DNA of 64,000 nt. Source: an uncultured Chthoniobacter sp. GTDB lineage: Bacteria > Verrucomicrobiota > Verrucomicrobiia > Chthoniobacterales > Chthoniobacteraceae. Below are positions 1 to 64,000 of this stretch, piece by piece (the first letter of the stretch is position 1; every line of letters starts with the position of its first letter). A model generated the notes under the pieces. It was not told the DNA's origin. It saw nothing but the letters and a program-made list of their open reading frames with translations, and did no database searches. The stretch is taken from assembly GCA_903874975.1 (NCBI GenBank), contig CAIQUL010000093.1, positions 1 through 64,000 on the forward strand, in the 5' to 3' direction. Position numbers and translations under genes: made by a program.

Positions 1-450
1 CCGGTCGCCGCGGATTTGGTATTCCACCGCGGCTTTCGAGAACCCGTTCTTTCGGTAAAACGCGCCGACATAAAACGCCGTGTCATCCGCGCGGACGGGC
101 GTGATTCTATTCTCCTGCAACTCGCGAATCTGCTCGGCGATGGGCGCGCGGAGTTGGTCCGCGGTGAAGGTCTGGTTGCCCGCGAAATCGAGTTTGTTCT
201 TCGCCGCGTCTTTCAGCGTCCCGACCAGCAGATCCGCTCCGGCGAGCGCGCGGGAGACATTTTCATCGGCGGCGCGGAGCGGTGCCCAGCCAGCGAGCAA
301 AGCGCACGCGGCCAGCACGCGGGAGCGTTTCCAATTTGGCCTCGCACCAAGACACCAAGGCACCAAGGAGAAGCGGAACCCGTGGATCCCTTCGTGCCTT
401 GGTGCCTTCGTGCGAGGCTCTCTTGGTGAGTGGTTGACGGGGCGGCGCAT
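1..450 (-). CDS. Omp85/BamA-TamA family outer-membrane protein, N-terminal part with signal peptide and POTRA start (runs off window edge)
   Basis: Minus strand is open from ATG at 450 to the window edge: MRRPVNHSPREPRTKAPRHEGIHGFRFSLVPWCLGARPNWKRSRVLAACALLAGWAPLRAADENVSRAL...FYVGAFYRKNGFSKAAVEYQIRGD; POTRA-like 'YRKNGFSKAAVEY'; overlaps the TamB-like stop as TGATG. Confidence 0.65.
   Translation of the reverse strand, partial: MRRPVNHSPREPRTKAPRHEGIHGFRFSLVPWCLGARPNWKRSRVLAACALLAGWAPLRAADENVSRALAGADLLVGTLKDAAKNKLDFAGNQTFTADQLRAPIAEQIRELQENRITPVRADDTAFYVGAFYRKNGFSKAAVEYQIRGDR
340..417. repeat. Imperfect inverted repeat built on 'caccaaggcaccaagg / cacgaaggcaccaaggcacgaagg'
   Basis: cctcgcaccaagacaccaaggcaccaagg (340-368) pairs with tcccttcgtgccttggtgccttcgtgcgagg (387-417) with about 3 mismatches. 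Confidence 0.85.
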
Positions 451-3400
451 CAGCGGAAACGGATCAGATATTTCAAGCTGCCGGTGAAGCGTCCGTCCAC
501 GCCGATGTCGCCGAGGAAGTAGAGGCTGTCGGTCATGCGAAAGCGCGTGTTGACCTGCTGGCTTCCGGAGTGGTTGTCGAGCGCGCCGAGTTCGACCTGA
601 AAGCGGTCCATGAACTGCCCGGCGTTTTCCTTCCGCTCCGTCGTTGCCGGCTCCGCCTTGCGCGGGACGACTTTGCGATAGAGCTGCTGCACGGCGAGCA
701 TCGCGGCGCGACTGGCGAGCACGTCGGCGCTGCCGCCGAGTTCGCTCACGGTGGTGCCGGTGGCGAGCAGGGAGACGATGTCCGAGTAGGGCAGGGGAGG
801 CTCGCTGTTGAGCTGGATCTGCGGGTCGGTGGCGCGTCCGTAGATGTAGGCGTGGACCAGGTGGTCGCGCACCTGGGAGTCGGCCTGGAGATCGATCGAC
901 GCCTGAAACGGATCGTCTTTTTTGAAGTAAACGAACCCGCGCGAAATGCTCAGCGTGCTGAAGGGCAGCGTGGCCTTGAATTTCTCGATGCGGATGCTGC
1001 CTTCGAGATACGGCGCGAGGCCCGTGCCCGCGAATTTCAGGTCCACAGCCGCCGCGCCATTCGCGAGATTTCCACGCACGAGAAACGGGTCGTCCGGGCG
1101 CGTCTTGATCGCGAGGTCAAACCTCCAGTCGCGCAGCGGCGGCCGCGGAAAGGAAACCGTGGCGTGGCGGTTCTGCACGGCGCGCGGCGCGGGCTTTGCC
1201 TTCTTCCCCGGCAGCGCGATGGGCAGGATGTCGATCTCTTTGAAGAAGCGGCTCTGGGTGAGGAAAAGCGTCCCACTGAGCGTGCCGGCCTGGAGCGGCC
1301 CGGCGACCTTGATGTCGGCATCGCCGCGGACGGTGATCGAGTCGTCGCGGCGCAGCAGCACTTCCTTCGATTGCAGCTGCAGATCGAAAACCGGCTCGGT
1401 GAGCTTCGGGAGTTTCACCGTCCCGCCGAGCTTGAAGGTGCCGCCGCCGAGTTCGCCGTCGAAGGTGCCGAAACTCAGCGTGTCATTGGCGAATCCGAGC
1501 TTCGCGCGGAAGGCACCGAGCGCCGGAATGTTCTCGTCGTCCATGCGTGCGCCTTTCAGCTCGATGGCCGCGGAGCCGCTGAAGACCGGCTTCGCCATGG
1601 TGCCGCCCACGCGGATGTCGAGGCCGGCGGTGCCGTCGATGCGGCGGACTGTGGGCACGAGTTTGGGCACCACCGCGAGCGAGGAGGGCGGGAGCTGCAC
1701 GGTCGCTTCGAGCGGCAGCGTCGGGTCGAGCTTGCGGGTTTTGACCAGGGCATCGAGGTCAAAGGGCGCGCGCGCTTTGAGCGTCAGCGGCTGAATCTGC
1801 GGCTGGCGCAGCACGGCGACGAGCGTGAGTTCTTTCGCGGGTTTGTTGGAATAGTGCAGGTCGAGATCGAGATCGGCAGCGTCGAGTGGCGCGCCGGCTT
1901 TCGCCTTCAAACTGCGCGCGGCGACTTTCAGGTGGCCGGCTGGTTCGAGGAGCGTGCCGCCGGCCACGAGGTTGGCGGTGAAATTGCCCGCGACCGGCGA
2001 CGCGTGGCCAAAGCTCGCGAGGAGCTTTTCGAGATCGAGCTTGGTGGCGTTGAGATTCGCCGCGATGCGCCCGTCCAGCGGGATGACCTGCTGCGGGCGG
2101 CCCAGGTCGATGGGGACGAAAACGAAGCCCGTGAGGACGGTGAGCTGCGCCTGGCTGAGCTTGATGTCGCGGAGGCGCAGCTTGTTTTCCTTCATCTCCA
2201 GCACGCCGGTAAAATCGGTCGGGCCGGAGGCGATGTGCAGCTCGGTGGACTGCGCGAAGCCGGGGCCGTAGAGACCGGCGAGCTTGAATTCGCGCAGGTC
2301 GGTTTTGTCGATGCGCGCCTTTTCCACCGCCACGGCGAGCGTGCCCGACTGCTCCAGCGGCGCACCCATTTTCGCCGACTCGCCTTTGCCGCCCCACTCG
2401 ATGCGGAGCGCGCCGGAGACGGTCTGCTGCACGTCGAAGACCGCGAGCAGCGGCTGGAGCGCGGCGAGGTTGCGGATGTCCACGAGCGCGGTGCCCTCGT
2501 AGGGGAAAGGTGCTTGCTGACCGACCCGCCCGAGCACGGAAATCTGGTCGGTGCCGGCGAGTTTGAGCGTGCCGCGCTCGACGGTTACCGCGTGTTCGGC
2601 GGCGTTGATCTGCACCGCGAGGCTGGGCGCTTTGAACGTGCCGAGTTGGAAGTCGCCGCCGTCCAGCCGCACGTTGCCGGTGAGTTCCTGGCTGGCGATC
2701 TTCAGCGCGCCGCTGCCTTCCACGCGGCCGGAGAACGTGCGGCTGTTCGCCGTCAGCCCGAAGTCCGCGAGTTTCGGGACGTGGATGGAAAATTTGACTT
2801 CGCCCGGCGCGGTGGCCGCGTCGCGGAAATTCCGCGGGATGCGCCAGTGGCCCTGCGCAGCCACGGAGTTTTCGGCGCGGCGCACCTCGAGCGTCTCGAT
2901 GGTTACGAGGTCGTCGCGATTGCCGCCCCGGAGCGTCGCGGCATCGAGGGTGAAGGTGTTCACGCGCAACCGCGTGAGATCGGCGGCGATTTCGCTCTCC
3001 ATCCCGGCCAAGGGCGCGCGGCCCGGCGTGTCGATGCGCTTCGAGACCTTGAGTTTCAACTTTCCCGCCTCGAGCGAGAGCTGCCGGTGGCCGATGCCCG
3101 CAGCCTCGATCACCACGTCCGCGCTGGCTCGTCCGTCGCGCAGCGTGACCGGCCCGCCGGCGCTCATGCGGCCGCGCCACGGTTCCGGCAGCAGGGCCGT
3201 GAGCACGGCGAGATCGGGCGCGTCGATCTTCAGCATGGCGTCCACGCCGCTGCGCGGAAACTCCGTCACGGATTCCGGGAGCGCGACCTTGGCCGTGAGG
3301 GCCACGAGGTTCGGTCCCGCCTGCACGTGCACGCCGGTCAGTCCGGCGTTGCCGCGCTCGAAAGTGGCGGCGAGTTCCGCGGCCTGCACTTTGGTTTGGG

Positions 3401-4442
3401 CGAAGTTCAGCGCCTCCACGCGGAGGTTGGCGCGCCCTTCCCAAGTGCGCGGCTTTTCCGGCTCGCCGGTGAAGTGCAACCCGAGCCGCGCGAGCGTGCC
3501 AAATTCCACCGGCAGCTTCGGCACGTTGAAATAGGCGAGCGTGCGATCGATCGAGATGCCCGCGGCGGTCACGCTCAGCGTGGTGTCGTAACTCTTCGCG
3601 AGGTGCTCGCCTTTCTTGTCGAGCTGACTGCCCTCCAGCCGCAGCGCCGCGGCGCCGCCAAAGGCGCGGAGTTTGAGCCGCGCGCCGCCCTTCTTCTTGG
3701 AGCGCTCGGAGGCGTCGAAGTTGAGTTTCTCCACCACCAGCTCCGGCCCGAGCTGCAGATCGCGAATTTCAAAGTTGCGCCCCGCGTAGGTCGTGGGGGC
3801 GGCGAGATTTTCCCACACCGGCACGCCGGGCACCTGCACGCGCGTGGCTCCGATGGTGCCCGGCAGCCGCGGGTCGAGCAGTAGATGAAAGCCGCGGATG
3901 TCCGTGACGTGCGGGCCGGCGATGACGCTGAGATTGAGGTTCTGCACTTTCACCCGGTCGGAGTAGAGCGCGGGCTGGCCGAGGATGGTGTTGAGAATTT
4001 GCGCGATGCCCTGCTGCGGTCGCGGCTCTCGCTTTTCACCCGCGTCCTGATCCGGCACCGCGACAAAGCGGAGATCGGCATCGGTGATCTCGTAGCTGCC
4101 GAGAAACTCTCCGACACCGCGCTGCACCAGTCGCGGGAAACTGTAATCGAGCCGCACACGGGCGATGGCGATCTTGCGGACCGGATTAGGGAAATCGCCC
4201 ACCGGTTCCGCGCGGACTCCCTCGATGGTGAGGTTCGTGAAAATGTTCCCGGAAAGCTGCAGGTCCACTTTCAAGTGTGCTCGCGCCGCACCCGCGATGA
4301 CCGCCCAGCGGACGCCGTGGTGAAAGAGCGGCCGGTGGAAAATCGCGACGAGCAACAGCAGCGGCAGCAGCCAGCGCCGGGCACGGCGGAACCAGCCGCG
4401 TTTCGGCTTCGGTTTCGCAGGTGGAGGCGTGGACTCCGGCAT
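450..4442 (-). CDS. TamB-like (DUF490) translocation/assembly module protein
   Basis: 1330 aa, N-terminal TM anchor, repetitive beta-rich AsmA/TamB-like body, C-terminal '...DSLYFLGDIGVDGRFTGSLKYLIRFR' typical of TamB; next to Omp85 gene. Confidence 0.85.
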   Translation of the reverse strand: MPESTPPPAKPKPKRGWFRRARRWLLPLLLLVAIFHRPLFHHGVRWAVIAGAARAHLKVDLQLSGNIFTNLTIEGVRAEPVGDFPNPVRKIAIARVRLDYSFPRLVQRGVGEFLGSYEITDADLRFVAVPDQDAGEKREPRPQQGIAQILNTILGQPALYSDRVKVQNLNLSVIAGPHVTDIRGFHLLLDPRLPGTIGATRVQVPGVPVWENLAAPTTYAGRNFEIRDLQLGPELVVEKLNFDASERSKKKGGARLKLRAFGGAAALRLEGSQLDKKGEHLAKSYDTTLSVTAAGISIDRTLAYFNVPKLPVEFGTLARLGLHFTGEPEKPRTWEGRANLRVEALNFAQTKVQAAELAATFERGNAGLTGVHVQAGPNLVALTAKVALPESVTEFPRSGVDAMLKIDAPDLAVLTALLPEPWRGRMSAGGPVTLRDGRASADVVIEAAGIGHRQLSLEAGKLKLKVSKRIDTPGRAPLAGMESEIAADLTRLRVNTFTLDAATLRGGNRDDLVTIETLEVRRAENSVAAQGHWRIPRNFRDAATAPGEVKFSIHVPKLADFGLTANSRTFSGRVEGSGALKIASQELTGNVRLDGGDFQLGTFKAPSLAVQINAAEHAVTVERGTLKLAGTDQISVLGRVGQQAPFPYEGTALVDIRNLAALQPLLAVFDVQQTVSGALRIEWGGKGESAKMGAPLEQSGTLAVAVEKARIDKTDLREFKLAGLYGPGFAQSTELHIASGPTDFTGVLEMKENKLRLRDIKLSQAQLTVLTGFVFVPIDLGRPQQVIPLDGRIAANLNATKLDLEKLLASFGHASPVAGNFTANLVAGGTLLEPAGHLKVAARSLKAKAGAPLDAADLDLDLHYSNKPAKELTLVAVLRQPQIQPLTLKARAPFDLDALVKTRKLDPTLPLEATVQLPPSSLAVVPKLVPTVRRIDGTAGLDIRVGGTMAKPVFSGSAAIELKGARMDDENIPALGAFRAKLGFANDTLSFGTFDGELGGGTFKLGGTVKLPKLTEPVFDLQLQSKEVLLRRDDSITVRGDADIKVAGPLQAGTLSGTLFLTQSRFFKEIDILPIALPGKKAKPAPRAVQNRHATVSFPRPPLRDWRFDLAIKTRPDDPFLVRGNLANGAAAVDLKFAGTGLAPYLEGSIRIEKFKATLPFSTLSISRGFVYFKKDDPFQASIDLQADSQVRDHLVHAYIYGRATDPQIQLNSEPPLPYSDIVSLLATGTTVSELGGSADVLASRAAMLAVQQLYRKVVPRKAEPATTERKENAGQFMDRFQVELGALDNHSGSQQVNTRFRMTDSLYFLGDIGVDGRFTGSLKYLIRFR

Positions 4443-4531
4443 CGGGGCCAGAGGCTAGCGGCGGCTCCCGGGCATGCAAGGCGGCGCGAGGTTGCGCCCG
4501 CGGAATCTTCTCCCCTAAAGTCCGCCGCTCT

Positions 4532-5461
4532 ATGAACGGCCCTTTCCGCTTTGCGCGCAGCGCTGGCTCCACGCTCACGCGCCACACGCGCCGGGTCGGG
4601 GCCATCGCGTGGCGGGCGGTGCAGAAATTCGACGAGACCGACGGCGAGCAGCGCGCGGCCTCGTTCGCGTATTACGCGTTCTTTTCCATGTTCCCGCTGA
4701 TCCTGCTGCTCATCACCATCGGCACGAGCTTCCTCGGGCCAAAGGCGGATGCGTCGTCGAAAATCATCGCCTATGTGAGCACGCAGATTCCGCTGGAGGA
4801 GCAGGACATGAAGGCCGTCATCAGCACGATCAATGGCGTGGTGCAGTCGCGGAAAAGCGCCGGGTTCATCGCCATCGGCGTGCTCTTTTGGACTTCGCTG
4901 CGGTTCTTTCAGGCGCTGGTCCGCGGCGTGAACCGCGCCTGGGGCACGAAGGAATACTCGTGGTGGCGTCTGCCGATCAAAAACCTCGGCATGCTCGGCA
5001 TCCTCACCAGCGTGCTCTTCCTCGGCATCATCGCGCCGGTGGTCCTGAAACAAGTCGAGGACTTCTATTGGTTTCATTCGCGGCAGGTCGGGCTGGATTT
5101 CAGCGTCTTTGGTTACGTCTTCCAATTTGCCCGGCTGCTCATCCCGGTCGTCGTCCTGTTCATCGGCATGAGTCTGTTCTTCAAGTACGCGCCACGCCGG
5201 CCGACCCGCTTCATCGAGGTCTGGAGCGCCGCGCTTTTCGTGACCATCTCGCTGGAACTGCTCCAGCGACTTTTCGTGCTCTACACCCGCAACATCGGCA
5301 ATTTCAACGCGCTCTACGGCACCTTCGGCAGCGTCGTGGCGCTGCTCCTGTGGATCTATCTTTCCGGCTCGATCATCATCCTCGGCGGCTGCATCTCGGC
5401 CGCGCGCTACGAGATCGACATGAGCCTCGCCGATCAGTCGGAGTCCGATCTGGCGAAGTAA
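4532..5461 (+). CDS. YihY/virulence factor BrkB family membrane protein
   Basis: MNGPFRFARSAG...EQRAASFAYYAFFSMFPLILLLITIGTSFLG; family signature; start chosen inside the longer ORF. Confidence 0.88.
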   Translation: MNGPFRFARSAGSTLTRHTRRVGAIAWRAVQKFDETDGEQRAASFAYYAFFSMFPLILLLITIGTSFLGPKADASSKIIAYVSTQIPLEEQDMKAVISTINGVVQSRKSAGFIAIGVLFWTSLRFFQALVRGVNRAWGTKEYSWWRLPIKNLGMLGILTSVLFLGIIAPVVLKQVEDFYWFHSRQVGLDFSVFGYVFQFARLLIPVVVLFIGMSLFFKYAPRRPTRFIEVWSAALFVTISLELLQRLFVLYTRNIGNFNALYGTFGSVVALLLWIYLSGSIIILGGCISAARYEIDMSLADQSESDLAK

Positions 5462-5467
5462 CGCGCG

Positions 5468-7261
5468 ATGGCTGCTCCCGACCCGAAACCCCGGCGCGAA
5501 AGCCTCCGCGAACTCGCGCATCTTTTCGCCTACGTCCGCCCGTACCGGCGGCGTTTCTACATCGCGATGGTCGCTTCGTTCGTGAGCATGACGTTCGGCG
5601 CGCTCTTTCCGTTTCTCGTTGCGCGGCTGCTCGCCGCCGCCGCGCCGGGTCTGCCGCCGGTGGTCATCGCCGGTCTGCGCCCCACGCTGGATCAGGTCGC
5701 CGTCGTCCTCATCGCGTCGCTGGGCATTCAGGCGGTGCTGACCTTCTTCTCGTCGCTCTCCTTCAACTCCGTCGGCGAGCGCGCGGTCGTCGATCTGCGC
5801 CAGGCGCTCTACGCCCGGCTGATCGCGCAGCCGATGGCCTTCTTCGGCGAGCATCGCGTGGGCGAACTCTCCAGCCGGCTCTCCAGCGATCTCGCGCAGA
5901 TTCAGGACACGCTGACTTTCACCGTCGCGCAGATCATCCGGCAATCCATGCTCCTCGTGGTCGGGCTCGTGGCCATCGCCGCGACCTCGCTCCAGCTCTC
6001 CGGCATCATGCTCGCCACGGTGCCGGTCTTCATGCTCGCAGCGGTGGTCTTCGGGCGGAAAGTGCGGCGCTTTTCCCGCGAGGCGCAGGACCGGCTGGCC
6101 GAGACCGCCACCGTGGTCGAGGAGACGCTCACGGGCATCGCCAACGTCAAAGCCTTTGGCAACGAAGCCTACGAGCAGCGCCGCTACGCCGCGGGGCTGG
6201 CGGGCTATCTCACGGTCATCCTCCGCACCGCGCGGTCCCGCGCCGCGCTCGTGGCCTTCATCATCTTCGCCATCTTTGGCGCGATCGTTCTGGTGCTGTG
6301 GTGGGGTGGCCGGCTGATGCAAACCGGCCAGCTTACGCACCCGCAGCTCACCCAATTCATTTTCTACACGCTCTTCATCGGCGGCGCGGTCTCGGCGCTC
6401 CCGGAGATTTTCAGCTCCGTGCAAAAGACGCTCGGAGCCACCCAGCGCGTGCGCGAACTGCTGCGCGAACCGGGTGAGGAGATTCCGCGCGCGGAGGCCG
6501 TCGCGGCGCGGCGTCTCACCGGCGATGTCCGCTTCGAGGCTGTCCATTTCCGCTATCCGAGCCGACCCGATCTGCCGGTGCTGCGGGGCGTTTCGCTGGA
6601 CGTGCGGGCGGGGGAAAAGATCGCGCTCGTCGGACCGAGCGGCGCCGGCAAAAGCACGCTCACCGCGTTGCTTCTGCGCTTCTACGAGCCGGATACGGGC
6701 GCGCTTTTGCTCGATGGCAAAGACGCGCGCGAGCTGCCCCTCGCCGCGGTGCGCGGCAACCTGGCGATCGTCCCGCAGGAAGTGCTGCTCTTCGGCGGCA
6801 GCATCCGGGAGAACATCGCCTACGGCCGCCCCGGCGCGAGCGAGGCGGACATCCGCGCCGCCGCCGAGCGCGCGTATTGCCACGAGTTCATCGCCCGCTT
6901 TCCCGAGGGCTACGACACGCTCGTGGGCGAACGTGGCGTGAAGCTCAGCGGCGGCCAGCGCCAGCGCCTCGCCATTGCCCGCGCGCTGCTCCGCGATCCG
7001 GCGATCCTCATTCTCGACGAGGCCACCAGTTCGCTCGACAGCGAGAGCGAAGCGCTCATCCAAAGCGCGCTCGCCACGCTGCTCGCCGGCCGCACGGCGT
7101 TCATCATCGCGCACCGCCTCGCCACCGTCCGTCAGTGCGACCGCATCTGCGTTTTGGAAAGCGGCGTCATCACCGAAACCGGCACGCACGCCGAACTCAT
7201 GGCCGCCCCGAGCGGCACTTATCGGCGGTTCGCGGAGTTGCAGTTTGGCGTGGGCGCGTAG
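5468..7261 (+). CDS. ABC transporter, fused permease/ATP-binding (MsbA-like exporter)
   Basis: Walker A GPSGAGKST, signature LSGGQRQRLAIARAL, Walker B ILILDEATSSLD, N-terminal 6-TM domain. Confidence 0.93.
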   Translation: MAAPDPKPRRESLRELAHLFAYVRPYRRRFYIAMVASFVSMTFGALFPFLVARLLAAAAPGLPPVVIAGLRPTLDQVAVVLIASLGIQAVLTFFSSLSFNSVGERAVVDLRQALYARLIAQPMAFFGEHRVGELSSRLSSDLAQIQDTLTFTVAQIIRQSMLLVVGLVAIAATSLQLSGIMLATVPVFMLAAVVFGRKVRRFSREAQDRLAETATVVEETLTGIANVKAFGNEAYEQRRYAAGLAGYLTVILRTARSRAALVAFIIFAIFGAIVLVLWWGGRLMQTGQLTHPQLTQFIFYTLFIGGAVSALPEIFSSVQKTLGATQRVRELLREPGEEIPRAEAVAARRLTGDVRFEAVHFRYPSRPDLPVLRGVSLDVRAGEKIALVGPSGAGKSTLTALLLRFYEPDTGALLLDGKDARELPLAAVRGNLAIVPQEVLLFGGSIRENIAYGRPGASEADIRAAAERAYCHEFIARFPEGYDTLVGERGVKLSGGQRQRLAIARALLRDPAILILDEATSSLDSESEALIQSALATLLAGRTAFIIAHRLATVRQCDRICVLESGVITETGTHAELMAAPSGTYRRFAELQFGVGA

Positions 7262-7309
7262 GACTTTGGGGCGGTCTAAGTCTGGGGGCACGACGGAGCA
7301 GCGGCCGAA

Positions 7310-7972
7310 TCACACCCGGCGCAACCACGCCTCAGTCGCGTATTTTGCCGCCGCCAGGGTGCTGCCAGCGGTCAGTTCGTCCGGCGTGAGCGGACGCCGG
7401 GTGAGCATCGTGGCGAATGTTTTCCCAAGCTGCGCCCCGACCTCCGCGGGCCGGGCTACGCTTTGGATGCTCCCTTGATGCAGCAGCCCCGCCCGCGTCC
7501 GTCGTTGCGCGGCTCCGGCGACTTTGCCCTCAGCGGCGAGGATGTCGTAGCGCGCGGGGTTTTCAAAACACGCCGCGGAAATGGGGTTGCTGGCGATGGT
7601 CGTCACGCGCACCTCCGCGCCATGTGCGGCGAGCAGAACGGCGAGCTGCTCGTGGATTGCGCGATACGATTCCTCCGGCGGGCGCCGCGCAAACGCACAG
7701 CCGCGCGGGACGATCAGCGTGTAGGTCACGTCCCCGCCGTGCGGGACGATGCCGCCGCCGGTCCAGCGGCGCACCATCTCGCGTCCCGGCCACGCCGCCT
7801 CCACGTCCGCCACTTTGCCGAAATACCCGAACGACACCGCGGGCTGCGCCCAGCGATAGACGCGGAGCAGCGGAGCGGTGCAGGACGCCAGCAGCACCTC
7901 GTCGAGCGCCATGTTCAGCGCGGCGTTGTGCGGCTCCGGATCGAGGACTTCGGTGAGTGCGGCGAAGATCAT
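7310..7972 (-). CDS. Lipoate-protein ligase A-like (BPL/LplA family)
   Basis: LNMALDEVLL...RVYRWAQPAVSFGYF...RRWTGGGIVPHGGDVTYTLIVP. Confidence 0.8.
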   Translation of the reverse strand: MIFAALTEVLDPEPHNAALNMALDEVLLASCTAPLLRVYRWAQPAVSFGYFGKVADVEAAWPGREMVRRWTGGGIVPHGGDVTYTLIVPRGCAFARRPPEESYRAIHEQLAVLLAAHGAEVRVTTIASNPISAACFENPARYDILAAEGKVAGAAQRRTRAGLLHQGSIQSVARPAEVGAQLGKTFATMLTRRPLTPDELTAGSTLAAAKYATEAWLRRV

Positions 7973-8055
7973 TTCCGCCAGCGTAGCCGGCTCGCGCGGC
8001 GCGACAATCTTCCGCCGTTGCCTTTCGCAGATGACTCGGTAGCCTCGCCGCACTT

Positions 8056-8949
8056 ATGGCAAAACCCGCTCTCGGTAAAGGACTCGGCGCGCTCATCAAT
8101 ACGCGTGTCGCCTCGCCTACTCCCGCCTTGGAAAGCGGGGAGCGGGTGCAGGTCGTGGACCTCACGCGGATCGTGCCGACGCCGCTCCAGCCGCGCACCG
8201 TTTTCCGCGACGACCATCTGGACGAACTCGTCGCCTCGATCAAAGAGCACGGGATCATCCAGCCGCTGATCGCCCGCAAACGCGGCGACCAGTTTGAACT
8301 CATCGCCGGGGAACGCCGCTGGCGGGCGGCCCAGCGGGCGGGGCTGGCGGAGGCGCCGGTGATCGTCCGTGAAGCCTCCGATCAGGAGGTGCTCGAACTC
8401 GCGCTCATCGAGAATCTTCAGCGCGAAGACCTGAACCCGATCGAGGAGGCGCGCGCCTTTTCCCGCCTGGCAGGCGAGTTTCATCTCCGCCAGGAGGACA
8501 TCGCGCAAAAAGTCGGCAAGAGCCGCGCCGCCGTGGCGAACAGCATGCGGCTGCTCGACCTGCACGAGCAGGTGCAGACGTGGCTCACGCAGGAACGCAT
8601 TTCCGTGGGGCACGCGAAAGTTTTGCTCTCCCTCAAGGCGCAGGACGAGCAGGCGCTGCTCGCGGAAGAAATCATTCGCCGCAGCCTGACGGTGCGTGCG
8701 GCGGAGACGCTGGTCGCCCAGCAGTTTGCGCAAAACGGCACGGTCAAGCCGAAGCGCGGGGCGAACTCGGGCAGCGGACCGGCGCTCGCGCCGACCTATC
8801 AGCACGTGCAAAACCGGCTGCAATCGCACCTCGCTACGCATGTCGTCCTGCATCACGGCGAAAAGCGCGGACGCATCGAGATCGAGTATTACGGCAACGA
8901 CGACTTGCAGCGGGTGCTTTCGCTCCTCGGGCTCGGTGAGGAAAGGTGA
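8056..8949 (+). CDS. parB: ParB/RepB/Spo0J family partition protein
   Basis: GKGLGALI, PLQPRTVF, ELIAGERRWRAAQRAG, LIENLQREDLNPIEEA, GKSRAAVANSMRLL. Confidence 0.93.
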   Translation: MAKPALGKGLGALINTRVASPTPALESGERVQVVDLTRIVPTPLQPRTVFRDDHLDELVASIKEHGIIQPLIARKRGDQFELIAGERRWRAAQRAGLAEAPVIVREASDQEVLELALIENLQREDLNPIEEARAFSRLAGEFHLRQEDIAQKVGKSRAAVANSMRLLDLHEQVQTWLTQERISVGHAKVLLSLKAQDEQALLAEEIIRRSLTVRAAETLVAQQFAQNGTVKPKRGANSGSGPALAPTYQHVQNRLQSHLATHVVLHHGEKRGRIEIEYYGNDDLQRVLSLLGLGEER

Positions 8950-10043
8950 CGGTGGCTTCCAGATTTCGGATGGCAGATTTCGGGTGGGTCGCGACAGCGA
9001 TCACGGCGGCCGCCTTGGTCGTGACGGGGTGCAAGCGGGCCGCGGTGCCGCCGGCTTCGCCGGAGACGGCGATCAACGCGGACGCAGCACCTGCGCCCGG
9101 ACTGAAACCGGCGACGCTGCCGGGCGACATCCGGCCGCCGACGAAAGTTGCGGCGAAGGTGACCGCGCCGGGGCCGGTGGAAATTTGGAAAGAGTTTTCC
9201 GGCGAGCGGGCGTTTGAGGAAGTGCGGAAGCAGGTCGAAATCGGGCCGCGCCCGGCGGGATCGGCGGAGCTGGAGAAGGCGCGGACGCTGATCGAGGACG
9301 GACTCCGCCGCACCGGCTGGGAGGTCGAACGGCAGACCTTCAGCAACGAGACGCCCCGCGGTCCGGTGACGTTCGTCAATCTGATCGGGCGCTTTTCACC
9401 GACGGGCCAAAGCCCCGTGCCGCGCGACACGCAGCGGGCCATCCTTTGCTCGCACTATGACACCAAGCGGTTCAGCACGATCCGCTTCACCGGTGCGAAC
9501 GACGGTGGCTCCAGCACCGGGGCGCTCATCGAGCTGGCCCGCGTCCTCGCGCTCGATCCCGCGCTGGCGGCGCAGGTGGAACTCGTCTTCTTCGACGGCG
9601 AGGAGGCGTTCGTGCAGTTCACCGACCCGGATGAACTCCGCGTGGACAATGCGGACGGCCTTTTTGGCAGCCGCCACTACGCCAGCCAGCTCCGCAAGAG
9701 CGGTCGCGCCCGGCAGTTTCAGTTCGGGATTTTGTGGGACATGATCGGCGACCGCGATCTCACCATTACACTCGAGCCCGGCTCGCCGCCGGAGCTGACG
9801 CGCGAAATCCTCGCTTCCGCCGACGCCCTCGGCTTGCGGCAGCACTTTGGCCGCTACGACCGGTCGATCCTCGACGACCACTACCCGCTCAACCGCATCC
9901 GCATTCCGACCATCAACCTCATTGATTTCGACTACCCCGCCTGGCACACCGCCGACGACACCCTCGAACGGCTCTCCCCCGAGAGCCTGCAAAAGATCGG
10001 CGCGGTCACGCTGCACTATTTGCGCAAGGCGCTGGGGAAGTAA
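8946..10043 (+). CDS. M28-family metallopeptidase / glutaminyl-peptide cyclotransferase-like lipoprotein
   Basis: GTG start overlapping the parB stop (or ATG at 8970); lipobox LVVTGC; CSHYDTKRF, GANDGGSSTGALIELAR, VFFDGEEAF, PTINLIDFDYPAWHTADDT. Confidence 0.85.
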   Translation: MTVASRFRMADFGWVATAITAAALVVTGCKRAAVPPASPETAINADAAPAPGLKPATLPGDIRPPTKVAAKVTAPGPVEIWKEFSGERAFEEVRKQVEIGPRPAGSAELEKARTLIEDGLRRTGWEVERQTFSNETPRGPVTFVNLIGRFSPTGQSPVPRDTQRAILCSHYDTKRFSTIRFTGANDGGSSTGALIELARVLALDPALAAQVELVFFDGEEAFVQFTDPDELRVDNADGLFGSRHYASQLRKSGRARQFQFGILWDMIGDRDLTITLEPGSPPELTREILASADALGLRQHFGRYDRSILDDHYPLNRIRIPTINLIDFDYPAWHTADDTLERLSPESLQKIGAVTLHYLRKALGK

Positions 10044-10066
10044 CGCACGCGGGGTCGGCGAGCCGC

Positions 10067-10669
10067 TTAGTCGCCGAGTTCCACGTTCCAGTAGGCGAGG
10101 TCCACAAAATGCCGCCAACTCTCGTGGTGCTGGCCGTCGAAAGTGATGTTGATAAAGGGCCGCCACTTGGGCCGCACCGGTTTGCGGATGAGTTGCATGT
10201 GGACCTGGTGCGCGAGGCGGTTGCCCTTGCGGGTGTTACACGGGATGCATGAGCAGACGATGTTTTCCCAGGTCGTGAGCCCGCCTTTGTCGCGTGGAAT
10301 GACGTGGTCGAGATTGAGGTCGCGCTTGTCGAAATGTCGCCCGCAGTATTGGCAGGTGCTCTTGTCGCGCTCGAAGATATTGGCCCGCGTGAACTTCACT
10401 TCCTTCTTCGGCAGCCGGTCGAAAATCAGCAGCACGATGATGCGCGGGATGCGGATTTTGAAGGCGATGGTGTGGACCATCTCGGGTTCCGGCTCCCGCG
10501 ACGAAAAATCGCGCCAGCTCGCGAAATCGTGCGTCCGAAAATTGTTGCCGCCCTCCGCGTTGACGACCTGTGCGTGACCCTGGCAGATGAGCGTAAAAGC
10601 CCGCCGCACCGTGCAGACGTTGATGGCCTGCCAGAGACGATTCAGGACGAGGACTTGGTGGTCGAGCAT
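10067..10669 (-). CDS. HNH endonuclease
   Basis: CQYCGRHFDKRDLNLDHVIPRDKGGLTTWENIVCSCIPCNTRKGNR. Confidence 0.9.
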   Translation of the reverse strand: MLDHQVLVLNRLWQAINVCTVRRAFTLICQGHAQVVNAEGGNNFRTHDFASWRDFSSREPEPEMVHTIAFKIRIPRIIVLLIFDRLPKKEVKFTRANIFERDKSTCQYCGRHFDKRDLNLDHVIPRDKGGLTTWENIVCSCIPCNTRKGNRLAHQVHMQLIRKPVRPKWRPFINITFDGQHHESWRHFVDLAYWNVELGD

Positions 10670-10772
10670 AGGTGGGTGACCCGCAGGGGCTCGGAGAAAG
10701 TGCGCGGAAGCTAGCAACGCCGGCGGGGGGTGTCAATTGGCGGTCGAAGAACTCCGTGGAGTAACCGGTGAT

Positions 10773-10804
10773 CCGTAGCGCAGTGCGGGACGCCTGCGCT
10801 ACGG
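10773..10804. repeat. Short palindrome ccgtagcgcag...ctgcgctacgg
   Basis: Inverted repeat just upstream of cysS; 'gtagcgcag' core is also seen at 44433. Confidence 0.7.
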
Positions 10805-10878
10805 GAGCCTTCGACTGCGCGGGCGCACCCAACCCGGCATCGCCAAATGGCGAAAACCGGCTAACGTCCGCGGCTCGC

Positions 10879-12291
10879 ATGTCCGTCCGACTTTTCAATA
10901 CCTACTCGCGCCAGACCGAAGATTTCACGCCGCTCGATCCCGCCGGGCAGCGGGTGAAGATGTACACCTGCGGCCCCACGGTTTATAACCACGCGCACAT
11001 CGGAAACTTTCGCGCTTACATCTTCGAGGACCTGCTCCAGCGGCATCTGGAGGCGCGAGGCTACGAGGTGGAGCGAGTGATGAATTTGACCGACGTGGAC
11101 GACAAGACCATCCGCGGCGCACGGGCGGCGGGTCGTCGGCTCGCGGACTTCACGCAGGTGTATAAAGACGCGTTTTTCACGGACCTCGACACGCTGCGGA
11201 TCAAGCGCGCGGACCATTTTCCCGCAGCCACGGAGCCGCGCTACATCGCGCGGATGATCGCGATGATCGGGCAACTGCTGGAGCAGGGGATCGCGTATCA
11301 GGCCGAGGACCGGAGCGTGTATTTCCGGCTCGCAAAATTCCCCGCCTACGGCGCGCTCGCGCACCTGAATCTCGACGAACTGCGCCCGAGCGGTCGCGTG
11401 AACAGCGACGAATACGAGAAGGAAAACATCGGCGACTTCGCGCTCTGGAAAGCGTGGGACGAGGCCGACGGCGAGGTACGCTGGGAGGCGCCGTGGGGCG
11501 CGGGCCGGCCGGGCTGGCACATCGAGTGCAGCGCGATGGCGACGGCGCTGCTCGGCCCGGAACTGGATATCCACTGCGGCGGGGTGGACAACATTTTCCC
11601 GCATCACGAGGCGGAGATCGCGCAGAGCGAGTGCTGCACGGGGAAGAAGTTCGTGCGCCACTGGCTGCACTGCGCGCACCTCATGGTCGAGGGGCAGAAA
11701 ATGTCGAAGTCGGCGGGGAATTTCTACACGCTGCGCGACCTGATCGGGAAAGGATTCACCGGCCGCGAGGTCCGCTACGCGCTGCTCACGGTGAACTACC
11801 GGCTGCCGCTGAACTTTACCATCGCCGGGCTGGAAGGTGCGCGGGCGGCGCTGGGGCGGATCGATGAATGGGTGGGGAGGATTTCAGATTTCAGATTTCA
11901 GGTTTCGGATTTGGGCGGGGCGTTGCCTGCGAATCTGAGCGAGCGGCACGAAGGGTTTTTCAACGCGCTCGACGATGACCTGAACATCTCCGGCGCGATG
12001 GGCCAGCTTTTCGACCTTATCCGCGAAAGCAACAGCGCGCTCGATCACGGCCAACTCACACCGGCGCAGACCGCCGAACTGCTCAAGCTCTGGGAGTCGA
12101 TCAACCGGGTGCTCGCTTTTGAACGTGAAAGCATCGTCGTCCCCGCCGAGGTCGCCGCGCTCGTGGAAAGGCGTCAGCAGGTGCGCTCGGACAAGGACTG
12201 GACGGCCAGCGACCGGCTGCGCGACGAGATTGCCGCCCACGGTTGGATCGTGAAGGACACGAAAGACGGTCCGAAACTCAGCCCGAAATGA
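10879..12291 (+). CDS. cysS: Cysteinyl-tRNA synthetase
   Basis: MSVRLFNTYSRQTEDFTPLDP...KMYTCGPTVYNHAHIGNFRAYIFEDLL; HIECSAM; KMSKSAGNF. Confidence 0.97.
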   Translation: MSVRLFNTYSRQTEDFTPLDPAGQRVKMYTCGPTVYNHAHIGNFRAYIFEDLLQRHLEARGYEVERVMNLTDVDDKTIRGARAAGRRLADFTQVYKDAFFTDLDTLRIKRADHFPAATEPRYIARMIAMIGQLLEQGIAYQAEDRSVYFRLAKFPAYGALAHLNLDELRPSGRVNSDEYEKENIGDFALWKAWDEADGEVRWEAPWGAGRPGWHIECSAMATALLGPELDIHCGGVDNIFPHHEAEIAQSECCTGKKFVRHWLHCAHLMVEGQKMSKSAGNFYTLRDLIGKGFTGREVRYALLTVNYRLPLNFTIAGLEGARAALGRIDEWVGRISDFRFQVSDLGGALPANLSERHEGFFNALDDDLNISGAMGQLFDLIRESNSALDHGQLTPAQTAELLKLWESINRVLAFERESIVVPAEVAALVERRQQVRSDKDWTASDRLRDEIAAHGWIVKDTKDGPKLSPK

Positions 12292-12292
12292 T

Positions 12293-12637
12293 ATGACGCA
12301 CGCGCGCGGTCGCTCGCTCTTGGTCGTGCTGCTGCTCACGCAGTTCTCCGGCTGCGCGCTGCTTCCAAAGGGCAAGCCGGCCAAGCGCGCCACGGCGGTG
12401 CCGCAACCACTCCTCATCGGGACGATCACGCTGGTGAATACGGAGCAAAACTTCGTCCTCATCGACAGCACGAACTCCCCCGGCCCGCTGCCCGATGCCG
12501 TGCTGAAGACCCGCGGCCCGGACGGAGCCGTGGCGGAGCTAAAATCCGGTCCGGTCCGCCGCCGTCCGTTCACCATCGCCGATGTCGTCAAAGGCGAACC
12601 GAAGGTTGGCGACGAGGTTTTCCAGCAGCCGCAGTGA
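12293..12637 (+). CDS. Small lipoprotein-like protein of unknown function
   Basis: Lipobox-like LTQFSGC after hydrophobic stretch; immediately downstream of cysS. Confidence 0.6.
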   Translation: MTHARGRSLLVVLLLTQFSGCALLPKGKPAKRATAVPQPLLIGTITLVNTEQNFVLIDSTNSPGPLPDAVLKTRGPDGAVAELKSGPVRRRPFTIADVVKGEPKVGDEVFQQPQ

Positions 12638-12649
12638 GGTCTGCGGGGC

Positions 12650-15352
12650 TCAGCCTCGCCGGGCGAAAAACTTGCGGATTTCCTCCGTCCAGAGCACCGC
12701 GCTGGCGACGGCGCCGATGAGGAGGACATCGGCGAGGGGGATGGGCACGGTGTGGAAAAGCCGGTTGAGCGGCGCGGTGTAGATCACGGCGACGTGCAGG
12801 AGATTGGCGAGCGCGAGGCCGCCGAGGAGCCACGGGTTTTTGAACACGCCGAGGCGGAGCGCCGAGCGCGTGGGGCTTTCGCAGTTGAGGACGTTGAACC
12901 ACTGGCAGGCGGCGAGCACGGTGAAGGTCTCGGTTTGCACCAGCGCGAAGGGCACGCCGGTCGAGAGCCGCCACAGAAAAAAGCCGAAGGTCGCGGCCAC
13001 GGAGGTCGGCACCATCACCGCCATGCGCCGCAGCATCGTACGCGTGATCAGCGGCTCGCCGGCGCGCACCGGCGGGCGGCGCATCTCGTCGCCCTCGGGG
13101 CCTTCCATGACGAGGTTCACGGTGAGCGTGCCTTCGGTCACGAGGTTGATCCAAAGGATCTGCACCGCGGCGAGCGGCAGCGGGTAGCCGAGCAGGAGTG
13201 CGCCGAGCAGGATGATGACTTCGTCGAGCGACGTGGCGAAAAGGAAGAGCAACAGCTTCTGGAGGTTGGCATAGACGAGGCGGCCCTGCTCGATGGCGCG
13301 GACGATGGTCGCGAAATTGTCGTCGGTGATGACGATCTTCGCCGCGCCCTTCGCGACCTCCGTGCCGGTGATGCCCATGGCCACGCCCACATCCGCGCGG
13401 GCCAGCGCGGGGGCGTCGTTCACGCCGTCGCCGGTCATGGCGACCACGCCGTTTCGCGCCTGAAAGGCCTCGACGATGCGGAGCTTCTGCGCGGGATGGA
13501 CGCGGGCGAAAACGGCGATGCGGTCGAGCGCGGCGCGCAGCTCGGGCTCGGGCATCGCCTCGAGTTCGCGACCGTCCAGCGCGAGGTCGCCGTCGCGCGC
13601 GATGCCGAGCTGGCGGGCGATGGCGAGGCCGGTGGCCTTGTGGTCGCCGGTGACCATCACTGGGCGGATGCCGGCGCTGCGGCACTCGGCCACGGCGGTT
13701 TTTACTTCGTCGCGCGGCGGGTCCATCTGGCCGATCAGCCCGAGAAAAACCGCGCGCCCTTGGAACTGCGCGAACGCGGCATCCTCGTCGATGTCGCCCT
13801 CCGTTTCCGCCACCGCGAGGACGCGCAGCGCGTCGCCCGCGAGCGTCTCGCCCACGGCCAGCGTCTGCTGGCGCAGCGCATCATCCAGCGTGCGCCGCTC
13901 GCTGCCGAACTGCGCGTGGTCGCAGAGATCGAGCAGCAGTTCGGGCGCGCCCTTGATGAAGACGCGGTTCGGCCGGTGCGTGTGGCCGTGCTGCGTGGCC
14001 ATCATTTTCGCCGCAGCGTCGAACGGAATCTCCGCGCGCCGCGGCCACTCTCGGCGCAGCGCGTCGGGATCGAGGTCGCCTTTGCGCGCGAGCGTGAGCA
14101 GCGCCGCTTCGGTGGGATCGCCGAGCGCCCGCCAGCGCGGATCGGCCTGATCCGGCGGCACGAGCTGTGCGTCGTTGCACAGCGCCACGGCTTCGAGCAG
14201 CGGACGCAGGCCGGCGTCCTTTTGCGGATCGAGATCGGCGCCGTCCAGCGTGAGCCGACCCTCCGGCGCGTAGCCCGCGCCGCTCACGGCGATGCGCCGC
14301 GCATCGGGCAGCCAGAGCGCGGTCACGGTCATTTCGTTCTTCGTCAAAGTGCCCGTCTTGTCCGTGCAGATGATGCTCGTGGAGCCGAGCGTTTCCACCG
14401 CCGCGAGCCGCCGCACCACGGCCCCGCGCCCAGCCATGCGCTGCATTCCCACGGCCAGCGCGATGGTCATCGCCACGGGCAGGCCCTCCGGCACCAGCGA
14501 AACCATCTGGCTCAGCGCGATCATGAAAATGTCCGCCGCCGGCAGGCCGCGCAACAGCCCGCCGCCCATCACCGCGGCACAGAGCACGACCGACGCGGCG
14601 ACGAGGTAGCGGCCAAACTGCGCGAGTCGCAGTTCCATCGGCGTCTTCGGCTCCTCCGCCGTCGCGGTCAGCCGCGCGATCTGGCCGACTTCGGTGGTCT
14701 GGCCGGTGGCGATGACGAGCGCCTTGCCGCGGCCGGCGGTGATGTGGGTGCTGGAGAAAATCATGTTGGTCCGGTCGGCGAGCAGCGTGTCTGCGGGCAG
14801 TGCGTCCACCTGTTTCGTCACGGGTATGGACTCGCCGGTGAGAGCGGCCTCGGCAGCTTCGAGCGCCGCGGCTTCAAGCAGCCGCGCATCCGCGCCCACG
14901 GCATCGCCCGCCGCGAGCCGCAGCACATCACCCGGCACGAGGTCGCGCGCCGCGATGCTCTGCTCCAGTCCGTCGCGCAAGACCCGCGCCTGCAGCGCCG
15001 AGAGCCGGCGCAGCGCTTCCATTGATCGCTCCGCGCGGCCTTCCTGAAATGCGCCGACGAGCGCATTCACGAAAACGACGATCAGGATCACCACGGCGTC
15101 GCCGTGTTTCCCCAGCGCCGCCGCCAGCCCCGCGGCGACGAGCAGGATGTAAATGAGCGGGCTCTGAAACTGCGTGAGAAACATGCGCCACAGCGGCCTC
15201 CGTTGCGTCTCCGGCAGCGCGTTGGGCCCCCACTCCGCGAGCCGCGCCTGCGCCTCCGCGCGCGTCAACCCCCGCCCGGCTTCAACACGCAGCGAGGCCA
15301 GCAATTCGCCGGGCGCAGTGGCGTGCGGCAGCGGGAGGGCGGGCAGCTTCAT
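12650..15352 (-). CDS. Cation-transporting P-type ATPase (P2-like)
   Basis: VPEGLPVAMTIALAVGMQRMAGRGAVVRRLAAVETLGSTSIICTDKTGTLTKNEMTV; TGDGVNDAPALARADVGVAMG. Confidence 0.93.
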   Translation of the reverse strand: MKLPALPLPHATAPGELLASLRVEAGRGLTRAEAQARLAEWGPNALPETQRRPLWRMFLTQFQSPLIYILLVAAGLAAALGKHGDAVVILIVVFVNALVGAFQEGRAERSMEALRRLSALQARVLRDGLEQSIAARDLVPGDVLRLAAGDAVGADARLLEAAALEAAEAALTGESIPVTKQVDALPADTLLADRTNMIFSSTHITAGRGKALVIATGQTTEVGQIARLTATAEEPKTPMELRLAQFGRYLVAASVVLCAAVMGGGLLRGLPAADIFMIALSQMVSLVPEGLPVAMTIALAVGMQRMAGRGAVVRRLAAVETLGSTSIICTDKTGTLTKNEMTVTALWLPDARRIAVSGAGYAPEGRLTLDGADLDPQKDAGLRPLLEAVALCNDAQLVPPDQADPRWRALGDPTEAALLTLARKGDLDPDALRREWPRRAEIPFDAAAKMMATQHGHTHRPNRVFIKGAPELLLDLCDHAQFGSERRTLDDALRQQTLAVGETLAGDALRVLAVAETEGDIDEDAAFAQFQGRAVFLGLIGQMDPPRDEVKTAVAECRSAGIRPVMVTGDHKATGLAIARQLGIARDGDLALDGRELEAMPEPELRAALDRIAVFARVHPAQKLRIVEAFQARNGVVAMTGDGVNDAPALARADVGVAMGITGTEVAKGAAKIVITDDNFATIVRAIEQGRLVYANLQKLLLFLFATSLDEVIILLGALLLGYPLPLAAVQILWINLVTEGTLTVNLVMEGPEGDEMRRPPVRAGEPLITRTMLRRMAVMVPTSVAATFGFFLWRLSTGVPFALVQTETFTVLAACQWFNVLNCESPTRSALRLGVFKNPWLLGGLALANLLHVAVIYTAPLNRLFHTVPIPLADVLLIGAVASAVLWTEEIRKFFARRG

Positions 15353-15379
15353 GAGGCACTCGGGACCGGGCTCGGCTGG

Positions 15380-15505
15380 TCAGGACGAATGACGCGGAAC
15401 GACGAGGACGGGCCGGGTGCTGCGCGTGAGGACGGCGGCGGCCTGGGTGGACGGCTGCGAGAAATCGGTGCCGCAAACGATCGGACGGATGGGTGGGTGT
15501 TTCAT
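15380..15505 (-). pseudogene. Internally deleted universal stress protein (UspA) remnant, 41 codons
   Basis: ATG...TGA: MKHPPIRPIVCGTDFSQPSTQAAAVLTRSTRPVLVVPRHSS; UspA-like N-terminus (GTDFSxPS) joined directly to UspA-like C-terminus (LxRSTRPVLVVP). Confidence 0.6.
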
Positions 15506-15619
15506 AGGATGGCCATGGAGGCTCGCCCCAGTCTAACGCTGCCCGTCCATCGTGCTCCGCGCCGCTTGCGGATGGGTGAACGTATTTTGGCCTGAACCCT
15601 GCGCCGCCGACCCGCGCGG

Positions 15620-16099
15620 CTATTTTCCCGGGGCCACGGAAGCGTCGGCGTTGTTCCAGTAGGCCATGTTCACTAGGCGATCGCTGGTCAGGCGAAAACG
15701 GCGGCACATTTCGGTCATCATCGCGGAGACGATTTTGTAGCCGGTCGCCGGGTGGTCCGTCATGAAAGTGCGGAGAGTGTCGTACTCCACCGAGGCGAGG
15801 GTCGTGGGCTTCATGGCGTACACGCTCGCGGTGGCCATGCCGGGGTCGAAAAGATTGATCTCGCCGAAGAAGCCGCCGACGCCGAGCCGGCCGAGCAGCA
15901 TTTCGCGTTTCTGCGCCAGCCGCCGGATATGCACCACGCCGCCGCAGATGATGTAAAAGGCGCGGTTGGGCGCGCCGCCTTCGATGATGCGTTCTTTGGG
16001 TTTGACCTCGCGCTGGCTGAACAGCGCGGCAAACGCGCGCAGTTCGTCGTCGGTCAGTTGGCGCAGGATCGAAACGGGGCGGAGCAGCTCAATATCCAT
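15620..16099 (-). CDS. Cyclic nucleotide-binding domain protein
   Basis: LFSQREVKPKERIIEGGAPNRAFYIICGGVVHIRR...LGRLGVGGFFGEINLFDPGMATASVYA. Confidence 0.85.
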   Translation of the reverse strand: MDIELLRPVSILRQLTDDELRAFAALFSQREVKPKERIIEGGAPNRAFYIICGGVVHIRRLAQKREMLLGRLGVGGFFGEINLFDPGMATASVYAMKPTTLASVEYDTLRTFMTDHPATGYKIVSAMMTEMCRRFRLTSDRLVNMAYWNNADASVAPGK

Positions 16100-16185
16100 A
16101 GGCGGCGGAGGCTAGCGGCGTGCTCGGATGGCGGCAAGTCCGTCGGAAGCGCGGCGTTTTCCTGCCGGTGAAAACCGCACCGCCC

Positions 16186-17424
16186 TCAGATCAGCAGCGT
16201 GGCGAGGCCGAGGAAGGTGCCCATGCTGACCACGTCCGTCGCGGTCGTGAGAAAGATGCTGGAGGCGGTCGCCGGGTCGGCCCCGAGCCTCTTCAGCGTG
16301 AGCGGGACGAGCGCGCCAGCGATGCCGCTGACCACGCAGCTCCCGACCATCGCCAGCCAGGTGATGAACGCGAGCATCCAGGCGTGCGGATTTTTTTGCA
16401 GCAGCGCGTACACGAGCATCCCGCCGCCCGCGCTCAGCCCCACGAGCACGCCGTTGCACAGGCCGAGCAGCGCCTCCTTGCGGATGAGCGCGCGCGCTTT
16501 CGCCGGGGTCAGCTCGCCGAGCGTCATGCCGCGCAACGTGACGGCCAGCGCCTGGCAGCCGGTGTTGCCGCTTTGCCCGGCGAGGACCGGCAGGAAAACG
16601 GCGAGTAGCACGATTTTTTCCAGCGTGCCCTCGAAGATCCCGACCACCGCGGCGGCGACGAACGCGGTGAGCAGATTGAGCTGCAGCCACGGGTGCCGGA
16701 ATTTCAGGCTCTGCCCCCAGTGCGTCGAGAGGCGCTCCTCTTTTTCGACACCGACCATGGAGCCCGCCTGCGCGCTCAGCTCAAAGGCCTGCGCCTCGAA
16801 AAGCACCGTGCCGCGGACCGTGCCGAGCAGTCGGCCCTCGGCGTCGCAGACCGGATAGACGGGAAAATGTTTCGTCACGGCGGCCTTCATCGCGTCCACG
16901 ACCGGAATTTCGGGCAGGAAGGAAAACGGGTTGCGGATCATGATGTCGGCGAGCCTCTGCTCCGGGCGGCCGAGGAGCATCTCGCGCATCACGACCACAC
17001 CGGTGAAGCGCTCCTTTTCGTCCACCACCCAGAGGTAGGTGACAAAGGCGCGCGCGACCAGAGTTCGCAGGGTCCCCGTGGCTTCGGCGATGGTCGTGGT
17101 CTCGGGGAAAACCGCCAGCGGCGCGTCCATCAGCCGGCCGATGGTCTCCTCGGGAAAGCGGTCGTTTTGCATCCACTGCCGGCGGTTTTCCTCCGAGGCC
17201 GCGGCGAGCACGAGTTGCCGCCGCGCGGGCGGCAAAGCGCCGAGCACACTCTGCCGCTGGGTCGGGCTGAGCAGCTCGACGACTTCCTCCACGAAGTCGT
17301 CGGGATAGGACGCCAGCAGGTCCACGGCGTCGTTGGTGTTTTTCTCGAGGACCTGCGCGAAGAGGCGGCGGACCTCCGCGTGGTGCTCCGGCGCGACGGC
17401 GGGTGGGTTCGTTGGATCGGTCAT
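16186..17424 (-). CDS. mgtE: Magnesium transporter MgtE
   Basis: MgtE N domain, CBS pair, integral domain '...PVLAGQSGNTGCQALAVTLRGMTLGEL'; a slightly longer start at 17442 is possible. Confidence 0.92.
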   Translation of the reverse strand: MTDPTNPPAVAPEHHAEVRRLFAQVLEKNTNDAVDLLASYPDDFVEEVVELLSPTQRQSVLGALPPARRQLVLAAASEENRRQWMQNDRFPEETIGRLMDAPLAVFPETTTIAEATGTLRTLVARAFVTYLWVVDEKERFTGVVVMREMLLGRPEQRLADIMIRNPFSFLPEIPVVDAMKAAVTKHFPVYPVCDAEGRLLGTVRGTVLFEAQAFELSAQAGSMVGVEKEERLSTHWGQSLKFRHPWLQLNLLTAFVAAAVVGIFEGTLEKIVLLAVFLPVLAGQSGNTGCQALAVTLRGMTLGELTPAKARALIRKEALLGLCNGVLVGLSAGGGMLVYALLQKNPHAWMLAFITWLAMVGSCVVSGIAGALVPLTLKRLGADPATASSIFLTTATDVVSMGTFLGLATLLI

Positions 17425-17833
17425 CGCGGCGGATGTCATCACAGCCCGAACTCGGCTGGCAATGGCGAAGCCTCGCGCCGCGCGGTGCGAGCATCGCCGC
17501 GAAACATCGGGCTGGAGAGGTGCCGCCGGCGGCTTGGTCCGGGGATGTTTTCATGATCGGGCGCAGGGCTCAGGCCCGTGCGGCTGTGGAAATACCGGGG
17601 GAGCCAAAAACTTTCGCATCCCGGCAGTTGGAGGAACATCGGCCCCGCGTCCGCGACCGCCGGTCAGTCCAGCGCCGCGTCCGCCTGCGGGTGCGGAACA
17701 TCGGTCTGCGCTTGATTTCCGGCGCCCGGAATCCGCCGATCAAGGCTGTTTCGACGTGGTTTACTCACCGCCGGATTGGCAAGCGAATTTCGTTGGGAAA
17801 AGATTTGGCGGTGTTGAAGATTTTACTTCTGAT

Positions 17834-17880
17834 CCACTACCTATTGTGGTTTCATACAGTCCTTGCCCCACATCCTGTGG
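17834..17880. promoter_or_regulatory. Candidate pair of NrdR boxes upstream of the RNR gene
   Basis: CCACTACCTATTGTGG (17834-17849, about 12/16 to the NrdR consensus acaCwAtATaTwGtgt) and CCACATCCTGTGG (17868-17880); centres about 32 bp apart. Confidence 0.45.
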
Positions 17881-17980
17881 TTGTTGGCTGCGATTCACTG
17901 GGAATTCGCGACCTGCTCACAGGCTGTTGGGGGGCTCCAGAGGACTTATTCACGAACCATTCACAAAACACCGCACCGCA

Positions 17981-20900
17981 ATGATCCAACTAAAAGCAAG
18001 CCGCCGCACCGCCATGAGCGCCAAAACTGCCGACTCCCTTCGGCCTTCCAATGAAGGCCTGAAATTCGCCCGTGTTTTCAGCCAGAAAGCCATCGCGCCT
18101 TTCGACGAACTCGAATGGGAACAACGCACCGCCGAGATCACCGATGATTCGGGCAAGGCGATCTTCAAACAGGAGAACGTCGAAGTGCCGAAATCGTGGA
18201 GCGCGCTGGCCACGAAAATAGCCGTCTCGAAGTATTTCTATGGCGACATTTCCAACGGCAACGACCCCTACAAGGGCGGCCGCGAGCGGAGCGTGAAGCA
18301 ACTCGTGCATCGCGTCACCCGCACGATCACCGATTGCGGCATCAAGGACGGGTATTTCGCCGACAAGGAAAGCGCCGAGACTTTCTACAACGAACTGACC
18401 TGGCTCTGCGTGAACCAATACGGCGCGTTCAATTCGCCGGTGTGGTTCAATGTCGGCCTGCACCACCAATACGGTGTCGGCAAGGGAAGGGGCGAAGGGA
18501 ACTACTACTACAACCACAAGACCGGCCAAGCCGAGCGCGCCAAGACGCAATACGAATACCCGCAGGGCAGCGCGTGCTTCATCCAGAGCGTGGAGGACAC
18601 GATGGAAGACATCATGCGCCTCGCGCTGAGCGAAGCCATGCTCTTCAAGTATGGCAGCGGCACCGGCAGCGATCTTTCCACGCTCCGCTCGACGCGCGAG
18701 AAGCTGAGCGGCGGCGGCAAACCCAGCGGGCCGCTGAGTTTTCTCAAGGTCTATGACCAAGTGGCGAATGTCGTGAAGTCCGGCGGCAAGACGCGGCGCG
18801 CCGCGAAGATGAACACGCTCAAGGACTGGCACCCGGACATCGAGGAGTTCATCGAGGCGAAAACCAAGGAGGAGAAAAAGGCGTGGGCGCTCATCGAGCA
18901 GGGTTACGACCCGTCGTTCAACGGCGAGGCCTACGGATCGATCATGTATCAAAACGAGAACCTCTCGGTGCGGGTGAGCGACGAGTTCATGAACGCCGCC
19001 GTGGAGGGCAAGGAGTGGTGGACCAAGCGCGTGACCGACGGCCAACCCTGCGAGAAAAAGGACGCCGCCACGTTGCTGCGCAAGATCGCCGAAGGCACAC
19101 ATCTCTGCGGCGACCCCGGCATCCAATTCGACACCACGATCGACCATTGGCACACCTGCAAAGGCACCGCCCGCCAGAACAGCACCAACCCGTGCAGCGA
19201 GTATCTCTTTCTCGACAACACGGCGTGCAACCTCGCCTCGCTCAACCTGCTCAAGTTCAAAAAGGCTGACGGTCAGTTCGACGTGGAGCGCTTCAAAGCT
19301 GCGGTGCGCCTCTTCATCACCGCGCAGGAAATCATCGTGGATAACGCCAGCTACCCGATCAAAGAGATCGCGGAAAACTCGCACATTTTCCGCACGCTCG
19401 GCCTCGGCTACGCCAACCTCGGCGCGCTCATCATGAGCTACGGCCTCGGCTACGACACCGATGAAGGCCGCGCGCTCGCGGGTGCCATCACCAGCATCAT
19501 GACCGGGCACGCTTACGAGCAATCCGCCAAGATGGCCAAAGGGATGGGACCGTTCCCTGGATACAAAGACACCCGCTGCAGCGGCGTGGCGAAAACCGCC
19601 GACACGACCAACGAGCCTTACATGCTGGAGGTCATCAAACTGCACCGCTCGCATGTGGAGAAGATCCAAGTGAGTGAGCGCTTTGGATTCCTCACGGAAG
19701 AGGCCAAAAAGTGCTGGGACGGCGCCCTCGCTGCGGGCAAGAAGCACGGCTACCGCAACGCGCAGGTCACCGTCCTCGCGCCCACGGGCACGATCGGTTT
19801 CCTCATGGACTGCGACACCACCGGCATCGAGCCCGACATCGCGCTCGTGAAATACAAGCTGCTCGCCGGCGGCGGCATGCTGAAGATCGTCAACCAGACG
19901 GTCAAACCCGCGCTCCTCAACCTCGGCTACTCGGCGAAGCAGATCGAAAAGATCATCAACCACATCGACAAATTCGACACGATCGAGGACGTCACCGAGG
20001 AGGACGGCACCACCATTTCCAGCGGACTGAAACCCGAGCATCTGACTGTCTTCGACTGCGCTTTCAAAGCCCATCGCGGCTCCCGCTCGCTGCACTTCCG
20101 CGGCCACATCCGCATGATGGCCGCCGCGCAGCCCTTCCTCAGCGGCGCGATCTCGAAGACCGTCAACCTGCCCGAGCACGCCACCGTGGACGACATCGTG
20201 AATACCTACGTGGAAGGCTGGAAACTCGGCCTCAAAGCCATCGCCATTTACCGCGACGGCTCCAAGCGCTGCGCCCCGCTCAACGTCAAGAAAACCGCCA
20301 GCATGGGCGGCAACTCCGACACCGCAATCGCCGACCTGGATGCCGTGCTCAATGAGAAAACCGCCATCGAGTCGCGCATCGGCGAACTCGAAGGCGTCAT
20401 CACCGAGCTGCGCAAAAAGGTGGACGAACCCGTCCGCCGGCGCATGCCCGACACCCGCGTCGCTATCAACCACAAGTTCGAGATCGCCGGCCACAAAGGT
20501 TACCTCACCGTCGGCATGTTCGAGGACGGCAGCCCCGGCGAGATCTTCATCCAGATGAACAAGGAAGGCAGCACCATCGGTGGCCTCATGGATACCGTCG
20601 CCACGCTGACCAGCATCTCGCTTCAGTATGGCGTGCCGCTGGATTCCCTCGTGAGAAAGTTCGCCTACCAGCGTTTCGAGCCATCCGGTTTCACCAAGAA
20701 CCCCGACATCCGCAACGCGACTTCGATCACCGACTACATCTTCCGCTGGCTCGGCTGTCAGTTCATCAAAGGCTACAAGGAGGCGACCTCACCCAACAAA
20801 GGTCAGGCCGATCTCCCCATGAAGGAACTCACCGAGATCGACATCAAAGGTAACAACCGTCCCGTGCCCGACCTCGCCACGGAAAGCTCCAACATTCTCG

Positions 20901-21100
20901 ACATCATCGGCCACAAAGGGGGCAGCGAAGGCGGGCCGCACCTAGCAATCGGCGGGAGCACCCACGCGGAGCGGCTCAAGGATGCCTTGGGCGACATGTA
21001 TATGCCCGACCCATGCAGCATCTGCGGCTCCACCAAAGTCATCCGCGCGGGAGCCTGCGGTTGCTGCACCGAGTGCGGCACCAGCCAGGGCTGCAGCTAG
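17981..21100 (+). CDS. nrdJ: Adenosylcobalamin-dependent (class II) ribonucleoside-diphosphate reductase
   Basis: NPCSEYLFLDNTACNLASLNLLKF; PTGTIGFLMDCDTTGIEPDIALVKYK; C-terminal Cys-rich CSICGSTKVIRAGACGCCTECGTSQGCS; start at MIQLKASRRTAM. Confidence 0.93.
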   Translation: MIQLKASRRTAMSAKTADSLRPSNEGLKFARVFSQKAIAPFDELEWEQRTAEITDDSGKAIFKQENVEVPKSWSALATKIAVSKYFYGDISNGNDPYKGGRERSVKQLVHRVTRTITDCGIKDGYFADKESAETFYNELTWLCVNQYGAFNSPVWFNVGLHHQYGVGKGRGEGNYYYNHKTGQAERAKTQYEYPQGSACFIQSVEDTMEDIMRLALSEAMLFKYGSGTGSDLSTLRSTREKLSGGGKPSGPLSFLKVYDQVANVVKSGGKTRRAAKMNTLKDWHPDIEEFIEAKTKEEKKAWALIEQGYDPSFNGEAYGSIMYQNENLSVRVSDEFMNAAVEGKEWWTKRVTDGQPCEKKDAATLLRKIAEGTHLCGDPGIQFDTTIDHWHTCKGTARQNSTNPCSEYLFLDNTACNLASLNLLKFKKADGQFDVERFKAAVRLFITAQEIIVDNASYPIKEIAENSHIFRTLGLGYANLGALIMSYGLGYDTDEGRALAGAITSIMTGHAYEQSAKMAKGMGPFPGYKDTRCSGVAKTADTTNEPYMLEVIKLHRSHVEKIQVSERFGFLTEEAKKCWDGALAAGKKHGYRNAQVTVLAPTGTIGFLMDCDTTGIEPDIALVKYKLLAGGGMLKIVNQTVKPALLNLGYSAKQIEKIINHIDKFDTIEDVTEEDGTTISSGLKPEHLTVFDCAFKAHRGSRSLHFRGHIRMMAAAQPFLSGAISKTVNLPEHATVDDIVNTYVEGWKLGLKAIAIYRDGSKRCAPLNVKKTASMGGNSDTAIADLDAVLNEKTAIESRIGELEGVITELRKKVDEPVRRRMPDTRVAINHKFEIAGHKGYLTVGMFEDGSPGEIFIQMNKEGSTIGGLMDTVATLTSISLQYGVPLDSLVRKFAYQRFEPSGFTKNPDIRNATSITDYIFRWLGCQFIKGYKEATSPNKGQADLPMKELTEIDIKGNNRPVPDLATESSNILDIIGHKGGSEGGPHLAIGGSTHAERLKDALGDMYMPDPCSICGSTKVIRAGACGCCTECGTSQGCS

Positions 21101-21337
21101 CCGCGTCCTTCCCTCACTCATGACCGAACCCACCAAAGACGAGCCACCCCGCGACACCAGTCTCGGGCCCGTGCTCGCCGACTAACCGATCTGGCGGCTC
21201 CGGCCGCCCCAACCAAGACCGTCCGGTCATCGGATGCTTAGCTCATCCGGTGGCCGGGCGTCTTCATCGGTGGATGTCCCGCTCGGACCAGCGAGCGAGC
21301 TGCGGAAATTCCGCAGGGCAGGGGAGAGAGGCGGCTA

Positions 21338-22366
21338 CTAAACCGGACGCCGCCGCCGGAGCGCGGCGAGCGCGCCAAGAATCAGCAACCCGCTGGTGGA
21401 TGGCTCGGGGACCAAAGCACCTTTGGGAGAGGCGAAGCTCTCGCCGCCACCGCCCGGGCCGACGAGGCCGCTGCTGAAGGTCACCTTCGCGCCCGCGCCG
21501 ATCGTCAGGGAGGCGAGTGTCTGGCTCACCGAGCCAAAATTGAGCGTGGTCGCTGCGCCACCCGCCGCATTCGTCACCGTCACCACCGCGGTCCCGGCAC
21601 CGCCGGCGAGGGCGGCGTTCACGTTGATCGTTCCGTCGCTGGCGGTCAGGTTCTGAAAGCCCAGAGTCGCCCCCGGCAGGAAACTCAGCATCCCCGCGCC
21701 CGTCTTGTTCACTGCCACCGAACCGGCGCCATTTATGATACCGCCATGAATTTCGGTGTTCCCGTCGCCGGTCACGGTCAGTGTTTTAACCCCCGTGAGG
21801 GTGCCGCTGCTGATGATTCTGAAGAAAAAGAGCGCCGCCCCGGAAAGCGTGCTGGAATTGGAAAAGGTGAACGCTTCCGACCCGTTCGTGGTGCCCAAGT
21901 TCACATTGGCCCCGATCTGTTGCGGCGCTCCCACGGTGGAGCCCATTGAAATGGAGCCGACGGCGCTGAGACCGAGGACATCCCCGCTTCCGGTTCCAAT
22001 GAAGTAGCTCCCCGCGCTGTTGTTAATAATGATGGAACCAATAGCGGGTGCGCCGTCCAGGACCAGTGTGGGGCGGCTGATACCCGCACTGTCGAATGTT
22101 GCGGTGTCGGATGCGCCCGGGACGGAGGGAGAGGAACTCCAGTTCGAGGGACCGCTCCAGAGTTCATTGGATGTGCCGATCCAAGTCCCGCTGACCGCCT
22201 GCGCCGGTGCCGCCGAGAGGAAGATCCCCATCGCCGTCAGGCCGAGCACTGCCCTGCCTGCGCACAGTCTGACGGTCTTGAGTCGGCGCGACGTGCGGTG
22301 AGACGGATGAGGTTGCATGAAAAACATGAAGTTTTCCCCGAATCCAGCGGAGAGCATCCCTAGGAC
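21338..22366 (-). CDS. PEP-CTERM sorted autotransporter-associated beta-strand-like secreted protein
   Basis: Signal peptide; repetitive Gly/Ala/Thr beta-strand body; C-terminus VPEPSTSGLLILGALAALRRRRPV; start choice uncertain. Confidence 0.85.
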   Translation of the reverse strand, partial: VLGMLSAGFGENFMFFMQPHPSHRTSRRLKTVRLCAGRAVLGLTAMGIFLSAAPAQAVSGTWIGTSNELWSGPSNWSSSPSVPGASDTATFDSAGISRPTLVLDGAPAIGSIIINNSAGSYFIGTGSGDVLGLSAVGSISMGSTVGAPQQIGANVNLGTTNGSEAFTFSNSSTLSGAALFFFRIISSGTLTGVKTLTVTGDGNTEIHGGIINGAGSVAVNKTGAGMLSFLPGATLGFQNLTASDGTINVNAALAGGAGTAVVTVTNAAGGAATTLNFGSVSQTLASLTIGAGAKVTFSSGLVGPGGGGESFASPKGALVPEPSTSGLLILGALAALRRRRPV

Positions 22367-22421
22367 ATGTCGGAATGGACACTCCACAAGGAGCAGTCAG
22401 CAGGCCAAAAAAGCCCGTGCT

Positions 22422-23096
22422 TTACGCCTCCGGTGTGAAGCCCATCACGAGGTCAAACCGTGCGGCGAGTTCGCCCGCGCGGGCGTCTTTGAGCGGGGCA
22501 AAATCCACCGTGATCGCGGCCCGCCGGGCCTCGTCTTTCACGCTGCGCCAGATGCCGTCGCGCTCGTTGGCGGGCTCGCCTTTGATGTAGCATTGCGTCG
22601 TCCAGCGCTCGCGGCCTGTGGTTTTCACCGCGACGTGGATGTGGGGGGCGCGACCGGGATAGGCGACGGGTTTGATGGTGCGAAAAAGATACTCGCCGGT
22701 GCTGCCGGTGACGAACCGCCCGAAGCCCTGGAAGTTGGTGTCGCGCTGGTCGGCGTTGCCAGTGCCGCTGTGGAGGTAGGCGCCGTTTTTGTCGCACTGC
22801 CAGATTTCCACGGTGGCGTTGCGCATGGGCGCGCCGGTCGCGTCGAGGATGCGTCCGCTGAGGTAAGTGATCTCGCCGACGGCGGGCTTGAGGCTGTCGT
22901 TGATGACGATGAGGTCGTTGTCGGTATCGAGCGGGAGGCGGTCGGGATAAAACGGCCCCGCGGTCTGGTTGGGCGTCTGGAGGAGCGCTTCGGCAAAGGC
23001 ACCCGGCGCGGCGAAAAGCGCGAGGCCGAGGGCGGCGCGATGAAGGAAGCGGCGGCGGTCGAAGCCGGGCGGGAGGATGAGCGGGGAGGTTTTCAT
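22422..23096 (-). CDS. Intradiol ring-cleavage (protocatechuate 3,4-dioxygenase-like) family protein
   Basis: RRRFLHRAALG Tat-like leader; NQTAGPFYPD; GRILDATGAPMRNATVEIWQCDKNGAY; GRAPHIHVAV. Confidence 0.87.
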   Translation of the reverse strand: MKTSPLILPPGFDRRRFLHRAALGLALFAAPGAFAEALLQTPNQTAGPFYPDRLPLDTDNDLIVINDSLKPAVGEITYLSGRILDATGAPMRNATVEIWQCDKNGAYLHSGTGNADQRDTNFQGFGRFVTGSTGEYLFRTIKPVAYPGRAPHIHVAVKTTGRERWTTQCYIKGEPANERDGIWRSVKDEARRAAITVDFAPLKDARAGELAARFDLVMGFTPEA

Positions 23097-23233
23097 GGTG
23101 CTTTGGAGTGAGGCTGAAACTGCGGGAAGCGCGGGAAGTTTCAAGCGAGGACAAAGTCGCGCGCCACTTTCCGTTCACGCCGTCCGTTCTTTTCGGATCG
23201 CCGCCACCTCGCTACGTTTCCGCGGCCACGCCG

Positions 23234-23815
23234 ATGAAATCCACCAAACCAATCTGCCGCTGCGCCTGGGCGCGCGGGCCGCTCGACATCATCTATCACG
23301 ACACCGAGTGGGGTGTGCCGCAGCACGACGACCGGATGCTCTTCGAACTGCTCATCCTCGAAGGCGCGCAGGCCGGGCTGAGTTGGTCCACCATTTTGAA
23401 AAAGCGCGAGAGCTACCGCGCGGCGTTCGACCTGTTCGACGCCCGGCGCATCGCCAAATACGACGACCGCAAAGTGGCCGCGCTGCTCGCCGATCCCGGC
23501 ATCGTGCGCAACCGCCTGAAGGTCGCCTCCGCCATCCTCAACGCCCGCGCTTTTCTCGCCGTGCAAAAGGAGTTCGGCAGCTTCGACCGCTACATCTGGC
23601 AATTCGTGGGAGGGACGCCGCGGCAGAACGCCCGCACCGCGCTCTCCCAACTCCCCGCGAAGACCGCCGAGTCCGACGCCATGAGCCGCGACCTCCTGAA
23701 GCGCGGCTTCAAGTTCGTCGGCTCGACGATCTGCTACGCCTTCATTCAGGCCACCGGCATGGTCAACGACCACACCACCGACTGTTTTCGCCACGCCGCG
23801 CTCGCGAAAAAATAA
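23234..23815 (+). CDS. tag: DNA-3-methyladenine glycosylase I
   Basis: CRCAWARGPLDIIYHDTEWGVPQHDDRMLFELLILEGAQAGLSW...KRGFKFVGSTICYAFIQATGMVNDHTTDCF. Confidence 0.95.
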   Translation: MKSTKPICRCAWARGPLDIIYHDTEWGVPQHDDRMLFELLILEGAQAGLSWSTILKKRESYRAAFDLFDARRIAKYDDRKVAALLADPGIVRNRLKVASAILNARAFLAVQKEFGSFDRYIWQFVGGTPRQNARTALSQLPAKTAESDAMSRDLLKRGFKFVGSTICYAFIQATGMVNDHTTDCFRHAALAKK

Positions 23816-23878
23816 TGCTCCCGGAGAAAACCACGGCTTTCCTCCCCGTGGGCATTGTGCGATAAGCGCCCGCTTTTC

Positions 23879-24355
23879 ATGGACGAACCGCACATTGAGC
23901 AAGCCACGCTGGAAGACCTCCCGCAGTTGACCGATCTCCTCTACGATCTGTTCACGCAGGAGGGCGACTTCGTCCCCAACCGCGCCAAGCAAATGCGCGG
24001 GTTGCGCCTCATCCTTGAGCAGCCCAGCCGCGGGCGCATCTTTGTCCTCCGCCAGAACGGCACGATCCTCGGGATGATCAATTTGCTCTTCACGATCAGC
24101 ACGGCGGAGGGCGGCTTCGTCATCATGCTGGAGGACGTGATCGTGCATCGCGCGCATCGCGGCAAAGGCTTCGGCGACAAACTGCTCCAGCACTCCATCG
24201 CTTACGCGAAGAAAAAGGACTTCCTCCGCATCACCCTCCTCGCCGACCGACTCAACGATCATGGTCAGCATTTCTTCAAAGAGCACGGTTTCTTTGAGTC
24301 CAAGATGATCCCGCTCCGGCTCATCCTGAACACCGGCGACGCGCCCTCCGCCTAG
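23879..24355 (+). CDS. GNAT family N-acetyltransferase
   Basis: MLEDVIVHRAHRGKGFGDKLLQHSIAYAKKKDFLRITLLADRLN. Confidence 0.87.
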   Translation: MDEPHIEQATLEDLPQLTDLLYDLFTQEGDFVPNRAKQMRGLRLILEQPSRGRIFVLRQNGTILGMINLLFTISTAEGGFVIMLEDVIVHRAHRGKGFGDKLLQHSIAYAKKKDFLRITLLADRLNDHGQHFFKEHGFFESKMIPLRLILNTGDAPSA

Positions 24356-25069
24356 ATGCCCGACGGTTTCACCGACCTCGGCTTCGCCCGCGTGGACAGC
24401 GACCGCGCGCGGCGTTGCGGCTTCCCCGAAGTCATCTTCGGCGCGGGCAAAACGGCCGCCGAGGTGCTGGCGATCGGGCGTGAGATTTTGGCGAAAGAGC
24501 GCGTGCTGCTCGTCAGCCGGTCGAACGAAGAGCAGCACCGCGCGCTCGCTGCGGAGTTCCCCGCCGCGCGCTGGCATGAGCGGGCGCGGTGCATCACGGT
24601 GGAAACGGAGCCGCTACCGAAGTGCGACGGCGTCGTCGGCATCATCTGTGCGGGGACTTCCGATCTGCCCGTGGCCGACGAGGCCGCGGTGACGCTGGAA
24701 ATTTTTGGCAACCGCGTCGTGCGCATCACCGATGTCGGCGTCGCCGGCATCCACCGCCTGCTCGCCGAGCGCGACCGCCTCGAAGCGTGCAACGTGCTCA
24801 TCGTCGTCGCCGGCATGGAAGGCGCGCTGCCCAGCGCCGTGGCCGGCCTCGTCAGCAAACCGGTCATCGCCGTGCCGACCAGCGTCGGCTACGGCGCGAA
24901 TTTCGGCGGTCTCGCCGCGCTCCTCGGCATGCTGAACTCGTGCGGTAGCGGCGTCACTGTGGTGAACATCGACAATGGTTTCGGTGCCGCCTACGCCGCC
25001 GCGCAGATCAACCGCCAACTCCACTCCGCCTCCGCTCCCTACCGCGGCGCGGGTGGCGGCACCTGCTGA
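24356..25069 (+). CDS. larB: Nickel pincer cofactor biosynthesis protein LarB
   Basis: [10 protein letters not shown]...[19 protein letters not shown]...[11 protein letters not shown]...[66 protein letters not shown]. Confidence 0.95.
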
Positions 25070-26338
25070 CGCTGGCGGAGGTAGAGGAAAAGGTCGCGCA
25101 CACCGTCCTCGTCGAGCGCGTTGAGCAGGCCGGCGGGCATGAGGGAATTTGGGCTGACCTCCACGCTCTTGATGTCGGCGCGCGGCACGGTCGCGGGGCC
25201 GGCGAGGGTCTTCAGTGTGACGCCGCTCGCGTCGTCGGTCGCGAGGATGCCGGTGAGAATCCGCCCGTCCTTTGTCTCCACGAACGCCTGCTGGTAGTCC
25301 TTTCCGATTGTGGCGTTGGGATCGACGATGTTTTGCAGCAGGTAGTCCACATCCTCGAACGATCCGGGCAGGTCCGGGCCGACCTTCGCGCCTTCGCCAA
25401 ACATGCTGTGGCAGAGCGCGCAGGCTTGCTGGAAATGCCCGCGTCCGCGCGCGGCGTTGGCGCGCAGGATGGAGTCGGTGGTGAGAAATTTTTTGAACGT
25501 GGCGATCTGCTTTTGGGTGTCCTCGGTGGTCGCGCGGACGGCGCCCCAGTTTTTCGCCAGCCACGCTTCGATGGCGGCATCGCGCAAACCCTGGAGCTGC
25601 CGGGCGAGCGGGGCGGTGATGGCGGCGCGGTCGAGAGTCTTCGCGTCGATGGCTGCGAGGAGCGCGCGGGCACTGGCGGCGCGGGCGAGCAGCGAGCCGA
25701 GCGCGTCCTGTTTTTCCGCGGCGTCGAGCGTGGGATAAACCATCAGGATTTGCGCGGGAATCCGGGCGTCGTCGAAAGCCGCGAGCCCGCGCAGCGCGGC
25801 CACCCGCAGTGGGCCGGGTGCTTTCACGAGGTCGAGCAGCACGGGCAAAGTCGGCGCGTCTTTCGCCGCGAGGAGCGAGTCGAGTGCGGCCAGTCGGGCC
25901 TCGGGCTTCGCGTGGGCATCCGCCAAAATCTTGCGCAGCCCGTCGAGCGCCGCGCCGCCGCCGAAGGCCGCCGCCAGCGCTTGCGCCTGCTCGCGGACCT
26001 CCTCGCTCGGACTCGCCTTCAGCTTCTCGTAGAGCGCGGGCCACCCGGTGGGCACCGTCGCGCCGCGCTGGCCTTTGAGCGATGCGTTCATGCCACGCAG
26101 GATGTTCGCCTGGGCCTCCGGGCTTTCGATTCTGCCCAGCGCCTGCACCAGCGCGCCGAGTGCGGGCGGCGCGGATTCTTGCGTATGACCCGGCACTCCC
26201 ACGGCGAGCACCAGCGCCGCAATCAGAGCGCGCCAGCGCAAAGGAGCCTGGTGGAGCACTCGACCCGAGTGCTGCGGACGGCGACCCGCCGAGCGCACTG
26301 GTGTAAATGTGGCATTGAGAAAACGGTGGGCGCTCATG
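25039..26338 (-). CDS. HEAT-repeat c-type cytochrome, C-terminal half of a PVC-type heme-binding protein
   Basis: GHFQQACALCHSMFGEGAKVGPDL (CxxCH); secretion-signal-like PLRWRALIAALVLAVGVPGHTQ; start ambiguous (ATG 26338, GTG 26259, or 26424 inside a repeat). Confidence 0.82.
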
Positions 26339-26427
26339 GGAATCGGGAGACGGCGCGTGCAGCGGCGCGCATATGGGTGTTTGCGGCGGGTCGCCGCAAA
26401 CCGCACGCGGGTCGCGTGCTCCACCCG
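26250..26427. repeat. Double-hairpin-arm palindromic element, copy 1
   Basis: Ends ggtggagcac.../...gtgctccaccc; arms GCACTCG-ACC-CGAGTGC and GCACGCG-ACC-CGCGTGC plus TTTGCGGCG-ACC-CGCCGCAAA. Confidence 0.85.
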
Positions 26428-26481
26428 GCGCTACGCCGCGCCGCGCGCACTTGGTTCAACCGACGCTTTGCCGCCATACCG

Positions 26482-28254
26482 TTACTTCGCCGCCATGCGA
26501 CGGGCGATGAACTCCTGCACCTTGGGAATCTTGCAGTTGGCCAGCAGCTCCGCGGCCTTCACCGGATCGGCGGCGACGGCGGGCTCGGCGGCGTACCAGA
26601 GCAACAGCGGGAGGTTGTGATCCGTCGCATCCTCGGCATGCGACGCGAGGCCTTCGAGAATCGGCCAGCGCTGCGGGATCGGGAGGCGTTGCGCGGCGGA
26701 GGCGAGGTAAAGCCGCACCACCGGCGAGGCGTCGGCGCGCGCCATTTTCGCAAACTCCACCAGCTCCGCCGCCGTCGGCGTGCCGTCTTCGCAGCGGAGC
26801 TGGATGACCCACGCGCGCAGATATTCCAGCGGGCTTTTGAGCGTCTCCAGCGCCGTTGCCTCGTCGAGTCCCCCTACGCCGTGCAGCGCCCAGAGCGCGC
26901 GCAGCTTGCGCGTTTCATCGGGATTCTCGCGCAACATCTTTTGCAGCGCCGCCTGCACCTCCGGCTTCGCGCCGCGCTCCGCGAGCATCCGCCGCGCGTG
27001 CCGCACATACCAGTCATTGGCGTGGAGCTGCATCTGCACGAGTTCCGCGTCGGTGGCTTTCGCCAGATCCACGCCCACCGCCTTCGCGCCCTCATGCACG
27101 ATCTTGTAGATGCGCCCATTCGTCCGGTCCGTGAAGTTCCGCTGCTGATGGCACGGCACCTTGTCGTACCAGTCGTTGATCACCACGTTCCCATCCGGCC
27201 CGTACTGCGCGCTCAGGCCGCGGTACCACGCATCGGGCGACGCGAGGAAATCCATCTTCCGCTCGCTCTTCATCCCCGAGCCCGCGCGCACCAGCTTCTC
27301 GCAGCGCAGCTTGTTCATGTGGATGTCGCCGCAGAAAAACGTGTCGCGAAACTCCGCCGGCCACGTCCCGCCGAGATAGATCATCGCCCCGCAGTAGGCG
27401 CGCTTTTCGTACTCGAAATCCGCGATCGTCTTCAGGTCCGCATACGTGTGCCGGTTGCCATGCTGCCCCGCCTGCCGCTGGTAGCGCCCGCCCTGCACGG
27501 CCTGCCACATGTGCGGGATCACGCACGCGGCAAAAAACATCTGCCCGCGATCATTCCAATCCGCGCCCCACTGGTTGCTCCCGCCCTCAGCATACAGCTC
27601 GAATTTTTTCTTCCCCGGATGATACCGCCACACGCCCGCGTTCAGCTTCACGCGCTCCGTGTCGGGCGCGCCGGGCTGGCCTACGTTCGAGTTCGTGAAA
27701 ATGCCCTGCGTCCCGTAGAGCCAGCCGTCCGGGCCCCAGATGAAATTGTTCAGCGTCTCGTGGGTGTCCTGATTGCCCCAGCCATCGAGCACCACCACTG
27801 GCTCGCCGACGGCCTGATCCGTGCCGTCCTTCACCGGGAAAAAAAGCAGGTTCGGCGGCGCGCCCACCCACACCCCGCCGTGCCCCACCGCGATCCCGCT
27901 GGCAAAGGTCAGCTTGTCGTAAAAAACCGTCCGCTTCCGCGCTTTCCCGTCCGGCGCGAAATCCTCAAGGATCAAAATCTTGTCCACCGGTTTGCCGGGA
28001 CAATCCGGGTAGTTGGTATTCTCCAGCACCCACAGCCGCCCGCGGTCGTCGTAGGAGAAAGCGATGGGCTGCACCACATCCGGCTCCGCCGCCACCACCT
28101 GCGCGGAGAACCCCGGCGGCAGCTTCATCTGCCGCGCCGCCTCCGCCGCCGACAACGGCTCGGTGCGTGCGACCGGGCGGTTCCTGTCCTCAAGCGGGCT
28201 AGCGGCGACCGCAATTGAGGCGAGGGTGAGAAGGATGGAGAGCGTGGATTTCAT
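26482..28254 (-). CDS. PVC-type membrane-bound dehydrogenase domain protein
   Basis: LPPGFSAQVVAAEPDVVQPIAFSYDDRGRLWVLENTNYPDCPGKPVDKILILEDFAPDGKARKRTVFYD...NLPLLLWYAAEPAVAADPVKAAELLANCKIPKVQEFIARRM. Confidence 0.88.
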   Translation of the reverse strand: MKSTLSILLTLASIAVAASPLEDRNRPVARTEPLSAAEAARQMKLPPGFSAQVVAAEPDVVQPIAFSYDDRGRLWVLENTNYPDCPGKPVDKILILEDFAPDGKARKRTVFYDKLTFASGIAVGHGGVWVGAPPNLLFFPVKDGTDQAVGEPVVVLDGWGNQDTHETLNNFIWGPDGWLYGTQGIFTNSNVGQPGAPDTERVKLNAGVWRYHPGKKKFELYAEGGSNQWGADWNDRGQMFFAACVIPHMWQAVQGGRYQRQAGQHGNRHTYADLKTIADFEYEKRAYCGAMIYLGGTWPAEFRDTFFCGDIHMNKLRCEKLVRAGSGMKSERKMDFLASPDAWYRGLSAQYGPDGNVVINDWYDKVPCHQQRNFTDRTNGRIYKIVHEGAKAVGVDLAKATDAELVQMQLHANDWYVRHARRMLAERGAKPEVQAALQKMLRENPDETRKLRALWALHGVGGLDEATALETLKSPLEYLRAWVIQLRCEDGTPTAAELVEFAKMARADASPVVRLYLASAAQRLPIPQRWPILEGLASHAEDATDHNLPLLLWYAAEPAVAADPVKAAELLANCKIPKVQEFIARRMAAK

Positions 28255-28447
28255 AAAATGGGGTGGTGGGAAAACCGGAGACGGCAAGTGTAATTAGAGG
28301 GATTTTGGAGAGTTTGCTTTTTGGTTTGTAGCGACCTGCTCCACGGATGGCACGGACTTCATTTGTGGAAGTCTCTCCTTTTTCATCGGCGATCTTTCGT
28401 GGAAACCTCCGGGCTGGCTGGCGCGAACCGCGGGCCGCTGCGGCGCG

Positions 28448-29738
28448 GTGGTGCGGAGCCATCCGCGGCGGAGTGCGGCGGCGGCGTTGCTCGTCCTCGC
28501 CTTCTCGGCAGGTGGCTGGTGGGCGTACGACTGGCGGCAGCGGCAGCCGAAGCCGGTGAGGATCAGCGTGAAGGTGGAAGCCACCGGGGTGACGAAGCTG
28601 GAGAAGGTGTTGCAGCCGCAGGCGCTGGCGGTCGTCTTTGGTGCTTCGGTGGCAAAGGTCGAGGACCACGCAGGGTTGCCGGTCACGACGGGCATCCGCA
28701 TGGAGCCGGCGGTCGAGGGGGAGTGGAAATGGGTGGGTGACACGCGGCTGGTGTTTCGCCCGAAGAGCGACTGGGCGGCGGGGCCGAAGTATCACATCAC
28801 CCTGGATCGTTCCCTTTTCCCCAAGCACGTGCAGCTCGAACGCTACGAAGTGGACATGCAGACGGCGTCCTTCGTGGCGACGATGCCGAAGATCGAGTTC
28901 TACACCGATTCGACGGACCCGACGGTGAAGCAGATTGTGGCGACGCTGGAGTTCACGCACCGCGTGGACATGGTGGCGCTGGAGAAGAAGCTCAGCCTCG
29001 CGATGCTCGGCGGCGCGGATGTTTTCAAAAAGGGCGCGCCTCGCTTCACGCTCACTGCGGGACTGCACCAGCGCACCGCGTATCTGCGGACGAGCGCGCT
29101 CGTGCTGCCGGAGCGCGAGGACTTCATGCGGGTGACGCTGGCGAAGGGCTTGCGTCTCGTGCAGGGCAGCGCGGAGACGGCCGTGGACATCGAGAAAAAA
29201 GTCCGCGTGCCGGACATCGCCAGCTTCTTCCGTATCGAGTCGGTGGAGGGCACGGTCGTGCGCAACCATGAGGGCGAACCCGAGCAACTGCTCCTCATCC
29301 ACACCACCGGCGCGGCGAAGTCCGAGGACCTCCAGAAAGCGCTCCACGTTTATCTGCTGCCGAAAAAGTCCGCCGACCAAGACGCCGAAGCTGACGAAAA
29401 GAAATGGGCGGGCCCGAAGAAAATCGACGAGGAGGTGCTCAAGAAAGCGGTGCTGCTGCCGATCAAGCTCGTCCCGTCCGGCAAGGAAAACACCGACCTG
29501 CACAGTTTCCGGATCAGCCTCGAAACCGCCGGTCAGCTTTTCGTGACGATCGCCAAAGGTGTCAGGCCGCTGGGCGGATTCACGCTCGGCGAGGATTACG
29601 CGAACGTGCTCGCGGTACCGAAGCTCCCGCGCGAAATCGAGATTCAGGGCCAAGGCGGCGTGTTTGCGCTGAACGGCGAGCGGAAGCTGTCCAGTAAGTC
29701 GCGCGGCGTCCGCCAGATCGAATACGAGATCGCGCGCG
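28448..29738 (+). pseudogene. Alpha-2-macroglobulin-like lipoprotein family, 5' part only (truncated at a fusion junction)
   Basis: About 430 aa with A2M N-terminal features (...TRLVFRPKSDWAAGPKYHITLD..., ...SRGVRQIEYEIAR) stopping abruptly; ORF track continues out of frame into pbpC sequence. Confidence 0.7.
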
Positions 29739-30191
29739 GTCTTCGATCACTACGTGCTCGCGGTGTGGGTCGGCAATTTCGACGGACGCCGCAATCCCGC
29801 GTTCATCGGCCGCACCTGCGCGGGTCCGTTGCTGTTTCAAATGATCGACAGCATGCGGCTCCAGAGTCGATCCCGGCCGCCGCCCATCGCGCCCGGCTCG
29901 GGTGTGGAGATGACCGCGCGCACCGGCAAGCCGCCGCAGATCGCGTCGCCGGTCAGCGGTCGCGTCGATGCGCTGGGCAACGGTAATGATGCCATCGCGC
30001 TCCAGACGGACACGGAGCCGGATGTGGCGAAGCTCTACTGGTTCGCGGGCAAAGTATTTCTCGGTGCCGCGGCGCCGCGCGAGGCGCTGCGCTGGTATCC
30101 CGCGCCAGGCGTGTATCATCTCACGGCGGTCGACGACCGGGGGCGCTCCAGCACCTGCAAAGTCACGCTGCAAACCGTCGCCGTAAAGTAG
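29739..30191 (+). pseudogene. pbpC: Penicillin-binding protein 1C C-terminal fragment
   Basis: VFDHYVLAVWVGNFDGRRNPAFIGRTCAGPLLFQMID...PVSGRVDALGNGNDAIALQTDTEPDVAKLYWFAGKVFLG..., PbpC transpeptidase tail plus BiPBP_C-like domain; no upstream PBP domains. Confidence 0.75.
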
Positions 30192-30242
30192 CTTGGACTT
30201 TAGTCCAACGGCCGGTGAAGCGTTTGGACTAAAGTCCAAGCT
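30190..30242. repeat. Nested palindromic repeat AGCTTGGACTTTAGTCCAA...TTGGACTAAAGTCCAAGCT, copy 1
   Basis: Perfect 19-bp inverted repeat; each arm is itself near-palindromic. Confidence 0.95.
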
Positions 30243-30289
30243 CCTTTGCCGAATAAGACTTCCGCGCTTCGGCGGTTGTCCATACACCG

Positions 30290-31468
30290 ATGCCCATGCC
30301 GCAAACGATCGCCTCCGAACTCGCTGAACTGCGCGCGCGGTCGCTGTTGCGGTCGCTGCGGGAGATGGATTCGCCGCAGCAGCCGACAGTGGAGTTGGCG
30401 GGAAAAAAGCTCATCAATTTCTCCTCGAACGACTACCTCGGTCTGGCCACCGAGCCCGCGCTGCGCGAGGCGGCAAAGGCGGCGATCGACCAGTATGGCG
30501 TGGGCGCGGGCGCGAGCCGGCTGGTCTGCGGCACGCTTTCGCCGCATGTGCGGCTGGAGGAAAAACTCGCGGAGTTCAAGCGCACGGAAGCGGCGCTCAC
30601 ATTTTCCAGCGGCTACGCGACGGCGCTCGGGACGCTGGGGGCGCTGTGCCAGAAAGACGACGTGATCATTTTGGACAAGCTCGCGCACGCTAGCCTGATC
30701 GACGGCGCACGGCTGAGCGGCGCGCACGTGCGTGTCTTTCCGCACAACCACATGGGCAAGCTGGAGAGTCATCTCGCGTGGGCGCGTGACAATTTCCCTG
30801 AGGCGCGTGTGGTGGTGGTCACGGAGGCGGTTTTCAGCATGGACGGCGATTGGGCGCTGCTCGCGGAGATCGTGGAATTGAAGCTGCGCTTCGGTGCGCT
30901 GCTGCTGCTCGACGAGGCGCACGCGGTCGGCGTGATCGGCGCGCACGGGCGCGGGCTGGCGGAGCAACTCGGGCTGGCCGGCGCGGTGGACATTCACATG
31001 GGCACGCTGAGCAAGGCGCTCGGCGTGAGCGGCGGCTACGTGTGCGGCGGGCGGCGGTTGATCGAGCTGCTGGTGAACCGCGCGCGGAGTTTCATCTACT
31101 CCACCGCGCCATCGCCCGCAGTGGCGGCGGCGGGATGTGCGGCGGTGGAGTGGATGCTGTCGGCAGCGGGGGAGAAGCGGCGGCAGCAGCTTCGGCAAAA
31201 TCTCGCGCAGTTTGCGTCGGAGATGCCGCCGCTGTTTTCCGGCGAGAGGAAAGTGCAGAGCGCGATCGTGCCGGTGATCGTGGGGAAGGCGGAGGCGGCG
31301 CTCGAAGCGGCGCAGTTGCTGGCGGACAAAGGGTTTCTCGTCCCGGCGATCCGCTTCCCGACGGTGGCGCGCGACGCGGCGCGGCTGCGGGTGACGCTCT
31401 CCGCGCGGCACACGCCGCGGCAGATCAGCGGGTTGTGCGCGGTGCTGCGGAATATCGCGGCGGGGTAG
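30290..31468 (+). CDS. bioF: 8-amino-7-oxononanoate synthase
   Basis: NFSSNDYLGLA...GVGAGASRLVCGTLSPHVRLEE...ALTFSSGYATALG...LLDEAHAVGVIGAHGRGLAE...MGTLSKALGVSGGYV. Confidence 0.92.
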   Translation: MPMPQTIASELAELRARSLLRSLREMDSPQQPTVELAGKKLINFSSNDYLGLATEPALREAAKAAIDQYGVGAGASRLVCGTLSPHVRLEEKLAEFKRTEAALTFSSGYATALGTLGALCQKDDVIILDKLAHASLIDGARLSGAHVRVFPHNHMGKLESHLAWARDNFPEARVVVVTEAVFSMDGDWALLAEIVELKLRFGALLLLDEAHAVGVIGAHGRGLAEQLGLAGAVDIHMGTLSKALGVSGGYVCGGRRLIELLVNRARSFIYSTAPSPAVAAAGCAAVEWMLSAAGEKRRQQLRQNLAQFASEMPPLFSGERKVQSAIVPVIVGKAEAALEAAQLLADKGFLVPAIRFPTVARDAARLRVTLSARHTPRQISGLCAVLRNIAAG

Positions 31469-31481
31469 AAAGCAACGGTCA

Positions 31482-31622
31482 TTCTGAGCGGAGCGCCGCG
31501 GGGGCGAAGGCGGGGGAGAGGCGTGAGATTTCGCCCTCCGCCTGCGCCCGAAGAAATAGTTGGAGGTCCTTCGACTGCGTTCCCGCCCGCCTGCGCCCGC
31601 CGGGAACTCCGCTCAGGATGAC
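31482..31622. repeat. Inverted repeat 'gtcattctgagcggagc...ctccgctcaggatgac'
   Basis: gtcattctgagcggagcgccgcgg near 31482 versus RC of ccgccgggaactccgctcaggatgacag near 31596-31622. Confidence 0.85.
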
Positions 31623-32779
31623 AGGGGGGATGGGGTCGCTGCGCTCGGTGAGATGCCGAGCGTAATGGCGGGCTCGCGGGCGAAGCGGAAGCCGGTGAGC
31701 GGGGTGGGGGAGGCCGTCGCTTTTTCGAGGGTCAGGACTTGGAAACTGCGGCCCATCATTTGCGGGTGCATGAGTGTTTTGAAGGCGCGGAGTTCGCGCT
31801 GGCTCGCGGGGGTGTCGGGGATGGTGCCGGGGAAGTGCAGGGTGCCGAGGGCGACGATGAAATGGTGCTGATCGGTGAAGCCCGCGACGCGCAGACCGGC
31901 GGCGCTGGCGCGCTCGGCGAGGGCGGTGAAATCAACGTGCGCGGTGAGGTCGGTTTCGCCCGGCGCGGCGAGGAGGTCAGCGACGCGGCGGTGTTGGGCG
32001 TAGCCGGTGAGGGTGCCGGTGGTGCGCTCGGGGCGGTAATAGTCGGCGCGGGGAAAGCCGTAGTCGATGACGAGCGCGAAGCCGCGGGTGAGTTTGGCGG
32101 CGAGGGCGTCGATCCAGGCGAGCGCGGCGAGATTGATCTCGGTGCGGTAGCCGGCGGGGACGGGCGGGAGCTTGGCGAGGGCGGCTTGAAGGGGCGCGTC
32201 GGTGATGGAGAGATCGGTGAAAACGAAGCGCTCGCCGTCGAGGGCGACGTGGGTTTCACGCCAGGCGGTGCCGTCCCACGCGACGGCGTGGATAGGGAAG
32301 GCGTCGAGGAGTTCGTTGGAAAAATGGACGCCGGTGAAGGCGGGGAGCGCGTCGAGGGTGGGGAACCAGTGAGCGGTGAATTCGCCGAGCGTTTCGCTCT
32401 GCGCGGCACGCAGCGCGGCGGAGGGCTCGACGATGTGGTAGCGCGTGGCGGCGAAGCACGCGGGCGCGTTGGTGCGGAGTGCGGTGAGAACGTCGCGAGC
32501 GAAGTCGCCGCGATGCGCGCCCTGCTCCACGAGGGTGAACTCGCGCGGCTCGCCGAGGCGCTCCCACATTTCGGCAAACTGCCGGGCGAGCAGCGTGCCG
32601 AAAAGTGGGCCGACGCTGACGCTGGTGAAAAAGTCGCCGCCGCGCCCGATGCCCGCGCGACCCGACGTGTAGTAGCCGTGCTCGGGATGGTAGAGCGCGG
32701 CTTCCATGAAATCGCGGAACGGGATCGGACCGTCGTGCGCGATCCGGGCGCGGAGAATCGCTGGCAGCGCGCCGGTCAT
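31613..32779 (-). CDS. MidA/NDUFAF7-like SAM-dependent methyltransferase (COG1565/DUF185)
   Basis: IPFRDFMEAALYHPEHGYYTSGRAGIGRGGDFFTSVSVGPLFGTLLARQFAEMW...ALVIDYGFPRADYY. Confidence 0.9.
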   Translation of the reverse strand: MTGALPAILRARIAHDGPIPFRDFMEAALYHPEHGYYTSGRAGIGRGGDFFTSVSVGPLFGTLLARQFAEMWERLGEPREFTLVEQGAHRGDFARDVLTALRTNAPACFAATRYHIVEPSAALRAAQSETLGEFTAHWFPTLDALPAFTGVHFSNELLDAFPIHAVAWDGTAWRETHVALDGERFVFTDLSITDAPLQAALAKLPPVPAGYRTEINLAALAWIDALAAKLTRGFALVIDYGFPRADYYRPERTTGTLTGYAQHRRVADLLAAPGETDLTAHVDFTALAERASAAGLRVAGFTDQHHFIVALGTLHFPGTIPDTPASQRELRAFKTLMHPQMMGRSFQVLTLEKATASPTPLTGFRFAREPAITLGISPSAATPSPLSS

Positions 32780-32811
32780 CGGTGGTCCATCTTTCGCCGT
32801 TTCATCATTTC

Positions 32812-34044
32812 TCAGGCGACCGTGATGGCGGCTTCGATGAGCGGGAGTGCGGCTTGCAGGCTGGCGGCGGAGCGGGCGTGGACGCGGAGGAGCGGGTCGC
32901 CACGGCCGAAGGCAGCACCCACCGATTGAACCGCGCTGACGCCGACTGCGAAGTCGATGGTGTCGCTGGCTTTGGCCCGACCCGCGCCGAGAGCGACGCA
33001 CGCGCGGCCGATGCCGCCGGCATCCATACGGGTGAGGCGCCCGCTTTGGCTGGCGCAAACCTCGTGGATGACGGGCGCGCGATGGACATCGGTGATGCGT
33101 TCCAGCGCGGTGGCATCGCCGCCCTGCGCCTCGACCATGGCGACGAATTTTTTCCACGCGGTGCCGTCCTGCAGCCATTGCGCGAGCTGGGCGCGCGGGG
33201 CGTCGGCGACTTTTTCGGCGAGGTCGAGGGTAAGGTCGATCATGTCCTGCGGCCCGCCGCCGCGCAGGCACTCGACGGCTTCCGCGACTTCAAGCGCATT
33301 GCCGGCGGTGCGGCCGAGGGGCTCGTCCATCGGGGTGAGGAGGTGGCTGGTGGCCACGCCCATCTCGCGGCCCACGGCGGCGAGGGCGGTGGCGAGTTCG
33401 GCCGCTTCGCCGCGCGTTTTCATGAAAGCGCCGGAGCCGAATTTTACATCGAGCACGAGCCGGTCGAGCGACTCCGCGAGCTTTTTGCTCATGATGCTGG
33501 CGACGATGAGCGGCTGCGACGGCACGGTCGCGGTGACATCGCGGAGGGCGTAAAGTTTTTTGTCCGCCGGACAGATGTTCTCGGTCTGGCCGATCATGGC
33601 GACGCCGAGGCGGATGAGCTGCGCGAGGGTTTGCTCTTCGCTAAGCGAGACATTGAAACCGGGAATACTTTCGAGTTTGTCGAGCGTGCCGCCGGTGATG
33701 CCAAGGCCGCGACCCGAGATCATCGGCACCCATAAATGATCGCACGCGAGGAGCGGCGCCAGGACCAGCGAGACTTTGTCGCCGATGCCACCGGTGCTGT
33801 GTTTATCGACCTTGGGCGGCGAGTCGGCGGGATAGCGGAGGACGTTTCCGCTGTGCATCATGGCTCGCGTGAGCGCGCCGGTTTCCGCCGCCGTCATGCC
33901 GCGAAAGAAGACGGCCATGGCGAAGGCGCTGGCCTGGTAGTCGGGGATTTCGCCGGCGGTGTAGCCGCGGATGAACTCGGCGATTTCGGCGGCGTCGAGT
34001 TCCGCGCCGTCGCGTTTGCGTTCGATGAAGGTGGGGATGTGCAT
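32812..34044 (-). CDS. deoA: Thymidine / pyrimidine-nucleoside phosphorylase
   Basis: DGAELDAAEIAEFIRGYTAGEIPDYQASAFAMAVFFRGM...DKHSTGGIGDKVSLVLAPLLA...MISGRGLGITGGTLDKLESIPGF. Confidence 0.93.
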   Translation of the reverse strand: MHIPTFIERKRDGAELDAAEIAEFIRGYTAGEIPDYQASAFAMAVFFRGMTAAETGALTRAMMHSGNVLRYPADSPPKVDKHSTGGIGDKVSLVLAPLLACDHLWVPMISGRGLGITGGTLDKLESIPGFNVSLSEEQTLAQLIRLGVAMIGQTENICPADKKLYALRDVTATVPSQPLIVASIMSKKLAESLDRLVLDVKFGSGAFMKTRGEAAELATALAAVGREMGVATSHLLTPMDEPLGRTAGNALEVAEAVECLRGGGPQDMIDLTLDLAEKVADAPRAQLAQWLQDGTAWKKFVAMVEAQGGDATALERITDVHRAPVIHEVCASQSGRLTRMDAGGIGRACVALGAGRAKASDTIDFAVGVSAVQSVGAAFGRGDPLLRVHARSAASLQAALPLIEAAITVA

Positions 34045-34094
34045 GCGGAAATGACGAATGACGGAATGACGAATGACGGGCCGGGAGCAATGAC

Positions 34095-35234
34095 TCAGCG
34101 AGGTTTGCCGAGAAAACTTTCGCCGACGGGCCAGGGCGGGAGGTGAAAAAAATCGGCGAGGGTGGCGGCGATGTCGGCGAAGGTTTGGCGGGTGCCGAGG
34201 TCGGTGCGGCGGTTGGCGTGGAGGACGAGGAGCGGGACTTCTTCGCGGGTGTGGTCGGTGCCGCGCCAGGTGGGATCGTTGCCGTGATCGGCGGTGATGA
34301 TGACGAGGTCGTCGGGCGCGCAGCGGGGAACGAAAGTGGCGAGCCAGAGGTCGAACTGGGCGAGGGAGTTGGCGTAGCCGGCGACATCGCGGCGGTGGCC
34401 GAAGAGCATGTCGAAATCGACGAGGTTGGCGAAGATGAGGCCGTCACGACCGGTGGCCCAGAGCGCGTCGATGGCGGACATGCCGTCGGCGTTGGAGGCG
34501 GTGGGCGTGGAGCTGGTGAGGCCACGGCCCGCGAAGATGTCGCTGATTTTTCCCACGCCCTCGACGGACCGGCCCGCAGCGGCGAGGGCGTCGAGGACGG
34601 TGCGCGGGGGGACGGCGGAAAAGTCGTGCCGGCCGTTGGTGCGTTGAAACGCGCCGGCCTCGCCAGCAAAGGGCCGGGCGATGACACGACCGATGCGCCA
34701 GGCATCGGCGTGGCGGCGGGCGATGCGACAAATTTCGTAGAGTCGAGGGAGCGGGATGACGCTCTCGTGGGCGGCGATTTGGAGGACGGAATCGGCGGAG
34801 GTGTAGAGGATCGGGCAGCCGGTGCGGACGTGCTCGGCACCGAGTTCGGCGAGGAGGGTGGTGCCGCTTTGCGGGTAGTTGCCGAGGAAGGTCACGCGGG
34901 CTTCGTCTTCGATGGCGCGGACGAGTTCGGGCGGAAACGCGACGTAGGTGGCAAAGGGCTGGTCGAGGATGACGCCGGCGATTTCCCAATGGCCGGTGGT
35001 GGTGTCTTTGCCGGCGGAGCGCTCGCGCATGCGACCGTGGCTGGCGATTGGTTCGGGCGCGTGCTTTGCGCCGATGATCTGCCCGAGGCCGAGGGAGAAA
35101 GACGTCGGGAGCACGAGCGCGGGCTGCGCGGCGAAGATGTGGCGGAGAGTATCGGCACCGGCGTCGCCGTAGGCCGCGGCGTCGGGCGCGTGGCCGCAGC
35201 CCACGCTGTCGAGGACGAGCAGGAGGGCGCGCAT
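34095..35234 (-). CDS. deoB: Phosphopentomutase
   Basis: [30 protein letters not shown]...[21 protein letters not shown]...[24 protein letters not shown]. Confidence 0.94.
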
Positions 35235-35314
35235 CAGCGGTGGGCGGTGGTGGGCATGGGACAGAGGTTTAGGGGATGGTGCAGGATTGGGGAATGCGGA
35301 AACGGGGAGGGCGC

Positions 35315-35366
35315 AGCTTGGACTTTCGTCCAAAGTGGAGAGGGGACTTGGGACGAAAGTCCAAGC
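35315..35366. repeat. Nested palindromic repeat AGCTTGGACTTTCGTCCAAA...TTGGGACGAAAGTCCAAGC, copy 2
   Basis: Same family as 30190-30242, with T to C in one arm matched by A to G in the other. Confidence 0.9.
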
Positions 35367-35412
35367 GACTTTCCGTATTCCCGGATGGGCGCGGCGTGGT
35401 AGCGTCCGCGCC

Positions 35413-36345
35413 GTGAAAAAATCCGACTCCATTTTTGTCGCGGGACACCGCGGCCTCGCGGGCAGTGCGATCGTCCGCGAACTGCACGCTCAGGGCTACG
35501 CCAACGTGATCACCCACACGCGCGCGGAAGTGGATCTAGCGGATCGTGCGGCGGTGCGGGGATTCTTTGACGCGGCGCGTCCGGCAGTCGTGGTGATGGC
35601 GGCGGCGAAGGTGGGCGGGATCAAGGCGAACAACGATTTCCCCGTCGAGTTCCTGCTCGAGAATCTGAAGGTGCAGAACAACGTGATCGAGGCGGCGGCG
35701 GACTTCGGCGTGGCGAAGCTGCTCTTCCTCGGTAGCTCGTGTATCTATCCGAAATTTGCGCCGCAGCCGATCCGCGAGGATTCGCTGCTGACGGGCGCGC
35801 TGGAGCAGACGAATGAGGCCTACGCGCTGGCGAAGATCGCAGGGATCAAGCTCTGCCAGGCGTATGCGCGGCAGTATGGGCGGAATTTCATCAGCGCGAT
35901 GCCGACGAATCTTTACGGCCCCGGCGACAACTTCGACCTCAGCAGCTCGCACGTGCTCCCGGCGCTGCTCCGCAAAGTGCATGAGGCCAAGCTGCGCGGC
36001 GACGCGAGCGTGCCGGTGTGGGGGACGGGGACGCCGCGGCGCGAGTTTCTGCATGTGGACGATCTCGCGAGCGCGTGCCGCTTTCTGCTCGAAAACTACG
36101 ACTCGCCCGAGATCGTGAACGTGGGCTGCGGCGAGGACGTGACGATCCGCGAACTCGTGGAGCTGGTGCGCGAGGTGGTGGGCTACGAGGGCGAGCTGGC
36201 CTTTGACCCGACGAAGCCCGACGGCACGCCGCGGAAGCTGCTAGATATTTCGCGGCTGCGAAATCTCGGCTGGGCTCCGCGGATCCCGCTGCGGGAAGGC
36301 ATCGCGCAGACCTACGCGTGGTATTGCCGGGAATGCGGGGCGTAG
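35413..36345 (+). CDS. fcl: GDP-L-fucose synthase
   Basis: GTG start; [16 protein letters not shown]...[30 protein letters not shown]...[15 protein letters not shown]...[10 protein letters not shown]...[16 protein letters not shown]. Confidence 0.94.
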
Positions 36346-36581
36346 CTGGCGCGACGGTGGCGTCACAGGGTTGTTACGCTTCTCTGCTCGCGGGGCGCAT
36401 TTCGGGGGGCACGGTTTAGGCTTTCCCAAACGATCCATGAAAGCGCCCCGTTATCCGATGCCTCGCCACCCCGCCGGGCACGCTAGAAAATCTCCGGCAG
36501 GAGCCGGTTTGGAGGATGAATAAGATTTCGATTTCCGACTTGGCTAAGGGCGCTCCGTCGCGGCAGGGTCGCCGGTTCTGA

Positions 36582-36851
36582 ATGAATAAGGCAAAAACCA
36601 AGGCATATTGCAGGCATTGTCGTCACGAACAGTTGTTCGTGCGGGCCACGATGCGCCACGGCTGGCATTTCGTCTTTTCCATCGTGACGCTGGGACTGTG
36701 GGCGCTGTGCTGGCTGGCGATGTGGATCGGGCAGCGCGTGCGGCCTTGGCGGTGCGAGCATTGCAGTTGGAAACAGCCGGATTTTCGCAGCCTGGAGGAG
36801 CGGATGCGCACTGTGGAGCTGACGCCGCGGCGCTCAAGGCGGCGGCGCTAG
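36582..36851 (+). CDS. Small membrane protein with two CxxC pairs, unknown function
   Basis: CRHCRHEQLFVRATMRHGWHFVFSIVTLGLWALCWLAMWIGQRVRPWRCEHC. Confidence 0.6.
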   Translation: MNKAKTKAYCRHCRHEQLFVRATMRHGWHFVFSIVTLGLWALCWLAMWIGQRVRPWRCEHCSWKQPDFRSLEERMRTVELTPRRSRRRR

Positions 36852-37288
36852 CCGGGTGGGTTCGCGCTGTTTTCCCCGCGGGGGGTGGTGTGGGCGAAGG
36901 GTTTTTCGAGGACGAGTTCGGTGCCTTCCTTTTTGAGGTTGTAATCGACCTGAGGAAAAGCGCGGCGGATGAGGTGGATGCCGAGGCCTCCGGGTTGCAC
37001 CATTTCGAGCGGGCGGCCCTGCATTTTGTGAGGCTCGCATTGCGCGCCGAAATCGCGGAGGCGGAAGCGGACGCCGTCGTCAAGTAGTTCGCAGACGAGG
37101 CTGATGGGCCGGTCGGTGGCGTGGTCGTAGGCGTAGCGGATGACGTTGGTGCAGGCTTCGTCGAGGCCGAGGACGATGAGATCCTTTTCCGTGTCGGAAA
37201 AGGCGAGCGGCAGCAGGAACTGGCGGACGAAATCGCGGACCAGCGAAAGGTTCGCGGGGTGGCTGGCAAATTCGATCTCACTCTTCAT
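36848..37288 (-). CDS. RsbW-like anti-sigma factor / serine-protein kinase (HATPase)
   Basis: LGLDEACTNVIRYAYDH...RFRLRDFG...GLGIHLIRRAFPQVDYN; start overlaps the upstream phosphatase stop (ATGA). Confidence 0.88.
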   Translation of the reverse strand: MKSEIEFASHPANLSLVRDFVRQFLLPLAFSDTEKDLIVLGLDEACTNVIRYAYDHATDRPISLVCELLDDGVRFRLRDFGAQCEPHKMQGRPLEMVQPGGLGIHLIRRAFPQVDYNLKKEGTELVLEKPFAHTTPRGENSANPPG

Positions 37289-38574
37289 AGAAGGCCCAGG
37301 ACGAGAATGGTCAGGTCGTCGTGCGGCTCGGCCTGCTGGCGATGCGCGAGTTCGCCGCAGTTCAGCGCGTCGATGACGTCGTCGGAGGCGCCGAATTTCC
37401 GGTGGAGCAGGCGCAGCACGCCGGCGTTGTCGAGCGGCTCGTCGCGGGCGTTGAAGGATTCGGGCAGGCCGTCGGAGTAAAGGACCAGCCAGTCGAGCGG
37501 CGAGAGCGTGATGGACTGGGCACGCGCGGGAAGCTCCGGGAGCAGGCCCAGGGGCGGGGAGCCGGTCACGTGGACCTCCGCGCAGGTGCCATCCGCGCGG
37601 GCGAGAAAAGGATGGCAGTGCCCGGCGCTGCACAGCTCGACGTGGCCGGAGGAAACGGTGAGCCGGCCGAGCAGCGCGGTGATGAACATGCCGCGAATCG
37701 TGTGCCCGGTGAGCATCGCATTCCAGCGGGCCATCGCCGCCACGGGCGAGATGCCGGGTTTCAAGATGAGCCGGAGAATGCTCAGCGCCTGGGCCATGAG
37801 CAGGGCGGCGGGCATGCCTTTGCCCGCGACGTCGCCGACCACGAAATAGATTTCGTCCGGGCCGAGTTCGACCACGTCGTAAAAGTCGCCGCCGACATTG
37901 AGGGCGGGCCGGTAGAGGGCAGAAAACTGCAGGTTGGCGTGTCGCGGGAGCGTCTGCGGGAGGAAGCTCGCCTGGATCTCCCGTGCGAACGCGAACTCCT
38001 GCGCCACGCGCTGCTGCTCGCGCTGGCGGTCGATCGTCCGCAGCTTGTCGATCGCCGTCGCGGCGAGGTTGGCGTAGGCCTTGAACGCCTCCAGATCGGC
38101 CTCGTCGAAAGCCAGCCGCTCCGTGGGATTAAGCACCTGGAGCACGCCGATGACCTGCCCTTTTCGCGCCAGCGGCACGCACAGGATCGAGCGCGTACGG
38201 TAGCCGGTCCTTTTGTCCACATCGGGAAAAAAGCGCGGGTCCGCGTAAGCGTCCGGCACGAGCAGCGCCTCGCTGTTTTCCAGCACCCAGCCGGCGATGC
38301 CGCGCCCGCGCGGGACGGTGATCTTCGCGTCGCCGACCGGCATGCCGGGGCCGCCGCTGGCGGCTGCGAGCTCTAGGTCGCCCGCGCCATCGGTGAGGAA
38401 AAGCGACGCCGCCTCCACCTCCAGGACGCGCCGCGCCACGGCGAGGATCGCCGGGAGGAGTTCGCGGGACTCGGTGATGCTGTTGATCAGCGCGCTCACT
38501 TCCACGAGGCCCTTATAGACCTTGAGCTGACGTTCGAGGATTTCGAGACTGGCCGGCATCGCGCGGCCTTTCAT
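37285..38574 (-). CDS. GAF domain plus SpoIIE/PP2C serine phosphatase (RsbU-like)
   Basis: GAF region VEAASLFLTDGAG...GRGIAGWVLEN; phosphatase QASFLPQTLPRHANLQFSALYRPALNVGGDFYDVVELG...VGDVAGKGMPAALLMAQ. Confidence 0.9.
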   Translation of the reverse strand: MKGRAMPASLEILERQLKVYKGLVEVSALINSITESRELLPAILAVARRVLEVEAASLFLTDGAGDLELAAASGGPGMPVGDAKITVPRGRGIAGWVLENSEALLVPDAYADPRFFPDVDKRTGYRTRSILCVPLARKGQVIGVLQVLNPTERLAFDEADLEAFKAYANLAATAIDKLRTIDRQREQQRVAQEFAFAREIQASFLPQTLPRHANLQFSALYRPALNVGGDFYDVVELGPDEIYFVVGDVAGKGMPAALLMAQALSILRLILKPGISPVAAMARWNAMLTGHTIRGMFITALLGRLTVSSGHVELCSAGHCHPFLARADGTCAEVHVTGSPPLGLLPELPARAQSITLSPLDWLVLYSDGLPESFNARDEPLDNAGVLRLLHRKFGASDDVIDALNCGELAHRQQAEPHDDLTILVLGLL

Positions 38575-38674
38575 CGGTGACGGAGCGCGGGGAAGAAAGC
38601 CAAAACGCCCGGGCACTTGGCGCGTCCGCTTTCGCGCTGGAAATCGACGCCCGACGGCGACAATCTGCGCGCTT

Positions 38675-39460
38675 ATGAAACGAGTCCTCCTCACCGCCTC
38701 CCTTTTCGCCCTCGCCGCCGCCGCGCTGGCCGACGACACCGCCTACACCGCGCTCCGCGTGGTCGGGCGCAGCCAGGGGAAGGACGCGATCAACCACGTG
38801 GTCGAGTTGCGCGGGCGCTCCGGCAGCCCGCAGCCCGCGGTGTGGAAAGTGACGCTCGACGAACCGCGGGCGCGCGGCGGCGTGCGGGAGATCGACGTGC
38901 AGCGGGGCAAGATCATCAGCGAGCGCACCCCGGCGGCGGCGCGGACGCCAGGCCGGACGATGAATTTCAACCAGCTCAACCTCGACTCCGATGGCGCGTT
39001 CACCGTGGCCAATCAAGAGGCCCAGAAGGGCGGGATTCCGTTTGATCATGTGGACTACATTTTGAGCAGCGGCACGGGCGGCGACGCGCCGGTCTGGCGG
39101 CTGGAGCTTTTGGATACGAAACTCGGGCGCGCCGGAAGCATCGACATCGCCGCCGACACCGGCACCGTGCTCAGCCAGAATCTGCGGATGCCCACCGCGA
39201 GCCGTGCCAATGACGGCCGCACCTACCTGGATGGCGGCCGCCGCAATCCGCCGCCGCCGGTGAATGATCGTTACCCGGACGAGAGCCCGCGCTCCTCCGG
39301 CGGAGACAGCGGCAACTCCCGGCCCGGTGAGCCCTTTCGCAACGTGAGCGACTTCTTTCACCGCTTGGGCAAGCGCTTCGCAAAGCGCGGCGGGCAACTC
39401 GAAAACTTTTTCACCGGGAAAGGCGCGCGGGCCGCCCGCGAGCGCTCCGCCGATGACTAA
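38675..39460 (+). CDS. Secreted protein of unknown function
   Basis: Clear signal peptide MKRVLLTASLFALAAAALADD; no family recognised with certainty. Confidence 0.65.
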   Translation: MKRVLLTASLFALAAAALADDTAYTALRVVGRSQGKDAINHVVELRGRSGSPQPAVWKVTLDEPRARGGVREIDVQRGKIISERTPAAARTPGRTMNFNQLNLDSDGAFTVANQEAQKGGIPFDHVDYILSSGTGGDAPVWRLELLDTKLGRAGSIDIAADTGTVLSQNLRMPTASRANDGRTYLDGGRRNPPPPVNDRYPDESPRSSGGDSGNSRPGEPFRNVSDFFHRLGKRFAKRGGQLENFFTGKGARAARERSADD

Positions 39461-39650
39461 GGAGACGGTCGCTGATGCAGGCACGGGCGTGATGAAAAGC
39501 GAGTCCACGATGGCGAGGCGAAATGTGGCATGGTGCCAAGCGGTCGGCACCGAGTGTCCCGGAGGGAGGTAAGAAGATTGCGGTGGCGTAAGCCTGTGGA
39601 CTGGAGCTTCTCCATTTTTCCGAACCGCAGCGCGGTTCCCCATGAATAGC

Positions 39651-39792
39651 CGGGGGTCGCAGACCCCCGGTCAGGCGAGCGAGACGAATCTAACCCTGGA
39701 GGGGTAGCCTCCATGCAGCCAGTCCGTCCGCATCGTCATGCGGACGGTGCGGGGTCCGCGCACCCCGCATGGGGGGAACCCCTCCGGGGTTC
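39651..39792. repeat. Cluster of four consecutive GC-rich hairpins
   Basis: CCGGGGGTC-GCA-GACCCCCGG (39651-39671); CCGTCCGCAT-CGTC-ATGCGGACGG (39724-39747); TGCGGGGT..ACCCCGCA (39748-39769); GAACCCC-TCC-GGGGTTC (39776-39792). Confidence 0.9.
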
Positions 39793-39893
39793 AAATCGCG
39801 GACTCACATTTAATCACACCCTGCAGGTATGGAGGACGGACAACGCGCTTGCCACCGGGGTGAGCGCCTCCTAGTTTCCGCCTCTTGAAAAAA

Positions 39894-39977
39894 GCCGGCG
39901 TGGCGAAATTGGCAGACGCGCTAGACTCAAAATCTTGTTCCCGCAAGGGAGTGTCGGTTCGACCCCGACCGCCGGTA
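39894..39977 (+). tRNA. tRNA-Leu (CAA)
   Basis: GCCGGCG...CGCCGGT acceptor, long variable arm (TTGTTCCCGCAAGGGAGT), T-loop GGTTCGACCCC, anticodon loop CTCAAAA. Confidence 0.93.
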
Positions 39978-40030
39978 CTTTTCATCTCCCGCCGTGAGCG
40001 GAATGTTGTCACCGCGCGCGGCCCCCAATC

Positions 40031-41503
40031 ATGAATGAGCATCACTACATCGCCTGCGATCTTGGTGCGGAAAGCGGGCGGGTCATCCTCGGACGGCTCT
40101 CCGGCGGGCGGGTCACGCTGGAGGAGGTGCATCGCTTTCCCAATGGCGCGGTGAGGATCGCGGGCTCGCTGCGCTGGGATGTGCTGCGGATATTCGAGGA
40201 ATTGAAAATCGGACTGCGCAAGGTCGCGGCGCGGCGGATGAAGGTGGAGAGCTTCAGCGTGGATTCGTGGGGGCTGGACTACGTGCTGAGCGGAGCGGGG
40301 CAGCCGATGCTCTCGCTGCCCTACCACTACCGCGATGGGCGGACGGATCGCACTTATGCCGCTGCGCTGCGTTCGCCGGGTGCGGAGCTGATTTTCGCGG
40401 AGACGGGCATCCAGTTCATGCCGATCAATACGCTCTACCATCTCCTCGCCGAGCGGGATGGCAGCCCGTGCCTGCTGGAGATTGCGGAGCGCTTTCTGAC
40501 CATCGCGGACTACCTGCATTTCCTTTTCAGCGGCGTGGCGGTCATCGAGGAAAGCCTCGCCAGCACCACGCAGCTCTACAACCCCGCGACACGCGCGTGG
40601 TCGGAGCGGCTCATTTCGGAGTTCGCGCTGCCGCGAAAAATCTTCCCGCCGATCGTGCCGTCCGGCACCCGGCTCGGCGGGTTGCTGCCGGAGGTCGCGG
40701 CGGAACTCGGGGTGGAGGCGTGCGAGGTCATCGCCACGTGCTCGCACGATACCGGCGCGGCGGTCGCCGCAGTGCCGGCGACGGGTGAGGACTGGGCGTA
40801 TCTCAGCTCGGGCACGTGGTCGCTGATCGGTGTGGAGTTGCCCGCGCCGCTCCTCACCGCCGCGGCACGGGCGCACAATTTTACGAACGAAGCGGGATTT
40901 GGCGGCACCACGCGTTTTTTGAAAAACATCGTGGGGCTCTGGCTGCTTCAGGAGTGCCGCCGGACGTGGGCGCTCGACCAGCGCAACTACGACTACGCGA
41001 CGCTCGCCGCCGAGGCCGAGCTCGCCATGCCGTTCGGTGCGCTCATCAATCCGAACGACGCGCGGTTTTGGAAACCAGACGACATGCCGGGAAAGATCGC
41101 CGCCTACTGCCGCGAGACCGGGCAACCCGCGCCGGAGACGCCGGGGCAGTTCACGCGCTGCATTTACGAAAGTCTCGCGCTGCTCTACGCGCGGACGCTC
41201 GGCGAGATCGCGGAGGTCTGCGGGCGCGCGATCACCCGGCTGCACATCGTGGGCGGCGGCAGCCAGAGCCGGCTGCTGAATCAATTCGCCGCCAGCGCCA
41301 CCGGCTGCACGGTGCTCGCCGGACCGGTCGAGGCCACGGCGCTCGGCAACGTGCTCCTGCAAGCCGTCGCACTCGGGCATCTCGACTCGCTGGGCGCGCT
41401 ACGCGATGTGGTGCGCGCGTCCTTTGCCATCGAGAGCTTTGAGCCGCAGGACCGCGCCGACTGGCAGCACGCCGCCGCGCGGTTTGCGGCGCTGCCGGGC
41501 TGA
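40031..41503 (+). CDS. rhaB: Rhamnulokinase
   Basis: YIACDLGAESGRVILGRLSGGRVTLEEVHRFPNG...GTWSLIGVELPAPL...NFTNEAGFGGTTRFLKNIVGLWLLQECRRTW. Confidence 0.95.
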   Translation: MNEHHYIACDLGAESGRVILGRLSGGRVTLEEVHRFPNGAVRIAGSLRWDVLRIFEELKIGLRKVAARRMKVESFSVDSWGLDYVLSGAGQPMLSLPYHYRDGRTDRTYAAALRSPGAELIFAETGIQFMPINTLYHLLAERDGSPCLLEIAERFLTIADYLHFLFSGVAVIEESLASTTQLYNPATRAWSERLISEFALPRKIFPPIVPSGTRLGGLLPEVAAELGVEACEVIATCSHDTGAAVAAVPATGEDWAYLSSGTWSLIGVELPAPLLTAAARAHNFTNEAGFGGTTRFLKNIVGLWLLQECRRTWALDQRNYDYATLAAEAELAMPFGALINPNDARFWKPDDMPGKIAAYCRETGQPAPETPGQFTRCIYESLALLYARTLGEIAEVCGRAITRLHIVGGGSQSRLLNQFAASATGCTVLAGPVEATALGNVLLQAVALGHLDSLGALRDVVRASFAIESFEPQDRADWQHAAARFAALPG

Positions 41504-41530
41504 GTGGAAAATCGCGCGCACCGGATCGCC

Positions 41531-41702
41531 GGGTGGAGCACTCGACCCGAGTGCGGTTTCTGGCGACTCGCCGGAAACTAGTTGGTGGGGTCGGCCACGG
41601 GAACAGCCTGGCGAATGTCCGGGAGCCCGGAGGCTGCTCGGCGCGCTCGCTGGTGTGCGCGGCGGGTCGCCGCCCACAGCACTCCGGTCGAGTGCTCCAC
41701 CC
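41531..41702. repeat. Double-hairpin-arm palindromic element, copy 2
   Basis: gggtggagcactcgacccgagtgc ... gcactccggtcgagtgctccaccc; same ends as 26250-26427 but a different centre. Confidence 0.87.
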
Positions 41703-41799
41703 GGATTCTGCGGCCGCGCGCGGGCTGATTTCTGAAGGTACGAAAACGGACGGGAAGCCTGCGCCTCCCGCCCGTCTGGTGCTGCGTGATTTGAATCGG

Positions 41800-42255
41800 T
41801 TACTTGGCGTCCTGCTCCGCGCGGCGCTTCTGCCATTCGCCCCGGCGCTTCTCCATTTCCGCTTTCCACTTCTCGGCTTGGTCGGGCGTGAGCACGGCTT
41901 TTACCTTTTCCATCGAGGCTTGGAAAAACGCGCGCATCTTCTCGCGCTTCTGCTCGTCGGTCAGTGCGGAGTCTTCGCGGAACGCCTTAATTTTCTCCGC
42001 GTCTTCGGCAAAGATGGCCTTGAGTTTTTCGACCTGCTCGGTGCTGAGGCCCAGCTTCTCCTTCATCATTTCCAGGCGTTCGCCACGCTGTCCTCCGGGA
42101 CGTCTCGAGCGACCGGGGCCGGGCTCGCCTTCCTTGACGCCAGCGGGCGGATTGACCGGCGGAGTGGGTGGCACCGGGTCTTCGGCGCGGAGTGTGGAGG
42201 TGGCAGCCAGGAGACCGGCTGTCGCGAGGGTGAGGATGGTGAGTTGATTTTTCAT
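41800..42255 (-). CDS. Spy/CpxP-like or LTXXQ-type periplasmic protein
   Basis: Signal peptide MKNQLTILTLATAGLLAATSTLRA; charged helical GLSTEQVEKLKAIFAEDAEKIKAF...LTPDQAEKWKAEMEKRR. Confidence 0.65.
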   Translation of the reverse strand: MKNQLTILTLATAGLLAATSTLRAEDPVPPTPPVNPPAGVKEGEPGPGRSRRPGGQRGERLEMMKEKLGLSTEQVEKLKAIFAEDAEKIKAFREDSALTDEQKREKMRAFFQASMEKVKAVLTPDQAEKWKAEMEKRRGEWQKRRAEQDAK

Positions 42256-42334
42256 CGTGGCAGGGAAAACACCCGAACGTTCGCCGAGTTGCGCGCCGCT
42301 TCGCGAAATCCTCCGGAGCGCCGTTTCCCCAAGC

Positions 42335-42365
42335 AAAAAGACACGGCGTGAGGCCGTGTCTTTTT
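42335..42365 (-). terminator. Rho-independent terminator downstream of acpP (may act bidirectionally)
   Basis: AAAAAGACACGGC-gtgag-GCCGTGTCTTTTT. Confidence 0.85.
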
Positions 42366-42408
42366 GAGAAAGCGGGAGCGCACCGGAGCGGTGCGGCCAA
42401 AGTAAAAG

Positions 42409-42654
42409 CTACTTCGCCAATTTGCCCTCGATGTATTTCACCACGTCACCCACGGTCTGGAGCTTCTCCGCGTCTTCGTCCGGGACTTCGACGGAAAATT
42501 CCTCCTCGAAGGCCATGACCAGCTCGACGGTATCGAGCGAATCCGCGCCGAGATCCTCAATGAAGGAAGCGGTCTGCGTGACTTGCTCCGGGTTCACGCC
42601 AAGCTGCTCGACGATGATGTCCTTCACTTTTTCTTCGATGGATTTTTCTGACAT
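42409..42654 (-). CDS. acpP: Acyl carrier protein
   Basis: [53 protein letters not shown]. Confidence 0.98.
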
Positions 42655-42817
42655 AAATTCGGTGTGTTGGGCTGTTGGTTGGGTTGGTTTAGGGCGCATG
42701 GTTTAGTGTCGCGTCCGACACCTTGGCAACAACTAATTCCGCTTTTCTCGCCAGCGTAATTTTCGTCACGAAATCGGCGCTGGCATCCGCTCGCCGGCGA
42801 CATTAGAAACCCCGCCC

Positions 42818-44434
42818 ATGAGCGATTTTTCCGACGAGTTTGATCTCAAGTTTTTGCCCGCCTGGCTGAAAGAAACCCCGGCCAAGAATCCGTACGCCGA
42901 CTATGAAGGCGACACGGGAGATCGTCTGCGCCGGGATCGCGACGACCGCAGTCCGCGCGGACCGCGCCCGGCGGGCCGGGGCGGTCCTCCCGGCGGAGAC
43001 CGGCGCGGACCGCGTCCGGATCGCCCGCCCGGAGACCGCGCGCGCGGGCCGCGCCCCGGCGGGGATCGACCGCGCGGCGACCGCCCGCAGGGTGACCGGC
43101 GGGGAGGGGATCGCGGGCCGGGCGGGCGTCCGCAGGATCGCCGCGACGCCCCGCGCCCGCTGCGGGAGACCGCGCCCGCGCAGTTGAAGATCGAGTTTTT
43201 GCCCGAGCCCATCGCCGCCGCGGGCATCGCGAAACAAATCCACGCCAGCGGACGGGCCTGCGCCGTATTCGGCACGGCCAAACTTTTTCTCGACCGCCCC
43301 GAGCGCCATCTCGTCCGCGTCACCTCGAGCGATCCCGCAGTGCCGCTTTTCCAGATCGGCGACGGCCCGGTGTCGTTCGACCGCGGCATCATCGAGCGCA
43401 ACGCCTTCCTCCATGCGCGCGACCAGTATTACTCCAGCGAGACCGTGCAGAGCGAGCCGATCAAGGGCAACTTCACCAATGTCGCCCGCTGCCGCGCCTC
43501 GGGCACGCTGCTCGGCCCCACGAACCACCACGGCTACCAGCCCGCGCTACGCAAACTCTACGAGGAGCGCTTTAGCCGGCAGATGTCGTTCCCGCAGTTT
43601 CAGCAGTATGAAATCGACGTCGTCGCCGACGAGCAGACCGTGGCGGACTGGAAGGAGCAGGCGCGCTCCAGCACCACCTACACGACCACGCAGGAAGCCG
43701 AGCCCGTCACCTTCAAGACGCTCTTCGACGCGGAGCAGCATTTCAAAAAGACGTATCTCCCGCAGTTGGTGAAAACGGGAACGACGCTGGAGTGCAGCGG
43801 TCACGCCAGCCGCGTCACCGCGGACCGCCACGTGGCGGGAGCCGCGCGTGCGGCGTGGGAAGCCGAGGGGCGTTTTCCGCAGGGGCTGGTGAGCGCGCTG
43901 TGTCCCTACTTCAACGAGGCGGGGCTGGCCTTTTTCAAACACCGCAAGCGCACGCTCTTTGTCTGCGCGATCAAACCGCAGCGGCATCCGCTGGGGCAGG
44001 CCTTCTCCGACGGCATCTCGTCCATTTTGGGAACCGTCGAGCTTTCGCCACGCATCAAGCGCCCGCAGCTCGCCGCGAAGATTCTCGGCGAGGCGCAGGA
44101 CACGCCGGAATTTTCCGCCCGCAAAGCGCAACTCGCCTCCGACTTGCACTACCTCTTGCAGGTTGGCCACGTCATCGAGTTTTCCGATGGCAGCCTCGAA
44201 CTCCCGCTCGATCCCAAAGCCCGGCCCGAGCCGGAGCAAAAGCCCGCCCGCAAGGACAAGCCTGCCGCAGCGACCGCCAGCGGGACGGAGGAGGAATCCG
44301 CAGCGCCCGCGGAGACCGGATTGGCAACGTCCGATCAGGCGCTCGCCGACCCTGCCGCCCCGGAGTTGATGTCCGACGTCGAGCTTCCGCCGGAGGCGGA
44401 GTTGGAACTGCCGCCGCCGTCGGTGGTATCGTAG
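42818..44434 (+). CDS. Uncharacterised protein with an RG/RPG-rich disordered basic segment, a folded domain and an acidic tail
   Basis: MSDFSDEFDLKFLPAWLKETPAKNPYADYEGDTGDRLRRDRDDRSPRGPRPAGRGGPPGG...; folded part with GPTNHHGYQPALRKLYEERFS...; C-terminal ELMSDVELPPEAELELPPPS. Confidence 0.8.
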   Translation: MSDFSDEFDLKFLPAWLKETPAKNPYADYEGDTGDRLRRDRDDRSPRGPRPAGRGGPPGGDRRGPRPDRPPGDRARGPRPGGDRPRGDRPQGDRRGGDRGPGGRPQDRRDAPRPLRETAPAQLKIEFLPEPIAAAGIAKQIHASGRACAVFGTAKLFLDRPERHLVRVTSSDPAVPLFQIGDGPVSFDRGIIERNAFLHARDQYYSSETVQSEPIKGNFTNVARCRASGTLLGPTNHHGYQPALRKLYEERFSRQMSFPQFQQYEIDVVADEQTVADWKEQARSSTTYTTTQEAEPVTFKTLFDAEQHFKKTYLPQLVKTGTTLECSGHASRVTADRHVAGAARAAWEAEGRFPQGLVSALCPYFNEAGLAFFKHRKRTLFVCAIKPQRHPLGQAFSDGISSILGTVELSPRIKRPQLAAKILGEAQDTPEFSARKAQLASDLHYLLQVGHVIEFSDGSLELPLDPKARPEPEQKPARKDKPAAATASGTEEESAAPAETGLATSDQALADPAAPELMSDVELPPEAELELPPPSVVS

Positions 44435-44545
44435 CGCAGGCCTTCAGCCTGTGGCCGTGCGCCCAGCTTCCTGCCCGTCAAAGATTCAGCGGGCAGGGAT
44501 GCCCGCTGGACATGCACGGGCTGGAAGCCTGCGCCACTTTCGCGG
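44433..44545. repeat. Imperfect inverted repeat 'gtagcgcaggccttcagcctgtggccgtg ... cacgggctggaagcctgcgccac' with inner palindrome
   Basis: Outer arms pair; inner cagcgggcagggatgcccgctg palindrome; the TAG stop of the upstream gene lies in the left arm. Confidence 0.8.
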
Positions 44546-44599
44546 TCTTTCCTGCTTGAGCGGCGAACCTACTTTGCCGCCGGGTGCTGGTGCGCGCTG

Positions 44600-44805
44600 T
44601 GGTCCACGGCGTGCGCTCGAGGTAATTCTTCCACGCGGCCACCCAGAGCCGGCCTTTCGTGGCCCACGCCATCTGCACCGGACTCACGAGTTCGGGGAAT
44701 TGCACCTCGCTCGCCACCCGGCTCCACCTTTACGCCCTCTCGCTACGGTCATCAGTTTGATCGCCTCCTCGGGGCCGACATAGCGGTTACTTCCGGCGGT
44801 TACTG
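44600..44805 (-). pseudogene. Frameshifted relic of a PVC-type membrane-bound dehydrogenase N-terminal domain
   Basis: Minus strand reads ...SNRYVGPEEAIKLMTVARG.../...ASEVQFPELVSPVQMAWATKGRLWVAAWKNYLERTPWTT... in two frames. Confidence 0.7.
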
Positions 44806-44866
44806 CCCGTTTTTTCAAAAATCCGCCGCTGCCCGGAAACCCTTTACCAGCCTTGATCCGATGGGG

Positions 44867-44939
<73 letters not shown>

Positions 44940-44996
44940 GGACAGCGGGTGGGACTATTCTAGCGGAAAAACGGTGGATCAAGGAAAAAGATCCGG

Positions 44997-46109
44997 CTAG
45001 TTCGCGGAGCTGTGGCTGGCACCGTTGCCGGGCCCGCCCGAACCGACGGACGGTTTGGGAAACGCGGCAAGTTTACTGCGAATGATCTCGGCGCGGAGGG
45101 AGTCGCGTTCGTCGGCGGCAAGTTTCTGCGAGGTGCCTTTTTGCAAGTGCGCGGGCTGGGTTTCCATGAAGAGCTCGTCCACGGGCTGGCGGCAGGGTTC
45201 TGGGAAAAAGCCGAGGTCGATCCCGAGCTTCATAAAGGAAAGCAGGTTGAGCGCTTCCTTCGAGTTCATGGAGTAGGCGTGCTGGAGGATGCCGTAGCCG
45301 CGGCCGATGTTGTCGAGGAGGGTGTTTGGTCTTTTTTGCAGGAGCATCTGCCGGGCGTTCTGCTCGTGCTCGATGATCTGCTCGATGACCTTGTGCAGCC
45401 GCGCGATGATGTCCTCCTCTTTTTCCCCGAGGGTGGTCTGATTGGAAACTTGGAAGAGGTTACCGAGAGCCTCGGTGCCTTCGCCGTAAAGCCCGCGCAC
45501 GGCGAGGCCGATTTTGTTCACGGCCTGGATGACCTGGTTGATCTGCTCGCTGAGGACGAGTGCCGGGAGATGCACCATCGCCGAGGCGCGCATGCCGGTG
45601 CCGACGTTCGTGGGACAGGCGGTGAGGTAGCCGAGCTGCGGGCTGAAGGCAAAGTCGAGCCGCTCTTCGAGGAGGCTGTCGAGTTTGTCGATCATCTTGA
45701 AAACGCTCTTGAGTTGCAGGCCGGAACGAATGGCCTGCATCCGGAGATGGTCCTCCTCGTTGATCATGATGGAGAGCGTCTGCCGCCGGTTCATCACCAC
45801 GGCGGAGCCGAGGCCCTTGGCCGCGTGTTCGCGGGAAATGAGGTGGCGCTCGACGAGAACCTGCTTTTCCAGGGCGGAGAGATCCTGCGAATAGACCGAG
45901 AAGGCATCGCTCATCTCGGGCAGCAACTCGACCTGGGGTTTGATGGCTTCGAGGATCTGCAGCCGCTCATTCTTTTTGGCCCAGCCGGGGAAGGGGAAAT
46001 TGCCGAGGTTCCGCGCGAGGCGCACGCGACTGCTGACCACGATCTGATGATGCGGCCCGTCGCCGCCGAGCCAGTCGCCGGTGCTGGTGAGGATATTGTG
46101 TAGGGCCAT
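44997..46109 (-). CDS. mcsB: Protein-arginine kinase McsB (ATP:guanido phosphotransferase)
   Basis: VVSSRVRLARNLGNFPFPGW...SIMINEEDHLRMQ...GYLTACPTNVGTGMRASAMVHLPAL...GLYGEGTEALGNLFQVSNQTTLG. Confidence 0.93.
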   Translation of the reverse strand: MALHNILTSTGDWLGGDGPHHQIVVSSRVRLARNLGNFPFPGWAKKNERLQILEAIKPQVELLPEMSDAFSVYSQDLSALEKQVLVERHLISREHAAKGLGSAVVMNRRQTLSIMINEEDHLRMQAIRSGLQLKSVFKMIDKLDSLLEERLDFAFSPQLGYLTACPTNVGTGMRASAMVHLPALVLSEQINQVIQAVNKIGLAVRGLYGEGTEALGNLFQVSNQTTLGEKEEDIIARLHKVIEQIIEHEQNARQMLLQKRPNTLLDNIGRGYGILQHAYSMNSKEALNLLSFMKLGIDLGFFPEPCRQPVDELFMETQPAHLQKGTSQKLAADERDSLRAEIIRSKLAAFPKPSVGSGGPGNGASHSSAN

Positions 46110-46131
46110 AGTGGAGTTGATCCTGGCTGGC

Positions 46132-46605
46132 TTAAAATTGTTTGAGCTGGTCGCGAAGGCGCGCGGCGGATTCGTAATCCTCGGCGGCGACCGCCTTGCG
46201 GAGATCGCGCTGGAGGGTGCGCACCTGCGAGTCACGCTGGATGCTTTGCAGGGCGCGCGCCGGGATCTTGCCGATGTGTTCGGTGCCTTTGTGCATGCCT
46301 TTGAGGAGTGTGGCCAGGCCTTCGCTGAAGGTCTGGTAACACGCGCCGCAGCCGAGGCGGCCAGTCTTTTTGAAGTCCGCCTGGCTGAATCCGCAGGTCG
46401 GGCATTTCTGCACGGTGCCGCCGCGCTCCATCTCCTGCGCGGCCCCGAGCCCGAGCAGCAGGTCGGCGAGTGCGAATCCCGTCGGGTCCGTGACGCCCTT
46501 CTCCTTTGAGCAGGCTTCGCAGAGGTTCACTTTTTGCATTTTTCCGTCCACGATCTGGGTGAGGAAAACCGTGGCTTGGCTGGCTTTGCAGGCGTCGCAA
46601 TTCAT
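46132..46605 (-). CDS. mcsA: McsA-like zinc-finger / UVR-motif activator of McsB
   Basis: MNCDACKASQATVFLTQIVDGKMQKVNLCEAC...CPTCGFSQADFKKTGRLGCGACYQTF...LQRDLRKAVAAEDYESAARLRDQLK. Confidence 0.92.
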   Translation of the reverse strand: MNCDACKASQATVFLTQIVDGKMQKVNLCEACSKEKGVTDPTGFALADLLLGLGAAQEMERGGTVQKCPTCGFSQADFKKTGRLGCGACYQTFSEGLATLLKGMHKGTEHIGKIPARALQSIQRDSQVRTLQRDLRKAVAAEDYESAARLRDQLKQF

Positions 46606-46623
46606 GGGTGGGCGGGGAGACCG

Positions 46624-47502
46624 CTACGGGTAAATCGGCGTGCCCGTGGTCTGCGTCAACTCGCGGAACCGCGCGATGATCCGCTGCGTGATCGCGCCGG
46701 GCTTTCCGCTGGCAATCTCGCGACCGTCGAGCTTCACCGCCGCGATGACTTCCGCCGCGGTGCCGGTGAGGAAACATTCGTCCGCGATGAATACGTCGTG
46801 CCGCGAAAAATCGCGTTCGCGGATCGGGATGCCGAGTTCCTGCGCGATGTCGAAAACCGTGCCGCGCGTGATGCCGTCGAGCGCGCCGGCCGTGAGCGGC
46901 GGCGTGGAGATGGCGCCGTCGCGGACGATGAAAATGTTGTCGCCGGTACATTCGGCCACGAGCCCCACGTCGTTGAGCATGAGCCCCTCCTCGGCCCCGG
47001 CCTGAAGCGCCTCGACCTTGGCCATGATGTTGTTGAGGTAGTTCAGCGATTTCACCTGCGGGCTCAGGATGTCGTGCGAAGGCCGCCGCGTGGCCACCGT
47101 GGCCATGGTCAATCCGGTCCGGTAGGACTCCTCGGAGTAGAGCGAGATCGCGTCGGCGATGATGATGACGGAGGGCGTCGGGCACTTGAAGGGGCTCAGC
47201 CCCATCGGCCCGACGCCGCGGGTGATGACCAACCGAATGTAGCCGTCGCGCAGCCCGTTGGCCTTCACCGTCGCGCACGTCGCGGCGATCATTTCCTCCG
47301 GCGTGAGCGGGATTTTCAGCAGGATCGCCCGCGCGCAGTCGTAGAGCCGGCGGATGTGCTGTTCGAGGCGAAAGACGCGCCCGTTGTAAAAGCGGATGCC
47401 CTCGAAGATGCCGTCGCCATAAAGGAGGCCGTGGTCGAAGACCGAAACCTTGGCCTGGCTGGCGGGGAGCATTTGGCCGTCGATGTAGATAGTGCGTTCC
47501 AT
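46624..47502 (-). CDS. ilvE: Branched-chain amino acid aminotransferase (class IV PLP)
   Basis: MERTIYIDGQMLPASQAKVSVFDHGLLYGDGIFEGIRFYNGRVFRLEQH...YLNNIMAKVEALQAGAEEGLMLNDVGLVAECTGDNIF. Confidence 0.9.
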   Translation of the reverse strand: MERTIYIDGQMLPASQAKVSVFDHGLLYGDGIFEGIRFYNGRVFRLEQHIRRLYDCARAILLKIPLTPEEMIAATCATVKANGLRDGYIRLVITRGVGPMGLSPFKCPTPSVIIIADAISLYSEESYRTGLTMATVATRRPSHDILSPQVKSLNYLNNIMAKVEALQAGAEEGLMLNDVGLVAECTGDNIFIVRDGAISTPPLTAGALDGITRGTVFDIAQELGIPIRERDFSRHDVFIADECFLTGTAAEVIAAVKLDGREIASGKPGAITQRIIARFRELTQTTGTPIYP

Positions 47503-47540
47503 GGAAAAGGGGCGCACAGTGCCAGCGACTCCGGCGGAAT

Positions 47541-48236
47541 TCAAGCGACCAGCAGCCCGTCGCGAATCTCGAGCCGGCGGTCGCCGCGCGTGGCGAGTTC
47601 CGCGTCGTGCGTCACCACCACCAGCGTCTTGCCGTGATCGCGCACCAGACCGAGGAGCAGTTCCACGATGCCTTCGCCGGTTTTCGAGTCGAGGTTGCCG
47701 GTCGGTTCGTCGGCGAAAATGACGCTCGGATCATTGATCAGCGCCCGCGCGATGGCCACTCGCTGCTGCTCGCCGCCGGAGAGTTCCGCCGGCAGATGGT
47801 GCAACCGGTCGCCGAGACCGACCCGCGCCAGAGACTCAGCGGCATCGTCGGGCCGGGGCTTGCCGCCGATCAGCGTGGCGAGCATCACGTTTTCCACCGC
47901 GGTCAGCTCGGGGAGGAGGAAGTAGCCTTGGAAAACGAAGCCGATCCGCTCATTGCGCAGCCGCGCCTGCATCGCCTCGCCGCCCTCGTAGAGCCGCATC
48001 CCGTCGAACTCCACGGTCCCCGACTCCGGTCGCTCCAACCCGGCCAGCGTGTAGAGCAGCGTCGTTTTGCCCGCGCCCGACGCGCCGCACAGAAACACCG
48101 CCTCCCCGCGCTGGATCTCCGTGCTGATGCCGCGCAATACCTCGATCGTCCGCGGGCCGATTTTGAACGAGCGTCGCAGGTCGCGGGCGACGATGAGCTG
48201 CGAGGCAAAGGGCGAGCGGTTCGGCGAGGGCGTCAT
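47541..48236 (-). CDS. LolD-like ABC transporter ATP-binding protein
   Basis: [26 protein letters not shown]...[43 protein letters not shown]. Confidence 0.92.
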
Positions 48237-48264
48237 GAGCGTGGCAAAATCCGTCAATCCGCGG

Positions 48265-48729
48265 TCAACTATCAACCCCCAACTTTCCCTGCCGAACCGC
48301 CTCGTAGAGCACGATGCCCACGGCGGTCGCGAGGTTCAGGCTGCGCGTGTCCGGAGTCATCGGGATGGTCAGGCAGCGAGCGGCGTGATCCTCCAGTAGG
48401 GATTCCGGGAGGCCTTTCGTCTCGCGCCCGAAGACGAGGAAGTCGCCATCCAGGAACCGCGCATCCCAGTAAGCGCGGGCGGTTTTCGTCGTCAGAAAAA
48501 AGAACCGCGCAGTCGCGGGCTGCGCTGCCTGCAACCCGGCGAACGACTCCCAAACCGTCACCGTCACGTCCTTCCAATAGTCCAGGCCCGCGCGTTTCAG
48601 GGTTTTGTCGTCGATGGAAAACCCGAGCGGCTGCACGAGGTGCAAATGCGCGCCCGTGGCCAAGCACAGCCGTCCGATGTTTCCGGTGTTCGGTGGGATT
48701 TCGGGTTCGATGAGGACGACATGCAGCAT
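48265..48729 (-). CDS. trmL: tRNA (cytidine(34)-2'-O)-methyltransferase
   Basis: MLHVVLIEPEIPPNTGNIGRLCLATGAHLHLVQPLGFSIDDKTLKRAGLDYW...FGRETKGLPESLL...IPMTPDTRSLNLATAVGIVLYEA. Confidence 0.95.
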   Translation of the reverse strand: MLHVVLIEPEIPPNTGNIGRLCLATGAHLHLVQPLGFSIDDKTLKRAGLDYWKDVTVTVWESFAGLQAAQPATARFFFLTTKTARAYWDARFLDGDFLVFGRETKGLPESLLEDHAARCLTIPMTPDTRSLNLATAVGIVLYEAVRQGKLGVDS

Positions 48730-48801
48730 GCGCCCGCCATTCCGCCCGAGCCGCCCGCCGCCTGCAATCCCCGAGTCCGGCCCGCGCATCCTTGCTGGCA
48801 A

Positions 48802-50097
48802 ATGGTTGCGCCCGTTTGCCCGGTCATGCTTAGATGCGCCGACTTCCCCGTGCGCTACCTCAAAGTCACCATCGTTCTCGGTCTGGCGATTTGCCTGGCG
48901 GTCGCCGCTCTGTACGAGACCGGGCTTTTTCACCAACTCGACATCGGGCTGGCCAGTTTTTTGGGCAAAAGGTTCACGCCCATCCCGCCGCGCGCCGTGC
49001 AGTATCCGCTCTTCATCCTGCTCGCCTTCGGGGTTGCGTGGGCGACGATCGACATTCCGCGCCTTGCGCTCAAATGCATCATCGCCGCCGGGGCGCTGCT
49101 CCAAGTGCTGACTGCCGTGTGGGTGCTTGATTTGCACGGCGTCTTCTTCTCCCCGTTCGCTGCCGTCGCCGCCGTGGCCGGCGGGTTTCTGGGTGCGTTT
49201 CTTTACTCGCGCGGCGAGGCTGGCAGCCGGAAGCGCGTGCTCACGCAGGTGGTCGGCGACCGCGTCTCCGAGCGTGCGTTTCTGGCGCTGCTCGATGCCG
49301 CCGAGCCGCTCAATCTCGAGGGGGAGCGCCGCCAGGTCACGATCGTCGTCTGCGAAATCTTCAACCACGACGTTCTCGAATCCGCGCTGTCCGCGCCGGA
49401 CTATGTGGCGCTGACCAATTCCTTTCGCAGCAACGCCTCGGACTTTCTGGTCGAGCGCGGCGGCTTCCTCGACGAGTGCGACGGGGAGAGTGTGCGCGTC
49501 GTCTTCGGCGCGCCGCTGACCGACGCCCGGCACGCCGGCACCGCGTGCGAAGCCGCGCTGGCGCTTGCCGAGAGGCTCGACGATGTGAACCGCGAATGTC
49601 TGACGATCTGGAAGCAGACGTTCGACTTCCGCCTCGGCGTGAACTCGGGCGAAACGGTCGTCGCTGCCTACGGTTCCCGCCGGCTCGGCACGTTGAGCGT
49701 CGCCGGTGAGCCGGTGGAGTTTGCGCGCCGGCTTTGCCGGTCGAATCTGACCTACGGCACCCGCATCATTGTCGGCAGCACAACCTACAACCTTGCCGAA
49801 GCCGCCGTGGAAGTCCGCCCGATGGAACTCGTGAACCGCAGTGCCGATGGCGTGCTGGAGGAAATCTACGAACTCCTCGCCATGAAAAACGTCCTCTCGG
49901 CTGAGGAACTCGAGCGCCGGGATCTGTTCTGGAAGGCCGTCGTCTATTTTCGCGAGGCGCATTGGGACGAGGCGATCACGCTTTTCTGCGGCGCCCGCGG
50001 CCACAGCGGAGGAGACGGCCCGATCGAATTTTACCTGAGACGGATCGCGCAGATTCGCAACGGCCTGCCGGCGTTGGGCTGGAGCGCGGGGAATTAG
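48802..50097 (+). CDS. Membrane-anchored class III cyclase-like protein with substituted catalytic residues
   Basis: 3-4 N-terminal TMs; cyclase homology fold (RRQVTIVVCEI..., VRVVFGAPLTDARHAG, FRLGVNSGETVVAAYGS, SVAGEPVEFARRL) with D/N/K positions replaced; alternative start 48826. Confidence 0.78.
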   Translation: MVAPVCPVMLRCADFPVRYLKVTIVLGLAICLAVAALYETGLFHQLDIGLASFLGKRFTPIPPRAVQYPLFILLAFGVAWATIDIPRLALKCIIAAGALLQVLTAVWVLDLHGVFFSPFAAVAAVAGGFLGAFLYSRGEAGSRKRVLTQVVGDRVSERAFLALLDAAEPLNLEGERRQVTIVVCEIFNHDVLESALSAPDYVALTNSFRSNASDFLVERGGFLDECDGESVRVVFGAPLTDARHAGTACEAALALAERLDDVNRECLTIWKQTFDFRLGVNSGETVVAAYGSRRLGTLSVAGEPVEFARRLCRSNLTYGTRIIVGSTTYNLAEAAVEVRPMELVNRSADGVLEEIYELLAMKNVLSAEELERRDLFWKAVVYFREAHWDEAITLFCGARGHSGGDGPIEFYLRRIAQIRNGLPALGWSAGN

Positions 50098-50131
50098 TGA
50101 GCATGGTGGAAAGCACCCGGATTTTCCGCCC

Positions 50132-50740
50132 ATGAAACGCGCCGAATATCCCGCGGCAGTCCGCGCGCTGGTGGCGGAACTCAAGCGCATGCCCGGCGTG
50201 GGCCCGCGCAGCGCCGAGCGGATTGCACTGTGGATGATCCAGTCGCGCGATGCCCGGCCCGGCGAGATCGCCCGGGCGATTGGCGCAGTCACGGAAACCG
50301 TCCAGGCCTGTCCGCGTTGCGGTTTTTTCACCACGGAAGCGCTCTGCGACCTCTGCACCGATCCCGCGCGCGACTCCGCCCTCATCTGCGTGGTCGAGTT
50401 GCCCACGGAGATTCTCCCGCTCGAACGCACCGGCGCTTTCCGCGGACGTTACCACGCGCTCGGCGGACGCATTTCCCCGCTGGACCACATCGGCCCCGAC
50501 GATCTCCGCATCGACGCCCTCCTCGCGCGGATCAAAGTGGAAGCGCCCAGTGAGATCATTCTGGCTCTGGGAGCCGACGTGGAAGGCGAAGCCACCGCGA
50601 ACTATCTCGCCGGTTTGCTCCGCGAATTTCCCGTCGCCGTCACCCGCCTCGCCCAAGGCATGCCCGCCGGCAGCGGCCTCGAACACGCCGACGAACTCAC
50701 ACTCAGCCGCGCGATGTCCGGGCGAACGCGCGTCGGGTAG
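50132..50740 (+). CDS. recR: Recombination mediator protein RecR
   Basis: LVAELKRMPGVGPRSAERIALW...CPRCGFFTTEALCDLC...GRYHALGGRISPLDHIGPDDL...LALGADVEGEATANYL. Confidence 0.97.
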   Translation: MKRAEYPAAVRALVAELKRMPGVGPRSAERIALWMIQSRDARPGEIARAIGAVTETVQACPRCGFFTTEALCDLCTDPARDSALICVVELPTEILPLERTGAFRGRYHALGGRISPLDHIGPDDLRIDALLARIKVEAPSEIILALGADVEGEATANYLAGLLREFPVAVTRLAQGMPAGSGLEHADELTLSRAMSGRTRVG

Positions 50741-50755
50741 TGCGGCCAAAACAAA

Positions 50756-50787
50756 GGGCGGGCGAACTCTGAAAAGCTCGCCCGCCC
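50756..50787. terminator. Hairpin terminator between recR and clpC
   Basis: GGGCGGGCGA...TCGCCCGCCC, followed by gtgagttttt. Confidence 0.7.
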
Positions 50788-50815
50788 GTGAGTTTTTGTT
50801 ACCGGCGTGCGGTCG

Positions 50816-53302
50816 TTAGTTGGCCTTGGCGGGCTCGGCCTTGCTGGGCGTCGCGGGCGCAAAGGTCAGCTTGCCATTTTCGGCGCTGACGTTGGTTGTG
50901 TCGCCGGCCTTGAGATTGCCGCGGAGGATTTCCTCGGCCATCGGGTCTTCCAGGTAGCGCTCCACGGCGCGGCGCATCGGGCGCGCTCCGTATTGTGGGT
51001 CGTAGCCTTTTTCGATGAGCAGGTTCTTGGCTTTCTCGTCGAGGATGATGGTGATTTCCTTGTTCTTGATCCGTGCGGCGACCTTTTTGATTTCGAGATC
51101 GACGATGGTCAGCAACTCCGGCTTGCCGAGGGTGTGGAAGACGATGAGGTCGTCGAGGCGGTTGACGAACTCGGGCTTTAGCACGCGCTTGGCCTCGCCG
51201 AGGATTTTGTCCTTCATCACGTCGTAAGCCTGCTCGTCCTTGCCCGAGGAGCCGAAGCCCATGACGCTCGATTTCTTGATCAGCTCTGCGCCGATGTTCG
51301 AGGTCATGATGATGATGGTATTGCGGAAGTCGATCTTGCGGGAGAGCGAGTCGGTGATCTTTCCTTCCTCCAGAATCTGGAGCAGCAGGTGCATTACGTC
51401 CGGGTGCGCCTTCTCGATTTCATCGAAGAGGACCACGCTGTACGGACGGCGCCGGACGGCTTCGCTGAGCTGGCCGCCTTCTTCGTAACCGACGTAGCCG
51501 GGAGGCGAGCCGATGAGCCGGCTCGCGGTGAATTTTTCCATGTACTCCGACATGTCGATCTGGATGAGCGCGTCGCGGTCGCCGAACATGAACTCGGCCA
51601 GCGTCTGCGCGAGGAAGGTTTTCCCGACGCCGGTCGGGCCGAGGAAGATGAACGAGCCGATGGGGCGGCGCGGATCTTTCAAGTCGGCGCGGGAGCGGCG
51701 CAGCGCTTTGCTGATGGCGATGACGGCTTCGTCCTGGCCGATGACCTTGCCGCGGAGTTCGCCTTCCATGGCGAGGAGCTTCTGCGTCTCGGCCTGCTCC
51801 ATGCGGTTGAGCGGCACGCCGGTCCATTTCGAGACGACGTGCATGATGTCGTCCTCGGTGACGACGACTTCCTTTTCTTCCCGCTGCTCGCGCCATTCGG
51901 TGAGGATGCGCTCGAGCTTTTCCTTGGCGTTCTTTTCGTCGTCGCGCAGGCGCGCGGCTTTCTCGAAGTCCTGCGCCTTGATGGCGCCTTCCTTGTTGCC
52001 GCGGATGTCGTCGATCTCCTTCTCGATGTCCTTCACGTTCGGCGGGCGGGTCATCGAGCCGATGCGCGCGCGGGCGCCAGCCTCGTCCATGATGTCGATC
52101 GCCTTGTCGGGCAGGAAGCGCCCGGTGAGGTAGCGGTCGCTGAGCTTCACGGCCTGCTCGAGGGCGACATCCGTGTAGCGCGCCTTGTGGTGCGCTTCAT
52201 ATTTTCCGCGCAGTCCTTTCAGGATCAGGATCGCCTCATCCACGCTCGGAGCTTCGACTTTGACCTGCTGGAAACGGCGTTCCAGCGCGGCATCTTTTTC
52301 GATGTGTTTGCGGAACTCATTCAGCGTCGTCGCGCCGACGCACTGCATCTCGCCGCGGCTGAGCGCGGGCTTGAGGATGTTGCTCGCGTCCATCGCGCCT
52401 TCCGCGCTGCCGGCTCCGACGATGGTGTGGAGCTCGTCGATGAAAAGGATGATGTTTTTTGCGCGGCGGATTTCATCCATCACGGCTTTGATGCGCTCCT
52501 CGAATTGCCCGCGGTATTTCGTGCCGGCGACCATCAATGCGAGGTCGAGCGTGATGACTTTCCGGTCGCGGAGCAGTTCCGGCACGTTGCCGCTGGCGAT
52601 CTCCTGCGCGAGTCCCTCGACGATGGCCGTCTTGCCCACGCCGGCTTCGCCGATCAGCACCGGATTGTTTTTTGTCCGGCGGCAGAGCACCTGGATGACG
52701 CGCTCGATTTCGCTCGCGCGTCCGATCACGGGATCGATCTCGCCCTTTTTCGCCAGCTCCGTGAGATCGCGGCCAAAGGCGCGCAGCGCGGGCGTCTTCA
52801 CGTCCTTGCCGCCGCGGCCGGCCGTTTCCTGCTGCGGCTCCATCTCGCCTTCCGGTGGGGTGAAGTTGGGATCGAGTTCCTTGAGGATTTCGTTCCGAGT
52901 GCGCTCGATATCGACTTCGAGATTTTTCAGCACGCGCGCCGCCACGCCTTCGCCTTCGCGCAGCAAGCCGAGCAGGATGTGCTCGGTGCCGACATACGAG
53001 TGGTTCAGCGACTTCGCTTCCTTGCCGGCGAGCGCGAGCACCTTTTTCACGCGCGGCGTGTAGGGGATGTTGCCCACCATTTTCGTCTCCGGTCCGCTGC
53101 CGACCTGCTTCTCGACTTCCATGCGCACAGTTTCGAGATCAAGGCCCATCTTCTGGAGGACGTTGACCGCGACGCCCTGGCCGAGCTTGATCAGCCCGAG
53201 GAGCAGGTGCTCGGTGCCCACGTAGTTGTGGTTAAAGCGATCAGCTTCCTTGCGGGCGAGTGCGAGGACCTGTTGCGCGCGGGGTGTGAAGTTATTCATC
53301 AT
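50816..53302 (-). CDS. clpC: ATP-dependent Clp protease ATP-binding subunit ClpC
   Basis: Clp N repeats ([20 protein letters not shown]), [19 protein letters not shown]-like motif, [20 protein letters not shown], 828 aa. Confidence 0.97.
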
Positions 53303-53496
53303 GGTGGCTCAAGCGTTCTCCATGCCTTGCCACCTGCCGCGCACTTCGCGTCGGCCGCAGCTCGACTTAGGAACGACGACAATTTGCCGTGAATGCATTG
53401 TCGGCGCAAGGCGTGACGTGCTTTAGCGCGAAAATTTTCTACCGGCGCGAAGCGTTGCGGAGGAAATTTTCCGGCGCTGGCGCTGGCGCGTTCTGG

Positions 53497-53520
53497 CGCT
53501 CCCGTGTCGCATCGGGAGCG
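53497..53520 (-). terminator. Stem-loop downstream of the hybrid kinase gene (possible terminator)
   Basis: CGCTCCC-gtgtcgcat-CGGGAGCG. Confidence 0.35.
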
Positions 53521-53622
53521 TGATCACTGGTCAGGCTGGCGCAGCGGTCGCGGCGCGGGGGAAGGGGAAGCATGGGGAACGCGGCGCAGGTGCCGCGTGA
53601 GTGCCACGGCCGTGCGGAAAAT

Positions 53623-55260
53623 CTACGCCACGCTGGCGAGCGGATGGACTTTCTCCGTCGCCTGATAGATGGCGCGCCGGAGGTCGGCCTGGCTCACGGG
53701 TTTGCAGAGTACGAGATCGACATCGAGCGGGTTCTCGCTGGTCGCATGGTTGAGAAGCTCGTCGCCGAACCCCGTGAGGAGCACGACCGGAGTTCCGGGG
53801 ACGCTGGCCTTGATGGCGTTGGAAAGCTGGATGCCATTCATGCCAGGCATGGACTGGTCGGTCAGCACGAGGTCAAAGGGAGACTTGGCGAAAAGCTCCA
53901 GGGCTTCGTGGCCGTCTTTGGCCGCGGCGGTGGTGTGGCCGTCGGCGGTGAGGTGCTCGGAGATGAGTTCGCAGATGATTTCCTGATCATCGACGATGAG
54001 GATGCGGAGAGGTCGGCGGCTCCAGTCGTGGGGCGGTCCGGCGATCTGGGCGGTGGCGGTGGTGGAGGGAAAGTGAATGGCGAAAGTCGTGCCGAGGCCG
54101 CGCTCACTGGCGATCTCGATGGTGCCGGTGTGCCGCTGGATGATGCCATACACGACCGCGAGTCCCAGGCCCGTGCCGCGCTCGCCTTTGGTGGTAAAGA
54201 ACGGCTCGAGACAGCGCTTGCGCTCGCTTTCGGTCATGCCGGTGCCGGTGTCCGTCACGGTCAGCGCCACGCCGTCGCCCATCGGCGCAGTGTTGATGGT
54301 GATGGTGCCGCCCGTGGGCATGGCATCGACGGCGTTGAAGATGAGGTTGGTGAAAACTTCGCGCAGTTCCGCGGCGTTGGCCGCGATGTTGGGGATTTCG
54401 AGGAGGTTGGTCTGGATGTCGATCTGGATTCCGTCAGCGAGGCACTTGCCTTTCCATTTCGGGGCAGTGAGAGAAACCGCCTGCGTCACGACCTCGTTGA
54501 GATTTACCGAGATGCGGATCTCGTGGTTTTCCGCCGGACGGTAAAACTCGCGCAACCGGCTCACGACGTGGGTGGCGTCCTGCGCGGCGGAGATGATGTG
54601 ATCAAGGTAGGCCTGCTCGCGCGCGGCCCCGTGCTTTTGCAGCCAGGGCAGGAGCAGTTCGCCGTAGCCGAGCATCATGGTCAGGGCGTTGTTGAAATCG
54701 TGAGCGATCCCGCCGGCCATCAGACCCAGCGCGCGCAGGCGCTCCTGTTTTACGATGTGGTCTTGCGTCGCGCGTAGTTCCGCCAAGGCGGTTTCCAATT
54801 TCGCGGTGCGCTCGCGGACCTGAACTTCGAGGTCGGAGTTTTGCCGCTGCATGCCGAGATGGAGGAACCGGGTTTCCACCAGATTTTTGATGCGCAGCAC
54901 CACCTCGGTGTGGTCGATCGGCTTGCTGACAAAGTCCTTGGCCCCGCCCGCGAGCGCACGGCGGCGGGTGGCGATCGACACGTCGGCGGTGAGGACGAGG
55001 ATGGGGAGGTATTCTTCGGGGGAAACGGCCGTCTTGAGCTGCTGCATGACCTCGAATCCGGAGAGGTGCGGCATATTGAGGTCGATGAGGACGATGTCGG
55101 GGGCGTATTCGAGAAAGGTGGGGAGAGCCTGGCGGGAGTCCGTGATTCCCCGGACGTCGGTAAAGCCGGAAATTTCCAGCATGCGTTCGAGGAGTCGGAC
55201 GTTGGGCGACTCATCGTCCACGATCAGGATTTTCGCGGTGTTCAGGTTTTCTGTGGGCAT
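53623..55260 (-). CDS. REC-HisKA-HATPase-REC hybrid sensor histidine kinase
   Basis: N-terminal ILIVDDESPN...DIVLIDLNMPH; H-box GLMAGGIAHDFNNALTMMLGYGELL; G-box GTGLGLAVVYGIIQRH; C-terminal ILIVDDQEI...DLVLTDQSMPGMNG. Confidence 0.9.
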   Translation of the reverse strand: MPTENLNTAKILIVDDESPNVRLLERMLEISGFTDVRGITDSRQALPTFLEYAPDIVLIDLNMPHLSGFEVMQQLKTAVSPEEYLPILVLTADVSIATRRRALAGGAKDFVSKPIDHTEVVLRIKNLVETRFLHLGMQRQNSDLEVQVRERTAKLETALAELRATQDHIVKQERLRALGLMAGGIAHDFNNALTMMLGYGELLLPWLQKHGAAREQAYLDHIISAAQDATHVVSRLREFYRPAENHEIRISVNLNEVVTQAVSLTAPKWKGKCLADGIQIDIQTNLLEIPNIAANAAELREVFTNLIFNAVDAMPTGGTITINTAPMGDGVALTVTDTGTGMTESERKRCLEPFFTTKGERGTGLGLAVVYGIIQRHTGTIEIASERGLGTTFAIHFPSTTATAQIAGPPHDWSRRPLRILIVDDQEIICELISEHLTADGHTTAAAKDGHEALELFAKSPFDLVLTDQSMPGMNGIQLSNAIKASVPGTPVVLLTGFGDELLNHATSENPLDVDLVLCKPVSQADLRRAIYQATEKVHPLASVA

Positions 55261-55381
55261 GCGGCGTGAATCCCCCGTTCCGGGTTCAGATACCGGAAAA
55301 GCAGGTTGGATTCGACACCGGAGGTTTAGCATGTGGTATGCCTCGGGATGTGACGTTATTACTTTTGAGAGCGGCTTTCTG

Positions 55382-56068
55382 ATGCCCACACAAGAATCCA
55401 AGGGACCATTGGTGCGCGCGATGTTCTCGGGCATCGCCCGCCGCTACGATTTTGCGAACCACTTTCTCAGTCTTGGCCTGGACTATCTCTGGCGCCGGCG
55501 CGCTGCGGAGATCGTCCGCCGCTGGCAACCGCGGTCGCTGCTCGATCTAGCCACCGGCAGCGGAGACCTCGCGCTGGCGCTCCACGCGGCGTGCCCGGAG
55601 GCCATGCTGGTGGGCGCGGACTTCTGCCTCCCGATGCTGCTCGTGGCGCGGCGCAAAGGTCTTCGCAATCTCGTCGTGGCCGATGGGATGCGGCTCGCTT
55701 TTGCCGACGCCACCTTCGACGTAGTGACCGTCGCGTTTGGCCTGCGCAATATGGAGTCCTGGCCGGAAGCGCTGGCGGAGATGGCGCGGGTGCTGACCCC
55801 CGGCGGGCATCTGCTGGTGCTGGATTTTTCCGTGCCGCCCGCGCCGCTGCGCTGGCTTTATCGTCCCTATCTGCACCATGTGCTGCCGTGGCTCGCCGGT
55901 GTTCTCACGGGCGAAAAGGCGGCCTATGACTACCTCGGGGATTCCATCGAAAAATTTCCCGTCGGCCCAGCGATGTGCGCGCTGCTCGCGGGTGCGGGAT
56001 TTTCCGAGGCGCAGTGCGAACCGCTCAGCGGCGGGATCGTCGCGCTCTACACCGCGCGGCGGAATTAG
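55382..56068 (+). CDS. ubiE: Demethylmenaquinone/ubiquinone C-methyltransferase
   Basis: VRAMFSGIARRYDFANHFLSLGLDYLWRRRAA...LDLATGSGDLALAL...VTVAFGLRNMESWPEALAEMARVLTPGGHLLVLDFS. Confidence 0.94.
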   Translation: MPTQESKGPLVRAMFSGIARRYDFANHFLSLGLDYLWRRRAAEIVRRWQPRSLLDLATGSGDLALALHAACPEAMLVGADFCLPMLLVARRKGLRNLVVADGMRLAFADATFDVVTVAFGLRNMESWPEALAEMARVLTPGGHLLVLDFSVPPAPLRWLYRPYLHHVLPWLAGVLTGEKAAYDYLGDSIEKFPVGPAMCALLAGAGFSEAQCEPLSGGIVALYTARRN

Positions 56069-57894
56069 TCCGCCGGGGCGGTGACCGGCGCGGGCGCAGG
56101 CGGCGGGGGCGCCGCTGCTGCGGGCTTCTCGAGGAGCGGCAGCTCGAAGGCCGTGAAATCCGGGCGGCTCAGCGCGAAGGTGCCGGTCAAACCTTCGGCG
56201 ATCGCGTGATGCGTGCCCTCGGGCGTCGCGGCGCCGGCGGTCAAAGTGCCCGTCGCGCCGCCGCTCGTCTGGAAGGTCACCTTGAGCGCCGGCTTGCCCA
56301 AGCCGTGCGCGGGACTGGTGGCACCGATCCATCGGATGGCGCGCAACGTGGCGAGGGTGTTCACGAGCGATTGCACGTTGGTCTGGTTGATCTTGCCGTC
56401 ACCTTTCGCGAGCACCCACTGCTTCTCCTTGGCGCGCGCCAGCGTCAGCGTCGGCTGCCCTGCGCGCGTGATTTCCACGGCGGTGATTTCGTCGGCCTTG
56501 TGACGGTAAATGCCGAGGTCCTGCCACTGGAGCGGGTCCGTCAGCGCAACCTCGAGCAGCGTCGCCGGGACGCTGACCACATACGGTTCGTCGTCGAGTT
56601 TCGCGTACACTTTGTCCCCGTCGGTCTTGCCAAAAAGCACGCTCACAATGGGGCGTTCGCCGGACTTGGTCTCGGCGGTATTCTCCGAGGCGTAGGAGCT
56701 GAGCGTCACCTTCACCGCCGGTTGATCGAGCCCGTATTTCGGCAGGTCCGTGGCGAGGTCCGCCACAAAGCTCGCGACCTGCTGCCCGCGCAGCTCATGG
56801 AGCAGGCGCGCCGCGGCCCGGGCGTTGATGGGTTCGTCCTTGTCCCGGACCTTGCGCACCCACGACTCCCCGCGCCGGGCGACCACGATTTTCTCCTTGC
56901 CCGCACCCTCGATACTCATGCGATCCACGAGGTCCGCTTCCACGCGCAGGAGCTGCTTGTCGCGCAAATCATTGGGCTTCGTGTCGAGCAGCGCTTCGAG
57001 GGCTTGCGGCACCACGCACACCGCGTCGCGCGTCGAGAGCTTCACGTAGATCTGCTCCTTCCCCACCGCCCCGCCGACTTGCAGCACCGTCGGCTGTTCG
57101 GTGTCCCCAGTAAAAAGTGTGATCGTTCCGCGCGGCTCCTGCAGGCCAAAGGCGGTGAGATTCGCGGCATCGCCCGCGAAAGAGCTGACTTGCGCGTTGG
57201 TGATCTTGGAAATCAGGTCGTCGATCCGCGCATTGTCGCCGCGCGCCTTGAGCGGCTTGGTCAGCGCCCAGTGCTCATCCTTCTTCCCGAGTTCCATCTC
57301 CCCGGCAGGGGTCTTGAGCAGGACTCTCTCGACGCTTGTGGCTGCCAGGGCGGTCAAGTTGCGGTCACGATACTCGTCCACCCTCTTCGTCACGTGGCCT
57401 TTCAACTCCGTGCCGATGACATGCACGACGGACGAGTCCTCGAGTCGCACATAAAGCCGACCCTCGACCGCTGCGTCCTTGCCGAAGAGCAGTTCCACCG
57501 GCTCCTTCCCGCCGGTAAAAGTCAGGCGCGTCTCCGGGTTGGTCAGTCCGAATTCCTTGAGTTGCTCCTTGGTCGCACCCTTGGCCTCGCTGGCCAGCGC
57601 CTCGGATTTCAGCGCTTCGGCCGCGGTAAAGAGCTGGATGATCGCCGATAAATCCGCCCGGTCGGCGAGGGGCTTTTTCATCGTCCAGGCGCCCGCCTTG
57701 GACTTGCTGAGTTCGATGGTCGTTCCCGTGTTCTTGATCGTGATGCCCTTGATCTCGTCGCGATCAAAGCGCACCACCCGGCCAACGTTGTCCGCGGCTT
57801 GCGGGGTCGAGGCCCAGTCCTTTTCCCAAAACCAGATAAATCCGAACAAGCCAGCCGCAATGACCAGCAGAGTGAGGGTATTCTTGAGTTTCAT
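56065..57894 (-). CDS. DUF4340 domain-containing protein
   Basis: MKLKNTLTLLVIAAGLFGFIWFWEKDWAST...; repeated DUF4340-like modules; downstream of gldG-like gene. Confidence 0.82.
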   Translation of the reverse strand: MKLKNTLTLLVIAAGLFGFIWFWEKDWASTPQAADNVGRVVRFDRDEIKGITIKNTGTTIELSKSKAGAWTMKKPLADRADLSAIIQLFTAAEALKSEALASEAKGATKEQLKEFGLTNPETRLTFTGGKEPVELLFGKDAAVEGRLYVRLEDSSVVHVIGTELKGHVTKRVDEYRDRNLTALAATSVERVLLKTPAGEMELGKKDEHWALTKPLKARGDNARIDDLISKITNAQVSSFAGDAANLTAFGLQEPRGTITLFTGDTEQPTVLQVGGAVGKEQIYVKLSTRDAVCVVPQALEALLDTKPNDLRDKQLLRVEADLVDRMSIEGAGKEKIVVARRGESWVRKVRDKDEPINARAAARLLHELRGQQVASFVADLATDLPKYGLDQPAVKVTLSSYASENTAETKSGERPIVSVLFGKTDGDKVYAKLDDEPYVVSVPATLLEVALTDPLQWQDLGIYRHKADEITAVEITRAGQPTLTLARAKEKQWVLAKGDGKINQTNVQSLVNTLATLRAIRWIGATSPAHGLGKPALKVTFQTSGGATGTLTAGAATPEGTHHAIAEGLTGTFALSRPDFTAFELPLLEKPAAAAPPPPAPAPVTAPAD

Positions 57895-57915
57895 AGCAAT
57901 GTCGGGGCGCGGATG

Positions 57916-59451
57916 CTAGCTGCGGCGCTGCCACCAGTTCAGCAGGCCGAAGATGGCCACGATCCCCGGGATCAGGACCATGACGAAGATCCCGATCTGG
58001 CCGAGCTCGGCGTCCTCCAGTCTGAGGGTGACATTCTTCCTTTCCTTTGCCGGGATGCCGATGAGTTCCTCCCGGTCGAGCAGCCAATTCAGGGCATTGA
58101 TCGCGAAATCGCCGGTCACTCCCTCCGAGAGACGCTGGGCTTTCGCCCCGATCATTTCAGCGTTTCCGACGACGATCAGTCGGGACGCCTTGAGTTTCAC
58201 CCGGTCGTCGGAGACGCCCCCGCGCTCCACGGCAAGTGCCAGATTCAGCGGCCCGATGTGGTCCTTCTTCGGGTCGAAAAAGACCTGCGCGTCGTCCGCG
58301 GTCAGATCCGTCTCGCCCCAGAAACCCTCCGCCGAAGCGAGCAAGGGTAAGATCCGCAGCTTGTCGATCTTCTCTTTCACGCGATCGATCTGGAGCGATT
58401 GCGTGGTGCCGAGCAGGCGCTTGTTCATGCCTTCGAGATCCTTCGTGATCTTCGTGCGGCTGTTGAGCACCTGAAAGCCCGCGTCCTTGATTGTGCCTTT
58501 GGTGATTGCGGGATTCCCGTTGGCATCCGTGCCGAGGAAACTACCGAGACCGATGACGCGATCTTCCTGCGGGAGGATGCCCTGCTCGCCGAGCCACTCG
58601 GTCAGGCGCGCCGTCCGGGCAAATGGGTTCAGGAGCACAAAGCCCCGCCCTTTTTTCTTCCAAAAGTTCTCCAGCAATTGGATCTCCACCTCCGTCAAGT
58701 CGTGCTTCGGGCCGCAGAGGATCACGGCCCGCGCGTCATCGGGAATGGCGGTGACGTTCAGCAGATTGATGCCGGCAGCCTGGATGTTCTGTCGCTTGAG
58801 GCTATCGGCGAAAACACTGAGTTCCGGGCTCGCGATCTCCGGTTCCCCATGACCACCAACCATATAGACCTTGTTGGGCTCGCCCTCGATCAACTCGATA
58901 AGGGCGCTGGTGATGGCTTGCTCACCCTTAAAGGCTTTGATCCGCGGCTGGGTCTGCCCGGACAGCATTTCCATTTGGTCAGGCATCTCGACGTCCGCCA
59001 TCTCGGCCGCGTTCACGAATTTGCTGCGACCGTTGTAGTCGAGGATCAGGATGCTCTCGTTGGGTCCAAACTTATACTTCGTCAGTAACTCCTGGGCGCG
59101 GGTCAGGTTCCGGTACGGGTCCACGTATTCCACGATGAATCTCTTCTTCGAGGCGAACTCATACTCCCGCATCAACCCTTGCAGATCGGGGAGGATTTCG
59201 CCCGCGCCGGGAAAAAAGATGACCGCCCGCACGGGCTTCCTGAGGTTGCGCAGCAGATTGGTGGTCTGCGAACTGAGGGCAAACTTCTGCTCCCGCGAGT
59301 AGTCCCAGCGTTGGTAATGGCGGAAGCTGACGTAATTCACCATCACGACAATCGCGACGACGGCAAGCAGTTGGACGAGCACATTGAGGCCGATCTGGAA
59401 GCGTCGGATCTTCGGGGGTTTCACTGCGGGGGCAGGGGAGTCGGTAGCCAT
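57916..59451 (-). CDS. GldG-family ABC transport auxiliary protein
   Basis: NYVSFRHYQRWDYSREQKFALSSQTTNLLRNLRKPVRAVIFFPG...; C-terminal TM helix. Confidence 0.88.
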   Translation of the reverse strand: MATDSPAPAVKPPKIRRFQIGLNVLVQLLAVVAIVVMVNYVSFRHYQRWDYSREQKFALSSQTTNLLRNLRKPVRAVIFFPGAGEILPDLQGLMREYEFASKKRFIVEYVDPYRNLTRAQELLTKYKFGPNESILILDYNGRSKFVNAAEMADVEMPDQMEMLSGQTQPRIKAFKGEQAITSALIELIEGEPNKVYMVGGHGEPEIASPELSVFADSLKRQNIQAAGINLLNVTAIPDDARAVILCGPKHDLTEVEIQLLENFWKKKGRGFVLLNPFARTARLTEWLGEQGILPQEDRVIGLGSFLGTDANGNPAITKGTIKDAGFQVLNSRTKITKDLEGMNKRLLGTTQSLQIDRVKEKIDKLRILPLLASAEGFWGETDLTADDAQVFFDPKKDHIGPLNLALAVERGGVSDDRVKLKASRLIVVGNAEMIGAKAQRLSEGVTGDFAINALNWLLDREELIGIPAKERKNVTLRLEDAELGQIGIFVMVLIPGIVAIFGLLNWWQRRS

Positions 59452-59481
59452 GCGGGTGAGGTGGGTTGGGGTGGCGGGCGG

Positions 59482-60237
59482 TCAGGCTTTCCACTTCCGG
59501 AATTGGAAAACCTGGAGAGTGACAAAGAGCATCAGGACAGTCATGGAGCCATACCAAACGATGACCCGCGAATCGATGATGCCTTTCGAAAAGTCCTGCA
59601 TGTGCTGGATCACGGAGATGTAGGAAAATAACTCCCGGATGGCGGGTGCGGTGATGTTCAGGACTTCCGGGAGGAAACCGAGGAAGAGCAGCAGGGTGAT
59701 GGTGGTAAAGGAGATGGTCGCGGCATTGATTTGATCCTTGGTCAGGGCGGAGGAAAGGCATCCCACCGAACAATAGAAACAGCCAATCAGGAACAGCAGG
59801 AGGTAGGTGCCCCAATAGGCCCCGGCGGAGGCAACGGCGGCCTTGCCGGTGACGTATTGGAAGATGGCGAACGACCAGAGGGTGGGCGACCAGAGGACGC
59901 AATAGAAGACCAGGACACCGCAAAACTTGGCCAGCACGACCTGGGAGTCCCGCACCGGCGCGGTGGTGAGCGTCTCAAAGGTACCCATGCGGAATTCCTC
60001 GGAGTAACTCCGCATGGTGATGAGCGGAAAGCTCAGAATGAACGGAAACCAGAAGATCGCCGGTGAGAAGAAAGCCTGCACCACGGTGATCTCGGTCGGG
60101 TAACCGTTCATCAGGTTGATCTGCTGGTAGAAGTTGTAACCCGAGAGAAACAGGAAGTAGAACAGCACCACGTAGGCGATCGGGGAATAGAAGAAAGACT
60201 TCACCTCGCGACCGAGGAGGGTGAGGAAGATTTTCAT
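59482..60237 (-). CDS. ABC-2 type permease (GldF-like)
   Basis: MKIFLTLLGREVKSFFYSPIAYVVLFYFLFLSGYNFY...PLITMRSYSEEFRMGTFETLTTAPVRDSQVVLAKF. Confidence 0.9.
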   Translation of the reverse strand: MKIFLTLLGREVKSFFYSPIAYVVLFYFLFLSGYNFYQQINLMNGYPTEITVVQAFFSPAIFWFPFILSFPLITMRSYSEEFRMGTFETLTTAPVRDSQVVLAKFCGVLVFYCVLWSPTLWSFAIFQYVTGKAAVASAGAYWGTYLLLFLIGCFYCSVGCLSSALTKDQINAATISFTTITLLLFLGFLPEVLNITAPAIRELFSYISVIQHMQDFSKGIIDSRVIVWYGSMTVLMLFVTLQVFQFRKWKA

Positions 60238-60297
60238 AAATTGGCTGGGGTTGCTGGCAAAGGGTGAAGGTGGGGTGGGGTGGCGATGGGAAGTCCC

Positions 60298-60355
60298 TTC
60301 CTCTTCCTCCTAATCTTCCTCCCCGACACGAGGAAGATTAAGGGGAAGAGGAAGA
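60298..60355. repeat. Long hairpin cctcttcctcctaatcttcctc...gaggaagattaaggggaagagg
   Basis: 22-bp arms with 2 mismatches, between the gldA-like and gldF-like genes. Confidence 0.88.
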
Positions 60356-60365
60356 ATGCGGCGTC

Positions 60366-61295
60366 TTAGCTGTCGGAGTGTGTCAGTTCCACGAAGACAT
60401 CCTCCAAGGTGGGGCGCCGCCGCATGAGTTCGCGGATGTTCCAGTGTTTCTCGTTGGCCAGTCGCATGGCGTCCTCGCAGGGGTCGGCGTTGGCATCGAG
60501 TTTGAGTTGGAAAATACTGTAGTCCCCGTCCCTTTCCTCGGTTACCTCCTTCACGCCGGGGAGCCGGCCCAGAAGCTCGCGGCCATTGGTGGCGCCCCGC
60601 GCCTCGATGCGCATGCGGCCGGCAGCGCGGTGGTTCTTGAGCAGGTTTTCCGCGGTGTCGCTGGCGCGGATGGTGCCTTTGTGGATGACGATGACGCGCG
60701 AGCACATGATCTCCACTTCGGGCAGGATGTGGGTGGAGATGAGCACGGTGCGCCGGCCGCCGAGGTTCTTGATGAGTTCGCGCACCTGGCGGATCTGGTT
60801 CGGGTCGAGGCCGATGGTCGGCTCGTCGAGGATCAGTAGCTCCGGGTCATGCACCAGCGCATCCGCCAGCCCCACGCGCTGCCGGTAGCCTTTCGAGAGC
60901 GCGCCGATGATCTTCCGCTCGACATCGCGCAGGTTGCACAGCGCGAGCACATCGCCCACGGCCTGCTTCACCTTACTGCCGGGCACGCCCTTGAGGCTGG
61001 CGCGGTAGCGCAGGTATTCGCCCACGCGCATGTCGGTGTAGAGCGGTGTGTTCTCCGGGAGATAGCCGAGGCGTTTCCGCGCCTCCACGGACTGCGCAAA
61101 GACATCGAACCCCGCGATGCGCGCCGTGCCGGAGGTCGCCGGCAGATAGCTGGTCAGAATTTTCATCGTCGTGCTCTTCCCCGCGCCATTCGGCCCGAGA
61201 AAGCCGACGATCTCACCCTTCGCGACCTCGAAGTTGAGCTGATTGATCGCGGTGACGCCCGCGTAGCGTTTGGTCAGATTTTCTACTTGGATCAT
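60366..61295 (-). CDS. ABC transporter ATP-binding protein (GldA-like)
   Basis: FLGPNGAGKSTTMKILTSYLPATSG...LSKGYRQRVGLADALVHDPELLILDEPTIGLDPNQI. Confidence 0.93.
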   Translation of the reverse strand: MIQVENLTKRYAGVTAINQLNFEVAKGEIVGFLGPNGAGKSTTMKILTSYLPATSGTARIAGFDVFAQSVEARKRLGYLPENTPLYTDMRVGEYLRYRASLKGVPGSKVKQAVGDVLALCNLRDVERKIIGALSKGYRQRVGLADALVHDPELLILDEPTIGLDPNQIRQVRELIKNLGGRRTVLISTHILPEVEIMCSRVIVIHKGTIRASDTAENLLKNHRAAGRMRIEARGATNGRELLGRLPGVKEVTEERDGDYSIFQLKLDANADPCEDAMRLANEKHWNIRELMRRRPTLEDVFVELTHSDS

Positions 61296-61304
61296 GGAAA
61301 ATGT

Positions 61305-62438
61305 TCATCTGGCGATGAGCTGCACGGTCTCCCGCAGGCGGACGTCCCGCCCATTGACGCGGCGCGCGATGACGACGGTGAAATCGACCTGCGAACCGCT
61401 GTCCACGGCCTTCAGCAGCTCCTCGACTTGCTGAACGGAGGTCACTTCGTAGCGACCGACCTGCGTGATGACAAGCCCCTGCTTCAGCCCCGCCGCCTCC
61501 GCCACGCTCCGCCCGTCCACGTCCGCGATGACCACGCCAGCGCCCGCGGGAAAACCGAGCGTCTCCGCCAGCTTCGGCGTCAGGTCCTGCAGCGTCAGCC
61601 CGAATAACTTCCGCGCCCGCGCCCGCGCCGCCTCGGCCTCCCGCGCGGCCTGCGGATTGGACGCGATCTTTTTGAAATCCGCCACGTGTCCTCGCACCGT
61701 GTCCCCCGGAATCGCGAAGCCCATCCCCTGCGCCGGCACGCCCTGCGGCGTGTAGGCCATCTTCATCGAGCTCACCCCCACCAGCTTCCCGCTCAAGTCC
61801 ACGAGCGGTCCGCCGCTGTTGCCCGGATTGATCGCCGCATCCGTCTGGAGCAGATTTTTGAACTCCGTCTCGCCGATCGCCACGCTGCGGTTCTTCGCGC
61901 TCAGGATGCCCCGCGCCACCGAGCTGCCGTAGCCCAGCGGATTGCCCAGCACGAGCACCGTCTGCCCCAGGTGATTCGGCGAAAGCGCGCCGAGATCGAT
62001 AAACGGCAGCGGCTCCTTCGCGTCGATTTTCAGCAGCGCCAGATCCGCCTCCGGCGAACCGGCGATGTAGCGCGCCGTGTAGGTCTTCCCGTCATTCGTC
62101 GTCACGGAAATCTTCAATTCCGCCGCCCGCTCCACCACATGCTCATTGGTCACGATGTAGCCCGTCGCATCGATGATGAACCCGCTCCCCAGGCTCTGCA
62201 CCTTCTGCGAAAGCACCCGCGGCCGCTGCATCGGCCCGCCGAAGAACTGATTGAACAGCTCGTCCATCGGGTCGCGCACCGTCCGCTTGATCACGCGCTC
62301 AGTATTGATATTCACCACCGTCGGCATGGCCCGGCTCACGGCAACCACCGAAGGCTCAGTGGCGGGATCGACTTGCGCCTGCGCGGGAAAGGTGGCGGCA
62401 AAAGCCACGAGGAGGGCGAAAAGCGGGCGGGTATTCAT
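61305..62438 (-). CDS. HtrA/DegQ-like serine protease with PDZ domain
   Basis: VTNEHVVERA (His), SPEADLALLKID (Asp), DAAINPGNSGGPLVDLSG (Ser), C-terminal PDZ; signal peptide. Confidence 0.93.
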   Translation of the reverse strand: MNTRPLFALLVAFAATFPAQAQVDPATEPSVVAVSRAMPTVVNINTERVIKRTVRDPMDELFNQFFGGPMQRPRVLSQKVQSLGSGFIIDATGYIVTNEHVVERAAELKISVTTNDGKTYTARYIAGSPEADLALLKIDAKEPLPFIDLGALSPNHLGQTVLVLGNPLGYGSSVARGILSAKNRSVAIGETEFKNLLQTDAAINPGNSGGPLVDLSGKLVGVSSMKMAYTPQGVPAQGMGFAIPGDTVRGHVADFKKIASNPQAAREAEAARARARKLFGLTLQDLTPKLAETLGFPAGAGVVIADVDGRSVAEAAGLKQGLVITQVGRYEVTSVQQVEELLKAVDSGSQVDFTVVIARRVNGRDVRLRETVQLIAR

Positions 62439-62580
62439 GGTGCGGTTGGGGGCCACGTCAGACACGCGGAAGGCGCTGACGTTGAAAAGATCTCACAAGC
62501 CGCGCCGGCGTTTGGGAGTGCGCCCGCTCGCCCGCCCGCCAACCTCCACTGTTCCCTTCCGCCTCCTCGGTCCTCTGGCG

Positions 62581-62610
62581 CTTTCGGGGTCACGCCCGGC
62601 GGCAGTTTCA
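62581..62610. repeat. 30-bp direct repeat, copy 1
   Basis: ctttcggggtcacgcccggcggcagtttca. Confidence 0.95.
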
Positions 62611-62720
62611 TGCTCCGTCCCGCCCTGTTCCTCTCGAAATAGCGCGCCTGCGGTTCACCACGGTCGGTGCAGAAAATTCACGATGCGGCCTTCCGACGGC
62701 CCAGCGCTGTCCCAGCCCCG

Positions 62721-63053
62721 TCACGCGGTCTGGAGTTTTTTCACGACGTAGCTGTTGAGGCTGTCGCCCTCGATCATGGCCCGCGCCGCGAGTAGGCGGT
62801 GCAGGTCGGGATCGACACGCAGGACGAATTTTCCGCTGAAGTCCTTCGCCGCCAGCGAGGGCGGGAGCTTGTCGCCCTTGATCTCGATCAAGGCCACCAC
62901 CTCCGCGACCGCGGTGCAAAGCTCAGCATAGACCTTGGCTTCCTCCTGGCCATGCACGCCACCGAGGAAGAGTTCCGGGCAGCGGCCGATATAGCAGCCG
63001 TCTTCGGCGCTCCATTCGACAATTTTGAGATAGTGTTTCCGGTTTTTTTTCAT
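62721..63053 (-). CDS. hicB: HicB-family antitoxin
   Basis: YLKIVEWSAEDGCYIGRCPELFLGGVHGQEEAKVYAEL...FVLRVDPDLHRLLAARAMIEGDSLNSYVVKKL. Confidence 0.88.
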   Translation of the reverse strand: MKKNRKHYLKIVEWSAEDGCYIGRCPELFLGGVHGQEEAKVYAELCTAVAEVVALIEIKGDKLPPSLAAKDFSGKFVLRVDPDLHRLLAARAMIEGDSLNSYVVKKLQTA

Positions 63054-63262
63054 GGTTGTTCCTCGTGTTTCTTGACTGCGTCCACGGCCCTTTGCAGGTC
63101 CCGCTCCTGATAACGATGCACATCGTCACCGAGCCCTCCGGAAACAATAACCACCTGCTTCGTGAGCGGGTGGTAAAACTTCCGGTGACTGCCTTTGCCG
63201 GGCGCGAATTCAAATCCCGCCCTTTCCAGGTCTTTGATGAGCTGGCGGATCTTCCGGGGCAT
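63050..63262 (-). CDS. hicA: HicA-family mRNA interferase toxin
   Basis: MPRKIRQLIKDLERAGFEFAPGKGSHRKFYHPLTKQVVIVSGGLGDDVHRYQERDLQRAV; ATGA overlap with hicB. Confidence 0.88.
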   Translation of the reverse strand: MPRKIRQLIKDLERAGFEFAPGKGSHRKFYHPLTKQVVIVSGGLGDDVHRYQERDLQRAVDAVKKHEEQP

Positions 63263-63270
63263 GGAGGAGC

Positions 63271-63287
63271 AGTATCGAAACGATACT
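63271..63287. promoter_or_regulatory. Candidate hicAB operator palindrome
   Basis: AGTATCG-AAA-CGATACT, perfect 7-bp arms, 9 bp upstream of the hicA start. Confidence 0.7.
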
Positions 63288-63368
63288 ACCGCGCAAGAGC
63301 AAAAAATCGGTTGCGATGCAGACATCGCCCGGCGCGCGGGGTGCGCGCCGCGTTCCGGCAGGCGGTAA

Positions 63369-63398
63369 CTTTCGGGGTCACGCCCGGCGGCAGTTTCA
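63369..63398. repeat. 30-bp direct repeat, copy 2
   Basis: ctttcggggtcacgcccggcggcagtttca, identical to 62581-62610. Confidence 0.95.
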
Positions 63399-63527
63399 CG
63401 CCCCACCCACCGCCTCGCCGCACGGCAAAAACGCCAGCGTGGACGGCGCGCACGGGGCCAACTTTCTTCCCGCCCGCACGCTATCCGCTTTCCCCCCGCC
63501 CGCCCGCCCGCTACACCCAGCGCCCAC

Positions 63528-64000
63528 ATGCTCAAGCTTCTCTTCCTCGGCGACATCGTGGGTGAACCCGGACGCCGCGCCGTCATCGCCATGCTGCCCC
63601 GGTGGCGCGAGGAGTGGGGGCTGGATTTCATCGTCGTCAATGGCGAAAACTCCGCCAACGGGCGCGGCATCACCCCGAAGATCGCCGTCGATCTCATGCG
63701 CGCCGGCGCCGCCGTCATCACCACTGGGGATCACATCTGGGATCAAAAAGAGATCGTCCCCTTTCTCGACAACGAACCGCGACTCCTGCGTCCCCTCAAC
63801 TACCCGCCCGGCACCCCCGGCGGCGGCTCCATCGTCCTCGAAACCGCCAAAGGCAAAGTCGCCGTCGTCAACGTCCAGTGCCGCACCTTCATGAACCCGC
63901 CGCTGGAGAATCCCTTCCTCGCCATGCGCGACGAAATCGCCCGCCTCCGCCAGGAGACCCCCATCATCTTCGTGGACTGCCACGGCGAGACCACCTCCGA
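63528..64000 (+). CDS. YmdB/TIGR00282-type metallophosphoesterase (partial, runs off window)
   Basis: MLKLLFLGDIVGEPGRRAVIAMLP...FIVVNGENSANGRGITPKIAVDLMRAGAAVITTGDHIWDQKEI. Confidence 0.92.
   Translation, partial: MLKLLFLGDIVGEPGRRAVIAMLPRWREEWGLDFIVVNGENSANGRGITPKIAVDLMRAGAAVITTGDHIWDQKEIVPFLDNEPRLLRPLNYPPGTPGGGSIVLETAKGKVAVVNVQCRTFMNPPLENPFLAMRDEIARLRQETPIIFVDCHGETTS

Follow-up and report, generated by a model that had tools for sequence, protein, structure and literature searches.

The window examined here, a stretch of 64,000 nt from contig C93 in the draft genome of an uncultured Chthoniobacter sp. (3.86 Mb, 348 contigs, 95.9 % complete), contains an open reading frame that starts like an alpha-2-macroglobulin (A2M) gene and runs into the end of a gene for penicillin-binding protein 1C (PBP1C; pbpC). 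This raises the question of whether the locus is a new fusion gene, a product of the assembly or what is left of two neighbouring genes.

The join and the two truncated genes

The A2M frame extends from GTG 28448 to a stop at 29986 (512 aa). The initial annotation read its first ~430 codons as A2M-like and joined out of frame to the C-terminus of PBP1C, which was confirmed by homology searches against relatives. Codons 1–430 match the N-terminus of A2M with 57–67 % identity in the closest three full matches (67 % in genome G002, 62 % in C. flavus and 57 % in G014; E values down to 5e-183), and the match ends at position 29737. The match to the C-terminus of PBP1C begins at 29742, in the next frame, with FDHYVLAVWVGNFDG... 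(E = 5e-37), and ends with a TAG codon at 30189–30191. Both matches at the join are far beyond chance. The pbpC 3′-end remnant (29742–30191, + strand, one frame off the A2M remnant) thus retains the end of the transpeptidase region, the BiPBP_C domain (PF06832, E = 2.9e-13) and the native stop codon; BiPBP_C was the sole domain found in it by Pfam, and neither the transglycosylase nor the transpeptidase domain (Transgly and Transpeptidase), both present in relatives, was detected.

The junction lies at 29735–29738 (+ strand), where CGCG is common to the A2M and PBP1C sides and 6.0–6.3 kb are absent with respect to relatives. The A2M side reads GAGATCGCGCGCG-TGCC in G002 and the PBP1C side reads TCGGT-CGCGGTTTTCGATCAC in G001, the window having GAGATCGCGCGCGGTCTTCGATCAC; the overlap is therefore CGCG only, and the longer microhomology GCGCGCG initially proposed was not borne out. 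Its extent is bounded by conserved residues on either side of the join (VPADQIN and VFDH). By a chance estimate, 2.7 % of joins made at random in this region would overlap by at least 4 nt, and the CGCG microhomology is a modest hint, not a proof. A 13-nt direct repeat, ACGTGCTCGCGGT, also occurs at 29604–29616 and 29752–29764, with one copy per remnant and away from the join, and is probably due to chance.

The PBP1C remnant contains a second junction (29850–29876, + strand), where 97 codons (291 nt) are gone in frame: the distance from FQ to PPP is 14 aa in the window vs exactly 111 aa in the four of four relatives measured.

The 5′ end of the A2M gene is also altered. Comparison by tblastn and codon alignment with G002, G001, C. 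flavus, G014 and G021 aligned 455 codons of a type I A2M, comprising the transmembrane anchor and the N-terminal part, over 28373–29737 (+ strand). The assignment of the codons that follow 28448 to A2M thus stands, but homology begins further upstream than initially annotated, at ~28373, and GTG 28448 is now the first in-frame start. In the 5′ region (28298–28447, + strand), the ATG of the relatives aligns to ~GGC 28349 and the motif GDLSWKPPGW is retained at 28388–28417, and the A2M frame contains no ATG, GTG or TTG after the stop at 28295 until GTG 28448 is reached. The native A2M start codon is lost. Translation from GTG 28448, which in our reading of the sequence is followed by the transmembrane segment, is possible. 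Pfam identified Big_10 alone above the cut-off in this remnant; the bait region domain (PF07703) was not found in it, whereas relatives carry A2M_BRD. The CXEQ thioester is likewise not in the remnant, because the CSEQ of the relatives (NYPNGCSEQ) falls within the deleted part. As for the origin of the altered 5′ end, a copied repeat element was considered and rejected, the stretch 28260–28400 and its hairpin being single-copy in the genome.

The intact pair in relatives

PMC5764988 and PMC4498604, citing Budd et al. (2004), describe type I A2M genes as having a CXEQ thioester and often adjoining pbp1C, and they give as a proposal that A2M and PBP1C act jointly in defending the periplasm and repairing the wall. 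The remnants derive from such a pair, an operon of the yfhM-pbpC type in which A2M is directly followed by pbpC. This is the arrangement in C. flavus Ellin428 (G004, contig C52; record NZ_ABVL01000011.1), G014 and G021, in which the points that meet in the window are 6,339, 6,013 and 6,026 nt apart, respectively. The missing segment encodes the MG3, MG2, MG5, MG6, bait-region, A2M and bMG10 domains and the CSEQ thioester, followed by the transglycosylase and most of the transpeptidase domain of PBP1C. Hence, whereas the operons of relatives have a bait region, CSEQ thioester, transglycosylase, transpeptidase and BiPBP_C, the window has the N-terminus of A2M and the C-terminus of PBP1C, and no active part. 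A search of the whole genome for orthologs of the missing C. flavus parts found none elsewhere, the matches being divergent proteins (26 % and 39 % or less, for the middle of A2M and the catalytic parts of PBP1C). An orthologous pair with the missing segment in three relatives, and the absence of this segment from the rest of the genome, are what a deletion pseudogene predicts.

Two relatives showed peculiarities of their own. In C. flavus, A2M and pbpC lie in one stop-free frame of 2786 codons (L038:3856–12643), and the C-terminus of PBP1C shifts frame near L038:12000, which may reflect a sequencing or draft error or decay. In G001 (L041:2835–3028), A2M departs from homology at ~codon 345 into a 194-nt stretch unique to that contig end, with possible causes being an independent truncation or a chimeric contig end, which are indistinguishable; a tRNA-Val gene is situated upstream of this A2M.

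With an A2M ortholog in 16 of the 40 genomes of the family (E ≤ 1e-20), absence of the gene is common, and the same A2M-pbpC join was present in none of the other genomes searched. In relatives, nothing at the A2M-pbpC loci matched the genes flanking the remnants, so that synteny is of no help in dating the deletion. The upstream neighbour (26482–28287, − strand) is a divergently oriented ORF of 601 aa from the ORF list, and the downstream one (30290–31468, + strand) is an open gene for an enzyme with the fold of PLP-dependent aminotransferases (Pfam Aminotran_1_2); from their sequences, their products were named as probably a PVC-type membrane-bound dehydrogenase and 8-amino-7-oxononanoate synthase (bioF), respectively. 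Just 3′ of the pbpC stop there is a near-perfect 24-nt inverted repeat (30185–30247), with core TTGGACTTTAGTCCAA, that looks like a REP/REPIN-type palindrome: the core has 20 exact copies in the genome vs none for the reversed control, and on both C75 and C93 it occurs as an opposite-orientation pair with a start-to-start spacing of 31 nt.

Deletion or assembly artefact

We consider it highly probable that the locus is what remains, as a pseudogene, of a type I A2M-pbpC operon after a deletion of ~6.0–6.3 kb. The initial annotation invoked one large deletion that took in most of the neighbouring genes A2M and pbpC, which fits the contiguous pairs of relatives but does not account for the second, 291-nt deletion or for the lost start codon. 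The ancestor would have carried A2M directly followed by pbpC, as seen in relatives; the deletion would have extended from A2M codon ~430 to the end of the transpeptidase region of PBP1C, and its ends would have been joined out of frame, probably via end joining or slippage at the 4-nt CGCG match. The in-frame deletion in PBP1C and the loss of the A2M start codon, both observed, would be further lesions, acquired in either order. If translated, the product would be a membrane-anchored N-terminal A2M fragment without bait region, thioester or PBP activity and with 82 out-of-frame residues at its end. GC content by codon position, alike in both remnants and the neighbouring gene, fits this reading. 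Both remnants are still open in their own frames, which in DNA of ~64 % GC is weak counter-evidence to decay.

Deletion pseudogenes joined at short microhomology occur in bacterial genomes, and the locus resembles them in its two truncated neighbours, out of frame, with few shared bases and small lesions nearby. Compared with deletion pseudogenes in general there is nothing distinctive, except that the two genes hit by the deletion happen to be linked in function.

The genome being a draft in 348 contigs, the metagenome assembler might instead have linked far-apart sites of an A2M-pbpC locus that is in fact intact, as a chimeric join or from a mixture of strains, although we regard this as improbable. 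Short-read assemblers join on words longer than 7–13 nt, and a repeat can bring about a join only where the shared word approaches the assembly k-mer in length. In relatives, no word of more than 7 nt is common to the 60-nt surroundings of the two breakpoints, and the longest word common to both remnants, of 13 nt, lies away from the join; since these words are too short for a k-mer assembler, a repeat-driven collapse, put forward in the initial annotation as an alternative, is unlikely. Furthermore, none of the other contigs of this 95.9 % complete genome carries the missing DNA, the second deletion and the lost start codon are close by, and the junction is internal to a contig that is 64 kb long or longer, the window being free of N.

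Age of the deletion and the second A2M-PBP1C pair

We compared rates of change in the A2M remnant and in G002 in relative-rate tests. With G014 as outgroup, the remnant had 48 unique residues vs 44 in G002, and unique changes by codon position numbered 43, 37 and 67 in the remnant and 43, 31 and 64 in G002, with third positions the richest in both. With C. flavus the figures were 74 vs 36 unique residues, a comparison that is biased because C. flavus (66.8 %) and the window (66.1 %) are equally close to G002. A clear acceleration of protein change in the A2M remnant was therefore not found in these tests, which were mixed by outgroup, and we do not claim relaxed selection on it, since the outcome depends on the outgroup. 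The lack of clear acceleration suggests that the damage is probably recent, the simplest reading being that the gene became damaged only late in its history.

Contig C48 (L047 in G000, positions 240–9400) carries a second, divergent A2M-PBP1C pair. Its A2M is an open frame of 2282 aa with bait region, A2M and bMG10 domains, and its PBP1C-like neighbour (865 aa) has Transgly, Transpeptidase and a weak BiPBP_C; related genes exist in G003 and C. flavus. The PBP1C relatives of the C48 copy on contig C70 of G003 and contig C62 of C. flavus contain internal stop codons within the match, which may be frame breaks. With a divergent second pair that has these domains, function need not be lost, and the earlier proposal that the deletion removed a periplasmic protease-trap and peptidoglycan-repair module was too strong. 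Loss of the first pair would perhaps have been tolerated owing to the second.

The shortened gene could also be functional, a membrane-anchored N-terminal A2M fragment (~512 aa from GTG 28448) under selection, for instance as a decoy or by modulating the second A2M. In favour of this are the open A2M frame, the transmembrane segment after GTG 28448 and the lack of clear acceleration in the remnant, although a recent deletion would be expected to leave the same signal of constraint. Against it, the conserved start has been lost, the join is followed by 82 out-of-frame residues, neither bait region nor thioester remains and no other genome searched has the join. Such a function is very unlikely, and we give hardly any credit to the proposal that the joined gene was kept as a short A2M fragment, anchored in the membrane, that has taken on a new role alongside the second pair.

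A deletion pseudogene, the preferred reading, makes the locus a case of ordinary gene decay, and a well-documented one; in a literature search on Chthoniobacter pseudogenes, titles and abstracts contained nothing on the A2M-pbpC locus. Both pieces are best annotated as remnants of pseudogenes and not as a new fusion protein. The joint loss of both partners fits the idea of A2M and PBP1C as a unit, of which a single event is no test, and the locus gives a clear picture of the one-step loss of an A2M-pbpC pair in a family with an already patchy distribution of the ortholog.
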